Source: Paraflavitalea sp. CAU 1676
GTDB taxonomy: Bacteria > Bacteroidota > Bacteroidia > Chitinophagales > Chitinophagaceae
NCBI RefSeq assembly: GCF_029223285.1
Contig: NZ_JARHUJ010000014.1
Location: 1-64,000 of the forward strand
Reading direction: 5' to 3'
DNA: 64,000 bases
Below the pieces are notes generated by a model, which worked only from the letters and a program-made list of their open reading frames with translations, ran no database searches and had not been told where the DNA came from. The position numbers and the translations under genes were made by a program. Within the stretch, counting starts at the first letter, position 1. Every line of letters begins with the position of its first letter. Positions 1 to 64,000 of this stretch are shown in pieces.

Positions 1-90
1 CCACAAAAACAATACTAAAACAACCCTCAGTCACGTCTTTTTATACAGTGCTTTTGTGGATAAACCCCACCTAAAAACTGAAAACGAAAA

Positions 91-121
91 AGGGTGCCTC
101 AAATTACTTTTGAGACACCCT
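91..121 (-). terminator. Rho-independent terminator of the susCD operon
   Basis: A 13-bp stem with one mismatch (91-103 against 109-121, AGGGTGCCTCAAA / TTTGAGACACCCT) with a 5-nt loop. Read on the minus strand it is followed by CCCTTTTTCG, a short U-run. It lies about 40 bp past the susD stop codon, so it most likely ends the susC-susD transcript. Confidence 0.75.
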
Positions 122-161
122 CTCTGTTTTTGTTACAGGAACTACTTACTTATTCAACGTC

Positions 162-1850
162 TTAGTAGCTGTCATTTTGTTTCAGGTATCCCGGAATGTT
201 AGCAGCAGCGTCGATGGCTGTTTGCGGGATCGGGAAGATCCGTTTCTTGGGATCGGTGTTGCTCTTTTCTGTCCAGGTGCCTTCGTATTTGCCAAAGCGG
301 ATCATATCTGTTCTGCGCAGGCACTCCCAATAGAACTCGAAACCACGTTCCCTGAAGAGAATGTCGAGGCTCATCGCAGTGAGGGCGGGCGGAACCTGGC
401 GAGCGGTACGTGCGGCCCTAACCACGTTTACGTCGGCCAATGCACCAGCGGCATCATTGCTCTTACGCAACTTTGCTTCTGCACGCATATGATAGATGTC
501 GGCGAGGCGGAGGATTACGATATTAGCTTCTCCAAAGTTGCGGCCGCTCACTGATTTGCGGCTGAACTCATATTTCGACACGCGATAGCCCGAGGGGTAG
601 TTGCTGCCTTCTGTCGTGAAATCTACTTTCTCGGTAAAGATCACCGGCAGGGTAGGGCGGCTGCGTGTATCATGTACGAGCGCCCCGACTTTCATATTCC
701 CATTGGTACATTTTACGAAAACACCGCTTTTGCGGATGAGTCCGTATTGCTGTCCACGTAGAATACCGCGGTTGATGCGGAACTGCGCGGCAGGTACGCA
801 ACTATCGGCAGGATTGGAATAGATAGACAGGTTCTCTTTGTAAAAACGTGGATCAGCTACTGCTGGATCGGTAGCGCCATAGGCATTCACCCAGGAGCGA
901 TAGAAATCCGACGTGATGGCCGGCCCATCGGTACCGTTGGCATTCACGTAATCGGGCAGGGGAAACTGATCGCCCGAGAGGGAGAAATAAGCCATCCGGT
1001 TGTGACCATTCAATTCAGCACGCTGGTCTACCGAAAAGATGATCTCCTTGTTGGTGTCATTGTTATCGTCGAAGATGGAGAAGTACTCAGCCGACAATTG
1101 ATACTTGTTTCCTGCGATGATCTTATCGCAATACTCGATTACCTTGTCCATATCAGCTGGCGCAAAAGTGAATTGCGATGCATAGATGTTCTTGTGCACA
1201 GTGGCATTGAGATAAAGCCTTGCCAACAAACCCCAGCAGGCTTCTTTCGACAGGCGGCCCTGCGTAACATTGCTTTCGAGGTTGGGTTCCGCAGCCAACA
1301 GTTCGGTCTTGATATATTCATACGCGTCAGCTCCACGCAGGATCTTTGACACTTCATCGGGTTGGTCTTTTACATACACCAGTCCGAACAGATCCAACAG
1401 CATCATATTGTAGTAAGCGCGCATGCCTTTCGCTTCTGCGAGGAAGGTTTTGGCAGACGGATCTTTGGCGGTAGGCAATGCATTGAGCGCCGTGATCGAC
1501 CTGGAAATTGATTGGGTGATGAAGTTCCAGGTGTTACGGATATTCTGATCGGTAGTGGTAAAGTTGTGGGAGTGCATCGCAATGTAGATACCGTTATCGC
1601 CCCAATCGGTACCGCCGCGGTAAGGCAGGATGGCCTCGTCGGTCGATATCTCCTGCAGGGTGAGGTAGTTGGTGTGCAGGAAGATATTCGGCAGTTGTGC
1701 GTACACCGGTGCAATGATGCCTTCGGCGATCTGCTTATCGGTTTGCCCGATGCCCGATGTTTCATCCAGGATCTTTTCGTTCAGTTTGGTACATCCTGTA
1801 CCGGCTGCCAGGGCAGCTATCAGTGGAAGTATATATAGTTGCTTTTTCAT
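162..1850 (-). CDS. SusD/RagB family nutrient-binding outer-membrane lipoprotein
   Basis: Surface lipoprotein that captures a substrate, usually a glycan, and closes as a lid over its SusC partner. The 562-residue product starts with a lipoprotein signal peptide whose lipobox ends TGC, with Cys20 as lipidation site. The middle is TPR-like and helical, and the C-terminal part carries the family signature ERGFEFYWECLRRTDMIRF near residue 500. The gene starts 11 bp after the susC stop, so the two are co-transcribed, and a terminator follows at 91-121. The substrate cannot be told from sequence because no glycoside hydrolase is linked in this window. The family call is firm; the ligand is unknown. 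Confidence 0.95.
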   Translation of the reverse strand: MKKQLYILPLIAALAAGTGCTKLNEKILDETSGIGQTDKQIAEGIIAPVYAQLPNIFLHTNYLTLQEISTDEAILPYRGGTDWGDNGIYIAMHSHNFTTTDQNIRNTWNFITQSISRSITALNALPTAKDPSAKTFLAEAKGMRAYYNMMLLDLFGLVYVKDQPDEVSKILRGADAYEYIKTELLAAEPNLESNVTQGRLSKEACWGLLARLYLNATVHKNIYASQFTFAPADMDKVIEYCDKIIAGNKYQLSAEYFSIFDDNNDTNKEIIFSVDQRAELNGHNRMAYFSLSGDQFPLPDYVNANGTDGPAITSDFYRSWVNAYGATDPAVADPRFYKENLSIYSNPADSCVPAAQFRINRGILRGQQYGLIRKSGVFVKCTNGNMKVGALVHDTRSRPTLPVIFTEKVDFTTEGSNYPSGYRVSKYEFSRKSVSGRNFGEANIVILRLADIYHMRAEAKLRKSNDAAGALADVNVVRAARTARQVPPALTAMSLDILFRERGFEFYWECLRRTDMIRFGKYEGTWTEKSNTDPKKRIFPIPQTAIDAAANIPGYLKQNDSY

Positions 1851-1861
1851 GAGAGTTCGCT

Positions 1862-4800
1862 TTAGAATGTTACGTTAATGCCAACAAGGAATGAGCGTGC
1901 TTTCGGATAAGTAAGGTAATCGATACCATAAGAGGATACGCCTCCATCCTGGCGGTCTATGTTCACTTCAGGATCATAGCCATCATAGGGAGTGATCACG
2001 AACAGGTTCTGACCAGTGAGTGATACGCGGATGTTCGATACCCATTTTGACAGACCGATAGAAGAAGGCTTAAGGTTGTAACCCAGGGTCAGGTTGTTGA
2101 AGCGGAAGTAATTGCCATCTTTTACATAACGGGAGGAGATGGGGGCATCGTTGGTCTTCGCTTCTTCGGGATACTTGGTGGCCTCGGCAGTGGTGTTTAC
2201 GCCTTTCGACAGCAGCAGCTTGTAGAAGTTGGCGTTGGCGGTGTTGTCGTAGATCTTGTTGCCGGAAACACCGTTGAAGTTGGCCGCGAGGTCGAAGCCT
2301 TTATAACCCAGAGTAAGGAAAATGTTATAGGTCTTATCGGGCAACGCAGTACCGATGGCTACGCGGTCGTAGTCGTTCACCAGTCCGTCTTTGTTCACAT
2401 CGCGGTAAGCGCTTTTGCCGTTGGCGTCGAAACCAATGAATTCCTTGAGGTAATAAGTACCGATCGGTTCGCCGTTCACGTATCCATTAACCGGCGAGCC
2501 AGTCAATCCGGCACCTTGTGCATACCCTGAAGCCAGCACCGAGTAGGGGGAGTTTTTCACCTTGTTATCGATGAAGGTGATGTTACCGCCTATGCTGTAG
2601 GTGAATCCGCTGCGGGTAGAGTTGCGGTAGTTAAGATCCAGTTCAACCCCCTGGTTGATGATGTTCATGTCTTTCACATTGGTCCAGGTAGTGGTGGCTG
2701 GTTGAATGGGGTCCGAAGGAACGATCACCAGCAGGATATTACTGGATACTTTGCGGAAGTAATCGATCGTACCGCTCAGTTTTCCCCTCATCAACTCAAA
2801 GTCAACGCCGATATCGGTTTGTTGTGAAACCTCCCATTGAATATCGGGATTAGCAAGGCGGTTATAAGTGGTGCCTGCCGGATAGGTTGTTGAAGCGTTA
2901 AGCGGATAACTAGTGGTACCTGATACAGTAGAGGTGTACAGGGCCTGGGTGATCTTGGCGGGGATCTCCTGGTTACCGGTTTGTCCCCAGCCTGCGCGCA
3001 GTTTCAGACTGCTGAAGGGCGAGTTCTCCATGAATGATTCCTGTGATGCGATCCACGCTGCCGAGAAGGAGGGGAAGTAGCCATATTTGTTATTGGAACC
3101 AAACTTGGATGAGCCGTCTGCACGCAATGTGGCAGTGAGCAGGTAGCGGTCGTTGTAGGTGTAATTCACCCTTCCAAAGTATGATTGTAACTCATTGATG
3201 GTGGCAGAGCCGCCGGGTTTGTTTCCGGCGAGTGTCAACTCCTGACCCAGCCCCGGATTGTAAATAGGTTCGATATCGGAGATGGGGAAGTTGTTGATGC
3301 TGGTGTTCCTGTTTTGTATGAATATCTTTTGATAAGAGTAACCGGCCAGTGCTGTCAACTTACTACGGCCAAACGCAGTGTTATAAGTAAGGTAGTTTTC
3401 AAGCAGGTGGTTGCGGTTAACGGCGTTGTAGGTTTCAAGACGGCCCGGGCGCAAGGGAACAGTATTGGGCAGTGATTGAATATCCCTGGTGCCGGTTGAG
3501 TTGTCGATACCGAAGTTGATCTTATAGACCAGTCCTTTGAAGATGGTCAGCGACCCGCTGATATTACCCAATATGCGGTTGATGTTGGTAATGTCCTTTT
3601 CAAGCGCGAGGGTGGTGAGCGGATTGGTGCCGTTCTGGAAAGGGTAGGGCTTGCCATCGGCGCCATAAGCTGGCAGCGTGGGGTTGGTAGAGATAGCGCC
3701 ACCGATGAGGCCACCGATAGATGGGCGCGTGTTGGCGGTATTGTTGGCACTCAGGTTCACTTCGATCAGCAACTTATCATCCAGCATTTTCTGGGTGAGG
3801 TTGATGCGGCCTGTATAACGTTTGATCTCATTTCCTTTGAGGATACCCTGTTGTTGTTGCATGCCCACTGAACCATAATAGGTGAAGCGGTTGGTGCCGC
3901 CAGCCAATGCCAGGTTATGGTTTTGCGTATAGGCTGTACGGGTAACTTCATCCTGCCAGTCGGTGCTGCCTTTGAAATCTTCGACGGTACCGCCGAGGGC
4001 TGTAACCTGTGCTTTGTATTCTTCGGTAGAGAATACGGGCAATTTGCGGGAGATATTGCTCATGCCACCATTGAAGGAATAGGTAGTGGTGCTGAGACCG
4101 GCCTTTCCTTTCTTAGTGGTTACGAGGATGACGCCATTGGCGCCGCGGGCTCCATAAATGGCGGTTGCCGATGCATCCTTCAATACGTCCATCGATTCAA
4201 TATCCTGTGGGTTGAGAAAGGCGAGCGGATTGGTAGCGCCGCCGGTAGAGGCATTATCGAGGGCTACTCCGTCCACTACATAGAGTGGCTGTGCATCGGC
4301 ACGGAGACTACCGGGGCCGCGTACAGTGACCTTTTGTATACCTCCGGGTTCACCGGTAGAAGAGGTCACGTTTACGCCGGATACTTTGCCTTGCAGCAAT
4401 TCTTCGGGCGAGTTGATGATACCGCGGTTGAAATCGGCTGATTTTACTGATTTAACGGAGCCGGTTACGTCTTTTTTGGAAGCCCGGCCATAACCTACCA
4501 CCACGACTTCAGCAGCGGTGTTGGAAGCTGCGATCTCCAGTTTTACCTCGAGTGTAATGTTGTTCGATGCATCGGGCTTTGCATTGATCACTTTTTCTGC
4601 AAAACCTACGTGCGAGAAGGTGAAGTTGTAGGAGGCTGATGCGTCGAGTCCTTTGAATTCAAATGCTCCTTTGATGTCGGTTTGAACTGATCTTTTAAAC
4701 GATGTTTTTTCGCTGGCTATTACTACGGTTACTCCCGGCATTGGTGCGCCAGTTTCATTCTGGACAATTCCTGTAGCAGTAGCCTGGTTGGTTTGGGTAA

Positions 4801-4876
4801 ACGCAGTCGCGTACATGATGAGGTGCAGCAATAGCAGTCCACCCCACATGGTTACCCGTGGGTTGATGAGTTTCAT
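1862..4876 (-). CDS. SusC/RagA family TonB-linked outer-membrane transporter
   Basis: TonB-dependent outer-membrane channel that imports the substrate held by the SusD partner. It has 1004 residues: a signal peptide (about 1-28), a carboxypeptidase-regulatory-like beta-sandwich (about 34-115), a plug beginning near the family-typical VVVVGYG at about 124-130 and including LYVVDGVALDNAS, then a 22-strand barrel ending with a C-terminal Phe (GINVTF). No N-terminal secretin/FecR-interacting STN domain is seen, so an anti-sigma/ECF switch is not suggested. Control more likely acts through the LacI-type palindrome about 117 bp upstream. The gene is full length with no frameshift. Confidence 0.95.
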   Translation of the reverse strand: MKLINPRVTMWGGLLLLHLIMYATAFTQTNQATATGIVQNETGAPMPGVTVVIASEKTSFKRSVQTDIKGAFEFKGLDASASYNFTFSHVGFAEKVINAKPDASNNITLEVKLEIAASNTAAEVVVVGYGRASKKDVTGSVKSVKSADFNRGIINSPEELLQGKVSGVNVTSSTGEPGGIQKVTVRGPGSLRADAQPLYVVDGVALDNASTGGATNPLAFLNPQDIESMDVLKDASATAIYGARGANGVILVTTKKGKAGLSTTTYSFNGGMSNISRKLPVFSTEEYKAQVTALGGTVEDFKGSTDWQDEVTRTAYTQNHNLALAGGTNRFTYYGSVGMQQQQGILKGNEIKRYTGRINLTQKMLDDKLLIEVNLSANNTANTRPSIGGLIGGAISTNPTLPAYGADGKPYPFQNGTNPLTTLALEKDITNINRILGNISGSLTIFKGLVYKINFGIDNSTGTRDIQSLPNTVPLRPGRLETYNAVNRNHLLENYLTYNTAFGRSKLTALAGYSYQKIFIQNRNTSINNFPISDIEPIYNPGLGQELTLAGNKPGGSATINELQSYFGRVNYTYNDRYLLTATLRADGSSKFGSNNKYGYFPSFSAAWIASQESFMENSPFSSLKLRAGWGQTGNQEIPAKITQALYTSTVSGTTSYPLNASTTYPAGTTYNRLANPDIQWEVSQQTDIGVDFELMRGKLSGTIDYFRKVSSNILLVIVPSDPIQPATTTWTNVKDMNIINQGVELDLNYRNSTRSGFTYSIGGNITFIDNKVKNSPYSVLASGYAQGAGLTGSPVNGYVNGEPIGTYYLKEFIGFDANGKSAYRDVNKDGLVNDYDRVAIGTALPDKTYNIFLTLGYKGFDLAANFNGVSGNKIYDNTANANFYKLLLSKGVNTTAEATKYPEEAKTNDAPISSRYVKDGNYFRFNNLTLGYNLKPSSIGLSKWVSNIRVSLTGQNLFVITPYDGYDPEVNIDRQDGGVSSYGIDYLTYPKARSFLVGINVTF

Positions 4877-4992
4877 TTGGCGTAAATTTTAATTGAGTTG
4901 CAAAGTTGTTAGAAAATCAGAGGGTAGGGATCGTTTAAGGATTATCAATGCGTTAAGTTAATGAGAACTAAATATGATCTTTTATCTTATTG

Positions 4993-5006
4993 CGAAACCG
5001 GTTTCG
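4993..5006. promoter_or_regulatory. LacI-family-type operator upstream of susC
   Basis: A perfect 14-bp palindrome, CGAAACCGGTTTCG, with the central CG step typical of LacI/GalR-family operators. It lies 117 bp before the susC start codon. No LacI-family regulator is encoded in the window, so the cognate protein would have to be elsewhere. The alternative target is the plus-strand gene at 5425, but that is more than 400 bp away. Confidence 0.6.
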
Positions 5007-5140
5007 TGTAATGTTGACGAGAACGTTGAAATGTACATGTCGCCTGCTTTTGGCGCATTCGAAAGCCAGGATTTCTGGCTGTCTGTATGACTTATCCGCG
5101 TGCTGTACTAGTGGTATAGGTGAGGTATTCACGTAGGCTT

Positions 5141-5200
5141 CTCTGGTATTATACCGGAGGGCCTATCAAACTATACTAAGCACTGTGTATACTTAGTATG
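5141..5200. repeat. Two consecutive imperfect inverted repeats
   Basis: The first (5141-5159) is CTCTGGTAT-T-ATACCGGAG, 9-bp arms with one mismatch around a single base. The second (5171-5200) has arms CTATACTAAG and CTTAGTATGG, nine of ten positions complementary, around an 11-nt spacer. Neither is followed by a T-run, so they are not ordinary terminators. They could be protein-binding sites or parts of a transcribed leader. Confidence 0.45.
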
Positions 5201-5285
5201 GTTGCAGAGAAGTTCCAGTGGAGCAGCAGGCGGGTATCCATGAACTCCACTACTACTATCCATGAATTATGCATGAAGCAGGGGT

Positions 5286-5338
5286 TCTGTAGGTGCTCTG
5301 TAAGTGCTCTGTAGTTGCTCTGTAGGTGCTCTGTAGTT
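5286..5338. repeat. 11-bp direct tandem repeat, five copies
   Basis: The unit TCTGTAGGTGC recurs every 11 bp, with the CTGTA core at 5287, 5298, 5309, 5320 and 5331. Copies differ only at the two or three bases after GTA. It ends about 87 bp before the start codon at 5425. The spacing, close to one helical turn, would place all copies on one face of the DNA. Confidence 0.75.
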
Positions 5339-5424
5339 TTTAATATATTATGTTTGAAAATATGTGTTTTGGGCCTTAAATTAGTAGTGTCGATCCATTT
5401 TTCTATCTATAAAACCAAACACTG

Positions 5425-6156
5425 ATGCCTAAGAGAAGAAAGAAGTTTAAGAAGATGCTGCCGAGTGAGCGGCCTCCCTGCCCTGACCCCGGGCGATACA
5501 CCTGGGTTCAAAAGCGAAATGGCCAAGGATATTGGCGCTTGAACCGCGGTACCGTTAAACCAGCAACGTTGAATGCGGTTTGCCGGCTCAATGCCGACAA
5601 CACAGCGATCACCAACCAGGCCGCTAAACGTGTATTGGCTAAGCTGATCCCCTTTACGTTGCCCTTATTGATCAGGAACTCCGTTTCGTATATCGCAGGG
5701 TCTTTCAAACGCTCCTTACTGGTGAGCGAAAAGATGAACTATAGCGACCTCGTCGATTTTGATTTCCAGGAAGAAGATTATGCATTCAATTCGTTGGTAA
5801 AGGGACGCTATCAAATTGCGATCATCGACGATATGCTGCACCTTTCCATTGGTCTTGGCAAAGGAGCGGTTAAAAGACATAGTAAGCTGGCGGAAGGGTA
5901 TTCAGTGGAGTTGATCATATTGTTTGGCGATCCGGCTAGCGATAAAACCCTGCGGGTGGATAGTACGGCTTCGGAAGTATATGAGTTTGATGATAAGGAT
6001 AATCCGAAACTATTCAATTGTTTGTTGTCGCTGCAGCTGCCGGCTAAGAAGCCGTGGATGGCCATGTTGAAAGTGAGTTGTGCGGGCAGGTATGTCGATG
6101 AGGTCGCCAAATACCATGCAATGAAAGTGGTGAAGGTGGGAAATGGATTTGGTTGA
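5425..6156 (+). CDS. Hypothetical protein with a basic N-terminus
   Basis: I do not recognise this 243-residue product. It starts with a lysine/arginine-rich stretch (MPKRRKKFKK) that suggests nucleic-acid contact or simply a soluble basic tail. No signal peptide, membrane segment, CxxC or nucleotide-binding motif is visible. The middle part (about 95-190) looks like alternating beta strands, including YQIAIIDDMLHLSIGLGKG and YSVELIILFGD. It is a single-gene unit with a large upstream region holding repeats, and the next gene is on the opposite strand. Codon use and coding quality look normal, so it is probably a real lineage-restricted gene; its function is unknown. Confidence 0.7.
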   Translation: MPKRRKKFKKMLPSERPPCPDPGRYTWVQKRNGQGYWRLNRGTVKPATLNAVCRLNADNTAITNQAAKRVLAKLIPFTLPLLIRNSVSYIAGSFKRSLLVSEKMNYSDLVDFDFQEEDYAFNSLVKGRYQIAIIDDMLHLSIGLGKGAVKRHSKLAEGYSVELIILFGDPASDKTLRVDSTASEVYEFDDKDNPKLFNCLLSLQLPAKKPWMAMLKVSCAGRYVDEVAKYHAMKVVKVGNGFG

Positions 6157-6256
6157 GGGGTGCTTCGTGGGGTAACCTGAAACAGGGCTTGCGGGATCCT
6201 GCGCGTGCGAGCGGGCATCGTTGGGCTGGTGGTTTGTGAGGCCAGGTACCGGGGAA

Positions 6257-8326
6257 CTAATTGTTAAGCTCCTTTACTCTCGTTTTGATATATCCGTTTT
6301 GCAGGTACTGATAAAGGTTCTTGCCGGGGCAATCGGTCTTGGTGGAATGGTCTTTGTGCGAAGCAATCGTTTCTAAAGGAATATTGTATTGCTGCGCGCA
6401 CCAGGCTATGAGTTTGGTAAGGGCATCCAGTTGTTTTTGTGGTACCTGTTGTTCCTCGAAATTGCCGAGGCAGGAGATCAGTAAATGCCCTGCGGGATCG
6501 TATTCTGTAGCGGTTTCTCCCACGGTGTATACATTCCTTCCTTCATAAATAGTTCCGTCGGGTGCTATGAGGAAGTGGTAGGGTATATCAGTCCAGTTCC
6601 TGTCTTTACCCATACCCCAGGTTTGCACGTTCTTAATATGTTTTGCCGCGTCTTTGGTGCTATCGAAATAAGTGCCTTCATGGTGGATGGTGATCTTTAC
6701 CGGTGTGTGGGTGCGAAAGGGTTTCGCCGCAGCGGCCTGCCATCCCGTGCGGGGCACGATGATGGCAGATGTATTGATGAATTTAATATTGTTCTCTATT
6801 TCTTTGGCAGGGCTTTCATTGCCAGTGCGGTCAACGGCCGTTACTTTGATATGCGTGGGCATGCTCTTATCGGTATTGGCTTCTACTAAGGCTGAGCGGT
6901 CATTGCGGTTCAGTATCTGGTATTTCCAGACATCATTACCGAGGCGGTCTTTGTATTTAGCATAAACGACATAGTGAAACACATCTTTGTCGTCGGGATG
7001 CGTCCAGCTTACTTTGATGGCAGCGCCCAGTTGATCGAGGGTGACGACGGGGGCATCGGGTGCTTTATCGTCGAGCCAGGGGCTGGATGGGATGAGCGCC
7101 TGTTTCTTATAAGGGCCATTGATGAGCCCGTTGGTCATGTTGGGGCTCTTGGTAAGCTGCGAGATGCTCCAATGGATGGCACCCGTGCTGTTGGGAAGCA
7201 TACCGCGGGTGGTCATGATCTGCCCGATGATCTCGCTAACGTTGCGTGCGCTGGTATCGGTACCTACGCTCATGCCGGGCCACAGGTGACGGTTCATGGT
7301 GTTTTCGCCAGCCCACCATCCCAATAATACCGGGAAGCTTTGTTGCAGGCGGCTGATGGGCCAGTAGAGTTGCGGTGAGAAATAATCGATCCATCCTTTG
7401 TTGAGCCAGAGTTTGGCATCGGCATACAATACACTGTACTGATCGAACCCGGCTACGTATTCGGGGTATCCCGGGCGCCAGATGCCGAAGGGGCTTAGTC
7501 CAAACTTCACGTGTTTCTTTTCGGCCTTGATCTCTTTATACAGTCTTTCGATGAATACGTTGACGGCATTGCGGCGCCAGTCGCCGCGTTCCAGTTGGCC
7601 GCCTGCTGCTTTATAGGCTGCATAACTTACGCTATCAGGGAAATCGGCTCCGTTGTTATAATCGGGGTAAGGATAGAAATAGTCGTCGAAATGTACGCCA
7701 TCGATATCGTAGCGTTTCACGATGTCCATTACAACAGCGGTGGAATGATCCTGCGTTCCTTTGAGGGCGGGATCGAACCACCAGTAATTACCTTGCTTGA
7801 GCTTAACAACGAGTTCGGGTTTCTTTTTGACGATTGAGCTATCGGTTACTTCGCCGCCAACAGTATGATGGGCGCGATAGGGGTTGAGCCATACATGCAG
7901 TTCGAGGCCGCGATCGTGTGCAGCATCTACCCAAAACTGCAGGGGATCGTAATAAGGGCTGGGTGCTTTGCCTTGTGTGCCGGTAAGATAATAAGACCAG
8001 GGTTCGAGTGAGCTTTGGTACAGGGCATCGGCCTGCGGACGCACCTGGAATACGACGGCGTTGAAATTGTTGGCCTTCAAATAGTCGAGCAGGGTGATGG
8101 CTTCCTGCTTTTGCTGATCGGTGGTGAGGCCGGGTTTGCTGGGCCAGTTGATATTGGCTACGGTGGCTACCCAGGCGGCACGGAATTCGCGCGATGCTTT
8201 GGGAGCGGCGCCCGGTGCTGCGTTGTTGGTTGTTAATTGTTTTGTTGTGGGTTTGGACGATGAGCAGGCCTGCAATACCATGATGGCTAGCAGGACGGTC
8301 AAAAAGGATAATAATCTGTTGAGCAT
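6257..8326 (-). CDS. Lipoprotein fusing a DigH/GHL10 glycan hydrolase to an N-acetylmuramoyl-L-alanine amidase
   Basis: A 689-residue envelope lipoprotein (lipobox LQAC, Cys21). Residues about 46-405 form a GHL10 (YngK/DigH-type) TIM barrel, recognised from FRAAWVATVANINWPS and the acidic motif DGVHFDDYFYPYP. A fibronectin-III-like linker follows (about 425-515). Residues about 525-675 are an amidase_2/PGRP domain with the zinc ligands visible in TIHHEGT and SHKDHSTKTDCPG. Known amidases of this type cut the stem peptide from MurNAc, and E. coli DigH prefers glycan strands without peptides. The inference is that one protein does both steps in order. It is monocistronic and complete. I am confident about the domains; the coupled activity is untested. 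Confidence 0.88.
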   Translation of the reverse strand: MLNRLLSFLTVLLAIMVLQACSSSKPTTKQLTTNNAAPGAAPKASREFRAAWVATVANINWPSKPGLTTDQQKQEAITLLDYLKANNFNAVVFQVRPQADALYQSSLEPWSYYLTGTQGKAPSPYYDPLQFWVDAAHDRGLELHVWLNPYRAHHTVGGEVTDSSIVKKKPELVVKLKQGNYWWFDPALKGTQDHSTAVVMDIVKRYDIDGVHFDDYFYPYPDYNNGADFPDSVSYAAYKAAGGQLERGDWRRNAVNVFIERLYKEIKAEKKHVKFGLSPFGIWRPGYPEYVAGFDQYSVLYADAKLWLNKGWIDYFSPQLYWPISRLQQSFPVLLGWWAGENTMNRHLWPGMSVGTDTSARNVSEIIGQIMTTRGMLPNSTGAIHWSISQLTKSPNMTNGLINGPYKKQALIPSSPWLDDKAPDAPVVTLDQLGAAIKVSWTHPDDKDVFHYVVYAKYKDRLGNDVWKYQILNRNDRSALVEANTDKSMPTHIKVTAVDRTGNESPAKEIENNIKFINTSAIIVPRTGWQAAAAKPFRTHTPVKITIHHEGTYFDSTKDAAKHIKNVQTWGMGKDRNWTDIPYHFLIAPDGTIYEGRNVYTVGETATEYDPAGHLLISCLGNFEEQQVPQKQLDALTKLIAWCAQQYNIPLETIASHKDHSTKTDCPGKNLYQYLQNGYIKTRVKELNN

Positions 8327-8616
8327 AGTGCAGTTTTGTAACGCTGTTTTTCTGTGTGGCCTTAAAGATACAGGTACGGGGAAAGGAATGGTGTGCAGGC
8401 GGCTTAAAATCCTCTAAAACTTGTTGTTGTTTGCGGGAATTGGCCAGCGGCTGTTGCAGGGGAAATCATTTATGCGTGAAGGGCTTCATGAACCGGCAAA
8501 TGCAGTGCATGAATTCAGGCGGTTAGGTCGAAAGGATGAAAGGCCAGGACTCTTACAATTTGGCGATTTTGAACACTCGTAGATAAGTAAGTTGTTGTGT
8601 AATTTAGTTATCGATT

Positions 8617-10260
8617 ATGGCAAAAGAATCAGCAGAGATACATATTGCGGGCATCGAATTGGTGCGTGAGTCGGCGACGCCCTTATACAGTCAATTGTTT
8701 GATCAGTTGCGGGCGATGATCCTGAGCGGACGCTTACGTGCCGGTGAGCGGTTACCTGCGGGCAGGAGCCTGGCGAAGGAGCTGGGTGTTGCGCGTGTGA
8801 TCGTTACGCAGGCTTATGAGCAATTGATGATGGAGGGTTATGTGAGTGGCAAAACGGGGGCAGGTACTTTTGTGGCCGATCCCCTGCCCGAACATTTGCT
8901 GCAGGCCAAGCCGGTAAAGAGGCCGGCGAAAGGTATGGCGGCGCAAGCCGGTGGGCGTACAGCAGCAGTGGGTGGAATAAGTGGAACGGAGTTGGGTGGA
9001 GTGGCGCCGGGTGGTTCCGTGAAAGGCGGGCCGCGCATGGCGGAAGTGAGTGGAACAAGTGGTGCCGGACCAGGTGGTGTAACGACCGGTGCGAATGACG
9101 TAAAAACGATTTATGGTCAGGAGAAGATCGATCACCAGCCAGGCGGACGTATCGGCACTGTACCGTTCCAGATCGGGATGCCTGCACTCGATAAATTTCC
9201 CTACAAGGTGTGGCAGCAGGTAGGTAACCAGGTATTGAAAGATCTTAAAGTTGCCCATTTGGGTTATGAGGATACGCTTGGCTTCTGGAATCTGCGGAAA
9301 GCCATTGCGGCTTACCTGCGGATAGCACGCGCCGTTACCTGTGAGGCTGAACAGGTGATCGTGGTAACAGGTTCGCAACAGGGACTAAACCTCATTGTTG
9401 CCGCCCTATTGAATGCCGGCGACAAGGTGTGGATGGAAGACCCGGGGTATCACGGTGCAAAAGCTGCTTTTAAGCAGGCAGGAGCCCAGCTTTGTCCGGT
9501 GCCCGTGACGCAGGAAGGCATCGATGTTGACTATGGCATCCAGCATTTCGCCAATGCGAAGATGGCGTATGTGACGCCGTCGCACCAGTTCCCGATGGGC
9601 TACACCTTATCGGCTGCCCGGCGTACCCGGTTACTCGCCTGGGCGGCGGAAAGGGATAGCTGGATTCTGGAAGATGATTATGACAGTGAGTTCCGGTATG
9701 AAGGCAGGCCCTTGCCGAGTTTGCAGGGCATGGATGGTCATGGCCGGGTTATCTACACGGGTACTTTCAGCAAAGTGATGTTTCCCGGTATGCGGCTCGC
9801 GTATATCGTGTTGCCGTCGGTGGAGATGGTGGCCAGGTTCAGGAAGCTCAAGGACAACCTTGACCGGCAATCGCCCGTGATGGAGCAGCTGATGTTGTGT
9901 GCCTTTATGGAGGGAGGATATTTTCTGCGGCACATCCGCAAGATGCGGTTATTGTATGCCGAACGGCAACAGCAGTTACTGCGATTGTTGAAAAAGCATT
10001 TGAAGGGTAGTCTGCAGGTTCATGCTACGCCCTCGGGCATGCACCTGATCTGCTGGCTGCCGGAAGGGATCGATCTAAAAAGATTTAGGGAGGCAACGAA
10101 GCGGGAGCAGGTGGCAGTGTCTTTTGTGAGTTCTTTTACGCTGCAGCATGCGTTGCGGCCTGCGATCATGCTGGGTTTTACAGCTTACACGGAATACAGG
10201 ATGAAGCAGGCCGTGGAGCGGTTGGCGGCGTGTTTAGAAGAGGGAGTGAAAGGGGAGTGA
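8617..10260 (+). CDS. MocR/PdxR-type transcriptional regulator (GntR HTH + aminotransferase domain)
   Basis: Regulator that pairs a GntR winged helix with a fold-type-I, PLP-binding aminotransferase-like domain used as a sensor. The wHTH is at about 17-88, including LYSQLFDQLRAMILSG. The aminotransferase domain covers about 175-540, with DDYDSEFRYEG and the PLP lysine in TGTFSKVMFPG. At 547 residues it is longer than the usual 450-500 because the linker (about 96-170) is an expanded Gly/Thr/Ala/Val-rich stretch with an internal imperfect duplication. The gene lies 152 bp upstream of a co-directional haloalkane dehalogenase gene, a possible target. The effector is not predictable; members that control pyridoxal synthesis usually sit next to pdxST, which is absent here. 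Confidence 0.9.
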   Translation: MAKESAEIHIAGIELVRESATPLYSQLFDQLRAMILSGRLRAGERLPAGRSLAKELGVARVIVTQAYEQLMMEGYVSGKTGAGTFVADPLPEHLLQAKPVKRPAKGMAAQAGGRTAAVGGISGTELGGVAPGGSVKGGPRMAEVSGTSGAGPGGVTTGANDVKTIYGQEKIDHQPGGRIGTVPFQIGMPALDKFPYKVWQQVGNQVLKDLKVAHLGYEDTLGFWNLRKAIAAYLRIARAVTCEAEQVIVVTGSQQGLNLIVAALLNAGDKVWMEDPGYHGAKAAFKQAGAQLCPVPVTQEGIDVDYGIQHFANAKMAYVTPSHQFPMGYTLSAARRTRLLAWAAERDSWILEDDYDSEFRYEGRPLPSLQGMDGHGRVIYTGTFSKVMFPGMRLAYIVLPSVEMVARFRKLKDNLDRQSPVMEQLMLCAFMEGGYFLRHIRKMRLLYAERQQQLLRLLKKHLKGSLQVHATPSGMHLICWLPEGIDLKRFREATKREQVAVSFVSSFTLQHALRPAIMLGFTAYTEYRMKQAVERLAACLEEGVKGE

Positions 10261-10371
10261 AGGTGAGGGGGAGTAGCCCGGGACTTTGATTGCTGTGGCG
10301 GTCGAGCGCCTTTTTGAATTGGTCTTAGCGCTTTGATTAAAATGGACCCAATGGGGGTGGCCGATGGCTAT

Positions 10372-10379
10372 TAGTTTTG
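10372..10379 (+). promoter_or_regulatory. Putative -7 element of the haloalkane dehalogenase promoter
   Basis: TAGTTTTG matches the Bacteroidota -7 consensus TAnnTTTG and lies 33 bp before the chosen ATG at 10413. A start about 7 nt past the centre of the box would leave a leader of roughly 30 nt. No clear -33 TTG is present, which would fit an activator-dependent promoter. Confidence 0.5.
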
Positions 10380-10412
10380 TTTCATCATTCCGAAAAACAA
10401 AAAAGTATAGCC

Positions 10413-11345
10413 ATGAAATCTTCTTCTTTAACCGCCGGTGCTTTGACCGGTGAGCCTTCCGGCATCATTGCTGCGAACGATCCGCATCCACGCAAGCGCA
10501 TAAAAGTGCTGGATACCGAAATGAGTTATGTCGATACAGGGGTCGGCGAGCCCGTCGTTTTCCTGCACGGTAATCCTACCTCTTCTTACCTGTGGCGCAA
10601 TATCATTCCCTGGCTCAGCAAGTACCGCCGTTGCCTGGCGCCCGACCTGGTGGGTATGGGGCAATCTGCCAAGTCGCCCCGCAAGGCCTATCAGTTCACC
10701 GACCATGCCGCCTACCTCGATGCCTGGTTTGATGCAGTAGGGCTCGATAGGAACGTTATCCTGGTGTTGCACGACTGGGGTTCGGCCCTCGGATTTTATC
10801 GTGCCTTCCGCTTTCCCGATCAGATAAAAGGCATTGCCTACATGGAAGCGATCGTGCAGCCCAGATTGTGGAGCGACTTCCCGGCAGGGCGCGACGCCAT
10901 CTTCCGCAGCCTGCGCTCCGACAAAGGCGAACAAATGGTGATCGAAAACAATTTCTTCATTGAAACCGTTTTGCCCAAGAGTATCCTGCGCACCCTGAGC
11001 GCCGAAGAGATGGACGCTTACCGCGCTCCGTTTGCCAACCCCGCCGACCGCCTGCCTACCCTGATCTTTCCGCGTGAAATACCTATCGAAGGTGAACCGC
11101 CGCACATCGTTTCTATCGTTGAGCAGTACGGCCAATGGCTGGCTCAATCCAGTTTTCCCAAACTATTGATTGCTGCCGAGCCCGGTGCCTTGCTCGTAGG
11201 CCGTGCGCTGGAGTTTTGCCGCAGCTGGCCCAATCAGCGGGAAGTTTCGGTAAAAGGGATCCACTATATCCAGGAAGACTCGCCCGCTGAGATTGGCGAA
11301 GCCGTGCGAGAGTTTGTGTTGAATGATTGCGTGCAGGAGCGTTAA
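10413..11345 (+). CDS. Haloalkane dehalogenase (HLD-II type)
   Basis: Alpha/beta hydrolase predicted to hydrolyse carbon-halogen bonds in haloalkanes, giving an alcohol and halide in the cytoplasm. The 310-residue protein shows the catalytic set of subfamily II: nucleophile Asp121 in HDWGSALGF, acid Glu145 in YMEAIVQP exactly 24 residues later (as in DhaA, 106 and 130), and base His284 in GIHYIQED. Halide-stabilising Asn54 (HGNPTSS) and Trp122 are also present. I chose the ATG at 10413 over the one at 10377 because the -7 box ends at 10379. The gene follows a MocR regulator. The natural substrate is unknown, but all key residues argue against a generic esterase. Confidence 0.9.
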   Translation: MKSSSLTAGALTGEPSGIIAANDPHPRKRIKVLDTEMSYVDTGVGEPVVFLHGNPTSSYLWRNIIPWLSKYRRCLAPDLVGMGQSAKSPRKAYQFTDHAAYLDAWFDAVGLDRNVILVLHDWGSALGFYRAFRFPDQIKGIAYMEAIVQPRLWSDFPAGRDAIFRSLRSDKGEQMVIENNFFIETVLPKSILRTLSAEEMDAYRAPFANPADRLPTLIFPREIPIEGEPPHIVSIVEQYGQWLAQSSFPKLLIAAEPGALLVGRALEFCRSWPNQREVSVKGIHYIQEDSPAEIGEAVREFVLNDCVQER

Positions 11346-11509
11346 CAGGCAAGCTAGTGAACAGGAAGGGAGCGTGGCGGCATGTAGTGGACCTGAAATA
11401 AGGAAGGATCTGTTTGATAGAACTAAGGTAGGGCTGGCAGTATGGATTGAGCCAGCGATGAGGTTGGTGATGTTAATGGACGGGGCGTGTTAATGGCTAA
11501 TCGGGCTTA

Positions 11510-11517
11510 TAATTTTG
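11510..11517 (+). promoter_or_regulatory. Putative -7 element upstream of the SGNH fusion gene
   Basis: TAATTTTG matches TAnnTTTG and lies 38 bp upstream of the ATG at 11556. No good -33 TTG is seen at the expected distance. Confidence 0.45.
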
Positions 11518-11555
11518 AATAAATAGGTTACTCTATATTCACGATCTTCGGTTCC

Positions 11556-12971
11556 ATGAAAATGTTTGCCGCTTCCTTCCTCCTGTTGCTATGTACCATT
11601 CCTTGTTTTGCTATTAAGAAAATTGCCTGCATTGGTGCCAGTATTACCTATGGTCATGGCATCGATCAGCGTGAGCGCAATTCGTTCCCAGCGCAATTGC
11701 AGCAATTATTGGGTAGCGGATACGAGGTTGCCAACTATGGCGTAAGCGGCACTACATTGCTGCGCAAAGGCGACCGGCCTTATTGGAATACGCCGCAATA
11801 CCAGGCTGCGCTGGCGAGCCTGCCCGATATCGTAGTGATCGATCTTGGCGGCAATGACAGCAAACTGGTAAACCGGGTTCAGGTGGCCGACCTGGAGCAG
11901 GACTATGCGGCTTTTATTCAATCCTTCCGTCAACTGTCTTCACGCCCGCGCATTGTGCTGTTGCTGGCGATCCCTTCTTTTCTTACCGATACTTCGCAGA
12001 TCAATGACCGGGTGATCGTAAAAGAGATCAATCCCCGCATTCAACGCGTGGCTTTTGCCGAACAGGTAGAAGTACTGGATATGCATTCACTATTTGTTGA
12101 TCAGGCTTCGCTGATGCCCGATAAAATTCATCCCACCGCAATTGGGGCGACCATCTTTGCGAAGCGTTTGCAGGAATTGATTACTGCGGAGCGCGATTTG
12201 CAGTTCGATGTGTTTTCCCATTTGCCAGAGCAGCGTAAGATTAGTTCGTTCCATGGATATCCCTGCGCCGATTTTTCTTACGCGCGTCGTGGTTGCAAAG
12301 TGGTGAAGCCCAAATGGACGGCCAGGAATAAGCCCTGGGTATGGAGAGCGCGGTTTTGGGGTCATGAGCCGCAGGCCGATATCGCTTTGCTGGAGCGTGG
12401 CTTCCATATCGTGTATTGCGATGTGGCAGAATTGCTGGGCAATACGGAAGCTATTAATACCTGGAATTCATTTTATGATCTGTTGACGAAGGCCGGACTA
12501 GCCCGTAGGACGATCCTGGAAGGGATGAGCCGTGGCGGCGTGTATGCTTTTAATTGGGCGGCTGCGAATCCCAAGCGGGTGGCGGGCGTATATGTCGATA
12601 ACCCGGTGCTGGATCTTACCTCCTGGCCGGGTGGTTTGGGACGATATGCAGCCTGGCCCAAAGAAAAAGAACTGTTTAAAGCCGATTATGGATTGAAGAG
12701 CGACGAGGAGATGAAGGCGTTTAAGGGAAGTCCGATCGATAAAGTGAAGCAGATCGTGAAAGGGCATTATCCCATTTTCATTCTTTGCGCAGATGCCGAC
12801 GAAGCAGTAGCGCCTGAAGAGAACACGATCCTGTTTGAGCAAAAAGTAAAAGCGGTAAAGGGTGATATTACGGTGATCTATAAGCCCGGGGCAAAACATC
12901 ATCCGCATAGTTTGCCCAACCCCACACCGATCGTCGACTTTATCCTGAAGGCGGCGAAGGGGATCCGGTGA
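11556..12971 (+). CDS. Exported two-domain esterase: SGNH/GDSL hydrolase fused to an alpha/beta hydrolase
   Basis: A 471-residue protein with a signal peptide (about 1-19). Residues 22-215 are an SGNH hydrolase: Ser29 in the GAS block, Asn100 in LGGND, and the Asp189/His192 pair in DKIHP. Residues about 228-471 are an alpha/beta hydrolase with nucleophile Ser325 in EGMSRGG, probable acid Asp415 in ADADEAVAP and His in GAKHHPHSL (448-451). Both active sites look intact. SGNH enzymes often remove acetyl groups from glycans and the second domain resembles dienelactone-hydrolase/PET-type peptidases or esterases, so joint de-esterification of a plant polymer is a reasonable guess. The gene stands alone and the substrate is unknown. 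Confidence 0.85.
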   Translation: MKMFAASFLLLLCTIPCFAIKKIACIGASITYGHGIDQRERNSFPAQLQQLLGSGYEVANYGVSGTTLLRKGDRPYWNTPQYQAALASLPDIVVIDLGGNDSKLVNRVQVADLEQDYAAFIQSFRQLSSRPRIVLLLAIPSFLTDTSQINDRVIVKEINPRIQRVAFAEQVEVLDMHSLFVDQASLMPDKIHPTAIGATIFAKRLQELITAERDLQFDVFSHLPEQRKISSFHGYPCADFSYARRGCKVVKPKWTARNKPWVWRARFWGHEPQADIALLERGFHIVYCDVAELLGNTEAINTWNSFYDLLTKAGLARRTILEGMSRGGVYAFNWAAANPKRVAGVYVDNPVLDLTSWPGGLGRYAAWPKEKELFKADYGLKSDEEMKAFKGSPIDKVKQIVKGHYPIFILCADADEAVAPEENTILFEQKVKAVKGDITVIYKPGAKHHPHSLPNPTPIVDFILKAAKGIR

Positions 12972-13121
12972 GGCCTGCTAAAGGTGGGGCGTTAAAGCGT
13001 ATAGGAGCCAACTGCCGCGGATACCCGGGCAACTGGAATCGTGGAAGTTCTTTTTGTTGATAGGGACGCCAGTAAGGCTCTGTGCGAAAGATTGTATTTT
13101 CGCAATCCTAATTTTTTGCCG

Positions 13122-13844
13122 ATGGCCAAGAAGAAATTACCGCTAACCACCACCTTCGCCGACCGAGTGATCGACTTCAACAAGCATGTTCATTTCGAGG
13201 GTAAACTGCCTGCAGGTATCCGGATCATGAATCCTTTCCGGGAAGACAAAAACATTCTTCCGCTTTCTTCCCTGTTCTATAAAAAATTCTACGACGACCA
13301 TGAGATGCGCCATCTAATTCTTGGGATCAATCCCGGCCGGTTTGGCGGTGGTGTAACCGGGATTCCCTTTACAGACACCAAAAGGCTGAAACAGGAATGC
13401 GGTATCCCGTATGAAGGCAAGGAGACCCATGAGCCTTCTTCTGTTTTTGTATACGATGTGATCAATGCTTTCGGAGGCCCTGCCGCTTTCTACAAGAAGA
13501 TCTACATCAATTCCATGAGTCCGTTGGGTTTTACTGCTATCGGCCCCAATGGTAAAGAGGTCAACTATAACTATTATGACAGCACCGCCCTGACCGACGC
13601 GGTATATGATTTCATTGTCGACAATATCCGCCAACAGATCGCCCTGGGCGTTCATACCGATGTATGTTTTTGTTTCGGCACCGGCAAGAATGAAAAGTTC
13701 CTGCGGCAGTTGAATGAGAAAGAACAGTTCTTTGGAAAGATCGTGGCGCTCGAGCATCCCCGCTTCGTGATGCAGTACAAGTTGAAGTCGAAGCAGGTCT
13801 ACATCGACAAGTACCTGGCGGCGTTTGAGGAAGAGATGGGGTGA
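13122..13844 (+). CDS. SMUG2-type uracil/xanthine-DNA glycosylase family protein (DUF4918)
   Basis: Member of the uracil-DNA glycosylase superfamily that removes damaged bases in base-excision repair. Residues 68-85 give the first active-site motif (GINPGRFGGGVTGIPFTD), and the second is in ALEHPRFVMQY near residue 208, where His-Pro-Arg aligns with the leucine-loop motif. The Asn in GINPG is the SMUG-type residue in place of the Asp of family-1 UDGs. I chose the ATG at 13122 (240 residues, MAKKKLPLT) because the 27 upstream codons are not typical of the family. It is single-copy and monocistronic, with no mobile context. The excised base cannot be told from sequence. Confidence 0.85.
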   Translation: MAKKKLPLTTTFADRVIDFNKHVHFEGKLPAGIRIMNPFREDKNILPLSSLFYKKFYDDHEMRHLILGINPGRFGGGVTGIPFTDTKRLKQECGIPYEGKETHEPSSVFVYDVINAFGGPAAFYKKIYINSMSPLGFTAIGPNGKEVNYNYYDSTALTDAVYDFIVDNIRQQIALGVHTDVCFCFGTGKNEKFLRQLNEKEQFFGKIVALEHPRFVMQYKLKSKQVYIDKYLAAFEEEMG

Positions 13845-14047
13845 GAGTCATTGTGTAGGTGAGTGTTTTCTTGATTTGGGTCTCGTTATGCGGACGAGGC
13901 GTAAGGTGAGGCGGGTTTAGTTGGTGATGGATTGCGTTAAAGGCTGAGAGTAATGATTGCGGGACGGAAGCCTGGATAATTACAAGTGGCTTCTCCCTGT
14001 TCACTTATGACGTTCCTTTGCCAGAAAATGCTGTTTTGCTTGTAGCT

Positions 14048-14677
14048 TTAGCTTTCCTCAAACCGCTTCAGCAATAGGTCCAGCTCCTTTTTAGTGAGAT
14101 GCAGGTCGAGGCTATCGGGTGGCATGAAATTCTTCTCTCTCAATTGTTTTAGCGTACGATTAAGACTTCGTACGGTGATGGCCAGGTAATCGGCGAGGTC
14201 CTGTTTGGACAAAGGCAATTCCTGGTGAGAGAAGAGCGACAGTAATTTCAGTAAAGTATATTCCAGTGGGTACAGCTGTTGATACGATACACGGATGGCC
14301 AGTTGGCTTACCCTGGTGGCCAGCTCCTTCAATAAGAGACGGTTAAAATCTTTGTTGTTGTCGATCAGCTGCCAGAATGTAGTGTGATCTGTTTTGAACA
14401 GGGTAAGTTCGGTAACAGCTTCCACCGTACTTAAGATCGGGGCACTGCGAAACAGTTCCAGCTCTCCTATCACTTCTCCTTCTCCAAAGAATTCGAGGAT
14501 ATAATCTTTGCCATTATCTTCAGTAATATAACACTTGGCAATGCCCTTTTTGATGAAGTACACCTGGCGGGCCTGCGCGTCCTGCCTGAATACCTGCTGT
14601 CCCGGCGTAAATACCTGCTGTGTCATTCCGGGCTGCCGGTCGATGAACTGTAACAAATCCTGGTTTGTACGTATCAT
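14048..14677 (-). CDS. Crp/Fnr family transcriptional regulator (divergent from adenosine deaminase)
   Basis: A 209-residue regulator with an N-terminal cyclic-nucleotide-binding-like beta roll (about 15-120), a dimerisation helix, and a C-terminal winged helix (about 150-205, SKQDLADYLAITVRSLNRTL). The cAMP pocket Arg-Ser pair is not evident and there are no Fnr-type cysteines, so the ligand is unknown. The recognition helix reads TVRSLNRTL, without the Glu that reads TGA in Crp and Fnr. This agrees with the nearby palindrome GGGACAAATGTCCC, which lacks TGA. That palindrome lies 8 bp upstream of this start codon and overlaps a near -7 box, so autorepression is plausible. Confidence 0.9.
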   Translation of the reverse strand: MIRTNQDLLQFIDRQPGMTQQVFTPGQQVFRQDAQARQVYFIKKGIAKCYITEDNGKDYILEFFGEGEVIGELELFRSAPILSTVEAVTELTLFKTDHTTFWQLIDNNKDFNRLLLKELATRVSQLAIRVSYQQLYPLEYTLLKLLSLFSHQELPLSKQDLADYLAITVRSLNRTLKQLREKNFMPPDSLDLHLTKKELDLLLKRFEES

Positions 14678-14684
14678 AATGTCC

Positions 14685-14698
14685 GGGACAAATGTCCC
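14685..14698. promoter_or_regulatory. Probable Crp/Fnr-family operator between regulator and adenosine deaminase
   Basis: GGGACAAATGTCCC has perfect 6-bp inverted arms around a 2-bp centre, or GGGAC-N4-GTCCC in Crp/Fnr layout. Its centre is 32 bp upstream of the centre of the adenosine deaminase -7 box, about -39 relative to the expected start site. On the minus strand it covers CAAATGTC, close to the reverse of TAnnTTTG, so it could also repress the regulator gene. Confidence 0.6.
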
Positions 14699-14719
14699 AC
14701 CTTTTTTGGTAGCGGCCAG

Positions 14720-14727
14720 TATTTTTG
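14720..14727 (+). promoter_or_regulatory. -7 element of the adenosine deaminase promoter
   Basis: TATTTTTG is an exact match to TAnnTTTG. It sits 10 bp before the ATG at 14738, so the transcript would have a leader of only a few bases if that start is used, or about 16 nt if translation starts at the in-frame ATG at 14747. Confidence 0.6.
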
Positions 14728-14737
14728 CACAGAAATT

Positions 14738-15835
14738 ATGACTGTAATGAAGCTGATGAAAAGACTTACGGCGATTTCAACCCTTATTGTTATGAATCTT
14801 TCTCTCCAACAAGACGCCATGGCGCAAGGTAATGCCGCTCCGCCCTTCGCGGCGCTTCCCAAAGTAGAGTTGCACCATCATATGGATTGCTCGCTGAGCT
14901 ACGAAGTGGTACAAAAACTCGCTCCCGATATTACTTACGAAACCTATCAGCGTGAGTTCATTGCACCGGCCAAATGCACCGACCTGGCTGACTATATCAC
15001 CCGCGCCATTAAGGCGGTGAACCTGATGCAAACGGAAGAGCAACTGCGACTGGTGACCCTCGACGTGATCAGGCAATTGAAAAAGGACAATGTGATCTAC
15101 GGTGAACTGCGTTTTGCCCCCTTGCAGCACCTGCAGAAAGGGCTTACCAGCCAGCAGGTGGTGCGCATCGTTAATAAGGCTGTGGAGGATGGAATGCGTG
15201 AAAACGGCATCGAGTTAGGCGTGATACTCTGTACCCTGCGTCATTATTCGGAAGCGCAAAGTATGGAGACGGTGAAATTGGTGGAACAATTCAAGGGAAC
15301 GCATATAGTAGGGTTCGATATTGCCGCCGATGAAGCGGGTTTCCCGATCACGAACCATGTGGCCGCTTTTAAGTATGCCCATGAGAAAGGACTTCCCTGC
15401 ACGGCTCATGCTGGTGAGGCCAAAGGAGCAGCCAGTGTATGGGAGACGCTGAAACATTTTGGGCCCACCCGTATTGGTCATGGTGTTCGCAGTTCTGAGG
15501 ATGACTCACTGATGGCTTATCTCAAGAAGCACAACATTCATCTCGAAGTGTGTGCTACCAGCAATATTCAAACAGCGATCTATAATACCATTGCCGATCA
15601 TACGGTCAATAAGATATATCAGTCTGGCGTATCGATGAGCGTCAATACGGATGCCCGTACTATTTCGAACGTGAGTTTGAGTTCGGAATACGAATTACTG
15701 CACCGGGTGTTCAATTGGGAGCAGGCGCAGTTCCTTCGCTGCAACCTCGAAGCGATCGACCATGCTTTTACCACCGATGCGGTGAAGCAGAAAATAAGAC
15801 AGCAACTGCTGGCGGCTTACCGGCCGTCCAGGTAG
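14738..15835 (+). CDS. Exported adenosine deaminase family protein
   Basis: Zinc amidohydrolase predicted to deaminate adenosine (or a related purine nucleoside) to inosine. The 365-residue protein carries zinc ligands His46 and His48 (VELHHHMD), His224 and catalytic Glu227 (HAGE), His248 (RIGHG) and Asp305 (VNTDAR). The last motif is NTDAR rather than the classical NTDDP, so the second Asp is replaced by Ala, resembling the NTDNR variant of some bacterial enzymes. The N-terminus (to about residue 30, ending AMAQG) is a cleavable signal peptide, so the enzyme probably acts in the periplasm on nucleosides taken from outside. It is divergent from a Crp/Fnr regulator with an operator between them. 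Confidence 0.88.
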   Translation: MTVMKLMKRLTAISTLIVMNLSLQQDAMAQGNAAPPFAALPKVELHHHMDCSLSYEVVQKLAPDITYETYQREFIAPAKCTDLADYITRAIKAVNLMQTEEQLRLVTLDVIRQLKKDNVIYGELRFAPLQHLQKGLTSQQVVRIVNKAVEDGMRENGIELGVILCTLRHYSEAQSMETVKLVEQFKGTHIVGFDIAADEAGFPITNHVAAFKYAHEKGLPCTAHAGEAKGAASVWETLKHFGPTRIGHGVRSSEDDSLMAYLKKHNIHLEVCATSNIQTAIYNTIADHTVNKIYQSGVSMSVNTDARTISNVSLSSEYELLHRVFNWEQAQFLRCNLEAIDHAFTTDAVKQKIRQQLLAAYRPSR

Positions 15836-15870
15836 CAGCTGTTTTCAGGCGAGTGTATAGCCATGAACCA

Positions 15871-15884
15871 TTGATAAATATCAG
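15871..15884. promoter_or_regulatory. Fnr-box-like palindrome upstream of the second Crp/Fnr gene
   Basis: TTGATAAATATCAG matches TTGAT-N4-ATCAA at all but the last base. It lies 87 bp upstream of the chosen start codon of the regulator gene at 15971. It differs from the TGAC-N4-GTCA sites of the sulfur genes, so it may serve another Crp/Fnr protein or weak autoregulation. Confidence 0.4.
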
Positions 15885-15957
15885 CAACGTTGAATAGGCT
15901 ACCCTTACGGGTGGCCTGTTTCGTTTTACAAGGACTCCTGGTGAGCGGCGGGCTTCT

Positions 15958-15965
15958 TACCTTTG
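15958..15965 (+). promoter_or_regulatory. Possible -7 element close to the Crp/Fnr start codon
   Basis: TACCTTTG matches TAnnTTTG exactly and ends 5 bp before the ATG at 15971, so a transcript from it would be essentially leaderless. No -33 TTG is seen at the expected distance, and the match may be chance. Confidence 0.35.
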
Positions 15966-15970
15966 ACGCT

Positions 15971-16606
15971 ATGTTGACTGCCAACGAATACCTCGATAGC
16001 CGGTTTCCTCAATTTGAGCCTGAACTGCGGGCGCTTCTTGCACAACATTGTGTAGTGAGGCCGCTGAAGGCTGGTGAAAAGATGTTGCAGACCGGACAAT
16101 ACTTCCGCTCTACCATGCTTGTTGCGGAAGGTCGCGCCAAGTTATACCGCGAAGGTGAAGAAGGGGGAGAGTTCTTTATGTATTACCTGGAGCCCGGCCA
16201 GGCCTGCGCGCTATCGATGGTGTGCTCCGATCGACAGCAATCGAGCGAAGTGATGGCGGTGGCTGAGGAGGATACTGTGGTACTGCTGTTGCCGCTCGAC
16301 CTCATGGACGACCTGATGCGGCAGTTCCGGAGCTGGTATTATTTTGTGATCGAAACCTACCGGTCGCGCTACGAGGAATTACTGGTAGTGATCGATCATG
16401 TGATCTTCAAAGGTATGGATGAACGCCTCGAATTCTACCTCAAAAACCAATATGATAAGCTGCAAAAACGTGATCTCTCCATTACGCACCAGCAAATTGC
16501 CAATGACCTCAATACGTCGCGCGAAGTGATCTCGCGCCTGCTTAAAAAGATGGAGCAGCAAGGCCGCCTGGTGCTGCACCGCAACTACATAGAATGGCGG
16601 GGATAA
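15971..16606 (+). CDS. Crp/Fnr family regulator of the sulfur gene cluster
   Basis: A 211-residue regulator: beta-roll effector domain (about 20-120), dimer helix, and C-terminal winged helix with recognition helix TSREVISRLLKKM. That helix has the E-x-x-S-R pattern with which Fnr and Crp proteins read TGA, which fits the two TGAC-N4-GTCA sites at 16652 and 17511. It lacks the N-terminal cysteine cluster of Fnr, so an oxygen-sensing iron-sulfur cluster is unlikely; sensing of sulfide or another small molecule is possible. I chose the ATG at 15971 because the upstream extension would need a TTG start. The gene lies 106 bp before tauE and is co-directional. Role inferred from position and operator match. 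Confidence 0.85.
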   Translation: MLTANEYLDSRFPQFEPELRALLAQHCVVRPLKAGEKMLQTGQYFRSTMLVAEGRAKLYREGEEGGEFFMYYLEPGQACALSMVCSDRQQSSEVMAVAEEDTVVLLLPLDLMDDLMRQFRSWYYFVIETYRSRYEELLVVIDHVIFKGMDERLEFYLKNQYDKLQKRDLSITHQQIANDLNTSREVISRLLKKMEQQGRLVLHRNYIEWRG

Positions 16607-16651
16607 GGTTTGGGCTGTTGGGAGGCGCTTGATAAGGCAGTGGTGGCTATG

Positions 16652-16663
16652 TGACTAAAGTCA
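16652..16663. promoter_or_regulatory. Crp/Fnr-type operator of the sulfite exporter gene
   Basis: TGACTAAAGTCA, extended to GTGACTAAAGTCAC (16651-16664), is a perfect inverted repeat of the form TGAC-N4-GTCA. Its centre is 33 bp upstream of the centre of the -7 element at 16687, about -40 relative to the expected start. This is the class II activator position of Crp and Fnr. Confidence 0.7.
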
Positions 16664-16686
16664 CTGTGCAGGTGCCAGGGTTTTGC

Positions 16687-16694
16687 CAATTTTG
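16687..16694 (+). promoter_or_regulatory. -7 element of the sulfite exporter promoter
   Basis: CAATTTTG, seven of eight to TAnnTTTG with the two N positions free, followed by TG. The same 10-mer CAATTTTGTG occurs at 17546 at the same distance from the second operator. Confidence 0.55.
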
Positions 16695-16712
16695 TGAGGT
16701 AAACAAAAGAAG

Positions 16713-17504
16713 ATGATGGTAATTGGCTATTTCGCGGCAGGCTTGATTGGTGTTGCGCTTGGCTTAACCGGCGGCGGGGGCTCTATTTTGACGATGCCTG
16801 TACTGGTTTACCTGTTTGGCGTGAGTCCGGTCGTTGCCGCTGCTTATTCTCTCTTCGTGGTGGGCTCTACCAGCCTGGTGGGCGCTGCCGGTAAGATCAA
16901 AGAGCAGCTGGTGAATGCACGTGCGGTTACCTATTTTGGTCTTCCTTCCTTACTGGCTGTTTTTGTTACGCGCAAATGGATCATGCCTGCCCTGCCAGAT
17001 GTTTTCTTTTATGCAGGTTCCTTCCCCTTTACCAAATCGCTTTTCACCCTGCTGTTGTTCAGCGTGCTCATGATCATGGCCGGTGTGGCTATGATCGCGA
17101 ATAAAACGATGCATACAGACGATGAATCCGGTGCCAGTCCCTGGTGGCGGATTGCCAGTCAAGGGATATTTACCGGCCTGGTAACTGGCCTGGTAGGCGC
17201 CGGCGGCGGCTTCCTGATCGTTCCAGCGCTTATGTGGATGTTGAAACTGCCGGTTAAAACAGCGATTGGCAGCTCGCTGGTGATCATAGCCATCAACTCG
17301 CTGGCTGGTTTTGCCGGCGATTTGATGAATTACCCGATAGAATGGGGATTTGTGTTGCCAATTGCCGCTATGGCGGTGGCTGGTATCTTCATTGGTAACC
17401 GGCTGCAAAGGTTCATCAAGGCAGATGTGCTCAAAAAAGCCTTTGGCTGGTTTGTATTGGCGATGGGTATCTATATCATTATCAAAGAGTTGCTGTTTAA
17501 ATAA
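16713..17504 (+). CDS. TauE/SafE family sulfite/organosulfur exporter
   Basis: Inner-membrane permease of 263 residues with about eight hydrophobic helices and the glycine-rich family signature near the N-terminus (GLIGVALGLTGGGGSIL), repeated near the middle as GLVTGLVGAGGGFLIVPAL. This internal duplication is typical of the family. Members export sulfite, sulfoacetate or related anions. Here it lies between the Crp/Fnr regulator and a persulfide dioxygenase whose product is sulfite, so sulfite export is the natural reading. It has its own promoter and operator. Met codons at 16713 and 16716 are both possible starts. Confidence 0.9.
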   Translation: MMVIGYFAAGLIGVALGLTGGGGSILTMPVLVYLFGVSPVVAAAYSLFVVGSTSLVGAAGKIKEQLVNARAVTYFGLPSLLAVFVTRKWIMPALPDVFFYAGSFPFTKSLFTLLLFSVLMIMAGVAMIANKTMHTDDESGASPWWRIASQGIFTGLVTGLVGAGGGFLIVPALMWMLKLPVKTAIGSSLVIIAINSLAGFAGDLMNYPIEWGFVLPIAAMAVAGIFIGNRLQRFIKADVLKKAFGWFVLAMGIYIIIKELLFK

Positions 17505-17510
17505 CGTATA

Positions 17511-17522
17511 TGACGCAGGTCA
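17511..17522. promoter_or_regulatory. Crp/Fnr-type operator of the persulfide dioxygenase operon
   Basis: TGACGCAGGTCA, extended to ATGACGCAGGTCAT (17510-17523), again TGAC-N4-GTCA. It begins 7 bp after the tauE stop codon. From its end to the start of CAATTTTGTG (17546) the step is 24 positions, identical to the tauE promoter. Confidence 0.7.
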
Positions 17523-17545
17523 TGGTTTACCTGCCTGTAATTAAA

Positions 17546-17553
17546 CAATTTTG
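17546..17553 (+). promoter_or_regulatory. -7 element of the persulfide dioxygenase promoter
   Basis: CAATTTTG followed by TG, identical to the tauE promoter element. The first possible start codon of the next gene (GTG at 17553) overlaps this box, which supports the ATG at 17586 as the true start. Confidence 0.55.
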
Positions 17554-17585
17554 TGGCTGAACCATTATTAATAAAAAGGGTCAAT

Positions 17586-19004
17586 ATGAAAATAGAGCAA
17601 ATTTATACGGGATGTCTGGCGCAGGGCGCCTACTATATTCAGTCGGGCAAGGATGCTGCGGTGATCGATCCGCTGCGCGAGATCCAACCTTATATCACAA
17701 AGGCTGCTGCCAACGGCGCTACCATCAAATATATTTTTGAAACGCATTTTCACGCCGACTTTGTTTCGGGCCATATCGACCTGGCGAAAGCTACGGGCGC
17801 CACCATCGTATACGGGCCACTAGCAGCTCCTGCCTTTGCAGCGCATATTGCCAAGGACAATGAAGTGTTCAAACTAGGTGATATCACCATTAAAGTATTG
17901 CATACGCCGGGCCATACCATGGAATCGACCTGTTATCTGCTGGCCGATGAAGATGGTAAGGACACTGCTTTGTTTTCGGGTGATACTTTGTTCATTGGCG
18001 ATGTGGGCCGGCCCGACCTGGCGCAGAAAGCAGCGCATATGACGCAGGAAGAACTGGCGAGTACCCTGTTCGATTCGCTGCGCTCTAAGATCATGCCCCT
18101 GGCAGACGATGTGGTCGTTTACCCGGCGCATGGTGCAGGATCGGCCTGCGGAAAGAACATGTCGAAGGAGACTTCTGATTCGCTGGGTCGTCAAAAACAA
18201 TTCAACTACGCGCTGCGGGCAGATATGACGCGTGATGAATTCATTAAGGAAGTTACTACCGGTTTAATGCCACCGCCAGCTTACTTCCCGCAAAACGTGA
18301 AAATGAACCGGGAAGGCTATGAGAACATCGCCGATGTGCTGAAACATGGTACGCAGGCTTTATCGGTGGATGCTTTTGAAGCTGCTGCCAATGAAACCGG
18401 TGCTTTGATGCTTGACACCCGCGCTCCCGAAGTTTTTGCGCAGGGCTTTATTCCCAACTCTGTGAACATTGGTATCGATGGCAATTTTGCGCCTTGGGTA
18501 GGGGCGTTGATCACCGATATATACCAGCCTATTTTGATCATTGCAGAAGAAGGTCGTGCCGAAGAAGTGGTGACCAGGCTGGCGCGTGTTGGCTACGATC
18601 ACTCTATTGGCTATCTGCAGGGCGGTATCGATGCCTGGCGCAAGGCAGGGAAGGAAGTGGATGTTATTGAATCCATCACGGCCGAAGAACTGGGAGCCCG
18701 ACTGGCAAAAGTTCCTGGACTTCCTATTGCGGATGTGCGCAAGGAAAGCGAATATTTTTCCGAACATATTGTGGGTGCGGAAAATATGCCGCTTGATTAT
18801 GTCAACGAACAGGTTTCGAAACTGGATAAGAACAAAACGACTTATATTCACTGTGCCGGAGGCTACCGTTCGATGATCTTTAATTCCATTTTGCGGGCAA
18901 GAGGTTTCGATAAGCTCGTGGATGTTAAAGGTGGCTTCAAATCGATCAAGGATAGCGGCCAGTTCCACATCACCGATTACGTTTGTCCTACGACAATGCT
19001 CTAA
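17586..19004 (+). CDS. CstB-like persulfide dioxygenase with pseudo-rhodanese and rhodanese domains
   Basis: Non-haem iron enzyme that oxidises low-molecular-weight persulfides to sulfite and transfers sulfane sulfur. In the 472-residue protein, residues 1-245 form the metallo-beta-lactamase fold: THFHAD (His54, His56, Asp58), His110 in HTPGH, Asp133 in SGDTLF and His182 in YPAHG. Residues about 265-360 form a rhodanese-like domain whose active loop (AEEGRAEE) has no cysteine. Residues about 372-465 form a second rhodanese with an intact loop CAGGYRS, Cys423. The order dioxygenase, dead rhodanese, live rhodanese is that of S. aureus CstB. It heads an operon with the two YeeE halves. Confidence 0.92.
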   Translation: MKIEQIYTGCLAQGAYYIQSGKDAAVIDPLREIQPYITKAAANGATIKYIFETHFHADFVSGHIDLAKATGATIVYGPLAAPAFAAHIAKDNEVFKLGDITIKVLHTPGHTMESTCYLLADEDGKDTALFSGDTLFIGDVGRPDLAQKAAHMTQEELASTLFDSLRSKIMPLADDVVVYPAHGAGSACGKNMSKETSDSLGRQKQFNYALRADMTRDEFIKEVTTGLMPPPAYFPQNVKMNREGYENIADVLKHGTQALSVDAFEAAANETGALMLDTRAPEVFAQGFIPNSVNIGIDGNFAPWVGALITDIYQPILIIAEEGRAEEVVTRLARVGYDHSIGYLQGGIDAWRKAGKEVDVIESITAEELGARLAKVPGLPIADVRKESEYFSEHIVGAENMPLDYVNEQVSKLDKNKTTYIHCAGGYRSMIFNSILRARGFDKLVDVKGGFKSIKDSGQFHITDYVCPTTML

Positions 19005-19019
19005 ACTTTTAATGTACAC

Positions 19020-19592
19020 ATGAATCAATTCATTGAATGGATCAGGCAGCCCTGGCCCTGGTATGTGGCGGGCCCCCTGATCGGCTTAACCGTTCCTGCC
19101 CTGTTATTACTGGGTAACAAACATTTTGGTATTTCGGCCAACCTGCGGCATATCTGTGCGATGTGTTTGCCAGCCAATATCCCTTTCTTTCAATACAACT
19201 GGCGGCGCGAGGCGTGGAACCTGGTGTTTGTTGCCGGCATCGTGCTGGGTGGCGTATTGTCGGCCTGGTTGTTGGCCAACCCTGCCCCTGTGCAGGTCGA
19301 TGCAGCGTTGGCCAGCGAACTGGCGGGTTATGGTATTACGAACTTCGATAGGCTGACGCCGCCGGAGATCTTCAGCTGGCCGCAGTTGTTTACTGCGCGT
19401 GGTTTGTTGATGATGGTGGGCGGTGGTTTCCTGGTGGGCTTTGGCACGCGCTACGCGGGTGGTTGCACCAGCGGCCATGCGATCACGGGCCTCAGCATGC
19501 TGCAATGGCCATCATTGGTGGCAACGGTGTGTTTTATGGTGGGTGGCCTGGCCATGGCCAATCTTATTTTACCATTCATTTTATCCTTATAA
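19020..19592 (+). CDS. YeeE/YedE family transporter, N-terminal half
   Basis: Integral membrane protein of 190 residues corresponding to one half of the single-chain thiosulfate channel YeeE. The conserved GGCTSGH motif is at 147-153, with Cys149 as the residue expected along the conduction path; Cys46 and Cys49 lie in [11 protein letters not shown]. It follows the persulfide dioxygenase by 15 bp and is followed 3 bp later by the second half, so the two are translated together. A role in moving thiosulfate or another sulfur species across the inner membrane is inferred from family and neighbours. Confidence 0.87.
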
Positions 19593-19595
19593 GTT

Positions 19596-20090
19596 ATGCA
19601 ATCGACTGTTGATACAGACTTTGAAGTACGCACGCAGGATACGGTATGTGTGAACGAATCGCAACTGACGCACAAATGGTATCACAATATCAAGTACCTC
19701 GTTGTAGGAATATTGTTTGGGATCGTTTTCGTGAAAGCGGAGATCGTGAGTTGGTTCAGGATCCAGGAGATGTTCCGTTTTCAGAGCTTCCACATGTACG
19801 GCGTGATCGGCTCGGCAGTGGTGGTGGGTATTATCTCTGTGTGGCTGATCAGGCGTTTCAATATCAAAACTATTTATGGCGAGTCTGTCGTGTTCCATAA
19901 AAAGCAATTCAATAAAGGACAGATCTATGGTGGCCTGCTGTTTGGTCTTGGCTGGGCGGTTACTGGTGCCTGTCCGGGTCCGTTGTTTGCACAGATCGGT
20001 ACCGGCGCTACGGTGATCATCATTATGTTGCTGAGTGCGGTGGCCGGCACCTGGGTTTACGGGCGTTTTCGCGACAAGCTGCCCCACTAG
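19596..20090 (+). CDS. YeeE/YedE family transporter, C-terminal half (DUF6691)
   Basis: Membrane protein of 164 residues completing the split YeeE transporter. The GACPGP motif at 125-130 (Cys126) matches the second cysteine motif of full-length YeeE. About four helices are visible, with a hydrophilic N-terminus of about 30 residues. It is the last gene of the persulfide dioxygenase operon; the next gene starts 94 bp later and is functionally unrelated. Confidence 0.85.
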   Translation: MQSTVDTDFEVRTQDTVCVNESQLTHKWYHNIKYLVVGILFGIVFVKAEIVSWFRIQEMFRFQSFHMYGVIGSAVVVGIISVWLIRRFNIKTIYGESVVFHKKQFNKGQIYGGLLFGLGWAVTGACPGPLFAQIGTGATVIIIMLLSAVAGTWVYGRFRDKLPH

Positions 20091-20184
20091 TAACCTGGGC
20101 GGTACCCTGCATACGGTTCATTCATCTCGTTCCCGGCGTATTTATCAAATGCATTATTATTGGCCGCTTAAATAGTATAGCATC

Positions 20185-20715
20185 ATGAAAAGACAAGTTG
20201 TTCTGTTCATCGCCATGAGTATCGATGGGTACATTGCCAAAGATGAAGATAATATTGATTTCCTGTCGATCGTTGACCGTCCGGGTGAAGACTATGGGTA
20301 CCTGGATTTTCAGCAGTCTGTAGATACAGTTATCTGGGGCCGCAAAACGTACGACAAGCTCCTGTCGTTTGGTGTTGAATTTCCGCATAAGGACAAGAAG
20401 GTATATGTGCTGTCGAGGTCGAAGACAGGTGCCGATGAAAATGTACAATACTTCAATGCACCTATCAAAGACCTCATTGCGCTGATACGCGAGCAACCAG
20501 GCAAGCATATTTATTGCGATGGTGGCGGTGAGGTGGTGTTTGAATTGTTGAAAGAAAAGCTGATCGATAAGATGGTCATTTCTGTTATTCCGCACCTGGT
20601 AGGCAATGGTGTACGTCTCTTTAAAGACGGAAGACCCGATCAGGAGTTGACGCTTTTGCGCAGTATCAGTTATCCTTCGGGACTGGTGCAATTGTGGTAC
20701 GATGTAAAAGGCTGA
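20185..20715 (+). CDS. Dihydrofolate reductase / RibD C-terminal domain family protein
   Basis: Small NADPH-binding reductase-fold protein of 176 residues. It begins VLFIAMSIDGYIA, the usual start of YwjB/YyaP-type proteins, has WGRKTYDKL near residue 52 and YCDGGGEVVFELL near 112, and ends with the typical PSGLVQLWYDV. These proteins resemble dihydrofolate reductase and the RibD reductase domain, but their substrate is generally unknown and they do not replace folA or ribD. The gene is followed by a strong terminator at 20738 and appears monocistronic. Confidence 0.85.
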   Translation: MKRQVVLFIAMSIDGYIAKDEDNIDFLSIVDRPGEDYGYLDFQQSVDTVIWGRKTYDKLLSFGVEFPHKDKKVYVLSRSKTGADENVQYFNAPIKDLIALIREQPGKHIYCDGGGEVVFELLKEKLIDKMVISVIPHLVGNGVRLFKDGRPDQELTLLRSISYPSGLVQLWYDVKG

Positions 20716-20737
20716 TCGATATGATCTAAGCATAGTG

Positions 20738-20768
20738 AGCTGTCCGGAAACACCGGGCAGCTTTTTTT
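20738..20768 (+). terminator. Rho-independent terminator
   Basis: Stem AGCTGTCCGG / CCGGGCAGCT with a 5-nt loop (AAACA), one G-T pair, followed by a run of seven T. It lies 22 bp after the stop codon of the RibD-like gene and insulates the next operon. Confidence 0.9.
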
Positions 20769-21020
20769 ATGGGCGTTGTGTAAACGTTTATTGGAATGGG
20801 CTAAGAATGAGCCAATTGCAAAGGTGTAAAATATTTTTGCCTGTTACCTGTAATATTTTTGTTTGGGCTACTACACGACGTTAGTTGCATGCATTTGCAA
20901 AAAAATATTTAAATATTCTACGTGTAACAATTCTTATTCACTCCACACTGATGTATCAACAATGCAGTTGAATACCTCGCATACCATGCAACACTAATTA
21001 TTACATAAACATTTCATTCC
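20769..21020 (+). promoter_or_regulatory. Upstream region of the coiled-coil/OmpA/ABC operon with two -7 boxes
   Basis: This region separates the terminator at 20768 from the first gene at 21021. It contains two exact TAnnTTTG matches 22 bp apart, TATTTTTG at 20832-20839 and 20854-20861, both preceded by GTAA(A)A, and a 14-bp perfect palindrome AATATTTAAATATT at 20904-20917. If a -7 box is used, the leader is 150-180 nt. No riboswitch-like fold was recognised. Confidence 0.5.
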
Positions 21021-21704
21021 ATGCTTAAAAGTTGGAAACATCTGTTTGTAAAAACAGATGAACCCACTGCTGGAAAAGAAGAAGCTATTGAAGCTTTCTC
21101 CTTACCGGCCAGTGAACCTATTGCCCCAGCTGCGGGAAAAAGCAGTATAACTCCGGTCAAAGCTCAGGATGCCGCTGTGTCGGAAGTTATTGAAGTCTAT
21201 GAATCGGGCCTGGAGTCGATCAATATGCCAGGGTACGACTTCTATGAGTTCTACCAGGCGATCACCATTACCGGCCAAACAGGCGAGCATACCTATCAGT
21301 TAGCTTTCCAGATGGCGCGGTCGATGGACAAGACGATCACCGTGCAAAAGCTTTTGCAGGATGCCGAGTTCTACATCAGCAAGATCAATGAGGTACACGG
21401 ACAGTATGTAGGGCAGGGACAGTCTAAGCTGCGGTCGCTGGAAGAAAAAAAGCTGGCCGAGAAAGGTCAGCTGCAAAGTGAGATCGATCAGGGAGCAGCA
21501 CGGATTGCGCAGCTGCGGGCAGAGTTACAGCAGCTGGAGTCGACTGTGGGTCAGCAGAAAGGTATGCTGGCGAAGATCGATGAAGGGTTTGCGCCGCAGG
21601 AGCGATCGGTACGCGAGAAGCTGGCTGCCAATGATGCGGCGCGCAGTATCAGTATCGAAAAGTTACAGAAGATCCGGGAGGGCATTTCCCGGTTCATTAA
21701 ATAA
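21021..21704 (+). CDS. Soluble coiled-coil protein of unknown function (first gene of the operon)
   Basis: A 227-residue protein without signal peptide or membrane segment. Residues 1-55 are low-complexity (Ala/Glu/Pro/Ser-rich). Residues about 58-125 look like a small helical domain (GYDFYEFYQAITITGQTGEH). Residues about 125-225 form a strong coiled coil rich in Glu, Lys, Gln and Leu. I do not recognise a family. It is 23 bp upstream of the membrane-anchored coiled-coil gene and shares its orientation, so a physical partnership is plausible. Likely cytoplasmic. It resembles PspA-like proteins only in its helical character. Confidence 0.75.
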   Translation: MLKSWKHLFVKTDEPTAGKEEAIEAFSLPASEPIAPAAGKSSITPVKAQDAAVSEVIEVYESGLESINMPGYDFYEFYQAITITGQTGEHTYQLAFQMARSMDKTITVQKLLQDAEFYISKINEVHGQYVGQGQSKLRSLEEKKLAEKGQLQSEIDQGAARIAQLRAELQQLESTVGQQKGMLAKIDEGFAPQERSVREKLAANDAARSISIEKLQKIREGISRFIK

Positions 21705-21727
21705 AAACCAATAACACCCAAATAAAC

Positions 21728-22840
21728 ATGTCAGCAGAAACAAACAAGGTGCTTGAGCTTCCTATTCTTAAGCACTTTGAAAAAAATCAGATCACCCTGA
21801 ATCCAAAGAATTGGAGAAAGGGAGAGAAAGGTATCGCCTGGATCGTGGGCCTTGTTCTACTAGGCACCATGGCCTGGGGGCTGTACCAATACATTTTGCC
21901 CATTGTATTTACCTGGATAGGACAGGCGTTGGGCGCCATTTCGGCTGCCGTGCTGGTGATCGCCTTCTTTATTATGCTGCCGGTACTGGTTAAGGCACTG
22001 AAGAAGATCTCGCGGTCGATGCACAAGGCCTTGATCCGTCATGATCCTTTCGGCGAGCTGGAAGAGCAAAAAGAAAAGATGGTGCAAAACAGGGTTCAGT
22101 TCAAAGAAGCGAAAGCCAAGATCAAAGCGATCAAATCGAATATGGAATCCGAATCGATCAAAGCGGAGAAAGAAGCGAAGGACTACCAGGATAAAGTAGT
22201 GAACCTTCAATCGCGTGCTACCACTACCAAGCAAAAGATGCAGGAACTGGAGAAACGTAAAGGAGAAGCAGCGGCTAAGGAAACAGACGAGTATGTGGAA
22301 CTGCAAACCAATATGATGAAAACGCTAAGCGAAGCGCAGCGGGTGAGTCATATGCTGAACCAAAGCACCGGCCTGGTACGCAAATACGGTAGCCGTGCGC
22401 ACGTGATCGGTAAGCTCGACAAAAAGCTGAACATAGTGGATACGGCCATGGAGATCAAGATCGCTGACTTTGAAGTGAGTATCGATATGTTGAAGAAGGA
22501 ATACGCTTTTGCACAGGCCGCGCGTAATGCAACGGAACAGGCTAAGAGTGCGATGCTGTTCACCAAAGGCTGGGAATTGGAATATGCGCTGGATGTGGTT
22601 ACTGATACCATCGCCATTGACCTGGCCACTACCCGTGAAAACCTGTTGGACCTCGACTCTTTGACCAGTCAGTACTCGCTGGACAGCGATGAGCTGTACA
22701 GTAAGCTGGATACACTGGCCGATCAGATCAAGACCGACAATTATGACATCCCTGCTTCCAAACAATATAGCAATCCCAATTACCAGCTTTCGCAGGAAGA
22801 TAAAATGGAAAGCAAAGGTTTTGGTGACATATTCAATTAA
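21728..22840 (+). CDS. Membrane-anchored PspA-like coiled-coil protein
   Basis: A 370-residue protein. Residues about 36-62 and 66-92 are hydrophobic and form either a two-helix hairpin or one long anchor. They are followed by a basic stretch (KALKKISRSMHKALIRHDP) and a long coiled coil (about 108-290). The pattern after the membrane part, DPFGELEEQKEKMVQNRVQ then repeated Lys/Glu heptads, recalls PspA/IM30 helices, but I cannot confirm homology. The C-terminus (about 330-370) is polar. It lies between a soluble coiled-coil gene and an OmpA-fusion gene, 19 bp before the latter. An inner-membrane scaffold role is inferred. Confidence 0.75.
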   Translation: MSAETNKVLELPILKHFEKNQITLNPKNWRKGEKGIAWIVGLVLLGTMAWGLYQYILPIVFTWIGQALGAISAAVLVIAFFIMLPVLVKALKKISRSMHKALIRHDPFGELEEQKEKMVQNRVQFKEAKAKIKAIKSNMESESIKAEKEAKDYQDKVVNLQSRATTTKQKMQELEKRKGEAAAKETDEYVELQTNMMKTLSEAQRVSHMLNQSTGLVRKYGSRAHVIGKLDKKLNIVDTAMEIKIADFEVSIDMLKKEYAFAQAARNATEQAKSAMLFTKGWELEYALDVVTDTIAIDLATTRENLLDLDSLTSQYSLDSDELYSKLDTLADQIKTDNYDIPASKQYSNPNYQLSQEDKMESKGFGDIFN

Positions 22841-22859
22841 TCCCTTAAATACTAATAAA

Positions 22860-24656
22860 ATGAAATGGTCAAGTTTAACCTTATTTTCTAAATCACTCAT
22901 CACACTGGTATTGGCCGGTGGTATTGGTGGTGCTGTATATTATCTCTCACCCGGTTTGCGGGTGGATGAATCAAAATCGGTGGAGAAACTGAATCTTTCC
23001 GATAAAGATGTAAACAATGTGGTTACGTCGGCAGAATTGCCCTTACCGGGCGACGCGCCTTCTACCACGGTTAATGGTAAACCGCTTGTGCGTATTGCCG
23101 GCTATGCGTGGAATGCGCAGTCGGGTATCATCGTGGCCAATGGTGGTCCGAAGACGGCTACCGGCTCAGTGATGGAGTCGAATGGCGTAAACCTCGAGAT
23201 CATCCGCCAGGACTGGCTCTCGGAACTGCGTAACCTGCAGATGAAATTCGTAGATGAGTTTGACAAGGGGAACAGTTTTCCGAAAGAAGGTGCGGCAGGC
23301 ATCATGATCATGGGTGATGGCGTGCCATTCTATATCAGCTCAGCACAACAGGCGCTGGATGACAAATATGGCGCAGGTAAGTATCAGCTGCAGGCTGTGG
23401 GTGCTATCGGTTTGAGTTATGGTGAGGACAAGCTGATCGGGCCACCGAGCTGGAAGATGAACCCTCAATCGATGAAGGGTGCACTGGTATCGGCGGTGAT
23501 CGGTGATGGTGACTGGGTTACTGCGGTGAACTACGCTTCTGCCAATGGTATCAAGATCAACCCCGACCCTTCGACCTATGATGCGGAGGCGGTCAACTTT
23601 CTTGCTTCGGCCAACGATGACTATATCGAATCGGCGAAGGAGCTGATCAAGTCACAAACACAGGGCTGGACAGTGCCCCTGAAAGAAGTGAAGGCTGGAA
23701 AGCTGACGGGTAAAACCATCGATAAGAAGGTGGACGGTTGTGCCACCTGGACACCCGGTGATAAGATGGTGTTTGATGCGTTGAGCGGTTTTACCGACGT
23801 GGTGTCGACGAAAGAGTTCAATAATCAAATGGCGGCGACGATCATCTTCCTGCGCCAATGGGCGGATGCTAACAAGCAAATAGTGAGCAATATCCTGAAG
23901 TCATCCTATGCAGCTTCGAACCAGATGAAGCAATACGACAACTGGCGGAAGCGTGCTTCAGAAACCACTGCAAAGTCGTTCAATATGGAAACGCCTGCTT
24001 ACTGGTATGCAATGTTCAAAGGTCAGCAGGGCGAGAAGGGCGGCGTATCGTACAATATGGGTGGTTCGCGGGTGTTCAACCTGGCGGATGCCAACCAGTA
24101 CTATGGTATTTCGGACGGTACCAACCGATACAAGGCGGTGTATGACCAGGTATCCCGTTACCTGAAAGACCTGAACCCTGCAGGGTTTAACCAGAACGTG
24201 AAGCGTGTTGTGCCTTATGAAGAGGCGGTGAACATGGCGTTTCTGAAAGACGTGAAAGATATCGATGCGGGAACTACTTATGCCACCGATTATTCGAAGA
24301 AAGCCACCAATGTGATGGCTTCGGGCGAATGGAGGATCAACTTCGAGTCGGGAAGGGCTGCTATCCGTCCGGAAGGAAAGGATGTGCTGGAGCAGATCTA
24401 TAACCTGCTGGTGCAGGCAGAAGACTCCAAACTGGAGCTGGTAGGCCACACCGACAATACCGGTACGCAGGATGGCAACTACGCTTTGTCGACTGCGCGT
24501 GCTGAGGCTGTGAAGAATTACCTCATCGCCAAAGGGATTCCTGCGGACCGATTCCAGAAGATCGATGGCCGCGGGCAGGATGAGCCTGCTGCCGATAACA
24601 GTACAGCTGCCGGTAAGGCAAAGAACAGGCGCGTGGTGATCAGCTTGTTGAAGTAA
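22860..24656 (+). CDS. Solute-binding-like domain fused to an OmpA peptidoglycan-binding domain
   Basis: A 598-residue envelope protein with an N-terminal hydrophobic anchor (about 12-30) and no lipobox. Residues about 70-460 resemble a type II periplasmic solute-binding protein of the NitT/TauT class (for example VRIAGYAWNAQSGIIVANGG). Residues about 485-598 are an OmpA C-terminal domain with INFESGRAAI, GHTDNTGTQD and STARAEAVKNYL, containing the Asp and Arg that grip diaminopimelate. This would tether a solute receptor between inner membrane and cell wall. I chose the ATG at 22860 because the upstream extension overlaps the previous gene in another frame. It precedes the permease and ATPase genes. 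Confidence 0.85.
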   Translation: MKWSSLTLFSKSLITLVLAGGIGGAVYYLSPGLRVDESKSVEKLNLSDKDVNNVVTSAELPLPGDAPSTTVNGKPLVRIAGYAWNAQSGIIVANGGPKTATGSVMESNGVNLEIIRQDWLSELRNLQMKFVDEFDKGNSFPKEGAAGIMIMGDGVPFYISSAQQALDDKYGAGKYQLQAVGAIGLSYGEDKLIGPPSWKMNPQSMKGALVSAVIGDGDWVTAVNYASANGIKINPDPSTYDAEAVNFLASANDDYIESAKELIKSQTQGWTVPLKEVKAGKLTGKTIDKKVDGCATWTPGDKMVFDALSGFTDVVSTKEFNNQMAATIIFLRQWADANKQIVSNILKSSYAASNQMKQYDNWRKRASETTAKSFNMETPAYWYAMFKGQQGEKGGVSYNMGGSRVFNLADANQYYGISDGTNRYKAVYDQVSRYLKDLNPAGFNQNVKRVVPYEEAVNMAFLKDVKDIDAGTTYATDYSKKATNVMASGEWRINFESGRAAIRPEGKDVLEQIYNLLVQAEDSKLELVGHTDNTGTQDGNYALSTARAEAVKNYLIAKGIPADRFQKIDGRGQDEPAADNSTAAGKAKNRRVVISLLK

Positions 24657-24779
24657 TGGCGGAAGATTGCGTGGATTTGATGTGTGGAGAAAAGCCATAG
24701 TGGGTCGGATTGAATTATTGGCAGTGTTGGGTTGGTGGAGCGGGATGCTCACATTTCGAAAAATTTATTCAATGAATCA

Positions 24780-25556
24780 ATGGAAATAAAAAAATGGCTC
24801 CGGCCTTTTGAGACAGTCGACCGAAAGCAGCAGTTGTTGATCGGTGGTGTGTGGTTGCTGCTGGTGTTGGGCTATTGGTTCTTGTCTTCGGCGGGGAACA
24901 AGCATTTGTTCCCCACGCCGGGACAGGTGTGGGATGGGTTTCGATCGCTGTACGATGAAGGGCTGGTGGTACATATTGGTAGTTCTTTAGGGCTGTGTTT
25001 ACAGGCAACGTTGTTGTCGATCCTGATTTCACTGGTGATCGTGTATTTGTCGCCCCTGCCAGCGATCAGGCCTTTGGCGAGCGCTTTCAGCAAGCTGCGT
25101 TACCTGCCGCTCACGGGTATCACGTTCTATCTCGCCATTCTCGTAAAAGATGCGCGTACGATGCAGGTAAGTGTGCTATTCATATTCATGAGCCTTTATT
25201 TTATCACGTCGCTGCTGGCTGTGCTGAAGGATATTCCTGCCGATGAGATCGACCATGCCCGCAGTTTGAAATGCAGCCGTTGGGAAGTATTGTGGGAGGT
25301 GGTGATCAAAGGGCGGCTGGATTATGTGATGGATGTATTGCGACAGAACCTTTCTATTACCTGGATGATGCTGGTAACAGTGGAGTCGATCCTGGTGGCG
25401 GCGGGTGGTTTGGGGGTGTTGATCAAGAACAGCGATAAGTTCATGAACCATGGCCGCATTGTAGCGCTGCAACTGGTGATCCTGCTGGTGGGCTTGTTGC
25501 TGGACCGCGTGCTGCACCTGGCCCGTAAGTCTTTCTTTAAATACTCAACTTTTTAA
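24780..25556 (+). CDS. ABC transporter permease, NitT/TauT type
   Basis: Inner-membrane permease of 258 residues with about six helices. The cytoplasmic EAA-like loop is visible in DEIDHARSLKCSRWEVLWEV near residue 160, the contact site for the ATPase. It is most like SsuC/TauC-type permeases. I chose the ATG at 24780, which gives MEIKKWLRPFE. It begins 123 bp after the OmpA-fusion gene with no terminator between, and ends 3 bp before the ATPase start, so the three are probably one operon. The substrate is unknown. Confidence 0.88.
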   Translation: MEIKKWLRPFETVDRKQQLLIGGVWLLLVLGYWFLSSAGNKHLFPTPGQVWDGFRSLYDEGLVVHIGSSLGLCLQATLLSILISLVIVYLSPLPAIRPLASAFSKLRYLPLTGITFYLAILVKDARTMQVSVLFIFMSLYFITSLLAVLKDIPADEIDHARSLKCSRWEVLWEVVIKGRLDYVMDVLRQNLSITWMMLVTVESILVAAGGLGVLIKNSDKFMNHGRIVALQLVILLVGLLLDRVLHLARKSFFKYSTF

Positions 25557-25559
25557 TCG

Positions 25560-26411
25560 ATGATGGTGATCCCTTATGAACAAAAGGATACGATCCTGCA
25601 TGTAGAGAACCTTTGTGTTAGCTACGGCGACCGGATTATTTTGCAGAACGTGAACATGGTGGAAAGAGATACTATTCGGGAGGGCAAAACGCAGGGGCAG
25701 GTGATTGCTGTGCTGGGCAGGTCGGGCCGTGGTAAATCGACCTTGTTCCGCGCGTTGACGGGCCTGGAAAAGCCCAGTTCGGGTAAGGTATTGATCCCTG
25801 ATTTCAATAAAGTGGCAGCCAATGGTAAGCAACCCGCCAAGCTGGTACAGGAGGGTGATGTGGGTTTTGTAAACCAGAAGTATACTTTGTTCAGGCACAA
25901 AACGGTGTATGAAGCGCTGTGGTTTGCTATGCGGAAGAGTGGTTTTTCCAAAGCTGAGAAAGAAGATGAGATCATGCATTACCTGAAAGAGTGGGGGCTG
26001 GAGAAACACAAGGACCAGTACCCGAATTTTTTATCGGGCGGTCAGCGGCAGCGGACGGCTATCCTGGAGCAGTTGCTGAGCTCAGGGTACTATATGGTGC
26101 TCGATGAACCTTTTTCGGGATTGGATATCGGGAATATCATGAGTGTGAAGAAATCTTTTGACCTGATCAGTCAACGGCACGATCTGAATACGATCATCTT
26201 CAGCACGCACGACATTGAGCTGGCTGTTGAACTGGCGGATTCGATCTACATACTCGGGTATCCGCCCGATGACAAAGGGCAGGTGCTGGCTTCAGGTACG
26301 ATGTTGAAGCATTTCGATCTGAAGGAATTGGGCCTGGCCTGGCAGGATGGGTTTACGGAGAGCCATCACGATTGTGTGCAGGAGATCAAGGAAATTATGT
26401 TACGAGCTTAG
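25560..26411 (+). CDS. ABC transporter ATPase, NitT/TauT type
   Basis: A 283-residue nucleotide-binding subunit. Walker A is GRSGRGKST (53-61), the Q-loop is around 106, the signature LSGGQRQR is at 158-165, Walker B YMVLDE at 178-183 with catalytic Glu183, and the H-loop His217 is in FSTHD. A basic insert between beta strands (about 36-47, DTIREGKTQG) is slightly longer than usual. All catalytic parts are intact, so it should power the adjacent permease. It is the last gene of the 21021-26411 cluster; no clear hairpin terminator follows before the convergent gene at 26553. Confidence 0.93.
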   Translation: MMVIPYEQKDTILHVENLCVSYGDRIILQNVNMVERDTIREGKTQGQVIAVLGRSGRGKSTLFRALTGLEKPSSGKVLIPDFNKVAANGKQPAKLVQEGDVGFVNQKYTLFRHKTVYEALWFAMRKSGFSKAEKEDEIMHYLKEWGLEKHKDQYPNFLSGGQRQRTAILEQLLSSGYYMVLDEPFSGLDIGNIMSVKKSFDLISQRHDLNTIIFSTHDIELAVELADSIYILGYPPDDKGQVLASGTMLKHFDLKELGLAWQDGFTESHHDCVQEIKEIMLRA

Positions 26412-26552
26412 ATTGTTACTGTAGGAAGCGATGTGCTGACGGCTTTCTTCGAATAGATTGACCGGAGTAGGGCAGGATCAAAAAGGCAACAGGCCTGCCT
26501 GCATTCCGGCATGACCTGTCTCTTGACCATTCATTATGTGCTTACCTCTTCT

Positions 26553-27356
26553 TTATTGTTTTTGTACGGTCAGGCCTTCGCCGGGTACCCATTTATCGTA
26601 CTCCATATAAGTGGCTACGTTGCGGGCTGTTTCTTCGCCGCGGATCTTTGCCACCAGGTGCAGCGCCCCGTCGATACCGGCAGATATGCCCGCTGTGGTG
26701 ATCACTTTTCCATTGTCGACAAAACGAACATTGGATAAGACCTTCGCAGTGGGCACTGCTTTTTTCAGGTTATCGATGCTTTCGTGGAAAGTGGTTACGG
26801 TGAGGTGATCGAGCAGTCCGGCTTTGCCCAATATGAAGGCGCCGGTACATACCGAGAAATAGTAATCGGGCGTGGGTTGTTTTTTAAGCCAGTCAATGAC
26901 CTGCGGGTCGCTGCTCGCTACACCTGCATTGCCACCGAAGAAGGCGATGATATCGGCCTTGGGTGCATCTTCGATGCTGTAATCGGGTAATATTTTCAGG
27001 ATGCCCTGTGACACGATGGGGGCCTTGGTTTTGGATACGGTAAATACCTCAAACTGGGCATAAGCAAATACTTCCATGGGGCCGGCGAAGTCCAGTACTT
27101 CCACACCGTTCTGCAGGTAAAATGCCACTTTCAGCTTCTTCTTGTTCATTGTCTTTTTGTGTTCGTTGGATGTTTGTTGTAACAATGTCATTCCGCAATG
27201 CGGGCATTTGCCGGCTGCTGCGAAGGTGATGGTGTCGCAGGAGTTGTTGCAGGGCATGCAATACCAGGCTTTGGCAGTTTGTGCCTGTGCGGCTATCGGC
27301 TGGTGCCTGACGATGAGCGAGAGGAGAATGAACAGGTGGATCAATGTTTGTTTCAT
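26553..27356 (-). CDS. Exported DJ-1/PfpI-like protein with an N-terminal zinc ribbon
   Basis: A 267-residue protein: signal peptide (about 1-26, ending IAAQAQ), a four-cysteine zinc-ribbon-like module (WYCMPCNNSCD and KCPHCGMTL, about 31-58), and a DJ-1/PfpI domain (about 75-250) with the nucleophile Cys in SVCTGAFILG. DJ-1-fold proteins are usually cytoplasmic, so export is unusual. The cysteine module resembles heavy-metal-binding ribbons of copper-handling proteins. I chose the ATG at 27356 because a perfect -7 box lies just upstream (27371-27378), which rules out the start 72 bp earlier. It lies downstream of a GlxA-type regulator with a homologous domain. Function unknown. Confidence 0.8.
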   Translation of the reverse strand: MKQTLIHLFILLSLIVRHQPIAAQAQTAKAWYCMPCNNSCDTITFAAAGKCPHCGMTLLQQTSNEHKKTMNKKKLKVAFYLQNGVEVLDFAGPMEVFAYAQFEVFTVSKTKAPIVSQGILKILPDYSIEDAPKADIIAFFGGNAGVASSDPQVIDWLKKQPTPDYYFSVCTGAFILGKAGLLDHLTVTTFHESIDNLKKAVPTAKVLSNVRFVDNGKVITTAGISAGIDGALHLVAKIRGEETARNVATYMEYDKWVPGEGLTVQKQ

Positions 27357-27370
27357 GGCTATACTTTTCA

Positions 27371-27378
27371 CAAATCTA
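27371..27378 (-). promoter_or_regulatory. -7 element of the exported DJ-1 gene
   Basis: CAAATCTA on the plus strand is TAGATTTG on the minus strand, an exact TAnnTTTG match, 14 bp upstream of the chosen start codon. Confidence 0.5.
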
Positions 27379-27511
27379 CCATTGAATAGCCTGGGCGGGC
27401 AGGACAGGATGGCGCAGTTTTGGGACAAAGTTCACGGACAATAATGTCGGGTCACCGGAGTGCGAGGGGAAGCTCAGTGTGTGCGGAGGGTGATCCGGAT
27501 AAAATGGCCGT

Positions 27512-28462
27512 TTAGCTGTTCTTCAACAATTGGCGCAACTGATTGGTGCTTTTGAGCCCGATCGATGCCGCTATGGTTTGCATGGTATGGCCTTCTTTAC
27601 GTAATTGCTGTGCCCTGTCGGCCCGGAGTTTTCCTACATACTGGCTGATGGAGATCCTGGTGGTTTTCCTGAACAGTCGGGTGAGGTTGCGGCCACTCAT
27701 GTGTACCTGCTCGGCCAGTTGTTCAATGTTGACCTTCTTATCGAGTGATTGAGCGAGTATATCCTGCGCTTTATGGATGCGATCGTCGAGGTGATTGCGA
27801 TATTGCAGAAAGGCGCTCAATTGCGGATCGGTTTCTGTTCTGCGCATATATACTACAACCTCTTTGGCGATACTGGCTGCCATCCGCGAGCCGAACAGCT
27901 CTTCGAGCAGGAAGAGTGAGAGATCAATACCCGATGCCACGCCGGCACTGGTGTAGATGCCCTCGGAATGTACGAATAGCCGGTTGTGCTGCACCAGGGT
28001 TTCGGGATAACGCCGGGCAAAGCGATCGAGGTATTTCCAGTGGGTGGTGGAAGGTCTGTTGTCAAGCAGGCCTGCTTCGGCCAGGAGGTAGGCTCCTGTG
28101 CAAACGGAGCAGATCATTACCCCGTTGCGATGTTGGCTGGTGAGCCATTCCTGGAAGGGACGGGAGCTTCCTCTTAAAAACTCTTCGTTCAGGAGCAAAG
28201 AAGCTTCGAGGCCTGGCACAAATACCAGGTCGCCTTTGTGCAGGTCGAGTGTATGGTAGTCGACGAGGCCACCGAGCATGAGGTGGCTGCTGCTGATGAT
28301 GCTTTTATCGCTGGCCTGCAGGTTGGTGAAATACAGGCTGACCGGTGCTTCGTAACAGGCTGCCTCATAAAATATATGGGCGGGTCCGGTTATATCGAGC
28401 AGGTGTACCAATGGGGGGATGACAAAAACTACCTTGACCGGTTCTTTTCTGACAGGGCGCAT
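27512..28462 (-). CDS. GlxA-family AraC-type transcriptional regulator with DJ-1/PfpI domain
   Basis: A 316-residue regulator. Residues about 8-175 form a DJ-1/PfpI (class I glutamine amidotransferase-like) domain with the conserved SVCTGAYLLAEAG. Residues about 220-316 hold the two AraC helix-turn-helix units (VNIEQLAEQVHMSGRNLTRL and the second ending KSTNQLRQLL). The DJ-1 domain is thought to bind a small molecule rather than act as an enzyme. The gene is 155 bp upstream of the exported DJ-1 gene on the same strand and may regulate it. The ligand is unknown. Confidence 0.88.
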   Translation of the reverse strand: MRPVRKEPVKVVFVIPPLVHLLDITGPAHIFYEAACYEAPVSLYFTNLQASDKSIISSSHLMLGGLVDYHTLDLHKGDLVFVPGLEASLLLNEEFLRGSSRPFQEWLTSQHRNGVMICSVCTGAYLLAEAGLLDNRPSTTHWKYLDRFARRYPETLVQHNRLFVHSEGIYTSAGVASGIDLSLFLLEELFGSRMAASIAKEVVVYMRRTETDPQLSAFLQYRNHLDDRIHKAQDILAQSLDKKVNIEQLAEQVHMSGRNLTRLFRKTTRISISQYVGKLRADRAQQLRKEGHTMQTIAASIGLKSTNQLRQLLKNS

Positions 28463-28488
28463 AGTGCCCTAAAGTTAATCAAGTTGGC

Positions 28489-29259
28489 TTACAATATACC
28501 GAGGCCTGCTGCGGCATAGGGCCTGAACAGTTCCTGTGCAGGATCCTGTTCGGTGATAAGGGTATCCAATGCTGTGATGGGACAAAGCTGCACGGGCCGA
28601 ACCTGGTTGATGCGTTCTGCCCTGCACAGGCCAATTACTTTCTGCGAGTTTTCGATCATGGCCTTTTTGATCTGTGCAATTTCCCAATCGGCTTCGCTAA
28701 GGCCATATTGCACGTCGATGGCCTGGATGTCGAGAAGGCAGATATCAGCCTTGATCTGTTTGATCTTGGCAATGGCTTCGCTGCCTACGGTAAGTTTTCC
28801 GTTCTTGGATACCTTGTCGCCAATAATGATCACCTCGATGGATGGGTGGCGGGTGAACTCCACGATGGCCTGTATACTGCCGGATATGATAGTAGCTTTG
28901 AGGTCTTCGGGCAGTGTTCTGGCGAGCTGGCTGGCGGTAGTGCCGCCGCTGGTCATCACAAACATGCCGCGATGGATCAATTGGGCTGCTTTTTGGGCGA
29001 TGATCTTTTCGGGAAGTGTTTGTTGGGTTTCGGGGTGAGTTGTTTCTTCACCGGGCCCGGGGGTTACTGCCTCTGTATACGTCAGTGAGAGCGCCCCTCC
29101 ATGCACTTTGAGTAGTTTCCCTTTGTTGGCCAGTTCCTGCAGGTCGCGGCGTATGGTATCTTCCGACACATTCATTTTTTGTGAAATGTCGGCCGAGATG
29201 ACTTTTTGGTGTTCGGTAATCTCCTTAAGAATGTACGCCTGTCTTTCTTTTTTGAACAT
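28489..29259 (-). CDS. DeoR/GlpR family transcriptional regulator
   Basis: A 256-residue repressor-type protein. The N-terminal winged helix is clear (RQAYILKEITEHQKVISADI, then SEDTIRRDLQELANKGKLLK) and is followed by a DeoR C-terminal sensor domain that usually binds a phosphosugar (IIGDKVSKNGKLTVGSEA, with DICLLDIQAID). A Pro/Thr-rich linker (about 62-85) is longer than usual. No sugar-metabolism gene is adjacent, so the regulon cannot be named. It lies 27 bp upstream of the GlxA-type gene on the same strand, so the two may be co-transcribed. Confidence 0.88.
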   Translation of the reverse strand: MFKKERQAYILKEITEHQKVISADISQKMNVSEDTIRRDLQELANKGKLLKVHGGALSLTYTEAVTPGPGEETTHPETQQTLPEKIIAQKAAQLIHRGMFVMTSGGTTASQLARTLPEDLKATIISGSIQAIVEFTRHPSIEVIIIGDKVSKNGKLTVGSEAIAKIKQIKADICLLDIQAIDVQYGLSEADWEIAQIKKAMIENSQKVIGLCRAERINQVRPVQLCPITALDTLITEQDPAQELFRPYAAAGLGIL

Positions 29260-29302
29260 ACTGCCTGGGTTGTTATCGTTTTTATTATTTGGAAGGGTGG
29301 GA

Positions 29303-30070
29303 TTATTTGGTTGTGAACTGATTTTTTCCGGGTTGCAGTTTCTTCAGCAAAAGTTCCTTTTTGCTGCGGGAAACATCGATAGAGGATCTATCACTCATGA
29401 TAAGATTTCCTCCTTCACCTTTTATGTATTTTCTGATCTCGTTCAGGTTTACAAGATACGAATGGTGCACCCGCATGAAGCCTGACTCTTCCAGCATTTC
29501 CTCTACTTCTTTAAGGGTACGTGAAACAGTGATCTTTAGTTTGTCTTTTAACGAAATGATAGTATAGTTACTGCTTGAAGAGCAGCTGATAATGCTGTCG
29601 AGGGGTACGAGTTGCAGACCTTCCATGGTGGGTAGTGCTACCTGGTTTACCTGCTGGGCCGGCTGATGCAGTTTTTGTAATAGTATCTGCAGTTGTTGAG
29701 GCAGGGGACGCATGAGGCGGTCGTGAGCTTTTCGCACTGCTGCTTGTAGTTCTATACGGTCAATAGGTTTCAGGAGATAGTCCAGCGCACTGAACTTGAT
29801 CGCTTTTAACGCATACTGGTCGTAGCTGGTGGTAAATATGAGATCAAAGTTAATGTGGGGCAGCTTTTCCAGTAGTTGAAAGCCATTCATGTGCGGCATT
29901 TCGATATCGAGGAATACGAGCTGTACCGGGTGGTTGGTAATCGCTTGCATAGCTTCGGCTGCCGAATGGCACACAGCTTCGACGGTCACCGTGGGGCAAT
30001 ATTTTTCGAGCAAGGTGCTGAGCACTTCGCAACAATATGGTTCGTCGTCTATGATGATGGCTTTGATCAT
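29303..30070 (-). CDS. LytTR-type response regulator
   Basis: A 255-residue two-component regulator with a receiver domain (about 1-120; phosphoacceptor Asp55 in LVFLDIEMPHMNG, acidic pair in IIIDDE, conserved Lys in LLKPID) and a LytTR DNA-binding domain (about 150-250, with FMRVHHSYLVNL). It follows its kinase gene by 9 bp. LytTR proteins bind direct repeats rather than palindromes. The target genes are not evident nearby. Confidence 0.93.
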   Translation of the reverse strand: MIKAIIIDDEPYCCEVLSTLLEKYCPTVTVEAVCHSAAEAMQAITNHPVQLVFLDIEMPHMNGFQLLEKLPHINFDLIFTTSYDQYALKAIKFSALDYLLKPIDRIELQAAVRKAHDRLMRPLPQQLQILLQKLHQPAQQVNQVALPTMEGLQLVPLDSIISCSSSSNYTIISLKDKLKITVSRTLKEVEEMLEESGFMRVHHSYLVNLNEIRKYIKGEGGNLIMSDRSSIDVSRSKKELLLKKLQPGKNQFTTK

Positions 30071-30079
30071 ATTTTCTTA

Positions 30080-32179
30080 TCAAGCTGTTTCGTGCAATTG
30101 CTCTTTGTACCTGATGCCGATGTTTACTTCTGTACCGCTTATATTGCCCTGATCATCGGTAATGTCCTCGATTCTATAATAATGTTGCACTGACCGGTCT
30201 TCGTTGAACAGGGCCAACCTGTCGGCTGTAAGTTGTATGCCCATGGAGCGGATCTTTTCGCCCGACTTGCTTTTGATCTCGGCTGCTTTTGCTCGTCCTA
30301 TGCCGTTGTCCGTTATGACGCAATTTAGAACATTATTACGCATACTAAATGCAACTGATAGTTGTCCATGCCCTTCTTTGTGCATTAATCCGTGCCAAAT
30401 GGCGTTTTCGCAGAAAGGCTGCAACAATAGTGGCGGCAGCATGATATTGGATGGCTCTATGTCGTTGTTATAGATGATGCTGTAGTCGAATGCGTTCTTA
30501 AACCGCAACTGTTCCATCTCGAGATACAGCCTTAACATTTCAATCTCATCTTCCAATACGATCAGCGGTTTTTGGGAATTGATGAGTACCAGGCGGATGA
30601 GCCTGGAGAAGCGGGTAAGGTAATCGGATGCTTTTTCGGCCTCGTTCTTCAGGATAAAGCGATTGATGGAGCTTAGGCAGTTAAAAAGGAAATGGGGGTT
30701 CATCTGGGCGCGCAGGGCCTGCATTTCAAGCTCGGTAGTGCGGTGCTCAAATTCGCGGCGGATCTTTTCATTCTTCAGCTTTTCATTCTTCCGCTTAAGG
30801 GAAATGTTACCCAGTACCATGAGGCTTAAAAATGCCACTAATGCGAGACCGCCGAGGAGTATGTTTCTGAATAGTTGATTGCCCCGGAGTTTTTGTTCAT
30901 TGATCAGCTTTTCCTGCTCGAGCAGTTGTATTCTGGTAAGGTTCTTTTCATCGTCGGCAATGCGGCGAAATTCGTACAGTTTACCTTTAAACTGATCGCT
31001 TAGGATGGCTTCTTTCGTTTGTACGTATTGCCTATAGTAGTAATAGGATTGGGTTGGCTGTTTTAATGTGTCGTACAGTGCAGTCAGGAGCTCGCAAGCG
31101 TGCCGGATGTTGAGACGGGCATTTTTTTCCTCTGCCAGGTTTAGTGCCTCATGGGCAAACTGTTTGGCACGGGTAAAGTCTTTCCGGTCAAGGTATATTT
31201 TGCCAAGGCCCAGCATAGCATACATGTAGATATGTCTTTCGCCGCCCGCCTTCAGCGTGTGATAGAGATCGGTATAGATGGCTTCGGCCGAATCCTTTTT
31301 GCCGCGCTGCAGATAATAATCTGCTACCCTCAGTTTTGTGGATTTGCTGCCGGCATTGCCGCTGTAGCTTTCCTGGTAATAGTGCCAGGCCGAATCGTAC
31401 CGGCCAAGATCGCTATAGAGATCGCCGAGGCATTGCGAGAGGTGGCGATAGGCCCATTGTATCTTCCAGGGATTCCAGGCTGCTGCTTTACGATAGTATT
31501 CGAGGGCGCTGGCATGGTCGCCAATATTGCGGTATGATTTTCCGATCTCCACCAGTGACAATACAATATTGGCCCTGTCGCGCAACTCAAGGCTCAGGGC
31601 GAGTGCATGCTGGGCGATCTCGAACGCTTTTTCATAATTACCCTGATTGCCATAGATGCTGCTGATCGTCATGGTGGCATCGGATATTTCCCGTTTGAGA
31701 CCGAGCTGTTTGAAATAACGAATGGAAAGGTCTATGGTGTGGATCGCTTCTTCGAAATCGCCCCTATACCAGAGTGCCTGCCCCGTGCCCCGGTATCCCA
31801 ACGCTACTAAGGTGTCGTTCTTTTGTTCTGCCGCCACTTTGGTCGACAGGCGAAACCATCTTATTCCTTCATCGGGTTTCGATTGTTGAAGTAATACGTT
31901 GCCAAGGTGATTGGCGGCGATATATATGCCTCTTTGGTATTTGAGTTTTTGCGCTTCGTCGAAGGCAACTTGCGCGTAACGGATGCCCGAGTCAGATTTG
32001 ATCATGCCTGCCCATATATAGCGGGCAGCGATCCTGTTGAGCAGGTCGGCTTTATCGGTGCCGTAGGTGGTCGGTAGACTTGCTTTTAGTTTTAGCAATT
32101 GCAGACTATCTGTTTGTTGCGCCTGAAGGCCAACACCCAGCAATACGCATATGCAGGCAAGTAGGATCTGTTTCCCCAT
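30080..32179 (-). CDS. TPR-containing sensor histidine kinase (LytS/His_kinase type)
   Basis: A 699-residue kinase. It has a signal peptide (about 1-24, from MGKQILLACICVLLGVG), a periplasmic array of TPR repeats (about 40-420), one transmembrane helix (about 447-470), a short coiled coil, then the His_kinase domain (phosphoacceptor His in QMNPHFLFN) and a HATPase (LQPFCENAIWHGL). This architecture is frequent in Bacteroidota and pairs with LytTR regulators, as here. I chose the ATG at 32179 because it directly starts a good signal peptide. The signal is unknown; TPRs suggest a protein or peptide partner in the periplasm. Confidence 0.92.
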   Translation of the reverse strand: MGKQILLACICVLLGVGLQAQQTDSLQLLKLKASLPTTYGTDKADLLNRIAARYIWAGMIKSDSGIRYAQVAFDEAQKLKYQRGIYIAANHLGNVLLQQSKPDEGIRWFRLSTKVAAEQKNDTLVALGYRGTGQALWYRGDFEEAIHTIDLSIRYFKQLGLKREISDATMTISSIYGNQGNYEKAFEIAQHALALSLELRDRANIVLSLVEIGKSYRNIGDHASALEYYRKAAAWNPWKIQWAYRHLSQCLGDLYSDLGRYDSAWHYYQESYSGNAGSKSTKLRVADYYLQRGKKDSAEAIYTDLYHTLKAGGERHIYMYAMLGLGKIYLDRKDFTRAKQFAHEALNLAEEKNARLNIRHACELLTALYDTLKQPTQSYYYYRQYVQTKEAILSDQFKGKLYEFRRIADDEKNLTRIQLLEQEKLINEQKLRGNQLFRNILLGGLALVAFLSLMVLGNISLKRKNEKLKNEKIRREFEHRTTELEMQALRAQMNPHFLFNCLSSINRFILKNEAEKASDYLTRFSRLIRLVLINSQKPLIVLEDEIEMLRLYLEMEQLRFKNAFDYSIIYNNDIEPSNIMLPPLLLQPFCENAIWHGLMHKEGHGQLSVAFSMRNNVLNCVITDNGIGRAKAAEIKSKSGEKIRSMGIQLTADRLALFNEDRSVQHYYRIEDITDDQGNISGTEVNIGIRYKEQLHETA

Positions 32180-32390
32180 ATTAGTCAGCTCGGGGTGAGC
32201 CATCTCTTATCAGGCTACTCCCCCGATTTTAAAGCTACCACTAATCGGGCAATGATGGATGCGGGAGTGAGCAGTTAACAGAGCCTGGTGATAGTTGGCG
32301 GGAATGACTGAGTGGGGATGGATCATCGATGTAGGGGGGGCTATATTGGCTGACTTAAATGCAATATGGTTGCAAATAGTGAATATTTCC

Positions 32391-32398
32391 TACTTTTG
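32391..32398 (+). promoter_or_regulatory. -7 element of a near-leaderless promoter
   Basis: TACTTTTG is an exact TAnnTTTG match, with TTG at 32370-32372 18 bp upstream as -33 element. The expected start site is within 1-2 bp of the ATG at 32403, so the mRNA would have almost no leader. Confidence 0.65.
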
Positions 32399-32402
32399 AT
32401 CT

Positions 32403-33326
32403 ATGGAAGCAATAACTACAACAGGAGCGGCCGACCTTGAAGTTATCATTGTTGGCGGCAGCTATGCTGGTTTATCGGCGGCTATGGCGCTTGGAAGATC
32501 GTTGCGCAGGGTATTGGTGATTGATGGAGGCTTGCCCTGTAACCGGCAAACGGCTCATTCACACAATTTCATTACGCAGGACGGGGTCGTTCCGGCAATG
32601 ATTGCCGGCAAGGCGCGGGACCAGGTGCTGGCTTATCCAAGTGTACAGTGGATTAACGGTATGGTTACAGAGGCCCGTAAAGAGGCCGGTGGTTTTGTAA
32701 TCACCACCGCTTCGGACGAATCGTTCCATACGCTGAGGGTTTTATTTGCTACCGGCATTTATGATATGTTGCCCGAATTGTCCGGGTTTCAGGCCTGCTG
32801 GGGTATCTCGGTGCTTCATTGTCCTTATTGCCACGGCTATGAAGTGAATGGTAAGCGACTGGGCATTATGGCGAATGGCGATATAGCCTTTGACTATGTG
32901 CGCCTTATTCATCAATGGAGCAAACAACTGACCTTATTTACGAATGGACCATCGACCCTGGTAGATGCTCACCGGCAGAAAATTCAACAGCACGGTATTG
33001 CGATCATTGAAACGCCTGTAAGCGGTGTTGCGCATGTTGGTGGATACCTGAGCGGCGTAATGCTAGCCAGTGGAGAGGTAGAAGTGGTAGATGCATTGTT
33101 TTACAGGCCTGCCTTCCGGCAGCATTGTGACCTGCCCGTTGCGCTGGGTTGCAACCTTACGGAGCAAGGGTATATTCAGGCCGATGATTTTGGTAAGACC
33201 AATGTACCGGGGGTGTTTGTGGCGGGCGACAATGCGAATATGATGCGTTCCGTAGCGGCTGCTGTAGCTGCAGGTAATAAAGCGGGTGCCTGGATTAACC
33301 GCGAACTGGTGGAAGAGCAGTTTTAA
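32403..33326 (+). CDS. Thioredoxin-reductase-like FAD/NAD(P) oxidoreductase
   Basis: A 307-residue flavoprotein with the FAD-binding motif VGGSYAGLSAAMAL near residue 17, a NADPH domain, and the redox motif CPYC (Cys140 and Cys143) in VLHCPYCHGYE. The C-terminal FAD motif is FVAGDNANMMRSVAAAV. The layout fits low-molecular-weight thioredoxin-reductase relatives; the HCPYCHGYE form is closer to the GliT/HlmI group of dithiol oxidases than to true TrxB (usually CATCDG). No thioredoxin is adjacent. It could therefore oxidise or reduce a small-molecule dithiol; the substrate is unknown. Confidence 0.88.
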   Translation: MEAITTTGAADLEVIIVGGSYAGLSAAMALGRSLRRVLVIDGGLPCNRQTAHSHNFITQDGVVPAMIAGKARDQVLAYPSVQWINGMVTEARKEAGGFVITTASDESFHTLRVLFATGIYDMLPELSGFQACWGISVLHCPYCHGYEVNGKRLGIMANGDIAFDYVRLIHQWSKQLTLFTNGPSTLVDAHRQKIQQHGIAIIETPVSGVAHVGGYLSGVMLASGEVEVVDALFYRPAFRQHCDLPVALGCNLTEQGYIQADDFGKTNVPGVFVAGDNANMMRSVAAAVAAGNKAGAWINRELVEEQF

Positions 33327-33408
33327 TGATAAGCTGAGTGAGCGTGGGGGGAGGAGGTTGGGCGTAGAGTTTCTTACCGGGTTGTAAATAGTGTATATCA
33401 GCATAAAA

Positions 33409-33440
33409 AAGGGCTGACCGTTGATATCCGGTCAGCCCTT
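33409..33440. terminator. Bidirectional terminator between convergent genes
   Basis: Perfect 12-bp stem AAGGGCTGACCG / CGGTCAGCCCTT with an 8-nt loop, flanked by A-run on the left and TTTT on the right. It lies between the oxidoreductase (plus) and the Bax-inhibitor-1 gene (minus) and can end both transcripts. Confidence 0.9.
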
Positions 33441-33460
33441 TTAAGTATTAGTTCTACTGA

Positions 33461-34216
33461 TTATTTTCTGTCGGACAATTTAGCCAGCAGGCGAAGGATC
33501 TCCAGGTATAACCATACGATGGTTACCAGCAGTCCAAAGGCTCCATACCATTCCATGTATTTGGGGGCCTGGCGTGCAGCACCCTGCTCGATCATATCGA
33601 AATCGAGGATCAGGTTGAGGGCTGCAATACCTACTACTACCAGCGAAAAGATGATACCGATGGTGCTTCCTTCATGAATGAATGGAATGTTCACGCCAAA
33701 CAATCCGAGGATCATCGAGATCAGGTAGAAGACGGCGATACCCGCTGTTGCGGTTATGATGATCGATTTAAATCTTTCCGTGGCTTTGATGACCCGGAAA
33801 TGATAAAGTACATACATCGCGATCACCACACCGAAGGTGAGGCCTACCGCCTGCATGATAATATTGGGCGCGAGTTTGGCGAAAGCAAAATTATAATAGG
33901 ATGAAACGGTGCCGAGGAAGAAGCCTTCCACCAGTGCATACAGGGGTGCTGCCCATGTAGCCCAATGCGGGCGGAAGATTATCATGAAAGCAAGAATAAG
34001 TCCTCCAATGATCGATGCCCACATGTAGGGAACGACGTTAACACCAGAGGCTGCCATTTTCCAGGCGAGGCCTGCTGTTCCCATGGCGAGGATGAAGAGG
34101 ATACCGAATTTGTTCAGGGTACCGCGCACTGTCATCACATCAGTGTGCTGTTGTCCAATGGCGCGATCGAAGATTTTTTCACTTAATGCCGGATTACCGG
34201 ATTTGAATAGGGCCAT
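33461..34216 (-). CDS. Bax inhibitor-1/YccA family membrane protein
   Basis: A 251-residue protein with seven predicted helices and the family features FFLGTVSSYYN in the middle and LNLILDFDMIEQGA near residue 205, where the paired acidic residues match the calcium-leak gate of BsYetJ. The N-terminus is soluble (about 45 residues). Bacterial members are thought to be pH-dependent calcium channels or to interact with FtsH. It has its own promoter at 34245. Confidence 0.9.
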   Translation of the reverse strand: MALFKSGNPALSEKIFDRAIGQQHTDVMTVRGTLNKFGILFILAMGTAGLAWKMAASGVNVVPYMWASIIGGLILAFMIIFRPHWATWAAPLYALVEGFFLGTVSSYYNFAFAKLAPNIIMQAVGLTFGVVIAMYVLYHFRVIKATERFKSIIITATAGIAVFYLISMILGLFGVNIPFIHEGSTIGIIFSLVVVGIAALNLILDFDMIEQGAARQAPKYMEWYGAFGLLVTIVWLYLEILRLLAKLSDRK

Positions 34217-34244
34217 AGTTGTTCTGTTTTATTTGATCAAGATA

Positions 34245-34274
34245 CAAATTTAGTTGAAATACATGAAGCTGCAA
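34245..34274 (-). promoter_or_regulatory. Promoter of the Bax-inhibitor-1 gene
   Basis: On the minus strand TAAATTTG (34252-34245) matches TAnnTTTG and TTG lies at 34274-34272, with a 19-bp gap, which is the Bacteroides -33/-7 spacing. Confidence 0.65.
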
Positions 34275-34440
34275 GTGTCAACCCCTTCATATAGAGCTGG
34301 GAATTAACATAATATTATTTGAATATGAGCGTTGCGACGATTGATCTCCCTTTTGCAACGTTTTGTTTCCGGAATCAGGCTGATCAGCTGGCGGGTATCG
34401 GTGGGGGAGTGCCGTTAGGTTGCAGGAGCTGTAAAAGAAA

Positions 34441-34473
34441 CGGTGAACCTGCCTTTGTGTGCGTGGTTCACCG
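34441..34473 (-). terminator. Probable terminator downstream of ricT
   Basis: Perfect 9-bp stem CGGTGAACC / GGTTCACCG with a 15-nt loop, followed on the minus strand by TTTCTTTTAC. It lies 44 bp after the ricT stop codon. Confidence 0.65.
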
Positions 34474-34516
34474 TCGTTATTATGTTTGCGATCGCGCTAT
34501 CTAAGCATTGATCCGC

Positions 34517-36076
34517 TTAATCATTCTTTTGTTGAGGCGGATTGGGTGGCCGGCGATCTTCTTTTTTAGGCTGTTGCTGCTGCTGGCGATTATCCCTGCG
34601 CTGCTGTTGTTGCCTGTTTTGTTGCTGGCCTTGTTGGCCTCCGCCTTGTTGTTGACCTCCACCCTGTTGAGGTCGTTGGCCACCTTGCTGGCCGCCGCCT
34701 TGTTGCTGGCCTTGCTGACCGCCACCTTGCTGAGAGCGTTGCTGGCCGCCTCCCTGTTGAGGGCGTTGGCTGCCTTGTTGCTGGCCTCCCTGTGCTTTCG
34801 GTTGCTGTGCGCCCTGGCCATGCTGGCCGCGTTGACCACCCTGTTGCTGAGGTTTTTGTTGCTGGCCCTGTTGTTGGCCTCCACCCTGTTGCTGACCACC
34901 GCCTTGTTGCTGGCCAGTACGCTGTTGTTGTCTGCCTTGCTGCTGTTGACGGTGTTCTTTCTGGTGGTGTTTTTTCTTCTTCTCAGCCCTTTCGAGACTG
35001 CGCAGACTGATCTGACCAACCACATCTACGAATTCGGGTTCTACTTCCCTCGGTTTGCTGCTGGTTACTTCTACCGCTTCCAGCTGATCGGGTATGACGC
35101 CCTGGGCATTGAGTTGTTTTATCTTGCGTACCCTTTCGATGGTAACGGGGTATTGCTTATTGCTATCGGGCAATACGTACCACATCAGGTTTTTGAAGAT
35201 ATCCTTTTTGATGAGGGTGGCATTGCCTTTTCCTACCTGCAGCATATCGGCATTGTCGGGGAACGCCTGCAAAGCATCGAGGTAGGTATCGAGTTCGTAG
35301 TTGAGGCAGCATTTGAGACGGCCGCACTGACCACTGAGCTTGCTTTGGTTGATGGACAGGTTCTGGTAACGGGCGGCGGTGGTGTTGACCGATTTAAAAT
35401 CGGTGAGCCAGGTACTGCAGCACAATTCGCGTCCGCAGCTTCCCACTCCGCCTACTTTGGCGGCTTCCTGGCGGGCGCCAATCTGCCTCATTTCCACTTT
35501 CACCTTGAACTCGCGGGCGAGTATCTTGATCAACTCCCGGAAATCGACCCGGTCGTCGGCGATATAGAAGAAGGTGGCTTTGCGTCCATCGGCCTGTATT
35601 TCAACCTCGCTCATTTTCATTTCGAGGTTGAGTTGTTTGGTGATGGCGCGGGTTTGTATCAGGGCCTCTTTTTCGCGGGCTTTGTTTTGCTGCCAGATCT
35701 CGAGGTCCTTGTCGGTGGCGCGGCGAAGCACTTTTTTGAGGTCGGAGTCGAATTCGCTCACATTCCGTTTCTTCATTTGGATGCGCACCACTTCCCCGGT
35801 GAGTGATATTTCTCCCACATCGAATCCGCTGATCCCTTCTACAGCGATGAGATCGCCTTTTTCGAACTGCTGGATAGTGGTGTTCCTGAAGAAATCTTTC
35901 CGGCTGCCCCGGTTAAAACTCACCTCTACTACTTTGCATCCGGTGTCAAGATCGCTCAATGGCAGATTCATGAGCCAATCGTATGCATTCATCCTGTTAC
36001 AACTACCTGTGCTGCAGCCTCCATTGCTTTTACAGCCAGCCACTTTTCCTGTGGTTCCACATGAACTACATCCCAT
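34517..36076 (-). CDS. ricT: RicT/YaaT-like PSP1-domain protein with a long Gln/Gly-rich tail
   Basis: A 519-residue protein starting with a cysteine-rich leader (MGCSSCGTTGK...CSTGSC). The PSP1 domain (about 85-280) carries the paired cysteine motifs GSCGRELCC and SGQCGRLKCC, which bind an iron-sulfur cluster in the B. subtilis RicAFT complex. That complex works with RNase Y. Residues about 365-519 are a low-complexity tail of QQGGG-type repeats, ending KKEDRRPPNPPQQKND. I chose the ATG at 36076, which begins the usual Cys-rich N-terminus. It lies downstream of holB on the same strand, an arrangement shared with Bacillus (holB, yaaT). RNA-binding or phase-separating behaviour of the tail is inference. 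Confidence 0.9.
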   Translation of the reverse strand: MGCSSCGTTGKVAGCKSNGGCSTGSCNRMNAYDWLMNLPLSDLDTGCKVVEVSFNRGSRKDFFRNTTIQQFEKGDLIAVEGISGFDVGEISLTGEVVRIQMKKRNVSEFDSDLKKVLRRATDKDLEIWQQNKAREKEALIQTRAITKQLNLEMKMSEVEIQADGRKATFFYIADDRVDFRELIKILAREFKVKVEMRQIGARQEAAKVGGVGSCGRELCCSTWLTDFKSVNTTAARYQNLSINQSKLSGQCGRLKCCLNYELDTYLDALQAFPDNADMLQVGKGNATLIKKDIFKNLMWYVLPDSNKQYPVTIERVRKIKQLNAQGVIPDQLEAVEVTSSKPREVEPEFVDVVGQISLRSLERAEKKKKHHQKEHRQQQQGRQQQRTGQQQGGGQQQGGGQQQGQQQKPQQQGGQRGQHGQGAQQPKAQGGQQQGSQRPQQGGGQQRSQQGGGQQGQQQGGGQQGGQRPQQGGGQQQGGGQQGQQQNRQQQQRRDNRQQQQQPKKEDRRPPNPPQQKND

Positions 36077-36394
36077 TCTATCAGTAATTGACGATGAAAA
36101 AAATTGTTGACGGCTGCTGGTCAGCACATTGTATGAGAGGGTGGGTTGCCGGCGCCAATAAGTCGATTATAATCAGCCCTTTTAACGACTGAAATATAGC
36201 ACTTTAGTCTGTCCCGGGGTTGTTGACCCATCGGGCAATATTCAGACAAATACGCAATTGCAACACATTAATATAGCGAAGTAAGATAACCACGTAAACG
36301 CTCCTATCGCACAAAATCCACCCGCTACAGCCACTCTCTACAAATTCCTACACCACAGGCCGATTTACAAATATAGGTTTTTAAGTGTAAAACG

Positions 36395-37612
36395 TTACAT
36401 CAGCCTGGTTACCTGCTTGTGAGCAATTATGTGATACAGTTTGATAGTGAGGGCGAGAAAGAGCATTTTGGCGTTGGCGTTACGTTCTATGAAGTAGGCG
36501 GAACGGTCAAGTTCTTCGATTATGGCCTCCTGTTGCTCAAATCCGGCGATCTTATTGAGCCTGGCCGCGAAGTCGCGTTCAGTATCAGGCATGTACACCG
36601 CATTTGGCCCCATGGCCTGCAGGCGAATGGCCTGTTCGAGCAAATGGTTGAAGTAAAGGAGGAACTGTTTCTGCTTTTCCCGTCCAAGTTTGCTAATGTC
36701 TTCTATCCATTTTACCTGCGATACCGGACCATTCTTGAGTATGGCGTTGAGCCATTCGCGCAGGAGCGCCTGCCAGTCTTCTCCGGCATGCCGGATGAGG
36801 TGGAGTGCCTCGCGGTAATTGCCGGCAGCGATGGATGCCACGGGCCTTGCCTGTTCTTCGCTGCAGTTGACCTTCGATATCAGGGCTTCCGTGATGGCTT
36901 CGGTGGTGAGGGCGGGTATCTTCACCAGTTGCGTCCTCGACAGAATGGTTGCGAGTATCTGCGATTCGTTTTCGGCCACCAGGATAAAAAGGGTATCGGG
37001 CGGCGGTTCCTCGATGAGCTTAAGGAGTTTGTTGCCTTCATTGCCCAGGTATTCGGGCATCCAAAGGATCAGGACTTTGAACCCGCTCTCGAAGCTCTTG
37101 AGGTTAAGTTTGCGGATGATCTCGTTACACTCGTAGGCGGTGATATTTCCCTGTTTGTTCTCGGCGCCAATGAACTGCAACCAGTCGTAGGAGTTGCCGT
37201 AGGGCTGCTCGTTGAGGAATTCCCTCCATTCGGTGATATAATCGGAACTGATGGGTTTATCGCCGGCTTTGCGTGGAATAACGGGATAAGAAAAATGAAT
37301 ATCGGGATGCACCAGTTGCTGCGCTTTCTGACAGGAGGGGCAAACGCCGCAGGCATCCATAAGGGTGGTTTTCAGGGCATGGGCATCGACCTCCGGTGCT
37401 TCTCCAAAGAGGGAAGGGCCGGCCTGGGCGGCGTCTTTTTTCCCGTTGACCTTTTCACACACTATATACTGGGCGAATGAGATGGCGAGCGGGAGCGATC
37501 CATTGCCTTCCTTACCGAGAAAAAGCAGTGCATGGCTGAGGCGATTGTGCTGTACCATTCCTGCTAAGTGCTCTTTTGTATCCTGCTGGCCGATGATATC
37601 CTTGAAAGACAT
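36395..37612 (-). CDS. holB: DNA polymerase III delta-prime subunit
   Basis: Clamp-loader subunit of 405 residues that helps place the sliding clamp on DNA. It begins MSFKDIIGQQDTKEHL, has a Walker-A-like region LGKEGNGSLPLA that is degenerate as expected for delta-prime, the zinc cysteines CGVCPSCQKA, and the LIEEPPPDTLF and SRTQ sensor motifs typical of the family. I chose the ATG at 37612 because the 27 upstream codons run through the hairpin at 37637. Next downstream is ricT, 318 bp away with no clear terminator. Confidence 0.92.
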   Translation of the reverse strand: MSFKDIIGQQDTKEHLAGMVQHNRLSHALLFLGKEGNGSLPLAISFAQYIVCEKVNGKKDAAQAGPSLFGEAPEVDAHALKTTLMDACGVCPSCQKAQQLVHPDIHFSYPVIPRKAGDKPISSDYITEWREFLNEQPYGNSYDWLQFIGAENKQGNITAYECNEIIRKLNLKSFESGFKVLILWMPEYLGNEGNKLLKLIEEPPPDTLFILVAENESQILATILSRTQLVKIPALTTEAITEALISKVNCSEEQARPVASIAAGNYREALHLIRHAGEDWQALLREWLNAILKNGPVSQVKWIEDISKLGREKQKQFLLYFNHLLEQAIRLQAMGPNAVYMPDTERDFAARLNKIAGFEQQEAIIEELDRSAYFIERNANAKMLFLALTIKLYHIIAHKQVTRLM

Positions 37613-37636
37613 GCGGCGAAGATAGGCGTAAAAAAT

Positions 37637-37663
37637 AAACCGTTCGCTGGGGGCGAACGGTTT
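37637..37663 (-). terminator. Hairpin with U-run directly upstream of holB
   Basis: Perfect 11-bp stem AAACCGTTCGC / GCGAACGGTTT with a 5-nt loop, followed on the minus strand by ATTTTTTACG. It lies 25 bp before the holB start codon. It is either the end of an unseen minus-strand transcript from 37664-38230, or an attenuator in the holB leader. Confidence 0.6.
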
Positions 37664-38235
37664 AAAAATCTTCCTGTACGGAAACGATTTCAACAGGGTT
37701 CTTACTACAGGATATCCCGGACTACTATTTATTTGAGCTACTGAAATGCTAGTCTTTGGGTCGTCGCTCCAGGATAGGCTTTAGTCAATGGATAGGTGGA
37801 TTCAGTGGTGGTTTTCCGTTTGGACATGGTTGCTGGCTTTCTCAGGAATTGGATCATCGTTTCGCAGTTACTGGTTCGGCCATTTTCAATGGTATTGGAT
37901 GGATTGTTTTCGCCGGCAAGCTGTATCGTTCCTTTCAAAGGATGGTTTCAGGTCGGGATTTCAAACTAATTGGATCTGGTCTTTCCGGCGGATTGGATTG
38001 GTGATGTAAAGGTGTTTAAATGTCAGCGGAACAATAAATCTATTCGGCGAGTGGTTGCAACCGGGCGATTTTTGGCGTTATACGGTCGATGTTGGTACAC
38101 GTAAACGGTTAGTCATTAATAATCAATCAAATAGATCGGGTTAAACCTTTGATTTATATCTATCAAATGGACTTTCAAGGGTATAGGTAATAATGCCCAG
38201 GGGGAGCATTGCGATAGTACTGATATGAAATAAAA
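37664..38235. other. 570-bp gene-poor region between holB and the glutathione peroxidase gene
   Basis: Only short ORFs of 66-82 codons occur, on both strands and overlapping one another (37738-38009), with compositions rich in Trp, Phe and Ser that do not look like real proteins. No RNA gene was recognised. It could hold the holB promoter and possibly a small minus-strand RNA ending at 37637. Confidence 0.45.
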
Positions 38236-38260
38236 AAAGCGGATAACCAGTATCCGCTTT
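38236..38260 (-). terminator. Terminator of the glutathione peroxidase gene
   Basis: Perfect 10-bp stem AAAGCGGATA / TATCCGCTTT with a 5-nt loop, followed on the minus strand by a run of seven T. It lies 23 bp past the stop codon. Confidence 0.9.
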
Positions 38261-38282
38261 ATACAATAATTGTTCTTAATGC

Positions 38283-38798
38283 TTAGTTGAGGTACTTCGT
38301 CAGCTCCTCGCTCATGGGCTTTACCTTGCTGGGGATCACTGCCACGAGTTTTCCATTTTCGTCGATGAGGAATTTGGTGAAGTTCCATTTGATGGGATCT
38401 TCAACGCCGAGCTTTTTGGCTTCTTCGGTGAGGTATTTGAAGAGCGGGTGTATATCGTCGCCCTTTACCGATACTTTTTCTGCCATCGGGAAGGTTACGC
38501 CATAATTCTTGCGGCATACTTCCTGGATGTCTTCACTGGTGCCTGGCTCCTGGTTGGCAAAGTTGTTGGCGGGGAAGCCGACAATAACAAGCTTATCCTT
38601 GTATTTCTCGAATAGCTGCTGCAATTCGGTATACTGCGGAGTGAGGCCGCATTTAGAAGCGGTATTCACGATCAGTATCTTCTTGCCTTTGTATTTGGAA
38701 AAGTTGATGCTTTCTTTTCCTTCGAGCGCCGGCACTTTAAAATCATAGATAGATGTTGCTGCAATGAGCAAAAGCGAACCAATTAACAGGCGTATCAT
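38283..38798 (-). CDS. Glutathione peroxidase family thiol peroxidase, exported
   Basis: A 171-residue peroxidase that reduces hydroperoxides, most likely with thioredoxin rather than glutathione in this phylum. Cys50 in NTASKCGLT is the active residue (Cys, not selenocysteine), Gln83 is in NNFANQEPG and Trp is in IKWNFTKFLID, completing the catalytic triad. The N-terminus (about 3-16) is hydrophobic and probably a signal peptide, placing the enzyme in the periplasm. It is monocistronic and followed by a strong terminator. The resolving Cys in EVCRKNYGV is at about residue 95. Confidence 0.92.
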   Translation of the reverse strand: MIRLLIGSLLLIAATSIYDFKVPALEGKESINFSKYKGKKILIVNTASKCGLTPQYTELQQLFEKYKDKLVIVGFPANNFANQEPGTSEDIQEVCRKNYGVTFPMAEKVSVKGDDIHPLFKYLTEEAKKLGVEDPIKWNFTKFLIDENGKLVAVIPSKVKPMSEELTKYLN

Positions 38799-39006
38799 AG
38801 ATGTAAGTTTTTTGAGATAATAAATCTAATACAAAGATGGTGCTTAATTGGTTGCTGGGGCTGGAAAATTTAACCGGGCTGTCGGCGATAACGATTGCTT
38901 AACGGGCGCAGAGTGATCTTGCGTCCTGGATGGGAGACGATCGAAAGGGGGAATCTGAACTGATCGGGGTAATTATTATCAGCCATACCAGCTACCTGGC
39001 GCCATA

Positions 39007-40401
39007 TTATTGTTTTTCATAACATCCGAGGTCGGGCATACCTACTGGGCGCGGTTTACCATCGAGATCGATGGTGAGGGGAGTGGCTTTGCCTCTGTTG
39101 ATGGCGGGCGACTCTTCCCGAAGGCGAAAATTATAAATGCGTTTCTGGTTATCGATGCTATCGAACACGGGCGCCTGGTTGGCAATGATGTTGGCGGTTA
39201 CCGCATTGGCAGGGCTGTTCTTCAGTTTCCATAAACAGTTCTGGAAGCTGACGGCGAATGCCCCGCTACCCTGTTTGGCGGTGATCACTTCATCTTCCAC
39301 AACACTGTTGTCGGCCCAGAAAATGCTATTGGAGAAGCTGGCATTCAGATCACCGGTGACGATCGTATTGCCGTCCTTGATGAAATCGGTTACCTGCAGT
39401 ATAGGGTCCTTGTGCTGTATGTATCCGTTTGAATAGGCTACGGAGGTGATGTGGTTGAAGCTGTACTGACCACCCAGGGCCAGTATCATATTCTTACCAC
39501 AATTGCTGATGAGGCAGTTCTCGGCGCTGATAGAAGACTGGATGGCCTGGATACCTGCATCATAACAATTGTCTATGATGGATTCGTATAACCTGAGTTT
39601 GGGCAGGCTATTGGTGGAAGGGCCTACTGCGATGATGCCCTGGTAGGCATTTTTTACAACTGTGTATTGCAGGTAGTTGTTCTTGCTTTCGCCGCGGAAG
39701 TAAATGCCGGGCCATGCGCCGGGATAATCCCTATAGGGATCGTCGAGACGGTCGCTGCGGAAGATGACACGGGTGCTATCATACTTTTCGCCATTGGCCT
39801 GTAGTGTTCCATCCACGATAAATGGCGCATCAGCGTGTAAATATATGCGGGTTCCTTTGGCGATATTAAGGGTGGCGTTGGTATCTACCTGTAATCCGCC
39901 CAGGATGACATAGGGTTTATCGTTGAACCAGGTTTCGTCGTGATCTATCACTTTTGAGCGAAGGAAATGGGCATTTTGCCCCCAAGCTTCCAGTTGTATC
40001 CATTTTTCCTGGTTGTTGAACTGCAGGTGGATGCTGTCTTTGATGACGAAGGGAAGATCGGCCGCTGAAGGATCTATTTTTACGGATACAAATACATAGG
40101 CACTATCATTGGCTTCGATCTCCACATTACTCACGACCGGGCCTGGGGTTCCATCTACATTAAGTTTAAAATAGGAATTCATGCCACCGGCGAGCGACAC
40201 ACTCCGTAAGCGAAGCTTTTGGTCATTGTCATTAAAGATGCGAAAATAGTGGGTCACTGATCCTATGGTGGTGAATACGGTATCGAAGTGCAGGGTATCG
40301 GCAGAGGTGCTGAGGTTGGCGTTGCCTGTAATGAATGAATCTTTCTTGCAAGAGAGGGCCATCAAGGCTACGATCATTATGAATACCTGTACTTTCTTCA
40401 T
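39007..40401 (-). CDS. Lipoprotein with a right-handed beta-helix repeat domain
   Basis: A 464-residue surface or periplasmic lipoprotein with a lipobox-like start (IMIVALMALSCKKDS, Cys18). Residues about 30-130 form an Ig-like beta-sandwich (LHFDTVFTTIGSVTHYFRIF). Residues about 165-445 look like a parallel beta helix with short repeated strands, similar to pectate-lyase-fold proteins but without recognisable catalytic residues. It ends with RPVGMPDLGCYEKQ, a motif often found at the end of such Bacteroidota proteins. No specific function can be named. It is monocistronic. Confidence 0.8.
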   Translation of the reverse strand: MKKVQVFIMIVALMALSCKKDSFITGNANLSTSADTLHFDTVFTTIGSVTHYFRIFNDNDQKLRLRSVSLAGGMNSYFKLNVDGTPGPVVSNVEIEANDSAYVFVSVKIDPSAADLPFVIKDSIHLQFNNQEKWIQLEAWGQNAHFLRSKVIDHDETWFNDKPYVILGGLQVDTNATLNIAKGTRIYLHADAPFIVDGTLQANGEKYDSTRVIFRSDRLDDPYRDYPGAWPGIYFRGESKNNYLQYTVVKNAYQGIIAVGPSTNSLPKLRLYESIIDNCYDAGIQAIQSSISAENCLISNCGKNMILALGGQYSFNHITSVAYSNGYIQHKDPILQVTDFIKDGNTIVTGDLNASFSNSIFWADNSVVEDEVITAKQGSGAFAVSFQNCLWKLKNSPANAVTANIIANQAPVFDSIDNQKRIYNFRLREESPAINRGKATPLTIDLDGKPRPVGMPDLGCYEKQ

Positions 40402-40534
40402 GGATTGCTAATGTATACCCGATCTTTGAAAATACGAAATCCGGATTGGGTGGTATGTTATTTTGTGCCCTTTCCGGCGGTGTACGTTTCTCCGGTTGTT
40501 TTAACGCTGTCAGGGCCGAATAATTGTCAGGTGA

Positions 40535-41233
40535 CTACCGGGTAACAAAACCGATGGTAGCGACGCTGAGGGTTACCTGCGGGGCCTGTAGCAGGGCCCT
40601 GCCGCAGGCTTCGAGCGTAGCCCCGGTGGTGAGCACGTCGTCTACCAGCAGAATATGTTTTCCTTCGATTAGGGTGTGGCTGCGCAGTTCAAATTTGCCT
40701 TCCATATTCTGCCAGCGTTCTATCCTGTTCTTCCGGGTTTGAGATTGGGTACGGGATGTACGAACCACTACATTGGGCAATACGGGTAACTGCCATTTTT
40801 CGGCGAGGCCTTCGCACAATAGGTGAGATTGGTTGTAGCCTCTTTGCCGTTCGCGTGCGCTGAACAGCGGTACAGGTATCAGTGCATCGGGTTTATTGAA
40901 ATGCTGGCTTTCCTGCAGGGCTTCCCCCAGTCTGTGTGCGAGCCATGTGCCAATGTCTTTCCGGTTCTTGTATTTGAATTCATGGAGCAGGTGTTGCAGC
41001 AGGGAGTCTTTGGTGAAGTAAGCAAAGCTGGTGGCGTTGACGAGCGGTAGCCGGCCACGGAACAAGTGGTGCACCGGATTTTCGGCATAAAGGTGAAAGT
41101 TGGTGAGCGGTAGTTCACTGATGCAGGTGAGACAAAGCAGCTGTTGCTGGTGAAGGGCATCGTTGCCGCATCCGGCGCAAGTGTGCGGAAAGAATAGATG
41201 CAGGAAAGACCTGATGATATCGGATATGTTCAT
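40535..41233 (-). CDS. comF: ComF family phosphoribosyltransferase-like protein
   Basis: A 232-residue protein with an N-terminal four-cysteine motif (CAGCGNDALHQQ...CLTC) and a C-terminal PRTase domain with the PRPP loop LLVDDVLTTGATLEAC. In naturally competent bacteria ComF helps internalise transforming DNA. I chose the ATG at 41233 (MNISDIIRSFLHLFFPHTCA); the longer reading frame would overlap radA. It is 92 bp downstream of radA on the same strand, and both act on incoming DNA, as does comEC later in the window. Confidence 0.9.
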   Translation of the reverse strand: MNISDIIRSFLHLFFPHTCAGCGNDALHQQQLLCLTCISELPLTNFHLYAENPVHHLFRGRLPLVNATSFAYFTKDSLLQHLLHEFKYKNRKDIGTWLAHRLGEALQESQHFNKPDALIPVPLFSARERQRGYNQSHLLCEGLAEKWQLPVLPNVVVRTSRTQSQTRKNRIERWQNMEGKFELRSHTLIEGKHILLVDDVLTTGATLEACGRALLQAPQVTLSVATIGFVTR

Positions 41234-41324
41234 GCCAGGTGATTTAAACAGAAAAACATGGAGCGACGAAAGCCGCTCCATGTGCATGTACATATACCCT
41301 TTATCGATGTATTTGGATTGGACC

Positions 41325-42698
41325 TTAGAAAAGATATTGGTACACTTCATCTACCCGGCCCATCGAGAGTACTTCGATGTTGAATTTTTGCAGGTTAAGT
41401 CCCTTCTGGCTGTAGCGCGAGACGATGATCTTTTCAAATCCAAGTTTCTCGGCTTCTGCGATCCTTTGCTCGATGCGGTTTACGGCCCTGATCTCTCCAC
41501 TGAGGCCTACTTCGCCCGCGAAGCAGGTGAGTGGCGGCAGCGGTACGTCTTCGTACGAACTCAGGAGTGCGCAAAGTACTGCGAGGTCGATAGAAGGATC
41601 TTCGACTTTTAATCCACCGGCGATGTTCAGGAAAACGTCCTTCATGCCAAAATGGAAGCCTCCTCTTTTCTCAAGTACTGCCAGCAATAGCTGCAGACGA
41701 CGAAGGTCGAACCCGGAAACGGTACGCTGAGGGGTGCCGTACACAGATTGGGTGACGAGGGCCTGTACTTCGATGAGGAGTGGGCGCATGCCTTCGAGAG
41801 AAGCTGCTATAGCGATACCGCTGAGACGATCTTCTTTTTGGCTGATGAGGATCTCGCTGGGGTTGTTGACGCCGCGCATGCCTTCGCCCGACATTTCATA
41901 GATGCCGAGTTCGGCTGTTCCTCCAAAACGGTTCTTGATGGTGCGGAGTATGCGATAGGCATAGTGCCGATCGCCTTCGAACTGCAGTACGGTGTCGACC
42001 ATATGCTCCAGTATCTTCGGGCCTGCTATAGCACCATCTTTGGTGATGTGGCCTATCAGGAATACCGGTATGTTGGTTTCTTTGGCAAATCGCTGAAATT
42101 CGGATGCGGATTCCCGTATCTGCGATATGCTGCCGGGGGAGGAATCGATATAAGGCGATTGTATGGTTTGTATAGAGTCTACGATCACCAGTTGCGGTCT
42201 TAATTTTTTTATCTCCTGAAATATCGTTTGGGTAGAAGTTTCTGTAAGGAGGTAGAATTGATCATTGAGTATTTTAAGCCGGTCGGCGCGCATTTTAATT
42301 TGCTGATCGCTTTCCTCGCCGCTGATATAGAGCGTAGTAATGTCTTTCAGCAGTAAGCCGATCTGCAGGAACAGCGTGGATTTACCAATACCAGGTTCTC
42401 CTGCTATCAATGTGATGCTGCCGGGAACGATACCTCCGCCAAGTACACGGTTGAGTTCAACATCGGGAGTTATGATGCGCTTTTGTTCGGGCGTAGTTAC
42501 TGCATGAAGCGGTATTGTTTTAATTTCCTTTTTGTCTTCATGAAAGTTTTTCCAGGTATTCTCTTTTTGGGAAGACTCTTTGTGTATCACTTCTTGTACG
42601 AATGTATTCCAGGATGCGCAGGAAGGACACTTACCGAGCCACTTAGCGCTTTCGTATCCACAGTTAGTACAAAAGAAGGCAGTTTTCACTTTACTCAT
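41325..42698 (-). CDS. radA: DNA repair/recombination protein RadA (Sms)
   Basis: RecA-like branch-migration helicase of 457 residues. The zinc finger is CTNCGYESAKWLGKCPSC (9-26), Walker A is GEPGIGKST (about 97-105), the RadA-specific KNRFG motif is in TIKNRFGGT, and the C-terminal Lon-like domain follows (SVYGTPQRTVSGFDLRRLQL). All motifs are intact. It lies upstream of comF, which fits a shared role in recombination of imported DNA. Confidence 0.96.
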   Translation of the reverse strand: MSKVKTAFFCTNCGYESAKWLGKCPSCASWNTFVQEVIHKESSQKENTWKNFHEDKKEIKTIPLHAVTTPEQKRIITPDVELNRVLGGGIVPGSITLIAGEPGIGKSTLFLQIGLLLKDITTLYISGEESDQQIKMRADRLKILNDQFYLLTETSTQTIFQEIKKLRPQLVIVDSIQTIQSPYIDSSPGSISQIRESASEFQRFAKETNIPVFLIGHITKDGAIAGPKILEHMVDTVLQFEGDRHYAYRILRTIKNRFGGTAELGIYEMSGEGMRGVNNPSEILISQKEDRLSGIAIAASLEGMRPLLIEVQALVTQSVYGTPQRTVSGFDLRRLQLLLAVLEKRGGFHFGMKDVFLNIAGGLKVEDPSIDLAVLCALLSSYEDVPLPPLTCFAGEVGLSGEIRAVNRIEQRIAEAEKLGFEKIIVSRYSQKGLNLQKFNIEVLSMGRVDEVYQYLF

Positions 42699-42719
42699 GC
42701 GATAAAGTTAGTGGTATAA

Positions 42720-43321
42720 TGAGTATTGAAGTGAATTGAAATGATCATCACGTGGTGTTATGGAGTAATCGTTGATTGAAGTTTGTATGTTTTGATTTTT
42801 TGTGATCGTTGATGTGTTCAAAACGGATCTGTTAATGAAACTTCGTGTTGATTAAAGGTGCTTCATCTGCATGATCAGCAGCTGCGCGAAAGAGGATAGA
42901 AAAGTGGTGGAAAAACAGATAAAAAATGAGGCTGTTGATGCGGGATATTTTTCAAAAGTAAAAGGGCCAACATTGCTGTTGACCCCTTACTTACTAACCC
43001 ATTAAATTCTTGCACTAAATTACAAATAAGCACCACATAACAAAATTATTTTTTGAGGTTGTGAATAAATTATGGGCCTCTTTTCAGGTAGGCAAGGTCG
43101 GTGGAAAGAGGGGGCGTAAAGCATTGATAATTAATAAATAAGAATCATATTAGTATTTATGGGAAAGTCTTTGTGATAAAATGTCAGCTATTACCTTTTG
43201 TCAAAAAATGCGGTGACAAAATGCCGCTCCCGGAGGGCTAAAAACAGACAAAAAAACACACAAAAAAAGCTGGTAACTGTTTTGAAGTACAGGTGTTATA
43301 TAGTATAAAACTGGACAAAAA
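42720..43321. other. 600-bp AT-rich intergenic region between radA and the zinc peptidase
   Basis: No gene was found. An imperfect hairpin with one bulge (GGGCCAACA...TGTTGACCCC, about 42964-42985) could be a weak terminator for something upstream on the plus strand, but no such gene is visible. The promoter of the zinc peptidase should lie here; I see no perfect TAnnTTTG within 60 bp of its start. Confidence 0.4.
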
Positions 43322-44014
43322 ATGACACCATCCATTTTGGTTATTTCTTTGATTTTTTTAGGCATCAGTATGCTCGTTTCGGGGGTACTGAAAAGCAAGT
43401 TTACGGCCTACAGCCGGATCGGGCTTTATTCCGGTTTGACCGGCCGGGAGGTTGCTGAGAAAATGTTGAGGGATAATGGCATTTTTGACGTGAAAGTAGT
43501 GTCGGTCGACGGTTTTTTGAGCGATCACTACAATCCCGCCACTAAAACGGTGAACCTGAGTCCCGATGTGTATAATGGCAGCTCCATAGCGGCGGCGGCC
43601 GTGGCGGCTCACGAATGTGGCCACGCGGTGCAACATGCTACTGCTTATCAATGGCTTACGATGCGGAGCAAGCTGGTTCCGGTCGTGCAGTTCAGTTCGA
43701 ATTTTGTGCAGTGGATCTTACTGGCCGGGGTTGTTATGATTAATGCCTTTCCGGGCCTTTTGCTGGTCGGTATTATCCTTTTTGGGCTGACGACCATTTT
43801 TTCTCTGATCACCCTTCCCGTAGAGTTCGACGCCAGCAACCGGGCCCTCGCCTGGCTGGAGCGAACGAATGTCACCAACAGGCAGGAATTTCCCAAAGCC
43901 AAAGACGCCCTTAAATGGGCAGCTCTTACCTATGTCGTTGCGGCTGTGGCGTCTATCGCGACCCTGGTGCAATATATCCTCATCTTTTTGGGCGGTAACC
44001 GTGAGCGGAATTAA
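43322..44014 (+). CDS. Membrane-bound zinc metallopeptidase (YugP family)
   Basis: A 230-residue membrane protein with the zinc motif HECGH at 97-101 in VAAHECGHAVQHA, flanked by hydrophobic helices (about 5-22, 120-165, 195-222) and a conserved acidic site in LPVEFDASNRAL near residue 170 as third ligand. Proteins of this family are conserved but poorly characterised; peptidase activity is inferred from the motif. It is monocistronic and followed by a hairpin at 44052. Confidence 0.9.
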   Translation: MTPSILVISLIFLGISMLVSGVLKSKFTAYSRIGLYSGLTGREVAEKMLRDNGIFDVKVVSVDGFLSDHYNPATKTVNLSPDVYNGSSIAAAAVAAHECGHAVQHATAYQWLTMRSKLVPVVQFSSNFVQWILLAGVVMINAFPGLLLVGIILFGLTTIFSLITLPVEFDASNRALAWLERTNVTNRQEFPKAKDALKWAALTYVVAAVASIATLVQYILIFLGGNRERN

Positions 44015-44051
44015 TCGAATTTTTTTCAGAAACATTTAGCAAAATGAATAA

Positions 44052-44077
44052 AAGCTGTGCAGCATCCTGCACAGCTT
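44052..44077 (+). terminator. Terminator of the zinc peptidase gene
   Basis: Perfect 11-bp stem AAGCTGTGCAG / CTGCACAGCTT with a 4-nt loop, 37 bp past the stop codon, followed by ATTTGTCTTC, a weak T-run. Confidence 0.75.
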
Positions 44078-44083
44078 ATTTGT

Positions 44084-44278
44084 CTTCTTGTCGTGCTACG
44101 CCTGTCAGCCATGGGCGTAATCCTCCAAAATCACTAAAGAATTTTTACCGAACTGGGCGAAACCCAGTCTGGCACCATATCTAACTGCGCCGGGACTGAA
44201 CCTGCTACAATTACCCGGCTATCAATAACCAATGCTAACTGTGACGCGAACTCCGGCCGACGGCCGGAGTTTTTTTTT
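44084..44278 (+). ncRNA. Candidate structured small RNA with its own terminator
   Basis: Between two terminators lies about 195 bp with no ORF but with nested inverted repeats: ACTGGG/CCCAGT (44152-44168) and GCCGGG/CCCGGC (44189-44219), then a GC-rich terminator stem AACTCCGGCC/GGCCGGAGTT (44249-44271) with a run of nine T. A terminator needs a transcript, and the plus-strand zinc peptidase already has its own. I could not match it to 6S RNA, tmRNA, RNase P, SRP RNA or a known riboswitch. The 5' end is not defined. Confidence 0.4.
44249..44278 (+). terminator. Strong Rho-independent terminator of the candidate RNA
   Basis: Perfect 10-bp GC-rich stem AACTCCGGCC / GGCCGGAGTT with a 3-nt loop and nine T (44270-44278). 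Confidence 0.9.
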
Positions 44279-44456
44279 CCTGCCTGTACCGGAGTGCTAT
44301 CGTATGCCTGGGTTCAGGCGATTTATTGATGGAGCAGGGGAAAATTCTGAAGGATTTGAATAGATGCCGGGTCTAAATGGGGGAGATAAGCGAGATGGAA
44401 ATTTTGTGTTTTTCGGTATCGGGCAATAGAGAATCTCCCTTTTTTCGGAATTTGCC

Positions 44457-44519
44457 TGCACACTTATGGGCCAAATCTGCACACTTACAGGCGAAACCTA
44501 CGCACTTATTGGTTTGTTG
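44457..44519. repeat. 21-bp direct repeat, three degenerate copies
   Basis: Units start at 44457, 44478 and 44499: TGCACACTTATGGGCCAAATC, the second TGCACACTTACAGGCGAAACC and a third beginning TACGCACTTATTGG. The period of exactly 21 bp gives a 7-residue repeat on the minus strand (CVGFACK, CADLAHK, CAGKFRK). Confidence 0.7.
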
Positions 44520-44603
44520 TAGGAGTAATGCGCGCAGCTCCATAATTTCACGTCCTGTTATTTCTGATATCACGAGAGTTTCTGGTTCGCCTTTCTATAG
44601 TCT

Positions 44604-44638
44604 ATCGGGTACCTTCCCTACGGTGCCCGATTTTTTTT
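44604..44638 (+). terminator. Terminator of unknown plus-strand transcript
   Basis: 10-bp stem ATCGGGTACC / GGTGCCCGAT with one T-G pair and an 8-nt loop, followed by eight T. No plus-strand gene is found immediately upstream. Confidence 0.75.
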
Positions 44639-44790
44639 ATTACTGCATATAGATTTCTTCCAGGCAAGGAGCGGGAAGGCCGCCGATCATTGGTTACCGG
44701 TTGAATAATATATTCAATCACGTAACCCTTACAGCGTGTACAGGGAACGCAAAGTCCTAATGGGAGAGTAAATTCAGTTCAGGAGAATTG

Positions 44791-46344
44791 TCAAAGCTTG
44801 ATCTCTTCCTCGTGTTTATCGAAGAAATGAAATTCGGTGAGGTGATAGTTGGTGTTCTCAGACATCCTGATCTTCTGCCCGTATTTCATTCTCCACTTCC
44901 ATTTTTTGGATTTGAAGAGCCAACCTCCTTTGGTGAGGTAGGCGTACATGATAGGGTGTACCACCAGGTTGAGGTCTTTGTGCTGGTGTGTGAGGAGGTA
45001 ACTGAGGTTCTTTTCGATCTCATCTTCGAGGAGCAGGGTAGAGGAGATCTTTCCTGTGCCCGCACAGGTAGGACATACTTCCTGTGTATTGATATTCATT
45101 TCAGGTTTCATCCGTTGCCGGGTGATCTGCATGATACCAAACTTGGAGATGGGGAGTACTGCATGCTTGGCCCTGTCGGGCTTCATGAATTCTTCCATGG
45201 CCTCGAGGAGCTTGCGCTTGTTATCGGGCAGCTTCATATCGATGAAGTCTACCACGATGATACCACCGAGATCGCGAAGGCGAAGCTGGCGGGAGATTTC
45301 GGCTGCTGCTTCGAGGTTGGTTTCAAGTGCGTTCAACTCCTGGTTGTTACCTACGCTTTTGTAACCGCTGTTTACGTCGATCACATGTAACGCTTCGGTA
45401 TGCTCGATGATGAGATAGGCTCCGCTGGGCAGGTTAACGGTTTTGCCGAAGGCGGCTTTTACCTGCTTGGTGATGCCAAACTGATCAAAGATGGGGAGTC
45501 CGTTCTGGTAGAACGCAACGATGTCGGCTTTTTCCGGAGCGATGCGCTGGATATAGCTACGTGTATCGTTGTAGATATTGCGGTCGTTGATGACGATCTT
45601 GTTAAAGTCTTCATTCAACAGATCGCGGAGGATGCTGGTGGTTTTGGTTTGCTCGCTTAATATTTTAGCGGGCGCTACGGAACCTTTAAGATTGCTTTGG
45701 ATAGCTTTCCAGGTTTCAACCAGCATGGAGAGATCTTCGTGCAGTTCGGCCGTGTTCTTTCCTTCGGCGGCTGTGCGCACGATTACGCCAAAGTTCTTTG
45801 GCTTGATGGCTTCAACGATCTTTTGCAGGCGCTTACGTTCATCCGCAGAGTGGATCTTACGGGATACTGCAACGATATCGTTAAAGGGTGTAATAACAAC
45901 GAAGCGACCGGGTAAAGAGATCTCGCAACTGAGGCGCGGGCCTTTGGCGGCGATGGGTTCTTTGAGGATCTGTACGAGTATATTGGGCTTGCCGCTCAAT
46001 ACTTCGTTGATCTTACCGGTTTTGATGATCTCGGGTTCTACCTGGAAGGTGCCGAATTCGAAATCTTTGCCGTTGTCATTGATGGCCTGTTGGGTAAATT
46101 TCAATAGAGAGCGGGCATAAGGGCTGAGGTCGGTATAATGCAGAAATGCATCTTTTTCGAACCCCACGTCTACAAAAGCCGCATTAAGGCCAGGGATCAG
46201 TTTTTTGACTTTGCCAAGATAGAGGTCTCCCACGGCAAAACTGGCATCAGCTTTTTCGTGATGCAGTTCTACCAGCTTCTTATCCTCTAATAGGGCAATT
46301 TCCACGCCCTGAGGTGCAGCATTTATAATTAGCTCCTTATTCAA
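44791..46344 (-). CDS. rng: Ribonuclease G / Rne family endoribonuclease
   Basis: A 517-residue RNase E/G catalytic protein that processes rRNA and mRNA. It has an S1 RNA-binding domain (about 35-125, starting VGDLYLGKVKKLIPGLNAAF), the catalytic metal site with Asp in VIDVNSGYKS (about 325) and IIVVDFIDMK (about 368), and the zinc-link cysteines in CPTCAGTGKI (about 430). There is no long C-terminal scaffold, so it matches RNase G rather than E. coli RNase E. The gene lies next to the small ribosomal protein gene on the same strand. Confidence 0.95.
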   Translation of the reverse strand: MNKELIINAAPQGVEIALLEDKKLVELHHEKADASFAVGDLYLGKVKKLIPGLNAAFVDVGFEKDAFLHYTDLSPYARSLLKFTQQAINDNGKDFEFGTFQVEPEIIKTGKINEVLSGKPNILVQILKEPIAAKGPRLSCEISLPGRFVVITPFNDIVAVSRKIHSADERKRLQKIVEAIKPKNFGVIVRTAAEGKNTAELHEDLSMLVETWKAIQSNLKGSVAPAKILSEQTKTTSILRDLLNEDFNKIVINDRNIYNDTRSYIQRIAPEKADIVAFYQNGLPIFDQFGITKQVKAAFGKTVNLPSGAYLIIEHTEALHVIDVNSGYKSVGNNQELNALETNLEAAAEISRQLRLRDLGGIIVVDFIDMKLPDNKRKLLEAMEEFMKPDRAKHAVLPISKFGIMQITRQRMKPEMNINTQEVCPTCAGTGKISSTLLLEDEIEKNLSYLLTHQHKDLNLVVHPIMYAYLTKGGWLFKSKKWKWRMKYGQKIRMSENTNYHLTEFHFFDKHEEEIKL

Positions 46345-46490
46345 GCGTTACATCTTTTACCGTCTTACCAATCATCACTACAAGGAAGGCGCTGAAGTGG
46401 AATTAGTTGTCAAATATCCAGCCGGTCAGATTTGCAAGCAACACGACTGTAAATAAATGACAAATAATAAATTCAGCTAAAGAAGGAAAG

Positions 46491-46513
46491 GGGCCCCGTT
46501 TTGAGCGGGACCC
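46491..46513 (-). terminator. Weak terminator after the small ribosomal protein gene
   Basis: 8-bp stem GGGCCCCG / CGGGACCC with a G-T pair and a 7-nt loop, followed on the minus strand by CTTTCCTTCTTT. It lies 18 bp past the stop codon. Confidence 0.5.
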
Positions 46514-46531
46514 GTTGCAAGAAGATAAAAC

Positions 46532-46627
46532 TTAACGATTTTTCTTCTTATGACGGTTCTTTCTCAGTCTCTTTTTACGCTTATGCGTCGCAATCTTATG
46601 ACGTTTTCTTTTTTTACCACAAGGCAT
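46532..46627 (-). CDS. AURKAIP1/COX24-domain small ribosomal protein (bS22/mS38-like)
   Basis: A 31-residue, strongly basic protein (MPCGKKRKRHKIATHKRKKR, then LRKNRHKKKNR) found by reading the minus strand directly. The KKRKRHK.ATHKRKKR.RKNRHKKK pattern is the COX24/AURKAIP1 (mS38) signature, also seen in mycobacterial bS22, so it is probably a ribosomal small-subunit protein. It has 22 Arg, Lys or His residues in 31. The start is ATG at 46627 and the stop TAA at 46534-46532. It lies between rng and the TPR gene, all on the minus strand. Short-gene callers often miss it. Confidence 0.9.
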   Translation of the reverse strand: MPCGKKRKRHKIATHKRKKRLRKNRHKKKNR

Positions 46628-46806
46628 AATACACCAATGATTTTTAATTAACTAATAATTTTGAGCTTTGCTTTCATCTTGGCTGTGTGCTTTCTGATGA
46701 AAGGCTAGCTATATCGGTCTAAAAGTGAAAACCCGAAATCCGCGTTTTACCGAACGGATACTACTGGGATTTCGAATTTCTCTTTCTCAGTGTTCTATGG
46801 ACAGGT

Positions 46807-47649
46807 TTACTTTTTCAGCGACTCAATGCGATCATCAATGTCTTTTACAAAACCAGGCTCTTTCAAAAGCTTTCTACTGGCGGTGTACCATTTGATGGCA
46901 TTGGCTTTGTCACCTTTACGTTCACAGGCATCGGCCAACATCAGGATTGCTTCCAGATTGTTGGGTTCGTGCTCTGCCACTTTGGTCAAGCGCTCTATGG
47001 CTTTGTCCAACTGGCCGGAAACCAAACCGCCGATGCCGAGCATAAATTGTGCATACATATTATGCGGATCGCGTTCAGAAACTTCCCGGATCATCTGAAT
47101 TCCCTGCATCGGATTGTCGCTAATGCCTCCGAGGAGGTAGCAACTACCGAGTCCGATCTTCAGGGAATCGTCGTTGGGATCCAATTGTAAAGCCTTCTCA
47201 AACAACTCTTTAGCCTCTATGGCCATCCATCTTTTCAGTGCGGGTTCATCCTGTCGGCGAATACCGTCTAAATAGAATTGGGCAGCAAAGGTGAGGTTTT
47301 TTTGAGAATTTTCCAATTTAGCAGCTTCTCCGCTGTACCAGGCAAAGGGCAGCAGCATATGAGCCGAGTCTTTCCAGAACTCGGCCAGTTGCCGGAATAC
47401 CTTGATTTGCTGCTCTTTTACATCACCACGCACAACAGCAGATTCCAGCTTGCTAACGTGAGCCTGCTGGGATGGCGTTAACTTCTGGCGGGAGGCCGCC
47501 AGAATAGTTTCAATGTCTAACTGGCCCGCAGCATTGGCTGTTGCTGCAGGCATCGTCTTATCTTTCGGGGGGATTGTTCGGCCAAAGAAGTAAACCAGGC
47601 AAAGGAGGACTACTCCACTGCCAATGAGGACCATCTGCTGCTTTTTCAC
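46807..47649 (-). CDS. Membrane-anchored TPR protein
   Basis: A 280-residue protein with an N-terminal anchor (about 7-26, VLIGSGVVLLCLVYFFG) and at least three TPR units (about 150-270; DDSLKIGLGSCYLLGG, NMYAQFMLGIGGLVSGQLDK, NLEAILMLADACERKGDK). It probably acts in the periplasm as a protein-protein adaptor. It is 29 bp downstream of the HU gene on the same strand and conserved in position near HU and rng in related genomes (recollection, not checked). Specific partners unknown. Confidence 0.85.
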   Translation of the reverse strand: MKKQQMVLIGSGVVLLCLVYFFGRTIPPKDKTMPAATANAAGQLDIETILAASRQKLTPSQQAHVSKLESAVVRGDVKEQQIKVFRQLAEFWKDSAHMLLPFAWYSGEAAKLENSQKNLTFAAQFYLDGIRRQDEPALKRWMAIEAKELFEKALQLDPNDDSLKIGLGSCYLLGGISDNPMQGIQMIREVSERDPHNMYAQFMLGIGGLVSGQLDKAIERLTKVAEHEPNNLEAILMLADACERKGDKANAIKWYTASRKLLKEPGFVKDIDDRIESLKK

Positions 47650-47678
47650 GAATCAGAACAATTTAGTGAGCAGCAAAT

Positions 47679-47999
47679 TTACATTTCATCATCGGGGTTT
47701 GGTTGATCTTCTTTGACGGATTGTAACTTTTTAACTTCTGCCACAAATTCTTTGGCAGGTTTGAATGCAGGAATGTAATGTTCAGGGATGTGTACCGCAA
47801 TGTTTTTCTTAATGTTGCGGCCGATTTTAGCAGCCCGCTTCTTTGTAATGAAGCTGCCAAACCCACGAATGTAGATGTTTTCTCCTTGGGATAAGGTATC
47901 TTTCACTTCCTTGAACATGGTCTCCAGCGTAACCAAAACATCAACCTTTGGAATACCTGTTTTTTCAGATATTTGGTTAACGAGGTCTGCCTTTCTCAT
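47679..47999 (-). CDS. HU/IHF-family DNA-binding protein
   Basis: A 106-residue nucleoid protein with the typical start MRKADLVNQISEKTGIPK, the motif RGFGSFITKKRAAKIGRN (residues about 46-63) and the DNA-binding beta arm (KKNIAVHIPEHYIPAFKPAKEF) with the conserved Pro. A short acidic tail (EDQPNPDDEM) is extra. It bends DNA and compacts the chromosome. Divergent from mutY with about 200 bp between them. Confidence 0.95.
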   Translation of the reverse strand: MRKADLVNQISEKTGIPKVDVLVTLETMFKEVKDTLSQGENIYIRGFGSFITKKRAAKIGRNIKKNIAVHIPEHYIPAFKPAKEFVAEVKKLQSVKEDQPNPDDEM

Positions 48000-48200
48000 G
48001 TCGTTGAATTTTTAACGGGTTTTAAAAATTGTTTACTATAAACGGCAATTGGCACAAAATCAATTCATTACTCAAATTAAAGGTTAATTCGCACATTTGC
48101 AAGAAAAGGTCTAAATAATTGATAGTGAGGGGTATCAATTTCCGTGCCGGTTAGTATTAACCAGTCTCATTATCAAAAGGTTATATATTCAATATTTACC

Positions 48201-49271
48201 ATGAAACCAATCTTCACAGAACAGCTTTTAGCGTGGAATAAGTCCAAAAATTCGAGGTCGATGCCCTGGAAAGGAGAAAAAGACCCCTATAAAATATGGC
48301 TCAGCGAAATCATTTTACAACAAACAAGGGTTGAACAGGGACTGGCTTATTATGAGAAATTTATCAAAGCATTTCCTACTATTCAACAACTTGCAAAAGC
48401 ACCCGAAAAGAAAATATTCAAATTATGGGAAGGGTTGGGCTATTATACCAGGTGCAGAAACCTGATGGCCACTGCGCAGATCGTTGTCAATGATTACAAG
48501 GGAAAATTTCCAGCTACTTATGAGGAGATCAAAAAACTCAAGGGTATCGGTCCCTATACAGCAGCGGCGATCTCCTCTTTCGCTTTTAATGAAGCACAAG
48601 CTGTTGTTGATGGTAATGTGCAACGTGTGATTGCCCGTTACTTCGGTATCTCAACGCCGATCGACACTACCGCCGGCAAGAAGATGTATCAGGAACTGGC
48701 TACCGCATTGCTGGATACTGAACAGCCTGGTGTTTACAACCAGGCGATTATGGATTTTGGCGCTGTGATCTGCAAGCCGCAAAACCCATTGTGCGGTGAA
48801 TGTCCTCAACAAGCCGATTGTGAAGCGTTTAAGCACAACCTGGTGAAGCAATTGCCAGTCAAGGAGAAGACCCTGGCCAAAAAAGATCGATGGTTCTATT
48901 ATTTCATCATTCAATTCCAGGACAAGATCTATATTCACCAACGTACCGGAAAAGACATTTGGCAGGACCTCCATGAGTTTGCACTGTACGAAGCGGAAAC
49001 ACCGGTTCAAACCCTGTTCCAGGACCTCCCCTTCCTGAAAGAACTTTTCGGCAAACAATCATATTCGGTCACTCATATTAGTAAAGTTTTTCATCAGCAG
49101 CTCACCCATCAGCACATCCATGGCCAGTTCATTACAGTAACCACATTGAAACCGGTTACTGCTTTGAAGGGCTACGACCTCGTTGATAAAAAGCAATTGA
49201 AAAAGGTCGCATTTCCGCGTATCATTAAATCCTTCCTGGAAGAAAAAGCGTCTCTGGCACAGTTATTTTAA
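48201..49271 (+). CDS. mutY: A/G-specific adenine DNA glycosylase
   Basis: Removes adenine opposite 8-oxoguanine. The 356-residue protein has the catalytic Glu in SEIILQQTRVEQGL, the helix-hairpin-helix LKGIGPYTAAAISSFAF, the catalytic Asp in VVDGNVQRVIARYFGI, and the four-cysteine iron-sulfur loop with the exact spacing C-X6-C-X2-C-X5-C (CKPQNPLCGECPQQADC). The C-terminal MutT-like domain that reads 8-oxoG follows (about 225-350). I chose the ATG at 48201 (MKPIFTEQLL); the longer frame adds 19 atypical residues. Confidence 0.95.
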   Translation: MKPIFTEQLLAWNKSKNSRSMPWKGEKDPYKIWLSEIILQQTRVEQGLAYYEKFIKAFPTIQQLAKAPEKKIFKLWEGLGYYTRCRNLMATAQIVVNDYKGKFPATYEEIKKLKGIGPYTAAAISSFAFNEAQAVVDGNVQRVIARYFGISTPIDTTAGKKMYQELATALLDTEQPGVYNQAIMDFGAVICKPQNPLCGECPQQADCEAFKHNLVKQLPVKEKTLAKKDRWFYYFIIQFQDKIYIHQRTGKDIWQDLHEFALYEAETPVQTLFQDLPFLKELFGKQSYSVTHISKVFHQQLTHQHIHGQFITVTTLKPVTALKGYDLVDKKQLKKVAFPRIIKSFLEEKASLAQLF

Positions 49272-49406
49272 TGCTTTGAATATGACTGGGATGCTCCCTA
49301 TATTAACACTTAGACGGGGCAAAAAAGTGGAAAATGTCTACAAAAAAAATTAACTTTAAGAGTAAATAAAACCGGTAGACGATTTCTAACAATAAACTCA
49401 CCATTT

Positions 49407-49850
49407 ATGAGAGGCGTTAACAGGGTTATGCTCATTGGCAATTTGGGAAGAGATCCGGATGTACAGTACCTGGAAGGCAATATCGCAGTAGCAAAGTTTC
49501 CGTTGGCCACTACCGAGACCTTTAAGGACAGAGCCGGTAAACTGATTTCACAAACAGAGTGGCATACGGTAGTACTTTGGAGGGGTTTGGCCGAGCTTGC
49601 CCAGAAATACCTGCATAAAGGGAGCCTGGTTTATATCGAGGGCCGCCTGCGTACCCGTAGCTGGGAAGACAAGGAGGGTAACAAGAAGTTCGCTACCGAA
49701 GTTGTAGGTGATAACCTCATTATGCTCGATAAACGCACTGATGGCGCCCACCATGGCCCGCAATCCAATTCTCATGGAGAAAACATTGAAGGGTTCAACA
49801 GTGCCGATATTCCCCCCATGGGCGAACCTTCGCAAGACCTACCCTTTTAA
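49407..49850 (+). CDS. ssb: Single-stranded DNA-binding protein
   Basis: A 147-residue SSB with an OB fold (MRGVNRVMLIGNLGRDPDVQ, then EWHTVVLWRGLAELAQKYLHKG) and the acidic C-terminal tip ending SQDLPF that recruits partner proteins. The tail (about 108-140) is short and Gly/His/Asn-rich. It sits between mutY and gldE on the plus strand. Confidence 0.97.
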   Translation: MRGVNRVMLIGNLGRDPDVQYLEGNIAVAKFPLATTETFKDRAGKLISQTEWHTVVLWRGLAELAQKYLHKGSLVYIEGRLRTRSWEDKEGNKKFATEVVGDNLIMLDKRTDGAHHGPQSNSHGENIEGFNSADIPPMGEPSQDLPF

Positions 49851-50058
49851 TGACAGCTTATCCGGCATTCACAAGATTTAATCGGGCCGCAGCGCAATAA
49901 AGTCCCCCTAAATCCATTTTTGATCTTTCCGGCCCGCGATAATACTTTTGCACAAATTTTGTTTATTTGAGGCAGGTTAAAACCTGCCTTTCTGATGCGG
50001 CACAGTAAATAACACCCGGTCATTGTTGATCGATCATTTTTAACAAAAACCAATTGCT

Positions 50059-51402
50059 TTGGATAATCCTTTCCGGTGTTTGTTATCAGGCGAAGTATGG
50101 CAGCCCGTATTTTTAGCGGTAAACGTACAAACCACGACCATTTTATCTGCAGTAGTTTTAATTCTCTTGCTGCTTTCTTTCTTCATAGCTGGAGCCAAAG
50201 TGGCTTTCTTTTCGCTCACTTACCGGGATGTGAATATGCTGAAAACCAAACAGGACTCGGGCTGGAAGCGTATTGCCAACCTGCTGGAGGAGCCCGGTAA
50301 GCTCCAGGCGGCGCTCATGATCGCCAATACCCTTATTAACATTGCGATCATCATACTGGCGAACTTTCTCATCGACAACATCTTTACATTCAAACAGGAT
50401 GGAGTGTTTGTCCAGTTTTTGGTGTACTTCCTCAAAGCTATTGTTATCTCTGCGGTGATCGTATTGTTCGGCGAGATACTGCCCAAGGTAAGGGCCAATC
50501 AAAACAACCTTCGGTCTGCCTACGAGTCATCATTCCTGGTGGAGGTGATCTATTACCTGTTCAAACGACTGGCTGGCGGACTCGTCAACCTCTCCGACAG
50601 GGTAGAAAGGATCTTCGGCGGTAAGGCCTCCAGAGCCCTGACGCAGAAACACCTCGAAGAAGAGATCCGCTCCACGATCCGTGAGGAAGGCGAGCAGCGC
50701 ATCCTGGCGGGCATTTACAAGTTTGCCAATATTACTGTTAAGCAGGTCATGTGTACCCGGTTGGATGTACATGGCGTTGAGTATGGCATTTCGTTCAAAG
50801 AACTGAAAAAGATCGTGCAGGACGAGCATTACTCCCGCTTGCCAGTCTACAAGCGGAGCCTGGACGATATCCAGGGCATCATACATTCCAAGGATCTCGT
50901 GCCTCACCTCAATGAGCCTGATAACTTCGACTGGCAGAGCCTGTTGCGGCCACCTTTCTTTGTGCATGAACAAAAATTTATTGAAGACCTGCTCACTGAA
51001 TTCCAGACCAAGCGCATCCATTTTGCCGTGGTAGTCGATGAATTTGGTGGCACCAGCGGTATCATTACCCTGGAGGATATCCTGGAAGAGATCATTGGAG
51101 AGATCAAGGATGAATTTGACGATGAAGAATCGGGCAATAAGAAGATTGACGATGCCACTTATATTTTTGAAGGCCGTACGATGATCTACGATGCCTGCAG
51201 CACTATGAACCTGCCTGCCGATACTTTCGACCAGGTGAAAGGAGAAAGCGACTCGCTGGCGGGCCTTATCCTGGAGCTGGCAGGTGAGATTCCCAAGGCC
51301 GGTGATGTAGTACCCATCGGCGATTTCGAGTTTACCATCCTGGAGGTGGAGCGCAACCGGATCAAAAAAGTGAAGGTTGATATTAAGCCCGGTACCGTTT
51401 AA
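50059..51402 (+). CDS. gldE: Gliding motility protein GldE (CNNM/CorC family), TTG start
   Basis: A 447-residue membrane protein with a CNNM (DUF21) transmembrane domain (about 25-190, four helices), a pair of CBS domains (about 205-335) and a CorC_HlyC domain (about 355-447). In Flavobacterium, GldE supports GldD function in gliding and type IX secretion. No ATG lies near a reasonable N-terminus; the first in-frame Met is far inside at VNMLKTKQD, so TTG at 50059 (MDNPFRCLLSGEV) is the likely start. It lies between ssb and gldD, a conserved arrangement (ssb, gldE, gldD). The gliding phenotype of this organism is not known. Confidence 0.88.
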   Translation: MDNPFRCLLSGEVWQPVFLAVNVQTTTILSAVVLILLLLSFFIAGAKVAFFSLTYRDVNMLKTKQDSGWKRIANLLEEPGKLQAALMIANTLINIAIIILANFLIDNIFTFKQDGVFVQFLVYFLKAIVISAVIVLFGEILPKVRANQNNLRSAYESSFLVEVIYYLFKRLAGGLVNLSDRVERIFGGKASRALTQKHLEEEIRSTIREEGEQRILAGIYKFANITVKQVMCTRLDVHGVEYGISFKELKKIVQDEHYSRLPVYKRSLDDIQGIIHSKDLVPHLNEPDNFDWQSLLRPPFFVHEQKFIEDLLTEFQTKRIHFAVVVDEFGGTSGIITLEDILEEIIGEIKDEFDDEESGNKKIDDATYIFEGRTMIYDACSTMNLPADTFDQVKGESDSLAGLILELAGEIPKAGDVVPIGDFEFTILEVERNRIKKVKVDIKPGTV

Positions 51403-51500
51403 TGGCCTTCGTGCAGGCTGTCGCAGCAACCTGATCGAGCGTGGAAGGCCGCTCCTATCAATTGTCCAGCTTTTCAATTACCGTTGATCCCAACTAGTAT

Positions 51501-52085
51501 ATGTTTAAACGTATTGTACTTCCCCTGCTGTTCCTCTTCGTCCTCGCGGCCTGCAATAGTGATTATACTATCAAGAAAAGGGGTTACTATAAGATCGATT
51601 TTCCGGCACATAAGTATCAGTTGTTTGACCAGCCCGGCTATCCATATACTTTCGAATATCCCGTTTATGGGAAGGTGGTGAAAGACAGCATCTTCTTTGG
51701 CGATAAGACCGAAAACGACTATTGGATCAACGTCGATTTCCCGCAATTCGCCGGAAAGATCTATATAAGCTATAAAGAGGTGGGCGCCAATAACCTGACC
51801 AAGCTGATCGACGATGCTTTTCAGATGACCTATAAACACGCCCAGAAAGCTACAGAGATCACCGATTCTGCCTTTCGCACGCCCCAGGGCATCAGCGGTA
51901 TTTTCTTCAATGTGGGGGGCAACGCTGCCACCGCCAAGCAATTCTTCATCACCGATTCGGTAAAACACTTCCTGCGCGGCGCGCTGTATTTCGATGCTAC
52001 ACCCAATGAGGATTCGCTGGTTGTGGTGAATGAATTTTTGCAGGCCGACATGAAGCACCTCATCAACTCGATGAAATGGAGGTAA
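51501..52085 (+). CDS. gldD: Gliding motility lipoprotein GldD
   Basis: A 194-residue periplasmic or outer-membrane lipoprotein with lipobox LAAC (Cys18). The middle part has the family features KKRGYYKIDFPAHKY and YTFEYPVYGKV. GldD is required for gliding and type IX secretion in flavobacteria, and the linked gldE supports this name. The gene starts 98 bp after the gldE stop. Confidence 0.9.
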   Translation: MFKRIVLPLLFLFVLAACNSDYTIKKRGYYKIDFPAHKYQLFDQPGYPYTFEYPVYGKVVKDSIFFGDKTENDYWINVDFPQFAGKIYISYKEVGANNLTKLIDDAFQMTYKHAQKATEITDSAFRTPQGISGIFFNVGGNAATAKQFFITDSVKHFLRGALYFDATPNEDSLVVVNEFLQADMKHLINSMKWR

Positions 52086-52263
52086 TTGATTGTAACTACT
52101 TTACACGCCACTTCCCTATTTCTGCATCCCGTTAAGGATCCCGACTCCAGTGGTTTGCCGGGTTATCCCGGTTACTCCCCGTTTGCCATAGCGGCATGAT
52201 TATTGGCCCCAACCCCCTTGTTTTTGAGGCAAAATATATGAGAACGGGTTGACGGTAAGGTCG

Positions 52264-52271
52264 TAAATTTG
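52264..52271 (+). promoter_or_regulatory. -7 element of the DUF3109 gene
   Basis: TAAATTTG, exact match to TAnnTTTG. The TTG at 52269 overlaps it and would lie upstream of the expected transcription start (about 52274), which rules that codon out as the start. Confidence 0.5.
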
Positions 52272-52292
52272 CCCAGTCAAAAATTAATTCTC

Positions 52293-52892
52293 TTGATAGC
52301 AGTTGATAATGTCTTAATCAGTAATGATGTTGTAGAGGAGCAGTTTGTATGCGACCTCGTGAAGTGTAAAGGTGGTTGTTGCGAAGAAGGAGATGCCGGC
52401 GCTCCACTGGAGGATGCTGAACTGGACCTCATCGTAGACCTGTACGAAAAAGTAGTTCCTTACCTCACTCCCGAGTCGATCGCGGAGATCGAGCGGAAGG
52501 GAAAGTATGTTTATCACCGCGAGTTCGGCTGGGTGACCCCTACGCTGGGTAACGACAACGAGATCTGTGTGTATGGTATCAGGGACTCGAAGGGTATCAT
52601 CAAATGTGCGTTTGAACAGGCCTACAACGACGGTGTTATCGGCTGGAAGAAACCCATCAGTTGTCATTTCTTCCCCATTATACAAAAGAACGGCCGCGAC
52701 GGCGAGTTTGACCACATGAACTACGAGCCGCGGGAGGTATTGTGTAAACCTGCCTGTGGCCTGGGTAAAAAACTGAAAGTGCCTGCTTACCAGTTTTTGA
52801 AAGAGCCCATCATCAGGAAGTACGGCGAGGCTTTTTATGAAGCGCTGGACAATGCCGCCAAACTGTACCTGAAGGACAATAAGGAAGGTTAA
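52293..52892 (+). CDS. DUF3109 family protein, probable TTG start
   Basis: A 199-residue protein of unknown function. It has several cysteines in conserved groups (CDLVKCKGGCCEEGD, ISCHFFP, LCKPACGLG), suggesting a metal or iron-sulfur site, and the DUF3109 pattern at the N-terminus. The family usually begins M-I-x-[VI]-D-N-V-L-I-S, which matches TTG ATA GCA GTT GAT AAT at 52293, so I take that TTG as the start. It lies 28 bp upstream of lutB. Role unknown. Confidence 0.85.
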   Translation: MIAVDNVLISNDVVEEQFVCDLVKCKGGCCEEGDAGAPLEDAELDLIVDLYEKVVPYLTPESIAEIERKGKYVYHREFGWVTPTLGNDNEICVYGIRDSKGIIKCAFEQAYNDGVIGWKKPISCHFFPIIQKNGRDGEFDHMNYEPREVLCKPACGLGKKLKVPAYQFLKEPIIRKYGEAFYEALDNAAKLYLKDNKEG

Positions 52893-52920
52893 CCTTGTTT
52901 TTCATTTTACAACCGCAAGC

Positions 52921-54309
52921 ATGAGCGATATCGTTTCAACCTTTATGGCGAAAAGCACCGTGAAAGCGGCCGATCTGGAGCATCGCCGGAAGGTGCATTT
53001 CAACATCAGCAAGTACGACGCTACTGTTCCATTGGGCAAACAACAGTTTTCCAATGTGCATCTGGCGCGCGAAAGGGCTAAGAACGTTAAGTGGCGTGCG
53101 ATCGAAATGCTCGATGTATACCTCGAAGAGTTTGAGGCCAACCTGATCAAGAGAGGTGGTAAGGTGATCTGGGCCGAAACTACTGAACAGGCGCTGGAGG
53201 AGATCGGCAAGATCTGTGCGGAGAAGAACTGCAAAACGGTGGTGAAGAGCAAGAGCATGGTGACCGAAGAGATCCACCTCAACGATTACCTCGAGAAGCA
53301 GGGTATTGAAAGCATTGAAACCGACCTGGGTGAATATATTCAGCAACTGGATGGCGAGCCTCCTTATCACATCGTAACACCTGCGATGCATAAAAGCAAG
53401 GAAGACGTTGCCAAGTTATTCTACAATAAACTCCATACGGCTCCTAATCTTACTCCCAGTGAGCTCACCCTGGTGGCCCGCGAGAAATTGCGCACCAAGT
53501 ATGTGGAAGCGGAAGTAGGTATTACCGGTGCCAATTTCATCATTGCCGACATTGGTGGTATTGCCGTGACGGAGAATGAAGGCAATGCGCGCCTGAGCTG
53601 TGCGTTTCCCAAAACACATATTGCGATCGTGGGCATCGAGAAGATCATTCCCTCCATGAATGACCTTGCCTTGTTTTGGCCGCTGTTGGCTACCTATGGT
53701 ACCGGACAGCAGATTACGGTGTACAATACGATCGTGAGCGGCCCCCGCCAGCCTGGCGAAACCGACGGGCCCGAAGAGATGTATGTGATACTGCTCGACA
53801 ACGGGCGTACCAATATACTAGCCAACGAAAAAACGCGGGAAAGCCTTTACTGCATTCGCTGTGGGGCTTGTTTGAATGCCTGTCCTGTTTATAAGAACAT
53901 CGGTGGTCATGCGTACGGCACTACCTATAGCGGACCCATTGGTTCGGTGATCACCCCGCACCTGAAAGATATGGGCGACTGGAAGCACCTCAGCTATGCT
54001 TCGTCGTTGTGCGGCAATTGTACCGAAGTTTGCGCCGTAAAGATCAACCTGCACGAATTGCTGCTCGAGAACCGTCATGAAGCGGTTGAAGAAGGCGCGG
54101 CTGCCTGGACGGAGAAGATGGCCTGGAAGGCCTGGAAAGTTGCCAGCCTCAACCGTAAATGGATGAACAAGGGCAACCAGAAGATGAAGAACTGGATGGT
54201 GAATAAAGTATTCAAGGGATGGACGGCTCACCGGGGCGATCTCGACTTTGCGCCGAAGACCTTTAACCAGCAATGGCAGGAGAAACATGCCCCTCCCGTC
54301 AAAAAATGA
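52921..54309 (+). CDS. lutB: LutB-type iron-sulfur protein of lactate oxidation
   Basis: A 462-residue protein with a LUD domain (about 65-300) and two ferredoxin-type cysteine sets: CIRCGACLNACPVYK (about 312-326) and CGNCTEVCAVKI (about 362-373). It is homologous to LutB/LldF, an iron-sulfur component of the LutABC L-lactate dehydrogenase complex. LutA and LutC are not next to it here, so either they lie elsewhere or this is an orphan subunit. Terminator at 54325 follows. Confidence 0.9.
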   Translation: MSDIVSTFMAKSTVKAADLEHRRKVHFNISKYDATVPLGKQQFSNVHLARERAKNVKWRAIEMLDVYLEEFEANLIKRGGKVIWAETTEQALEEIGKICAEKNCKTVVKSKSMVTEEIHLNDYLEKQGIESIETDLGEYIQQLDGEPPYHIVTPAMHKSKEDVAKLFYNKLHTAPNLTPSELTLVAREKLRTKYVEAEVGITGANFIIADIGGIAVTENEGNARLSCAFPKTHIAIVGIEKIIPSMNDLALFWPLLATYGTGQQITVYNTIVSGPRQPGETDGPEEMYVILLDNGRTNILANEKTRESLYCIRCGACLNACPVYKNIGGHAYGTTYSGPIGSVITPHLKDMGDWKHLSYASSLCGNCTEVCAVKINLHELLLENRHEAVEEGAAAWTEKMAWKAWKVASLNRKWMNKGNQKMKNWMVNKVFKGWTAHRGDLDFAPKTFNQQWQEKHAPPVKK

Positions 54310-54324
54310 TAACATTTTAGATAG

Positions 54325-54352
54325 AAAGTCAACTTTATCAGTTGACTTTTTT
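54325..54352 (+). terminator. Rho-independent terminator of lutB
   Basis: Perfect 10-bp stem AAAGTCAACT / AGTTGACTTT with a 5-nt loop, then a T-run, 15 bp after the lutB stop and 14 bp before the next start codon. Confidence 0.85.
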
Positions 54353-54366
54353 ATTTTGTGTAACGG

Positions 54367-55686
54367 ATGCTGCTTTTTGCTAATACCATTACTCCCCGAC
54401 TGCAATATGCTGTTGACTTTTTCAACAAGGAATTGTTCGAAGCGCCCATTCATATTACTGCCGACAGATCTGTATTTGAACAAGCCGTAGGACCGAGGAT
54501 CAATTACTCTGCCGAGGTCTTTACGGAAACGGTGTTCAACATAAGACCGGTTGATCTGCTCTTTGAGAAGGGCATCACACCCCAGCCCATCCATTGTTTT
54601 GTGTCGAACGGGCGACCTGCTTTCTTTCCATGCCCCGGCAGTTTCCCCTTTGATGTATTTGCTGCCACCTTTTATCTGCTGAGCCGATACGAGGAATACC
54701 TGCCTCACGAAAAGGATGAATATGGCCGCTATGCGCATACGAACTCACTGGCATTCCGGGAAGGATTTCTGGACCAGCCCCTGGTGAATTACTGGCTGCA
54801 GCATTTTAAACAGGTGCTGGCGCAGCATTTTCCCGACCTCCTGTTCCGGAAGCATAACTTCAAGTGCATTTTATCGTATGATATAGATATTGCCTGGTCG
54901 TACCTGCACAAAGGATTTGTGCGTACGGCGGGTGGCTTTGCGCGCTCGATACTGAAAGGGCAATGGGTTGATGTAAAAGAGCGTTGGGATGTGTTGCGGG
55001 GCGCCCGGAAGGATCCTTACGATTGTTTTGAATGGCTGGATGCTTTGCACCTGTACTGCCGCCTGCGGCCCTATTATTTCTTTCTTGTAGCCCGTAAACA
55101 GGCAGGGGTTGATAAGAATACACCTACAGAGGTTAAGCCATTCCGCGATCTGATAGAATACTATGCCAACACCTATAAAACTGGTATCCATCCTTCCTGG
55201 CAAAGTGGTGATGATACGGACCTGCTACTGGAGGAAAAGGAATGGCTGGAAGTGGTGACCGATGTAGAGATCACCCGAAGCAGGCAGCACTACATTCGGT
55301 TTGAGCTGCCCGATACTTTCCGTCACCTTATCAAGGCAGGTATAGAAAAGGAATTTTCCATGGGGTATGGCAGCATCAATGGCTTCAGGGCTTCTGTTTG
55401 TTCTTCTTTTGCCTGGTATGACCTGCTGCATGAGCAAAGCACTCCTTTAATGCTCTATCCGTTTTGTTTCATGGATGCCAATTCCTTCTACGAGCAGAAG
55501 GATACTCCCCAGCAGGCTTATGCTGAATTGATCCTCTATCACGAACAGGTGCGTAAACTGAATGGTATGATGATCTCTATCTGGCACAACTCTATCCTGG
55601 GCACCGATAAAAAGTTTGCCGGCTGGCGCGAGATGTTTGAGTTGTTTATGAAGGAGACGGTATATTGGGATGCCTATTCCGATTAA
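54367..55686 (+). CDS. Polysaccharide deacetylase family protein
   Basis: A 439-residue cytoplasmic or exported protein without a clear signal peptide. The NodB-type deacetylase fold is suggested by the metal motif LSYDIDIAW near residue 172 and GIHPSWQSG near 278. The N-terminal ~150 residues form a separate domain common to Bacteroidota homologues (FPCPGSFPFDVFAATFYLLS). Its substrate, if any, is a polysaccharide N- or O-acetyl group. The family call is likely; activity is not certain because not all catalytic motifs can be placed by eye. Confidence 0.82.
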   Translation: MLLFANTITPRLQYAVDFFNKELFEAPIHITADRSVFEQAVGPRINYSAEVFTETVFNIRPVDLLFEKGITPQPIHCFVSNGRPAFFPCPGSFPFDVFAATFYLLSRYEEYLPHEKDEYGRYAHTNSLAFREGFLDQPLVNYWLQHFKQVLAQHFPDLLFRKHNFKCILSYDIDIAWSYLHKGFVRTAGGFARSILKGQWVDVKERWDVLRGARKDPYDCFEWLDALHLYCRLRPYYFFLVARKQAGVDKNTPTEVKPFRDLIEYYANTYKTGIHPSWQSGDDTDLLLEEKEWLEVVTDVEITRSRQHYIRFELPDTFRHLIKAGIEKEFSMGYGSINGFRASVCSSFAWYDLLHEQSTPLMLYPFCFMDANSFYEQKDTPQQAYAELILYHEQVRKLNGMMISIWHNSILGTDKKFAGWREMFELFMKETVYWDAYSD

Positions 55687-55770
55687 TGATCTGCATTAGC
55701 TTTCCTTTCCCGCTTATTGGTTTGGCTTCGGCTGAATGGCTTTTCTGTGCTACCGGCTAGCCCCTTGGGG

Positions 55771-56700
55771 TCACGACTTCTTTTGCCGGTAAGCCCGGTT
55801 GATCAGGTTTACGCCAAGCAGGGTGATCCCTCCTCCCACGATAATGAAGATGGTGAGCTTTTCATCGAACAATATTGAACCCAATAACACGGCTACTACG
55901 GGGTTGATGTAAGCGTATACGGATACCTGCTCGGTGGGCAGGTTTTGCAAGGCATAGAGGTAGGCAATAAACGAAATGACGGAGCCAAATGTTGCCAGGT
56001 AGGCGATGGCGGTCCATGACTGCCAGGGTATATCCTGGATGGGTACTGTTTGGTGGCTGAGTAGGGCGATGAGGCTGGTCAACAATCCGGAGATAAGCAT
56101 CTGAAGGCCCAGGCTAAAGTAGGGATTGAAGTTGGCCGCCTGCTTCTTGGTATATAGGGTACCGAAAGCCCAGGTCCAGGAGGCGGTGAGCGATAACAGG
56201 ATTCCGAATTGGAATTCGGGATCGATGAAATCGGCCAGGTGTTCATAAAAGATCACACATACGCCTCCAAAGCCCAGCAGCAGCCCCATCAGGGCGAGCA
56301 CAGGAATTTTTGCACGTGCAGTAAATAAATTGATGATCACGATCCACAAGGGGAAGGTTGCAGCGATAATGGAACCGAGGCCAGCAGAGATGTATTTGAC
56401 GCCCCAGGTGGAGAGGCCGTTACTTAAGAAGAAGTTGAGCAGACTAAGGATGATGATAGGGCCCCATTCTTTGCCCCTGGGCCATGCCCGTCCCTTACTG
56501 ATGAAATATACCACATACAATAGGCCGCCAATCGATTGACGAATGCCGGCCAATTGTAATGCGGGCATATGTTTTACCCCTTGTCTGGAGGCTATCCAGG
56601 TAGTTCCCCAGAAAAAACATACCATTCCGAGCGCTATCAGGGCTTTTAGGCGGACGCCCTTTTTTTGCAGGAAAGGAGCTTTGCTGGTGAGTGGGGTCAT
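55771..56700 (-). CDS. EamA/DMT superfamily transporter
   Basis: A 309-residue permease with ten predicted helices and two EamA domains (about 17-150 and 160-300). The N-terminal repeat begins LIALGMVCFFWGTTWIASRQ, and the second has LPTEQVSVYAYINPVVAVLL, the usual signature. It most likely exports an amino acid or other small metabolite. It lies 8 bp downstream of purH on the same strand, so purine supply and export could be linked, but the neighbours share no firm functional tie. Confidence 0.9.
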   Translation of the reverse strand: MTPLTSKAPFLQKKGVRLKALIALGMVCFFWGTTWIASRQGVKHMPALQLAGIRQSIGGLLYVVYFISKGRAWPRGKEWGPIIILSLLNFFLSNGLSTWGVKYISAGLGSIIAATFPLWIVIINLFTARAKIPVLALMGLLLGFGGVCVIFYEHLADFIDPEFQFGILLSLTASWTWAFGTLYTKKQAANFNPYFSLGLQMLISGLLTSLIALLSHQTVPIQDIPWQSWTAIAYLATFGSVISFIAYLYALQNLPTEQVSVYAYINPVVAVLLGSILFDEKLTIFIIVGGGITLLGVNLINRAYRQKKS

Positions 56701-56708
56701 TGTTTTTT

Positions 56709-58232
56709 TTAGTGCTTAAAGTGGCGCATGCCTGTCATAACCATGGCCAGTTTATTTTGTTGACAGTATTCGATAGAATCTTTGTCGCGAACCGAGCCGC
56801 CGGGTTGAATGAACGCTGTAATGCCGGCAGCGTGACTCATTTGAACACAATCGTTGAAAGGGAAAAAAGCATCGCTGGCCAATACGGCACCAGTGAGATC
56901 GAACTTGAACTGTCCTGCCTTTTCGATGGCCTGGCGCAGTGAGTCGATACGGCTGGTTTGTCCGCAACCCTTACCGATGAGCTGTTTGTTCTTCACCAGG
57001 GCAATCGCGTTCGACTTGAGGTGTTTGCACACCAGGTTGGCGAATTCGAGATCGGCTTTTTCGGCAGCGCTGGTATCACGGCCGCCTACTTCTTTCCAGT
57101 CGATATAGTTGCCTTCATCGGCGCCCTGCATCAATACACCGTTCAATACGGATTTGTATTCTTTGGCTTTCCTGAAAGGAGCTTTTTGTTGCAGCAGAAT
57201 GCGGTTCTTCTTCGACTTGAGGATGGTGAGTGCATCTTCATTGAAGGAAGGAGCTATCAATACTTCGAAGAAGATCTCGTTGATCGCTTCAGCAGTTGCT
57301 TTGTCGATTGTGCCGTTGCAAACGAGTACACCGCCGAAGGCGCTTTCGGGGTCGCCGGCGAGGGCTGCATCCCAGGCTCCTTTTGCAGAGTCGCGGGAAG
57401 CGATACCACACACGTTGGTGTGCTTGATGATCGCGAATACGGGGTTGGTGGCATCGCCTGCAAATTCATTGATGAGTTGCACGGCGGCGTCCACATCTAC
57501 CAGGTTATTATAAGAGAGTTCTTTTCCGTTGAGCTGGTTGAAGAGTTCATCCAGGTTGCCGTAGAATACGCCGGTTTGGTGGGGGTTTTCGCCATAGCGC
57601 ATGGTTTTGGGATGCGGGATCGACTCCACGAAATACAGAGCGTTTTCGGTGTTGAAGTATTTAGCGATGGCCACATCGTAGTGAGCAACGATCTCAAATG
57701 CTTTGGCGGCGAATGCCCGGCGCTGTTCGATGTTGGTAGTGCCTTCCTGTTCGCGGAGCATCTGCTCGAGGGCTGCGTATTCGGATTTGGCAGCGATCAC
57801 TACGAGGTCGCGGAAGTTCTTGGCGGCACCGCGGATCATGGAGGGACCTCCAATATCGATCTTCTCAATGATGAGCTTTTCTTCTGATGTAAAAGCTACG
57901 GTTTCCTCGAAGGGGTAAAGATCTACGATCACCAGGTCGATCTCGGGGATATTGTATTGTTTCATCTCCTGCAGGTCGGTCTCGTTGTCACGACGACCCA
58001 GGATGCCACCGAATACCGAAGGGTGAAGGGTTTTGACTCGTCCGCCCAGGATGGAAGGATAGGTGGTCAGGTTTTCAACCGGCGTTACCGGGATGCCGAG
58101 CTTTTCTATGAAAGCTTGTGTGCCGCCGGTAGAATAAATGGTAATACCCAACTTGTGCAATTGTTGCACCACTGGTTCCAGCCCATCTTTATAAAAGACG
58201 GAAATGAGGGCTGACTGAATCTTTTTTGTCAT
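56709..58232 (-). CDS. purH: Bifunctional AICAR formyltransferase / IMP cyclohydrolase
   Basis: Last two steps of IMP synthesis in one 507-residue protein. The N-terminal IMP cyclohydrolase domain (about 1-190) has YSTGGTQAFIEKLGIPV and LKTLHPSVFGGIL(GRRD). The C-terminal AICAR formyltransferase (about 200-507) has MRYGENPHQTGVFYGNL and the active-site KHTNVCGIA and FPFNDCVQMSHAAGITAFIQ. All expected motifs are intact. Confidence 0.97.
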   Translation of the reverse strand: MTKKIQSALISVFYKDGLEPVVQQLHKLGITIYSTGGTQAFIEKLGIPVTPVENLTTYPSILGGRVKTLHPSVFGGILGRRDNETDLQEMKQYNIPEIDLVIVDLYPFEETVAFTSEEKLIIEKIDIGGPSMIRGAAKNFRDLVVIAAKSEYAALEQMLREQEGTTNIEQRRAFAAKAFEIVAHYDVAIAKYFNTENALYFVESIPHPKTMRYGENPHQTGVFYGNLDELFNQLNGKELSYNNLVDVDAAVQLINEFAGDATNPVFAIIKHTNVCGIASRDSAKGAWDAALAGDPESAFGGVLVCNGTIDKATAEAINEIFFEVLIAPSFNEDALTILKSKKNRILLQQKAPFRKAKEYKSVLNGVLMQGADEGNYIDWKEVGGRDTSAAEKADLEFANLVCKHLKSNAIALVKNKQLIGKGCGQTSRIDSLRQAIEKAGQFKFDLTGAVLASDAFFPFNDCVQMSHAAGITAFIQPGGSVRDKDSIEYCQQNKLAMVMTGMRHFKH

Positions 58233-58324
58233 AAATCGTATTGTTTACTAAGAGGATCCCGTAACAGGAATGGTTTCCTGCCGCAGAACGTTGTGGTAAA
58301 TGCTTTGAGAGGCGCAAAGGTAAC

Positions 58325-60439
58325 TTAATGGAGGGTGAAAACAAAGGCGCCCTGGGTGGCAACGGCATGGCAAATAACGCCCAGCAGGCGCGAATCTTCG
58401 GTCCAACTCTTTGTTTTCCAGTAAGAATTGGTTGCATCAATGATGATATATGAACAATCAAAAAGTGCAATGAGTTCTTTTATAGATATGTCGGGGTTAT
58501 TGGAAAGCAGTATAAAATCGATCGGGAGCCGCCGCGACGGAGATAGGGGCTTGTTTCGATGGTAGAGGCGCCCGTGCAATTTCCCATCGAGCCGGAGTAG
58601 CGATCGTGGGCCGAATAAGCTCAGGTTGCCCTGGTTGAGTAGACAGGATAATTGACCGGCTGGCTTTACGCGCCGGGCTGTTCGGTTGGGCTGCAGGAAC
58701 AGGCTGGTGAACCTGGCGTCGGCGGTCAGGGCGGTATCACCCACGAACTGGTATTGTTGCCCTGCCAGAAAATCGACGGCCTGGCGCCCGGGGATATTAT
58801 ATACAACGAATGCCTGCTGGCGGCTGGCTATCCAGTTTAGCATACCAGCTGTAAGTGCCAGCAGCCAGGTGGCGGCCAATGCAGGATAGACGGCATGTTT
58901 CCGATTCCCCAGCCACCACCAGGTGATCATGGCGATGAGTATATAAAGGAGCAGGGCCTGCGAAAGCGAACAAGGAATGTTTTGGGTGGTGTTGAAGGGA
59001 ATGCGATCAACGTATTCTACAAATTGGTTGAGCAGCCCGATGAGCTGCGTAATTACCCACCCGATGGCATGAGCTACGGGAGGCCAGAAAAATACAGCAG
59101 TGAGGGCGAGCTCGGCCAGCAGGATAAGGCTTGACAGCGGTACGGCCACCAGGTTGGTCAGGAGAAAAAGATTGGGGAACTGGTGAAAATGATACAGGCA
59201 GAGGGGGAGAGTAAGTATTTGGGCTGCGAGCGTAAGGCTAATCAGTTTCCACACCTGGTTCAAAAGGCGGTTTTTGATGACGAACAAGCGATAAACCGGT
59301 TCGTTGAAGAGCAGGATACCGAATACTGCTGCATAAGAAAGTTGAAAGCCTACGTCGAAACAGAGCCAGGGATCGTACCAGAGCAGCAGGAATGCAGATA
59401 TGGCCAGTGCGTTGTACAGTGAATGGCGAACCGGAAGTTCCCTGCCGATGAGAAGACAGGTGAACATGATGGCGGCACGCAGCACCGATGGGGAGGCTCC
59501 CGTTAGAAAAGCGAAAGCCCATAGCGTTGTTAATATGATAAGTAATGTGGGCCATCTTCTCCAGCGGGTGGGGAGTTGCCTGCCTATCATAAGAAGGATA
59601 CCGTAGATGAGGGCAAGGTGCATGCCTGATACAGCGATGATGTGCACGATGCCGGTATTGATATACGATTGCAATAGTGGTCTGTCCAGGTCTTCTTTAT
59701 AACCTATTAGCAGGGCTTCTGCTAAACCGGCGTGCTTTTTGTCAGGGATGTTTTCCCGAAGTATACCGAGCATTTTTTTACGGGTATCCAACAGTACCTT
59801 TTTAACGGTGTTACCCGGTCTTTTAGCGGCCAATTTGTAGTTGTCTTCACGGAGGTAGACCTGGTGCCATATCTTTTGGTGGCTGCAATATTGCTGATAA
59901 TCGAATGCGAACGGATTGCCGGATGGCTGGATGCTTTCGGGCGATTTGACAATTAATAAGCGGCTGCCATTATCAATTTGGGGTAGCGGGCCTTCTTTAC
60001 TAAAGTAAAGCAACAAACGCCCGTTAACCGGTTGCAGGCCTTTGTTGCTGACCAGGGCTATGATGGTGGCGGTTGTACTGTATGATCTTGCTTTCTCCGT
60101 GAGTGGTTCTTCGATGTCGACCAGGAGTGTATCGCTGGTTTTAATATGATGCGCAAACCAGTCGTTGCGGTGTTGCGGATCCTTGTAATGACAGAGCAGT
60201 ATACCTGTTGAAAAAAGGAGCAGATTGATCAGGGCGCCCTGAACGGATTGGTACCTGTAAAGCAGGGTAGTGGATGTTCGTGAAAGTAGTGCCAGGACTG
60301 TGATACAGCCCACGGCCAATAGCCAGGCGGGGAGGGGGGCGATAGGGCTGAGTGTTTGGAAAAATATGCCAGCTGTAAAGGGTATCAGGATACGTAAAAA
60401 AGGTGCTTCTTTCCAGTCTAATATTCTGGGAAAACGCAT
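58325..60439 (-). CDS. comEC: ComEC/Rec2 family DNA-uptake channel
   Basis: A 704-residue integral membrane protein. It has a DUF4131 N-terminal domain, a Competence domain with many helices (KHAGLAEALLIGYKEDLDRP, AVSGMHLALIYG, SVLRAAIMFTCLLIGRELPV). The C-terminal domain lacks the metallo-beta-lactamase motif (HxHxDH) of B. subtilis ComEC and looks degenerate. It would carry transforming DNA across the inner membrane. With comF and radA it makes three DNA-uptake/recombination genes in this window. Confidence 0.9.
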   Translation of the reverse strand: MRFPRILDWKEAPFLRILIPFTAGIFFQTLSPIAPLPAWLLAVGCITVLALLSRTSTTLLYRYQSVQGALINLLLFSTGILLCHYKDPQHRNDWFAHHIKTSDTLLVDIEEPLTEKARSYSTTATIIALVSNKGLQPVNGRLLLYFSKEGPLPQIDNGSRLLIVKSPESIQPSGNPFAFDYQQYCSHQKIWHQVYLREDNYKLAAKRPGNTVKKVLLDTRKKMLGILRENIPDKKHAGLAEALLIGYKEDLDRPLLQSYINTGIVHIIAVSGMHLALIYGILLMIGRQLPTRWRRWPTLLIILTTLWAFAFLTGASPSVLRAAIMFTCLLIGRELPVRHSLYNALAISAFLLLWYDPWLCFDVGFQLSYAAVFGILLFNEPVYRLFVIKNRLLNQVWKLISLTLAAQILTLPLCLYHFHQFPNLFLLTNLVAVPLSSLILLAELALTAVFFWPPVAHAIGWVITQLIGLLNQFVEYVDRIPFNTTQNIPCSLSQALLLYILIAMITWWWLGNRKHAVYPALAATWLLALTAGMLNWIASRQQAFVVYNIPGRQAVDFLAGQQYQFVGDTALTADARFTSLFLQPNRTARRVKPAGQLSCLLNQGNLSLFGPRSLLRLDGKLHGRLYHRNKPLSPSRRLPIDFILLSNNPDISIKELIALFDCSYIIIDATNSYWKTKSWTEDSRLLGVICHAVATQGAFVFTLH

Positions 60440-61041
60440 ACTAAAAGATAGGATTCTCTGTTATGAATATGGAACCAGCGTTGAGGAAGTTTTGACCCTG
60501 AGAAGAAGAAAAAAGCACCACATCTACCGACTCGGTAGAAATTAGGATAAGGTAATAATGGTAATGGGAAATAAGGTAGCTGCGGTGCTTAAATCAGGTT
60601 GGGAAAGATCAGAATAAAATTTCCTCAAAGTTTTTGTCAGAAACAAAGGCCTTGAGGAAATCTGTCGGCTGGCTTCCACAGGAGTATTGGATTTTGAAAA
60701 ACGGGATGATAGCAACTCTCCGATATCTAATTTCAGACAAAATTCTAACCTGCCCATACAATGGGCTATTTATTAAATACGGATTTTTCGTCAGTTTATT
60801 TACGGGTGTATGACCCCCGTTTTTTTACGGGGTTGAAAGCCCGGTTTTTTGCGGTATTATCCCCGCCGCTTTAACGGTTTTTTTTGGATGTTTTCAACGT
60901 GACTCCTTGAAATACTTCACTTTATGAATAATGCTAATTCGTAATTATATGGCTAACATTCAATTGTAGCCGAAGTTCTGCGCCTTGGGTGACTACTTTT
61001 ACATCGGTATCCAAATCATTCATGTTTAAATCCCCCAAGCA
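60440..61041. other. 600-bp intergenic region with repeated CGG-T-tract motifs
   Basis: A 71-codon minus-strand ORF (60542-60757) overlaps a 9-bp inverted repeat (TTTCCTCAA...TTGAGGAAA, about 60619-60661) and has no recognisable features; I do not call it a gene. Three 15-bp segments of the type CCCG-T6to8-CGG occur at 60816, 60840 and 60873. The first can pair as a hairpin with T loop. No perfect promoter box was found for the gene at 61042. Confidence 0.45.
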
Positions 61042-61554
61042 ATGACAACTATTCAGAAAAAATCCTTAAAGGTAGGTAGCTATGTAGACACTAACCATGT
61101 TGACACTGTAATTCGCAATTACAAGAGAGAAAGGTGGGTGCACAATTCAGAGCACATCGGTAAGGAAGATTCATTGAGCGTATGGTACAGCGTAGAAGAA
61201 CTGGAAGGGTTCATTGAGCGGATAAAAGCCAACGGCGGCGATGGCATCAAAATGTATTTTGCCGCATACCCCGAAAATTTTGAGAAAAGACCCGAATACA
61301 GTGGACGTCAGACAATCGTGATGGTAGCTACCCGTAGCCGTCAAACAGAGGCTGGTGTAGCTAATAAAGATCTCTACACCAATCCTGGTCAGATACTAGC
61401 CTACAACCTCGGTAGCATTTGTCCTCCGAACTGCGGTACAGGCGGTCAAACCAAACCACCCAGCAAACCTGGTGAAACCGGTGATGCAGATGATTGGGGC
61501 GGCATTGGCGTAACGATCGTTGATCGTGGTGCTAAAGGTCTCACTATCGTTTAA
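61042..61554 (+). CDS. Hypothetical protein with a Gly/Pro-rich tail
   Basis: I do not recognise this 170-residue protein. Residues 1-125 have a mixed alpha/beta look (SVWYSVEELEGFIERIKANG, then KMYFAAYPENFEKRPEYSG, TIVMVATRSRQTEA). The tail (about 132-170) is Gly/Pro/Lys-rich with two cysteines (CPPNCGTGG) and ends VTIVDRGAKGLTIV. There is no signal peptide. It is monocistronic and followed by a strong terminator. No neighbour suggests a role. Confidence 0.7.
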   Translation: MTTIQKKSLKVGSYVDTNHVDTVIRNYKRERWVHNSEHIGKEDSLSVWYSVEELEGFIERIKANGGDGIKMYFAAYPENFEKRPEYSGRQTIVMVATRSRQTEAGVANKDLYTNPGQILAYNLGSICPPNCGTGGQTKPPSKPGETGDADDWGGIGVTIVDRGAKGLTIV

Positions 61555-61570
61555 TCGGCCTTACTATATT

Positions 61571-61605
61571 GGAAAACCCCTGTTGACCCCCAGCAGGGGT
61601 TTTCC
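61571..61605 (+). terminator. Terminator of the hypothetical gene at 61042
   Basis: Perfect 12-bp stem GGAAAACCCCTG / CAGGGGTTTTCC with an 11-nt loop, 16 bp past the stop codon. Few T follow, so a bidirectional or factor-assisted role is possible. Confidence 0.75.
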
Positions 61606-61649
61606 ATTTAAGTAGATCGTCGATCGAAATATATGTTATATTGAGCGCC

Positions 61650-62300
61650 ATGAATATTCCGGGTTACTTGTATGTAGAATTCATCAGTTTGCTGGCTTCG
61701 CTTCACCTGCTCTTCAGGAAGAATACGCCCTTCTACCTGAAGTTGTTTTCGCCGTACCTGTTGTTAACGCTGATCGTGGAGATCACGTCCTGGCAGATGA
61801 TCAACAACCAGGTTAATTCGTCGGATCTGATCTTTCCTTTCTCTGCCTTCGAATTTGAGTTTTATCTCTTCATACTATATCATATCATTCAAACGCCCGG
61901 CATTAAGAAAGCGGTGCTTTATGCGCTCGTGATCTATCCGTTGCTTGCGGTGTTCAATATTTACTATCTCCAGGCAGGCGTTTTCCCCTCATTTACCTAT
62001 TCATTGGGTTGCCTGTTGATTGTTACCATCTGCATCTACTATTTCTATGAGCTTTTTCACCTGCCAAGTTCGGTGAACCTGTTGCGTGAACCGGCTTTCT
62101 GGATCTGCACGGGGCTGTTGTTCTTTTATATTTGCAGCTTACCGCTGTTTGGCATGTACAGTTTGATTTACCGGGCAACGACCATCATCATGGAAAATAT
62201 ATCGGTTATATTGACCGTCATGAACGTGTTGTTGTATACTTTATTTACAGTCGCTTTTCTGTGTGTTGTTCGTTTTCGTAAACCGATACTGAAGTCCTGA
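61650..62300 (+). CDS. Multi-TM membrane protein upstream of a histidine kinase
   Basis: A 216-residue protein with six or seven hydrophobic helices (starting MNIPGYLYVEFISLLASLHL) and short loops. It has no recognised catalytic motif. It lies 87 bp upstream of the kinase and shares its direction, so it may be the sensor or a partner of the kinase. The frame reads from a TTG at 61641, but ATG at 61650 is the better start. Function unknown. Confidence 0.78.
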   Translation: MNIPGYLYVEFISLLASLHLLFRKNTPFYLKLFSPYLLLTLIVEITSWQMINNQVNSSDLIFPFSAFEFEFYLFILYHIIQTPGIKKAVLYALVIYPLLAVFNIYYLQAGVFPSFTYSLGCLLIVTICIYYFYELFHLPSSVNLLREPAFWICTGLLFFYICSLPLFGMYSLIYRATTIIMENISVILTVMNVLLYTLFTVAFLCVVRFRKPILKS

Positions 62301-62387
62301 AAGGGCGATGGGGAGCCGGCTGCACTTAATTTTTTGTAAATTGCCGTTTGCCATCCTTACACTTGTACAGTTAACAGTAATATCAGC

Positions 62388-63200
62388 ATGAATAATCAGG
62401 GCCAGGAGTTATATGTAATGCTACTTATCAGCAGTGTGTTGGCCATTGCTGTGGTGACGTTTATCGTCATTGTCGTTTTGCAATATCAGCGCAGGCAGCA
62501 TCGGCATGAAAAAGAATTGACGCGTATGAAAGACCAGTACGAGCAGGAAGTGTTACGTTCTCAGTTGGAGATGCAGGAAGAGACGTTCAAAATGATCGGT
62601 GAAGAGCTTCATGATAATATTGGGCAGGTATTGTCGGTCGTGAAATTGTCGCTGGCCATTTTGCCGATCGAAAAGGACCATCCGGCGTTTGAGTCCATCC
62701 TGAATTCAAGGCAGATCCTGAACCAGGCGGCCATCGATCTGTCGAACCTCACCAAGAGCATGCATACCGACCGGATCGCTAAAGTGGGGCTGGTAGAGGC
62801 GATCGGGTTTGAGATGGAGAGTATTCGCAAAAGCGGACTGATGAATGTACGTTTCGAGGCTGAAGGGGTTGAAGATCACTTTTTTGCCGGAGAGAAGGCC
62901 ATCTTTCTGTTCCGCATGTTCCAGGAGATGCTTAACAATATTTTAAAACATTCACAGGGCACCCAAGTCAACCTTAACTTGTCATTTTCACAAGACAATA
63001 AGTTCACACTTGTTTTGGCCGATAATGGTGTTGGTTTCGATGTAGAGGCGAAGAGAAATTCCGTGTCTTCCTCTTCCGGTGTTGGATTAAAGAGTATCTT
63101 CAACAGGGCAAAATTGATAGGGGCCAACCTGGATATGAAAAGTATGCCTGGGAAGGGGACCACAGTAACCATTCAATTATCTTTGCCACAAGAAAGTTAA
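62388..63200 (+). CDS. NarX/LiaS-type sensor histidine kinase (HisKA_3)
   Basis: A 270-residue kinase with one transmembrane helix (about 9-31), a coiled-coil (about 34-65), the HisKA_3 phosphoacceptor His in EELHDNIGQVL (about 74) and a HATPase domain with N-box FQEMLNNILKHS, G1 LADNGVGFD and G2 SSGVGLKSIFNRA. There is no extracellular sensor domain, so signal input may come from the upstream multi-TM protein. It is 7 bp before the response regulator gene. Confidence 0.92.
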   Translation: MNNQGQELYVMLLISSVLAIAVVTFIVIVVLQYQRRQHRHEKELTRMKDQYEQEVLRSQLEMQEETFKMIGEELHDNIGQVLSVVKLSLAILPIEKDHPAFESILNSRQILNQAAIDLSNLTKSMHTDRIAKVGLVEAIGFEMESIRKSGLMNVRFEAEGVEDHFFAGEKAIFLFRMFQEMLNNILKHSQGTQVNLNLSFSQDNKFTLVLADNGVGFDVEAKRNSVSSSSGVGLKSIFNRAKLIGANLDMKSMPGKGTTVTIQLSLPQES

Positions 63201-63207
63201 GCTCCGA

Positions 63208-63864
63208 ATGACAGTTGGAAAAAAAATACAAGTAGCGGTTGCTGATGACCATACGCTGATGCGTAAGGCGCTGGCCAGGTTGATCAGTACCTTTGATAAT
63301 TATACCATCCTCTTTGAGGCAGACAATGGCTCGGATGTAAAAGAGAAGATCGGACGGCACGTTATTCCCGACATCCTGTTGCTTGATGTGAATATGCCCG
63401 GTATGGACGGCTATGAAACGGTAAAGTGGTTGTTCAAGAACCACCCGCATATTAAAGTGCTGGCCCTGTCTATGTCGAGCGATGAAAGCACGATCATCCG
63501 CATGCTGCGTTTGGGCGCCAAGGGGTATATCATGAAGAACACGGAGCCCGAGGAGCTGAAGATGGCCCTCGATTCTGTCATGGAAAAGAACTTCTATCTT
63601 TCAGAGTATATTTCAGGTAAGATCATCAGCGGGCTGCATAAAGACATCGACCAGCCCGAAGAACCGGTGTCTTTGACAGAAAAGGAAAAAGAGTTTCTGC
63701 AATGGGTGTGTTCCGAACTCACCTACAAAGACATAGCGGCCAAAATGTTTGTAAGTCCGCGCACCGTAGATGACTACCGCAATTCCCTCTTCGATAAATT
63801 AAAGGTCAAGACCAGGGTAGGCCTGGTGCTGTATGCCATCCGGAACGGCATGGTGGAGGCTTAG
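63208..63864 (+). CDS. LuxR/NarL-type response regulator
   Basis: A 218-residue regulator: receiver domain with Asp60 (DILLLDVNMPGMDGYE), Asp13/Asp14 and conserved Lys in GYIMKNTEPE, and a C-terminal LuxR helix-turn-helix (LTYKDIAAKMFVSPRTVDDY, about 170-190). It forms the output of the kinase directly upstream. Target genes are unknown. Confidence 0.94.
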   Translation: MTVGKKIQVAVADDHTLMRKALARLISTFDNYTILFEADNGSDVKEKIGRHVIPDILLLDVNMPGMDGYETVKWLFKNHPHIKVLALSMSSDESTIIRMLRLGAKGYIMKNTEPEELKMALDSVMEKNFYLSEYISGKIISGLHKDIDQPEEPVSLTEKEKEFLQWVCSELTYKDIAAKMFVSPRTVDDYRNSLFDKLKVKTRVGLVLYAIRNGMVEA

Positions 63865-63870
63865 GGGAAA

Positions 63871-64000
63871 TTAATCCAATAACTTCTTTACGTAAAACAT
63901 CTGCCCGAGGTGGTAGATGTTGTGCTGTATGTATCCATCCAGCATGTAACCCACATTATAGGCACGATGGGGGACCGGGTCTTCCAGCACAGAGTCTTCG
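63871..64000 (-). CDS. DinB-like protein, 3' end only
   Basis: Partial gene cut by the window edge; about 42 C-terminal residues are visible, ending YVKKLLD. The segment YIQHNIYHLGQMFYVKK matches the C-terminal helix of DinB/DUF1572-type metal-binding proteins, in which the HxxxH-like histidines contribute to the metal site. It is convergent with the response regulator gene, with 6 bp between stops. Assignment rests on a short segment. Confidence 0.55.
   Translation of the reverse strand, partial: EDSVLEDPVPHRAYNVGYMLDGYIQHNIYHLGQMFYVKKLLD

Follow-up and report, generated by a model that had tools for sequence, protein, structure and literature searches.

A conserved five-gene block in Paraflavitalea sp. 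CAU 1676 that may couple a wall-linked receptor and ABC transporter to PspA-like coiled-coil proteins

A conserved block of five genes, designated A to E, lies within the window (the 64,000-nucleotide stretch of the Paraflavitalea sp. CAU 1676 genome that was analysed). The block is read here, in an interpretation that we believe and doubt in equal measure, as a trans-envelope machine in which a wall-linked receptor-transporter would be coupled to a PspA/ESCRT-III-like membrane scaffold. All five reading frames were found on the + strand, in the order and very near the coordinates that had been proposed in a sequence-only reading of this DNA, and the features of the region are as follows:

20737..20763, + strand: hairpin resembling a terminator, 5' of the block (consensus match only)
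20832 and 20854 (20832..20861), + strand: two TANNTTTG motifs, candidate promoter element (pattern only)
21021..21704, + strand: gene A, 227-aa protein lacking a transmembrane (TM) segment; its N-terminal half is conserved and a coiled coil follows
21728..22840, + strand: gene B, product of 370 aa; hydrophobic at ~35-95, followed by a long coiled coil
22860..24656, + strand: gene C, 598-aa protein; anchor helix at ~8-26, binding-protein domain (assigned weakly, through relatives), OmpA domain at ~495-590
24780..25556, + strand: gene D, 258-aa ABC permease (BPD_transp_1); closest models SaoP, TauC, and NtrB
25560..26411, + strand: gene E, ABC ATPase of 283 aa; Walker A, Walker B, and signature motifs present

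The most likely starts of C and D are the ATG codons at 22860 and 24780, respectively; the mechanical open reading frame for C, from 22689, runs into gene B. The intergenic gaps amount to 23 nt (A-B), 19 nt (B-C), 123 nt (C-D), and 3 nt (D-E), and the gene 3' of the block is encoded on the opposite strand. The motif TANNTTTG is presumably the Bacteroidota -7 element, and because a pattern search found no TTG 17-23 nt ahead of either copy, the pair is a mere candidate. With the flanking genes of the window recovered at just 2 of 25 compared loci, the five genes constitute a conserved unit. In named relatives, the block is complete at 12 of 14 loci, and the two exceptions (L010, with a truncated A, and L013, which starts within C) are contig ends. 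Niastella yeongjuensis (L005) and Flavihumibacter petaseus (L003) are among the relatives that carry it. The host genome has one copy each of B and, besides matches to its OmpA end, of C.

Operons of like kind are already in print. Operons exemplified by OGG56892.1 combine an ABC ATPase, a permease, a PBP-OmpA protein, a TM Snf7/PspA protein, and an AAA+ ATPase, and a link between remodelling and transport is proposed for PBPB-OmpA/ABC/Snf7-TM operons (PMC11237479, section 18). The earlier statement that no characterised system has this gene set stands insofar as no experimental study of it was found in the literature searched, but it has to be qualified by this precedent. Those operons share four components with the block, namely the solute/peptidoglycan-binding protein (its binding domain recognized via relatives), the ABC ATPase, the permease, and a TM coiled-coil protein, a place taken in the block by B. 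They include an AAA+ ATPase, whereas none was found among the five genes or their neighbours (19596-20090, 20185-20715, and 26553-27428, all of other families) nor, by reading, in the remainder of the 15-33 kb region; the separability of A-B and the Ppx/GppA-like anchor described below come from the present work. A second likeness is to the TelA-containing SBP-OmpA runs of the Vibrio megaplasmids pSEA2 and pIFO15640, which encode an ABC ATPase, a permease, and two OmpA-ended binding proteins beside coiled coils, and carry TelA and vWA proteins where the block has A and B. A profile of C minus its OmpA part matched SBP1 of these runs (2.6e-19 and 2.3e-20), and residues 1-485 of the window's own C gave no match in a search of plasmids. 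The OmpA match of SBP1 is sub-threshold (19.8 bits) and its start, by eye, resembles a signal peptide; HHalign comparison of the 257-aa Vibrio protein with PspA, A, and B returned nothing.

With the window's C, OmpA alone passes its Pfam cut-off (7.2e-21). The T-D and N-x-x-L-S-x-x-R residues of this domain are invariant in 17/17 proteins, as are D532 and R547 of C, which we take to be the conserved Asp and Arg of the OmpA-like peptidoglycan-binding site. Together, the domain match and these two residues point to an OmpA-like peptidoglycan-binding domain, and with the anchor helix they bear out the earlier description of a receptor with a membrane helix at its N terminus and a peptidoglycan-binding domain at the opposite end. 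The solute-binding domain claimed for C is borne by relatives more than by the protein itself: an NMT1-type domain exceeds the Pfam cut-off in aligned relatives (L053, L055, and L049; in L053 as NMT1/THI5-like, 1.5e-13), whereas the window's C falls below it, such that the domain is assigned to C weakly and through these relatives. Across 17 proteins, 16 residues of the binding region never vary, and four of these proteins share just 17-19% identity with that of the window. The profile of C minus OmpA found no match in the PDB, and an AlphaFold model built from 14 sequences, the window's C plus 13 close homologues, was of unusable quality (pLDDT 50.2, pTM 0.43).

The PspA-like appearance of B, first noted by inspection, was recovered as a faint family trait. 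PspA_IM30 was the most frequent Pfam match of the B family, reached by 10/27 members at E<=0.1 (the runner-up by 4/27), but every match fell below the curated cut-off, including the best (E 7e-7; 29.5 bits against 33.9), and the window's own B had none at E<=0.1. By curated sequence cut-offs, therefore, B does not enter the PspA/IM30-Snf7 (ESCRT-III) superfamily. The matches share one register in L035, L053, and L094 (B ~92-99 onward corresponding to model position 23 onward), reversed-sequence controls gave 0/3 matches, and Pro107 is invariant in 27/27 members. A low-confidence model of B has helices at 109-178 and 187-276, with which Foldseek placed Vipp1/PspA (6zvr) at rank 20 (E 0.31); kinship with BAR, SMC, and chemoreceptor coiled coils was considered on fold matches only and not accepted. 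These similarities suggest a distant relationship of B to PspA/IM30 that stays below threshold. Like PspA/IM30 (Vipp1) and ESCRT-III (Snf7), B would form a coiled-coil hairpin at the membrane, but it differs from them in its N-terminal TM region. The host also encodes a separate PspA (G000:C1:790013; 131.7 bits). No relationship to TelA, an affiliation raised in the sequence-only reading, was detected for either coiled-coil protein: TelA (PF05816) did not match the window's B at E<=1, was absent for the 27 B proteins among the 25 of 42 families listed, reached 0.2-0.3% with B in hhalign and likewise nothing with A, and was not detected anywhere in the host genome. Gene A matched no family above cut-off, nor PspA by HHalign. 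The probable role of A and B is to brace the membrane or give it shape.

The association of the receptor with the coiled coils was followed across genomes. Among 149 genomes of the order, B is present in 39 and C, as detected by its first profile (A1), in 12, all of which carry B (Fisher test, 2.5e-8, uncorrected for kinship); A1 found no C in the 110 genomes without B. In 296 genomes, 7/7 strong C matches were likewise accompanied by B, two weak matches (G158, which is the Ppx-like protein, and G185) being excluded from the count. The absence of C without B applies to A1 only, a profile that misses a second C type. Looked for in B-bearing genomes, this type adjoins B in 13 further genomes (G386, G413, G332, G402, G404, G353, G370, G391, G392, G365, G371, G414, and G409) and stands apart from B in G296. 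C adjoins B at 32 of 54 B loci, the other 22 having A-B or B without C beside it (L152 is counted there, its OmpA protein being generic), and adjacency of C switches at least 8 times on the B tree. Since A-B pairs also exist without C, D, and E, the modules are separable. The 'E' genes at L151 and L152 resemble generic ATPases. The expectation that the coiled-coil genes are conserved with the ABC genes thus held for the block, whole at most loci in relatives, and for C, always found with B by A1, but not for A-B. Such separability, together with C-D standing apart from A-B in G427 and G346 (B is encoded elsewhere in both genomes), is what would be seen if A-B coiled coils and a C-D-E transporter were two independent units co-transcribed by chance. 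We regard this as very improbable, given the lack of A1-type C in genomes without B and the occurrence of A-B-C without adjoining D and E (L054, L140, L141, L156, and L188), from which it follows that the receptor tracks the coiled coils and not the transporter alone. The gene caller is crude, and longer antisense frames can mask genes, as happened to B in L036 and probably to E in both L035 and L048; absence of D or E at a single locus is accordingly not firm.

Most C proteins carry an anchor helix (~LTxFSKxLITLxIVG) that recurs on a Ppx/GppA-like family, an observation new in the present work. The anchored Ppx/GppA-like protein occurs in 13/149 genomes, 12 of these 13 having B, and an unanchored relative occurs in two genomes, both without B. 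A-B might then be a general membrane platform that recognizes one anchor helix on interchangeable periplasmic modules, C-D-E and the Ppx/GppA-like protein being two of them, a tentative proposal that we rather doubt.

NitT/TauT class permease and ATPase motifs were found in D and E, in agreement with the permease type first assigned: D matches BPD_transp_1 and the SaoP, TauC, and NtrB models (7e-15 to 4e-12 for these three, every one under its cut-off). As in the NitT/TauT importers TauABC, SsuABC, and NrtABC, there is one permease, one ATPase, and (in relatives of C) an NMT1-type binding domain; unlike them, the block has an anchored, OmpA-tailed binding protein, coiled-coil partners, and an altered EAA loop. 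An ordinary importer of this class, taking up a nutrient such as a sulfonate or another small anion, whose OmpA tail merely serves retention at the wall and in which A and B help with assembly or regulation, would accommodate these matches, the invariant residues of the binding part, and the additional lipoprotein-like binding protein encoded between B and C at L142 and L143. We nevertheless consider it fairly unlikely. A-B-C occurs without an adjoining transporter, and the EAA-loop Pro is absent in 13/13 and the Gly in 9/13 first-type permeases, the window's included, whereas second-type permeases retain both (8/8). A sulfur-transport-like gene (19596-20090; Sulf_transp match) lies 5' of the block, and was missed when it was stated that no substrate gene is adjacent; a gene of this type is present at just 2/25 related loci, however, and for that reason tells little of the ligand and was dropped as a substrate clue. 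The altered loop, and an anchor common to C and a protein of another kind than a binding protein, would also suit a mechanical or signalling device in place of an importer, in which the receptor at the wall would gate ATP hydrolysis and this would drive the A-B scaffold, rather as FtsEX drives wall enzymes. That possibility seems improbable to us, as D falls in an import class and nothing indicates uncoupling. An anti-phage defence unit is hardly credible: PADLOC returned only generic matches, pairing the OmpA domain with ZorB, the ATPase with mads_3 as well as further ATPases, and B with a JetC coiled coil (1.8e-5), leaving the characteristic part of any defence system unmatched, and recurring defence or mobile neighbours were not noticed on reading the loci.

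In the trans-envelope machine that we favour, C would sit in the inner membrane, capture a small ligand with its periplasmic binding domain, and grip peptidoglycan with its OmpA domain, thereby fixing the receptor over its own transporter, D2E2, in which the products of the single permease and single ATPase genes are each presumably homodimeric. The anchor helix of C would pack on B's TM helices. B itself would be a PspA/ESCRT-III-type hairpin that carries a TM segment and may assemble with A on the cytoplasmic face to brace or bend the membrane. The A-B scaffold could then be tuned by the ligand and the ATPase state, or by strain in the link to the wall. In favour of this reading stand the conservation of the block amid changing flanks, the co-occurrence of C with B, A-B-C loci with no D and E beside them, the PspA_IM30 matches of the B family, the anchor shared with the Ppx/GppA-like protein, and the invariant residues of the binding and OmpA parts. 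How bacterial PspA/ESCRT-III-like scaffolds learn of events outside the membrane is, to our knowledge, largely open, and with a wall-to-membrane receptor whose genes go together with those of such a scaffold, a link from the outside could be tested in harmless soil bacteria, the shared anchor helix providing a direct handle on it. If the doubtful platform reading were true, it would represent a novel type of trans-envelope system, for signalling or for remodelling, built around a TM-bearing ESCRT-III-like scaffold.

The sequence-only reading had proposed a five-gene operon, and five open reading frames were found on the plus strand of the window, within an 8.8-Mb host genome:

Open reading frames of the block in the window
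21021-21704 (+), A, soluble coiled-coil protein
21728-22840 (+), B, transmembrane and coiled-coil protein
22860-24656 (+), C, binding-protein domain with OmpA; start corrected by reading
24780-25556 (+), D, permease; start corrected by reading
25560-26411 (+), E, ATPase

A hydrophobicity scan of the five products identified one region in B (35-95), one in C (8-26) and several in D, and no hydrophobic segment in A or E; neither A nor B matched a family above cut-off in Pfam and NCBIfam scans. Matches to C were found at 14 loci of named genome contigs, with all five genes whole at 12 of these; the remaining two lie at contig ends (L010, with A cut, and L013, beginning within C). The nearest named relatives in the survey were a Niastella MAG (C 90% identity) and Paraflavitalea pollutisoli (C 88% identity), the latter classed as Chitinophagaceae, Bacteroidota. 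Flanking genes were recovered at two of 25 compared loci. Upstream of the block lies a sulfur-related run (window 16713-20090), in which 19596-20090 matches Sulf_transp and DUF6691 and the other genes, by reading, are TSUP-like, a metallo-beta-lactamase with rhodanese and a second YeeE-like gene; its last three genes were found only at L001 and L002 of the 25 loci. Window 26553-27428 (-) encodes a protein of the DJ-1/PfpI family that, toward its N-terminal side, also matches a heavy-metal-binding domain.

Passages of an earlier study (PMC11237479; mSystems 2024) describe operons in which transmembrane-bearing homologues of Snf7 and PspA stand together with ATPases of the AAA+ and ABC types, a permease and a PBPB-OmpA protein; in Bacteroidetes, PspA and Snf7 have another coiled-coil protein, the third, nearby. 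Set against those operons, the window carries a variant whose block is without an AAA+ gene. No experimental study of such a gene set was recognised among the papers listed by a literature search. A similar arrangement, with OmpA-ended receptors beside coiled-coil proteins, an ABC ATPase and a permease, occurs on the Vibrio megaplasmids pSEA2 and pIFO15640 as one run: ATPase, SBP-OmpA, vWA, SBP-OmpA, a protein of 257 aa (read as partly hydrophobic and partly coiled coil), TelA, another binding protein and permease. The C profile without OmpA matched the first Vibrio SBP at 2.6e-19 and 2.3e-20 and the second at 1.5e-6 and 9e-6; OmpA-ended receptors beside coiled-coil proteins are therefore a wider theme. 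The Vibrio runs lie at L058:7408-17507 and L059:7401-18235, with a PRTRC gene not far.

Strong C matches occurred in seven of 296 genomes of the phylum, B adjoining C in all seven, and C was found in 12 of 149 genomes of the order (four weak, E 1e-4 to 8e-4), with A and B adjacent in 10 and B elsewhere in two. A search with 27 B members recovered B in 39 of the 149. The modules are separable: many B loci were A-B pairs or lone B genes without C, D or E. Genomes of family f2 often had two B copies; one adjoined a second-type C (missed by the first C profile) in G365, G371, G409 and G414, and the other had no such neighbour in the three examined (G365, G409, G414). C was adjacent for 32 of the 54 B proteins placed on a tree, and this label required 12 changes, at least eight of them forced by well-supported branches, with several long branches flagged; in the window's clade C was adjacent for 12 of 13. 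We read A-B as the core, which C joins and D-E joins through C.

The PspA-like appearance claimed for B survived in part. PspA_IM30 was the commonest Pfam match among the 27 B proteins (10; next family, four), but the best reached 7e-7 with none over cut-off, and the coiled-coil part alone gave 0.3% against PspA in HHalign, similar to its reversed control (0.2%). Whole B gave 2.3% against four PspA proteins (B 103-231 on PspA 23-149), and TelA 0.2-0.3%. The PspA_IM30 register was consistent in three members with coordinates examined; the B proteins of L034, L049, L098, L099 and L103, scanned alongside, had no such match, nor had three reversed B controls. A PspA profile run over the 27 proteins and their reversals scored L003 best (6e-5), then L047 (7e-4), with the window at 0.013 and the best reversal at 0.054. 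B was modelled, at low confidence, as a long hairpin, and its fold matches, BAR domains on top and Vipp1/PspA and CHMP1B included, fell in a range common for helical bundles. Remote kinship of B with PspA/ESCRT-III hairpins is probable but unproven. The host has a separate PspA, as do four of 19 sampled relatives, host counted; it lies at L057:1474-2184 (-), and in three genomes (L057, L090, L091) two more genes follow, of ~228 and ~240 aa, whose starts are alike. A ~167-aa hydrophobic protein without a Pfam match lies near B in two genomes (L098:8835-9338 (-); L103:7740-8240 (-)).

C matched OmpA (Pfam, 7e-21); the window's C had no binding-protein domain match of its own, and NMT1 matches over cut-off were found in its relatives at L053 (1.5e-13), L055 (4.3e-12) and L049 (1.7e-4), with none in the C of L034. 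Sixteen invariant residues of the binding part were common to 17 aligned C proteins. By eye, neither a lipobox cysteine nor an evident cleavage site was seen downstream of the helix of C, for which reason it is taken as a putative uncleaved anchor, the remainder of C being predicted to be periplasmic. At L142:6943-8085 (-) and L143:7386-8600 (-), an additional binding protein without OmpA and with a lipobox-like cysteine lies between B and C; two receptor versions are therefore encoded together.

An anchor profile, 31 residues long and built from 32 distinct N-termini of C, was searched against 1581 predicted proteins, each cut to its first 70 residues; they came from loci of at least 3 kb, some repeated by overlapping loci. 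Outside C it matched one family only down to E 8e-4, the next match being 0.0076; the C starts of G253, G420, G166, G072 and G328 had diverged from it (0.0006 to no match). This second family has a Ppx/GppA-like domain (L068, 22.2 bits versus a cut-off of 27, E 1.1e-4), with no such match in the L103 member itself; L068 was first spotted through the anchor and L103 through its position beside A-B.

Anchored Ppx/GppA-like proteins, mostly solitary
L103:8333-9397 (-), phylum sample, the one gene directly adjoining A-B
L105:8723-9745 (+)
L160-L172 and L187, further members

None of A, B and C lay beside the gene at L105 and nine more loci (L193-L201). The family occurred in 15 of the 149 order genomes (E below 1e-37), 12 of them with B (Fisher 6e-6, kinship ignored). 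The anchor was present in 13 of the 15, and B in 12 of these 13 (exception G321); G311 and G396 had the protein without anchor and no B in the genome.

D matched BPD_transp_1 (5e-8), its nearest NCBIfam models being SaoP, TauC and NtrB, these three all under their cut-offs. The EAA-loop Pro was absent in all 13 first-type permeases, the window's D included, and the Gly in nine, leaving D without both in the window, L001, L003, L009, L031, L033, L047, L049 and L050; both were kept in 8/8 second-type permeases and in the Vibrio permease. This altered loop, together with A-B-C units without adjacent D-E (L054, L140, L141, L156, L188), argues against plain import, which is favoured less than a receptor coupled to a scaffold. 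A pure scaffold would in turn leave E unexplained, an ATPase (ABC_tran, 1e-24) with its motifs GRSGRGKS, LSGGQRQR and YMVLDEP. Walker A and B were found in 20 related ATPases; the signature pattern missed eight, and the seven of these inspected, all but L148, have a signature (LSGGQLQR, or ISGGQKQR in L011).

Judged from sequence, we give an even chance to the coupled receptor and scaffold: C-D-E would function as a receptor-transporter tied to the wall, B-A as a putative scaffold beneath the membrane, and the anchor of C may couple the two.
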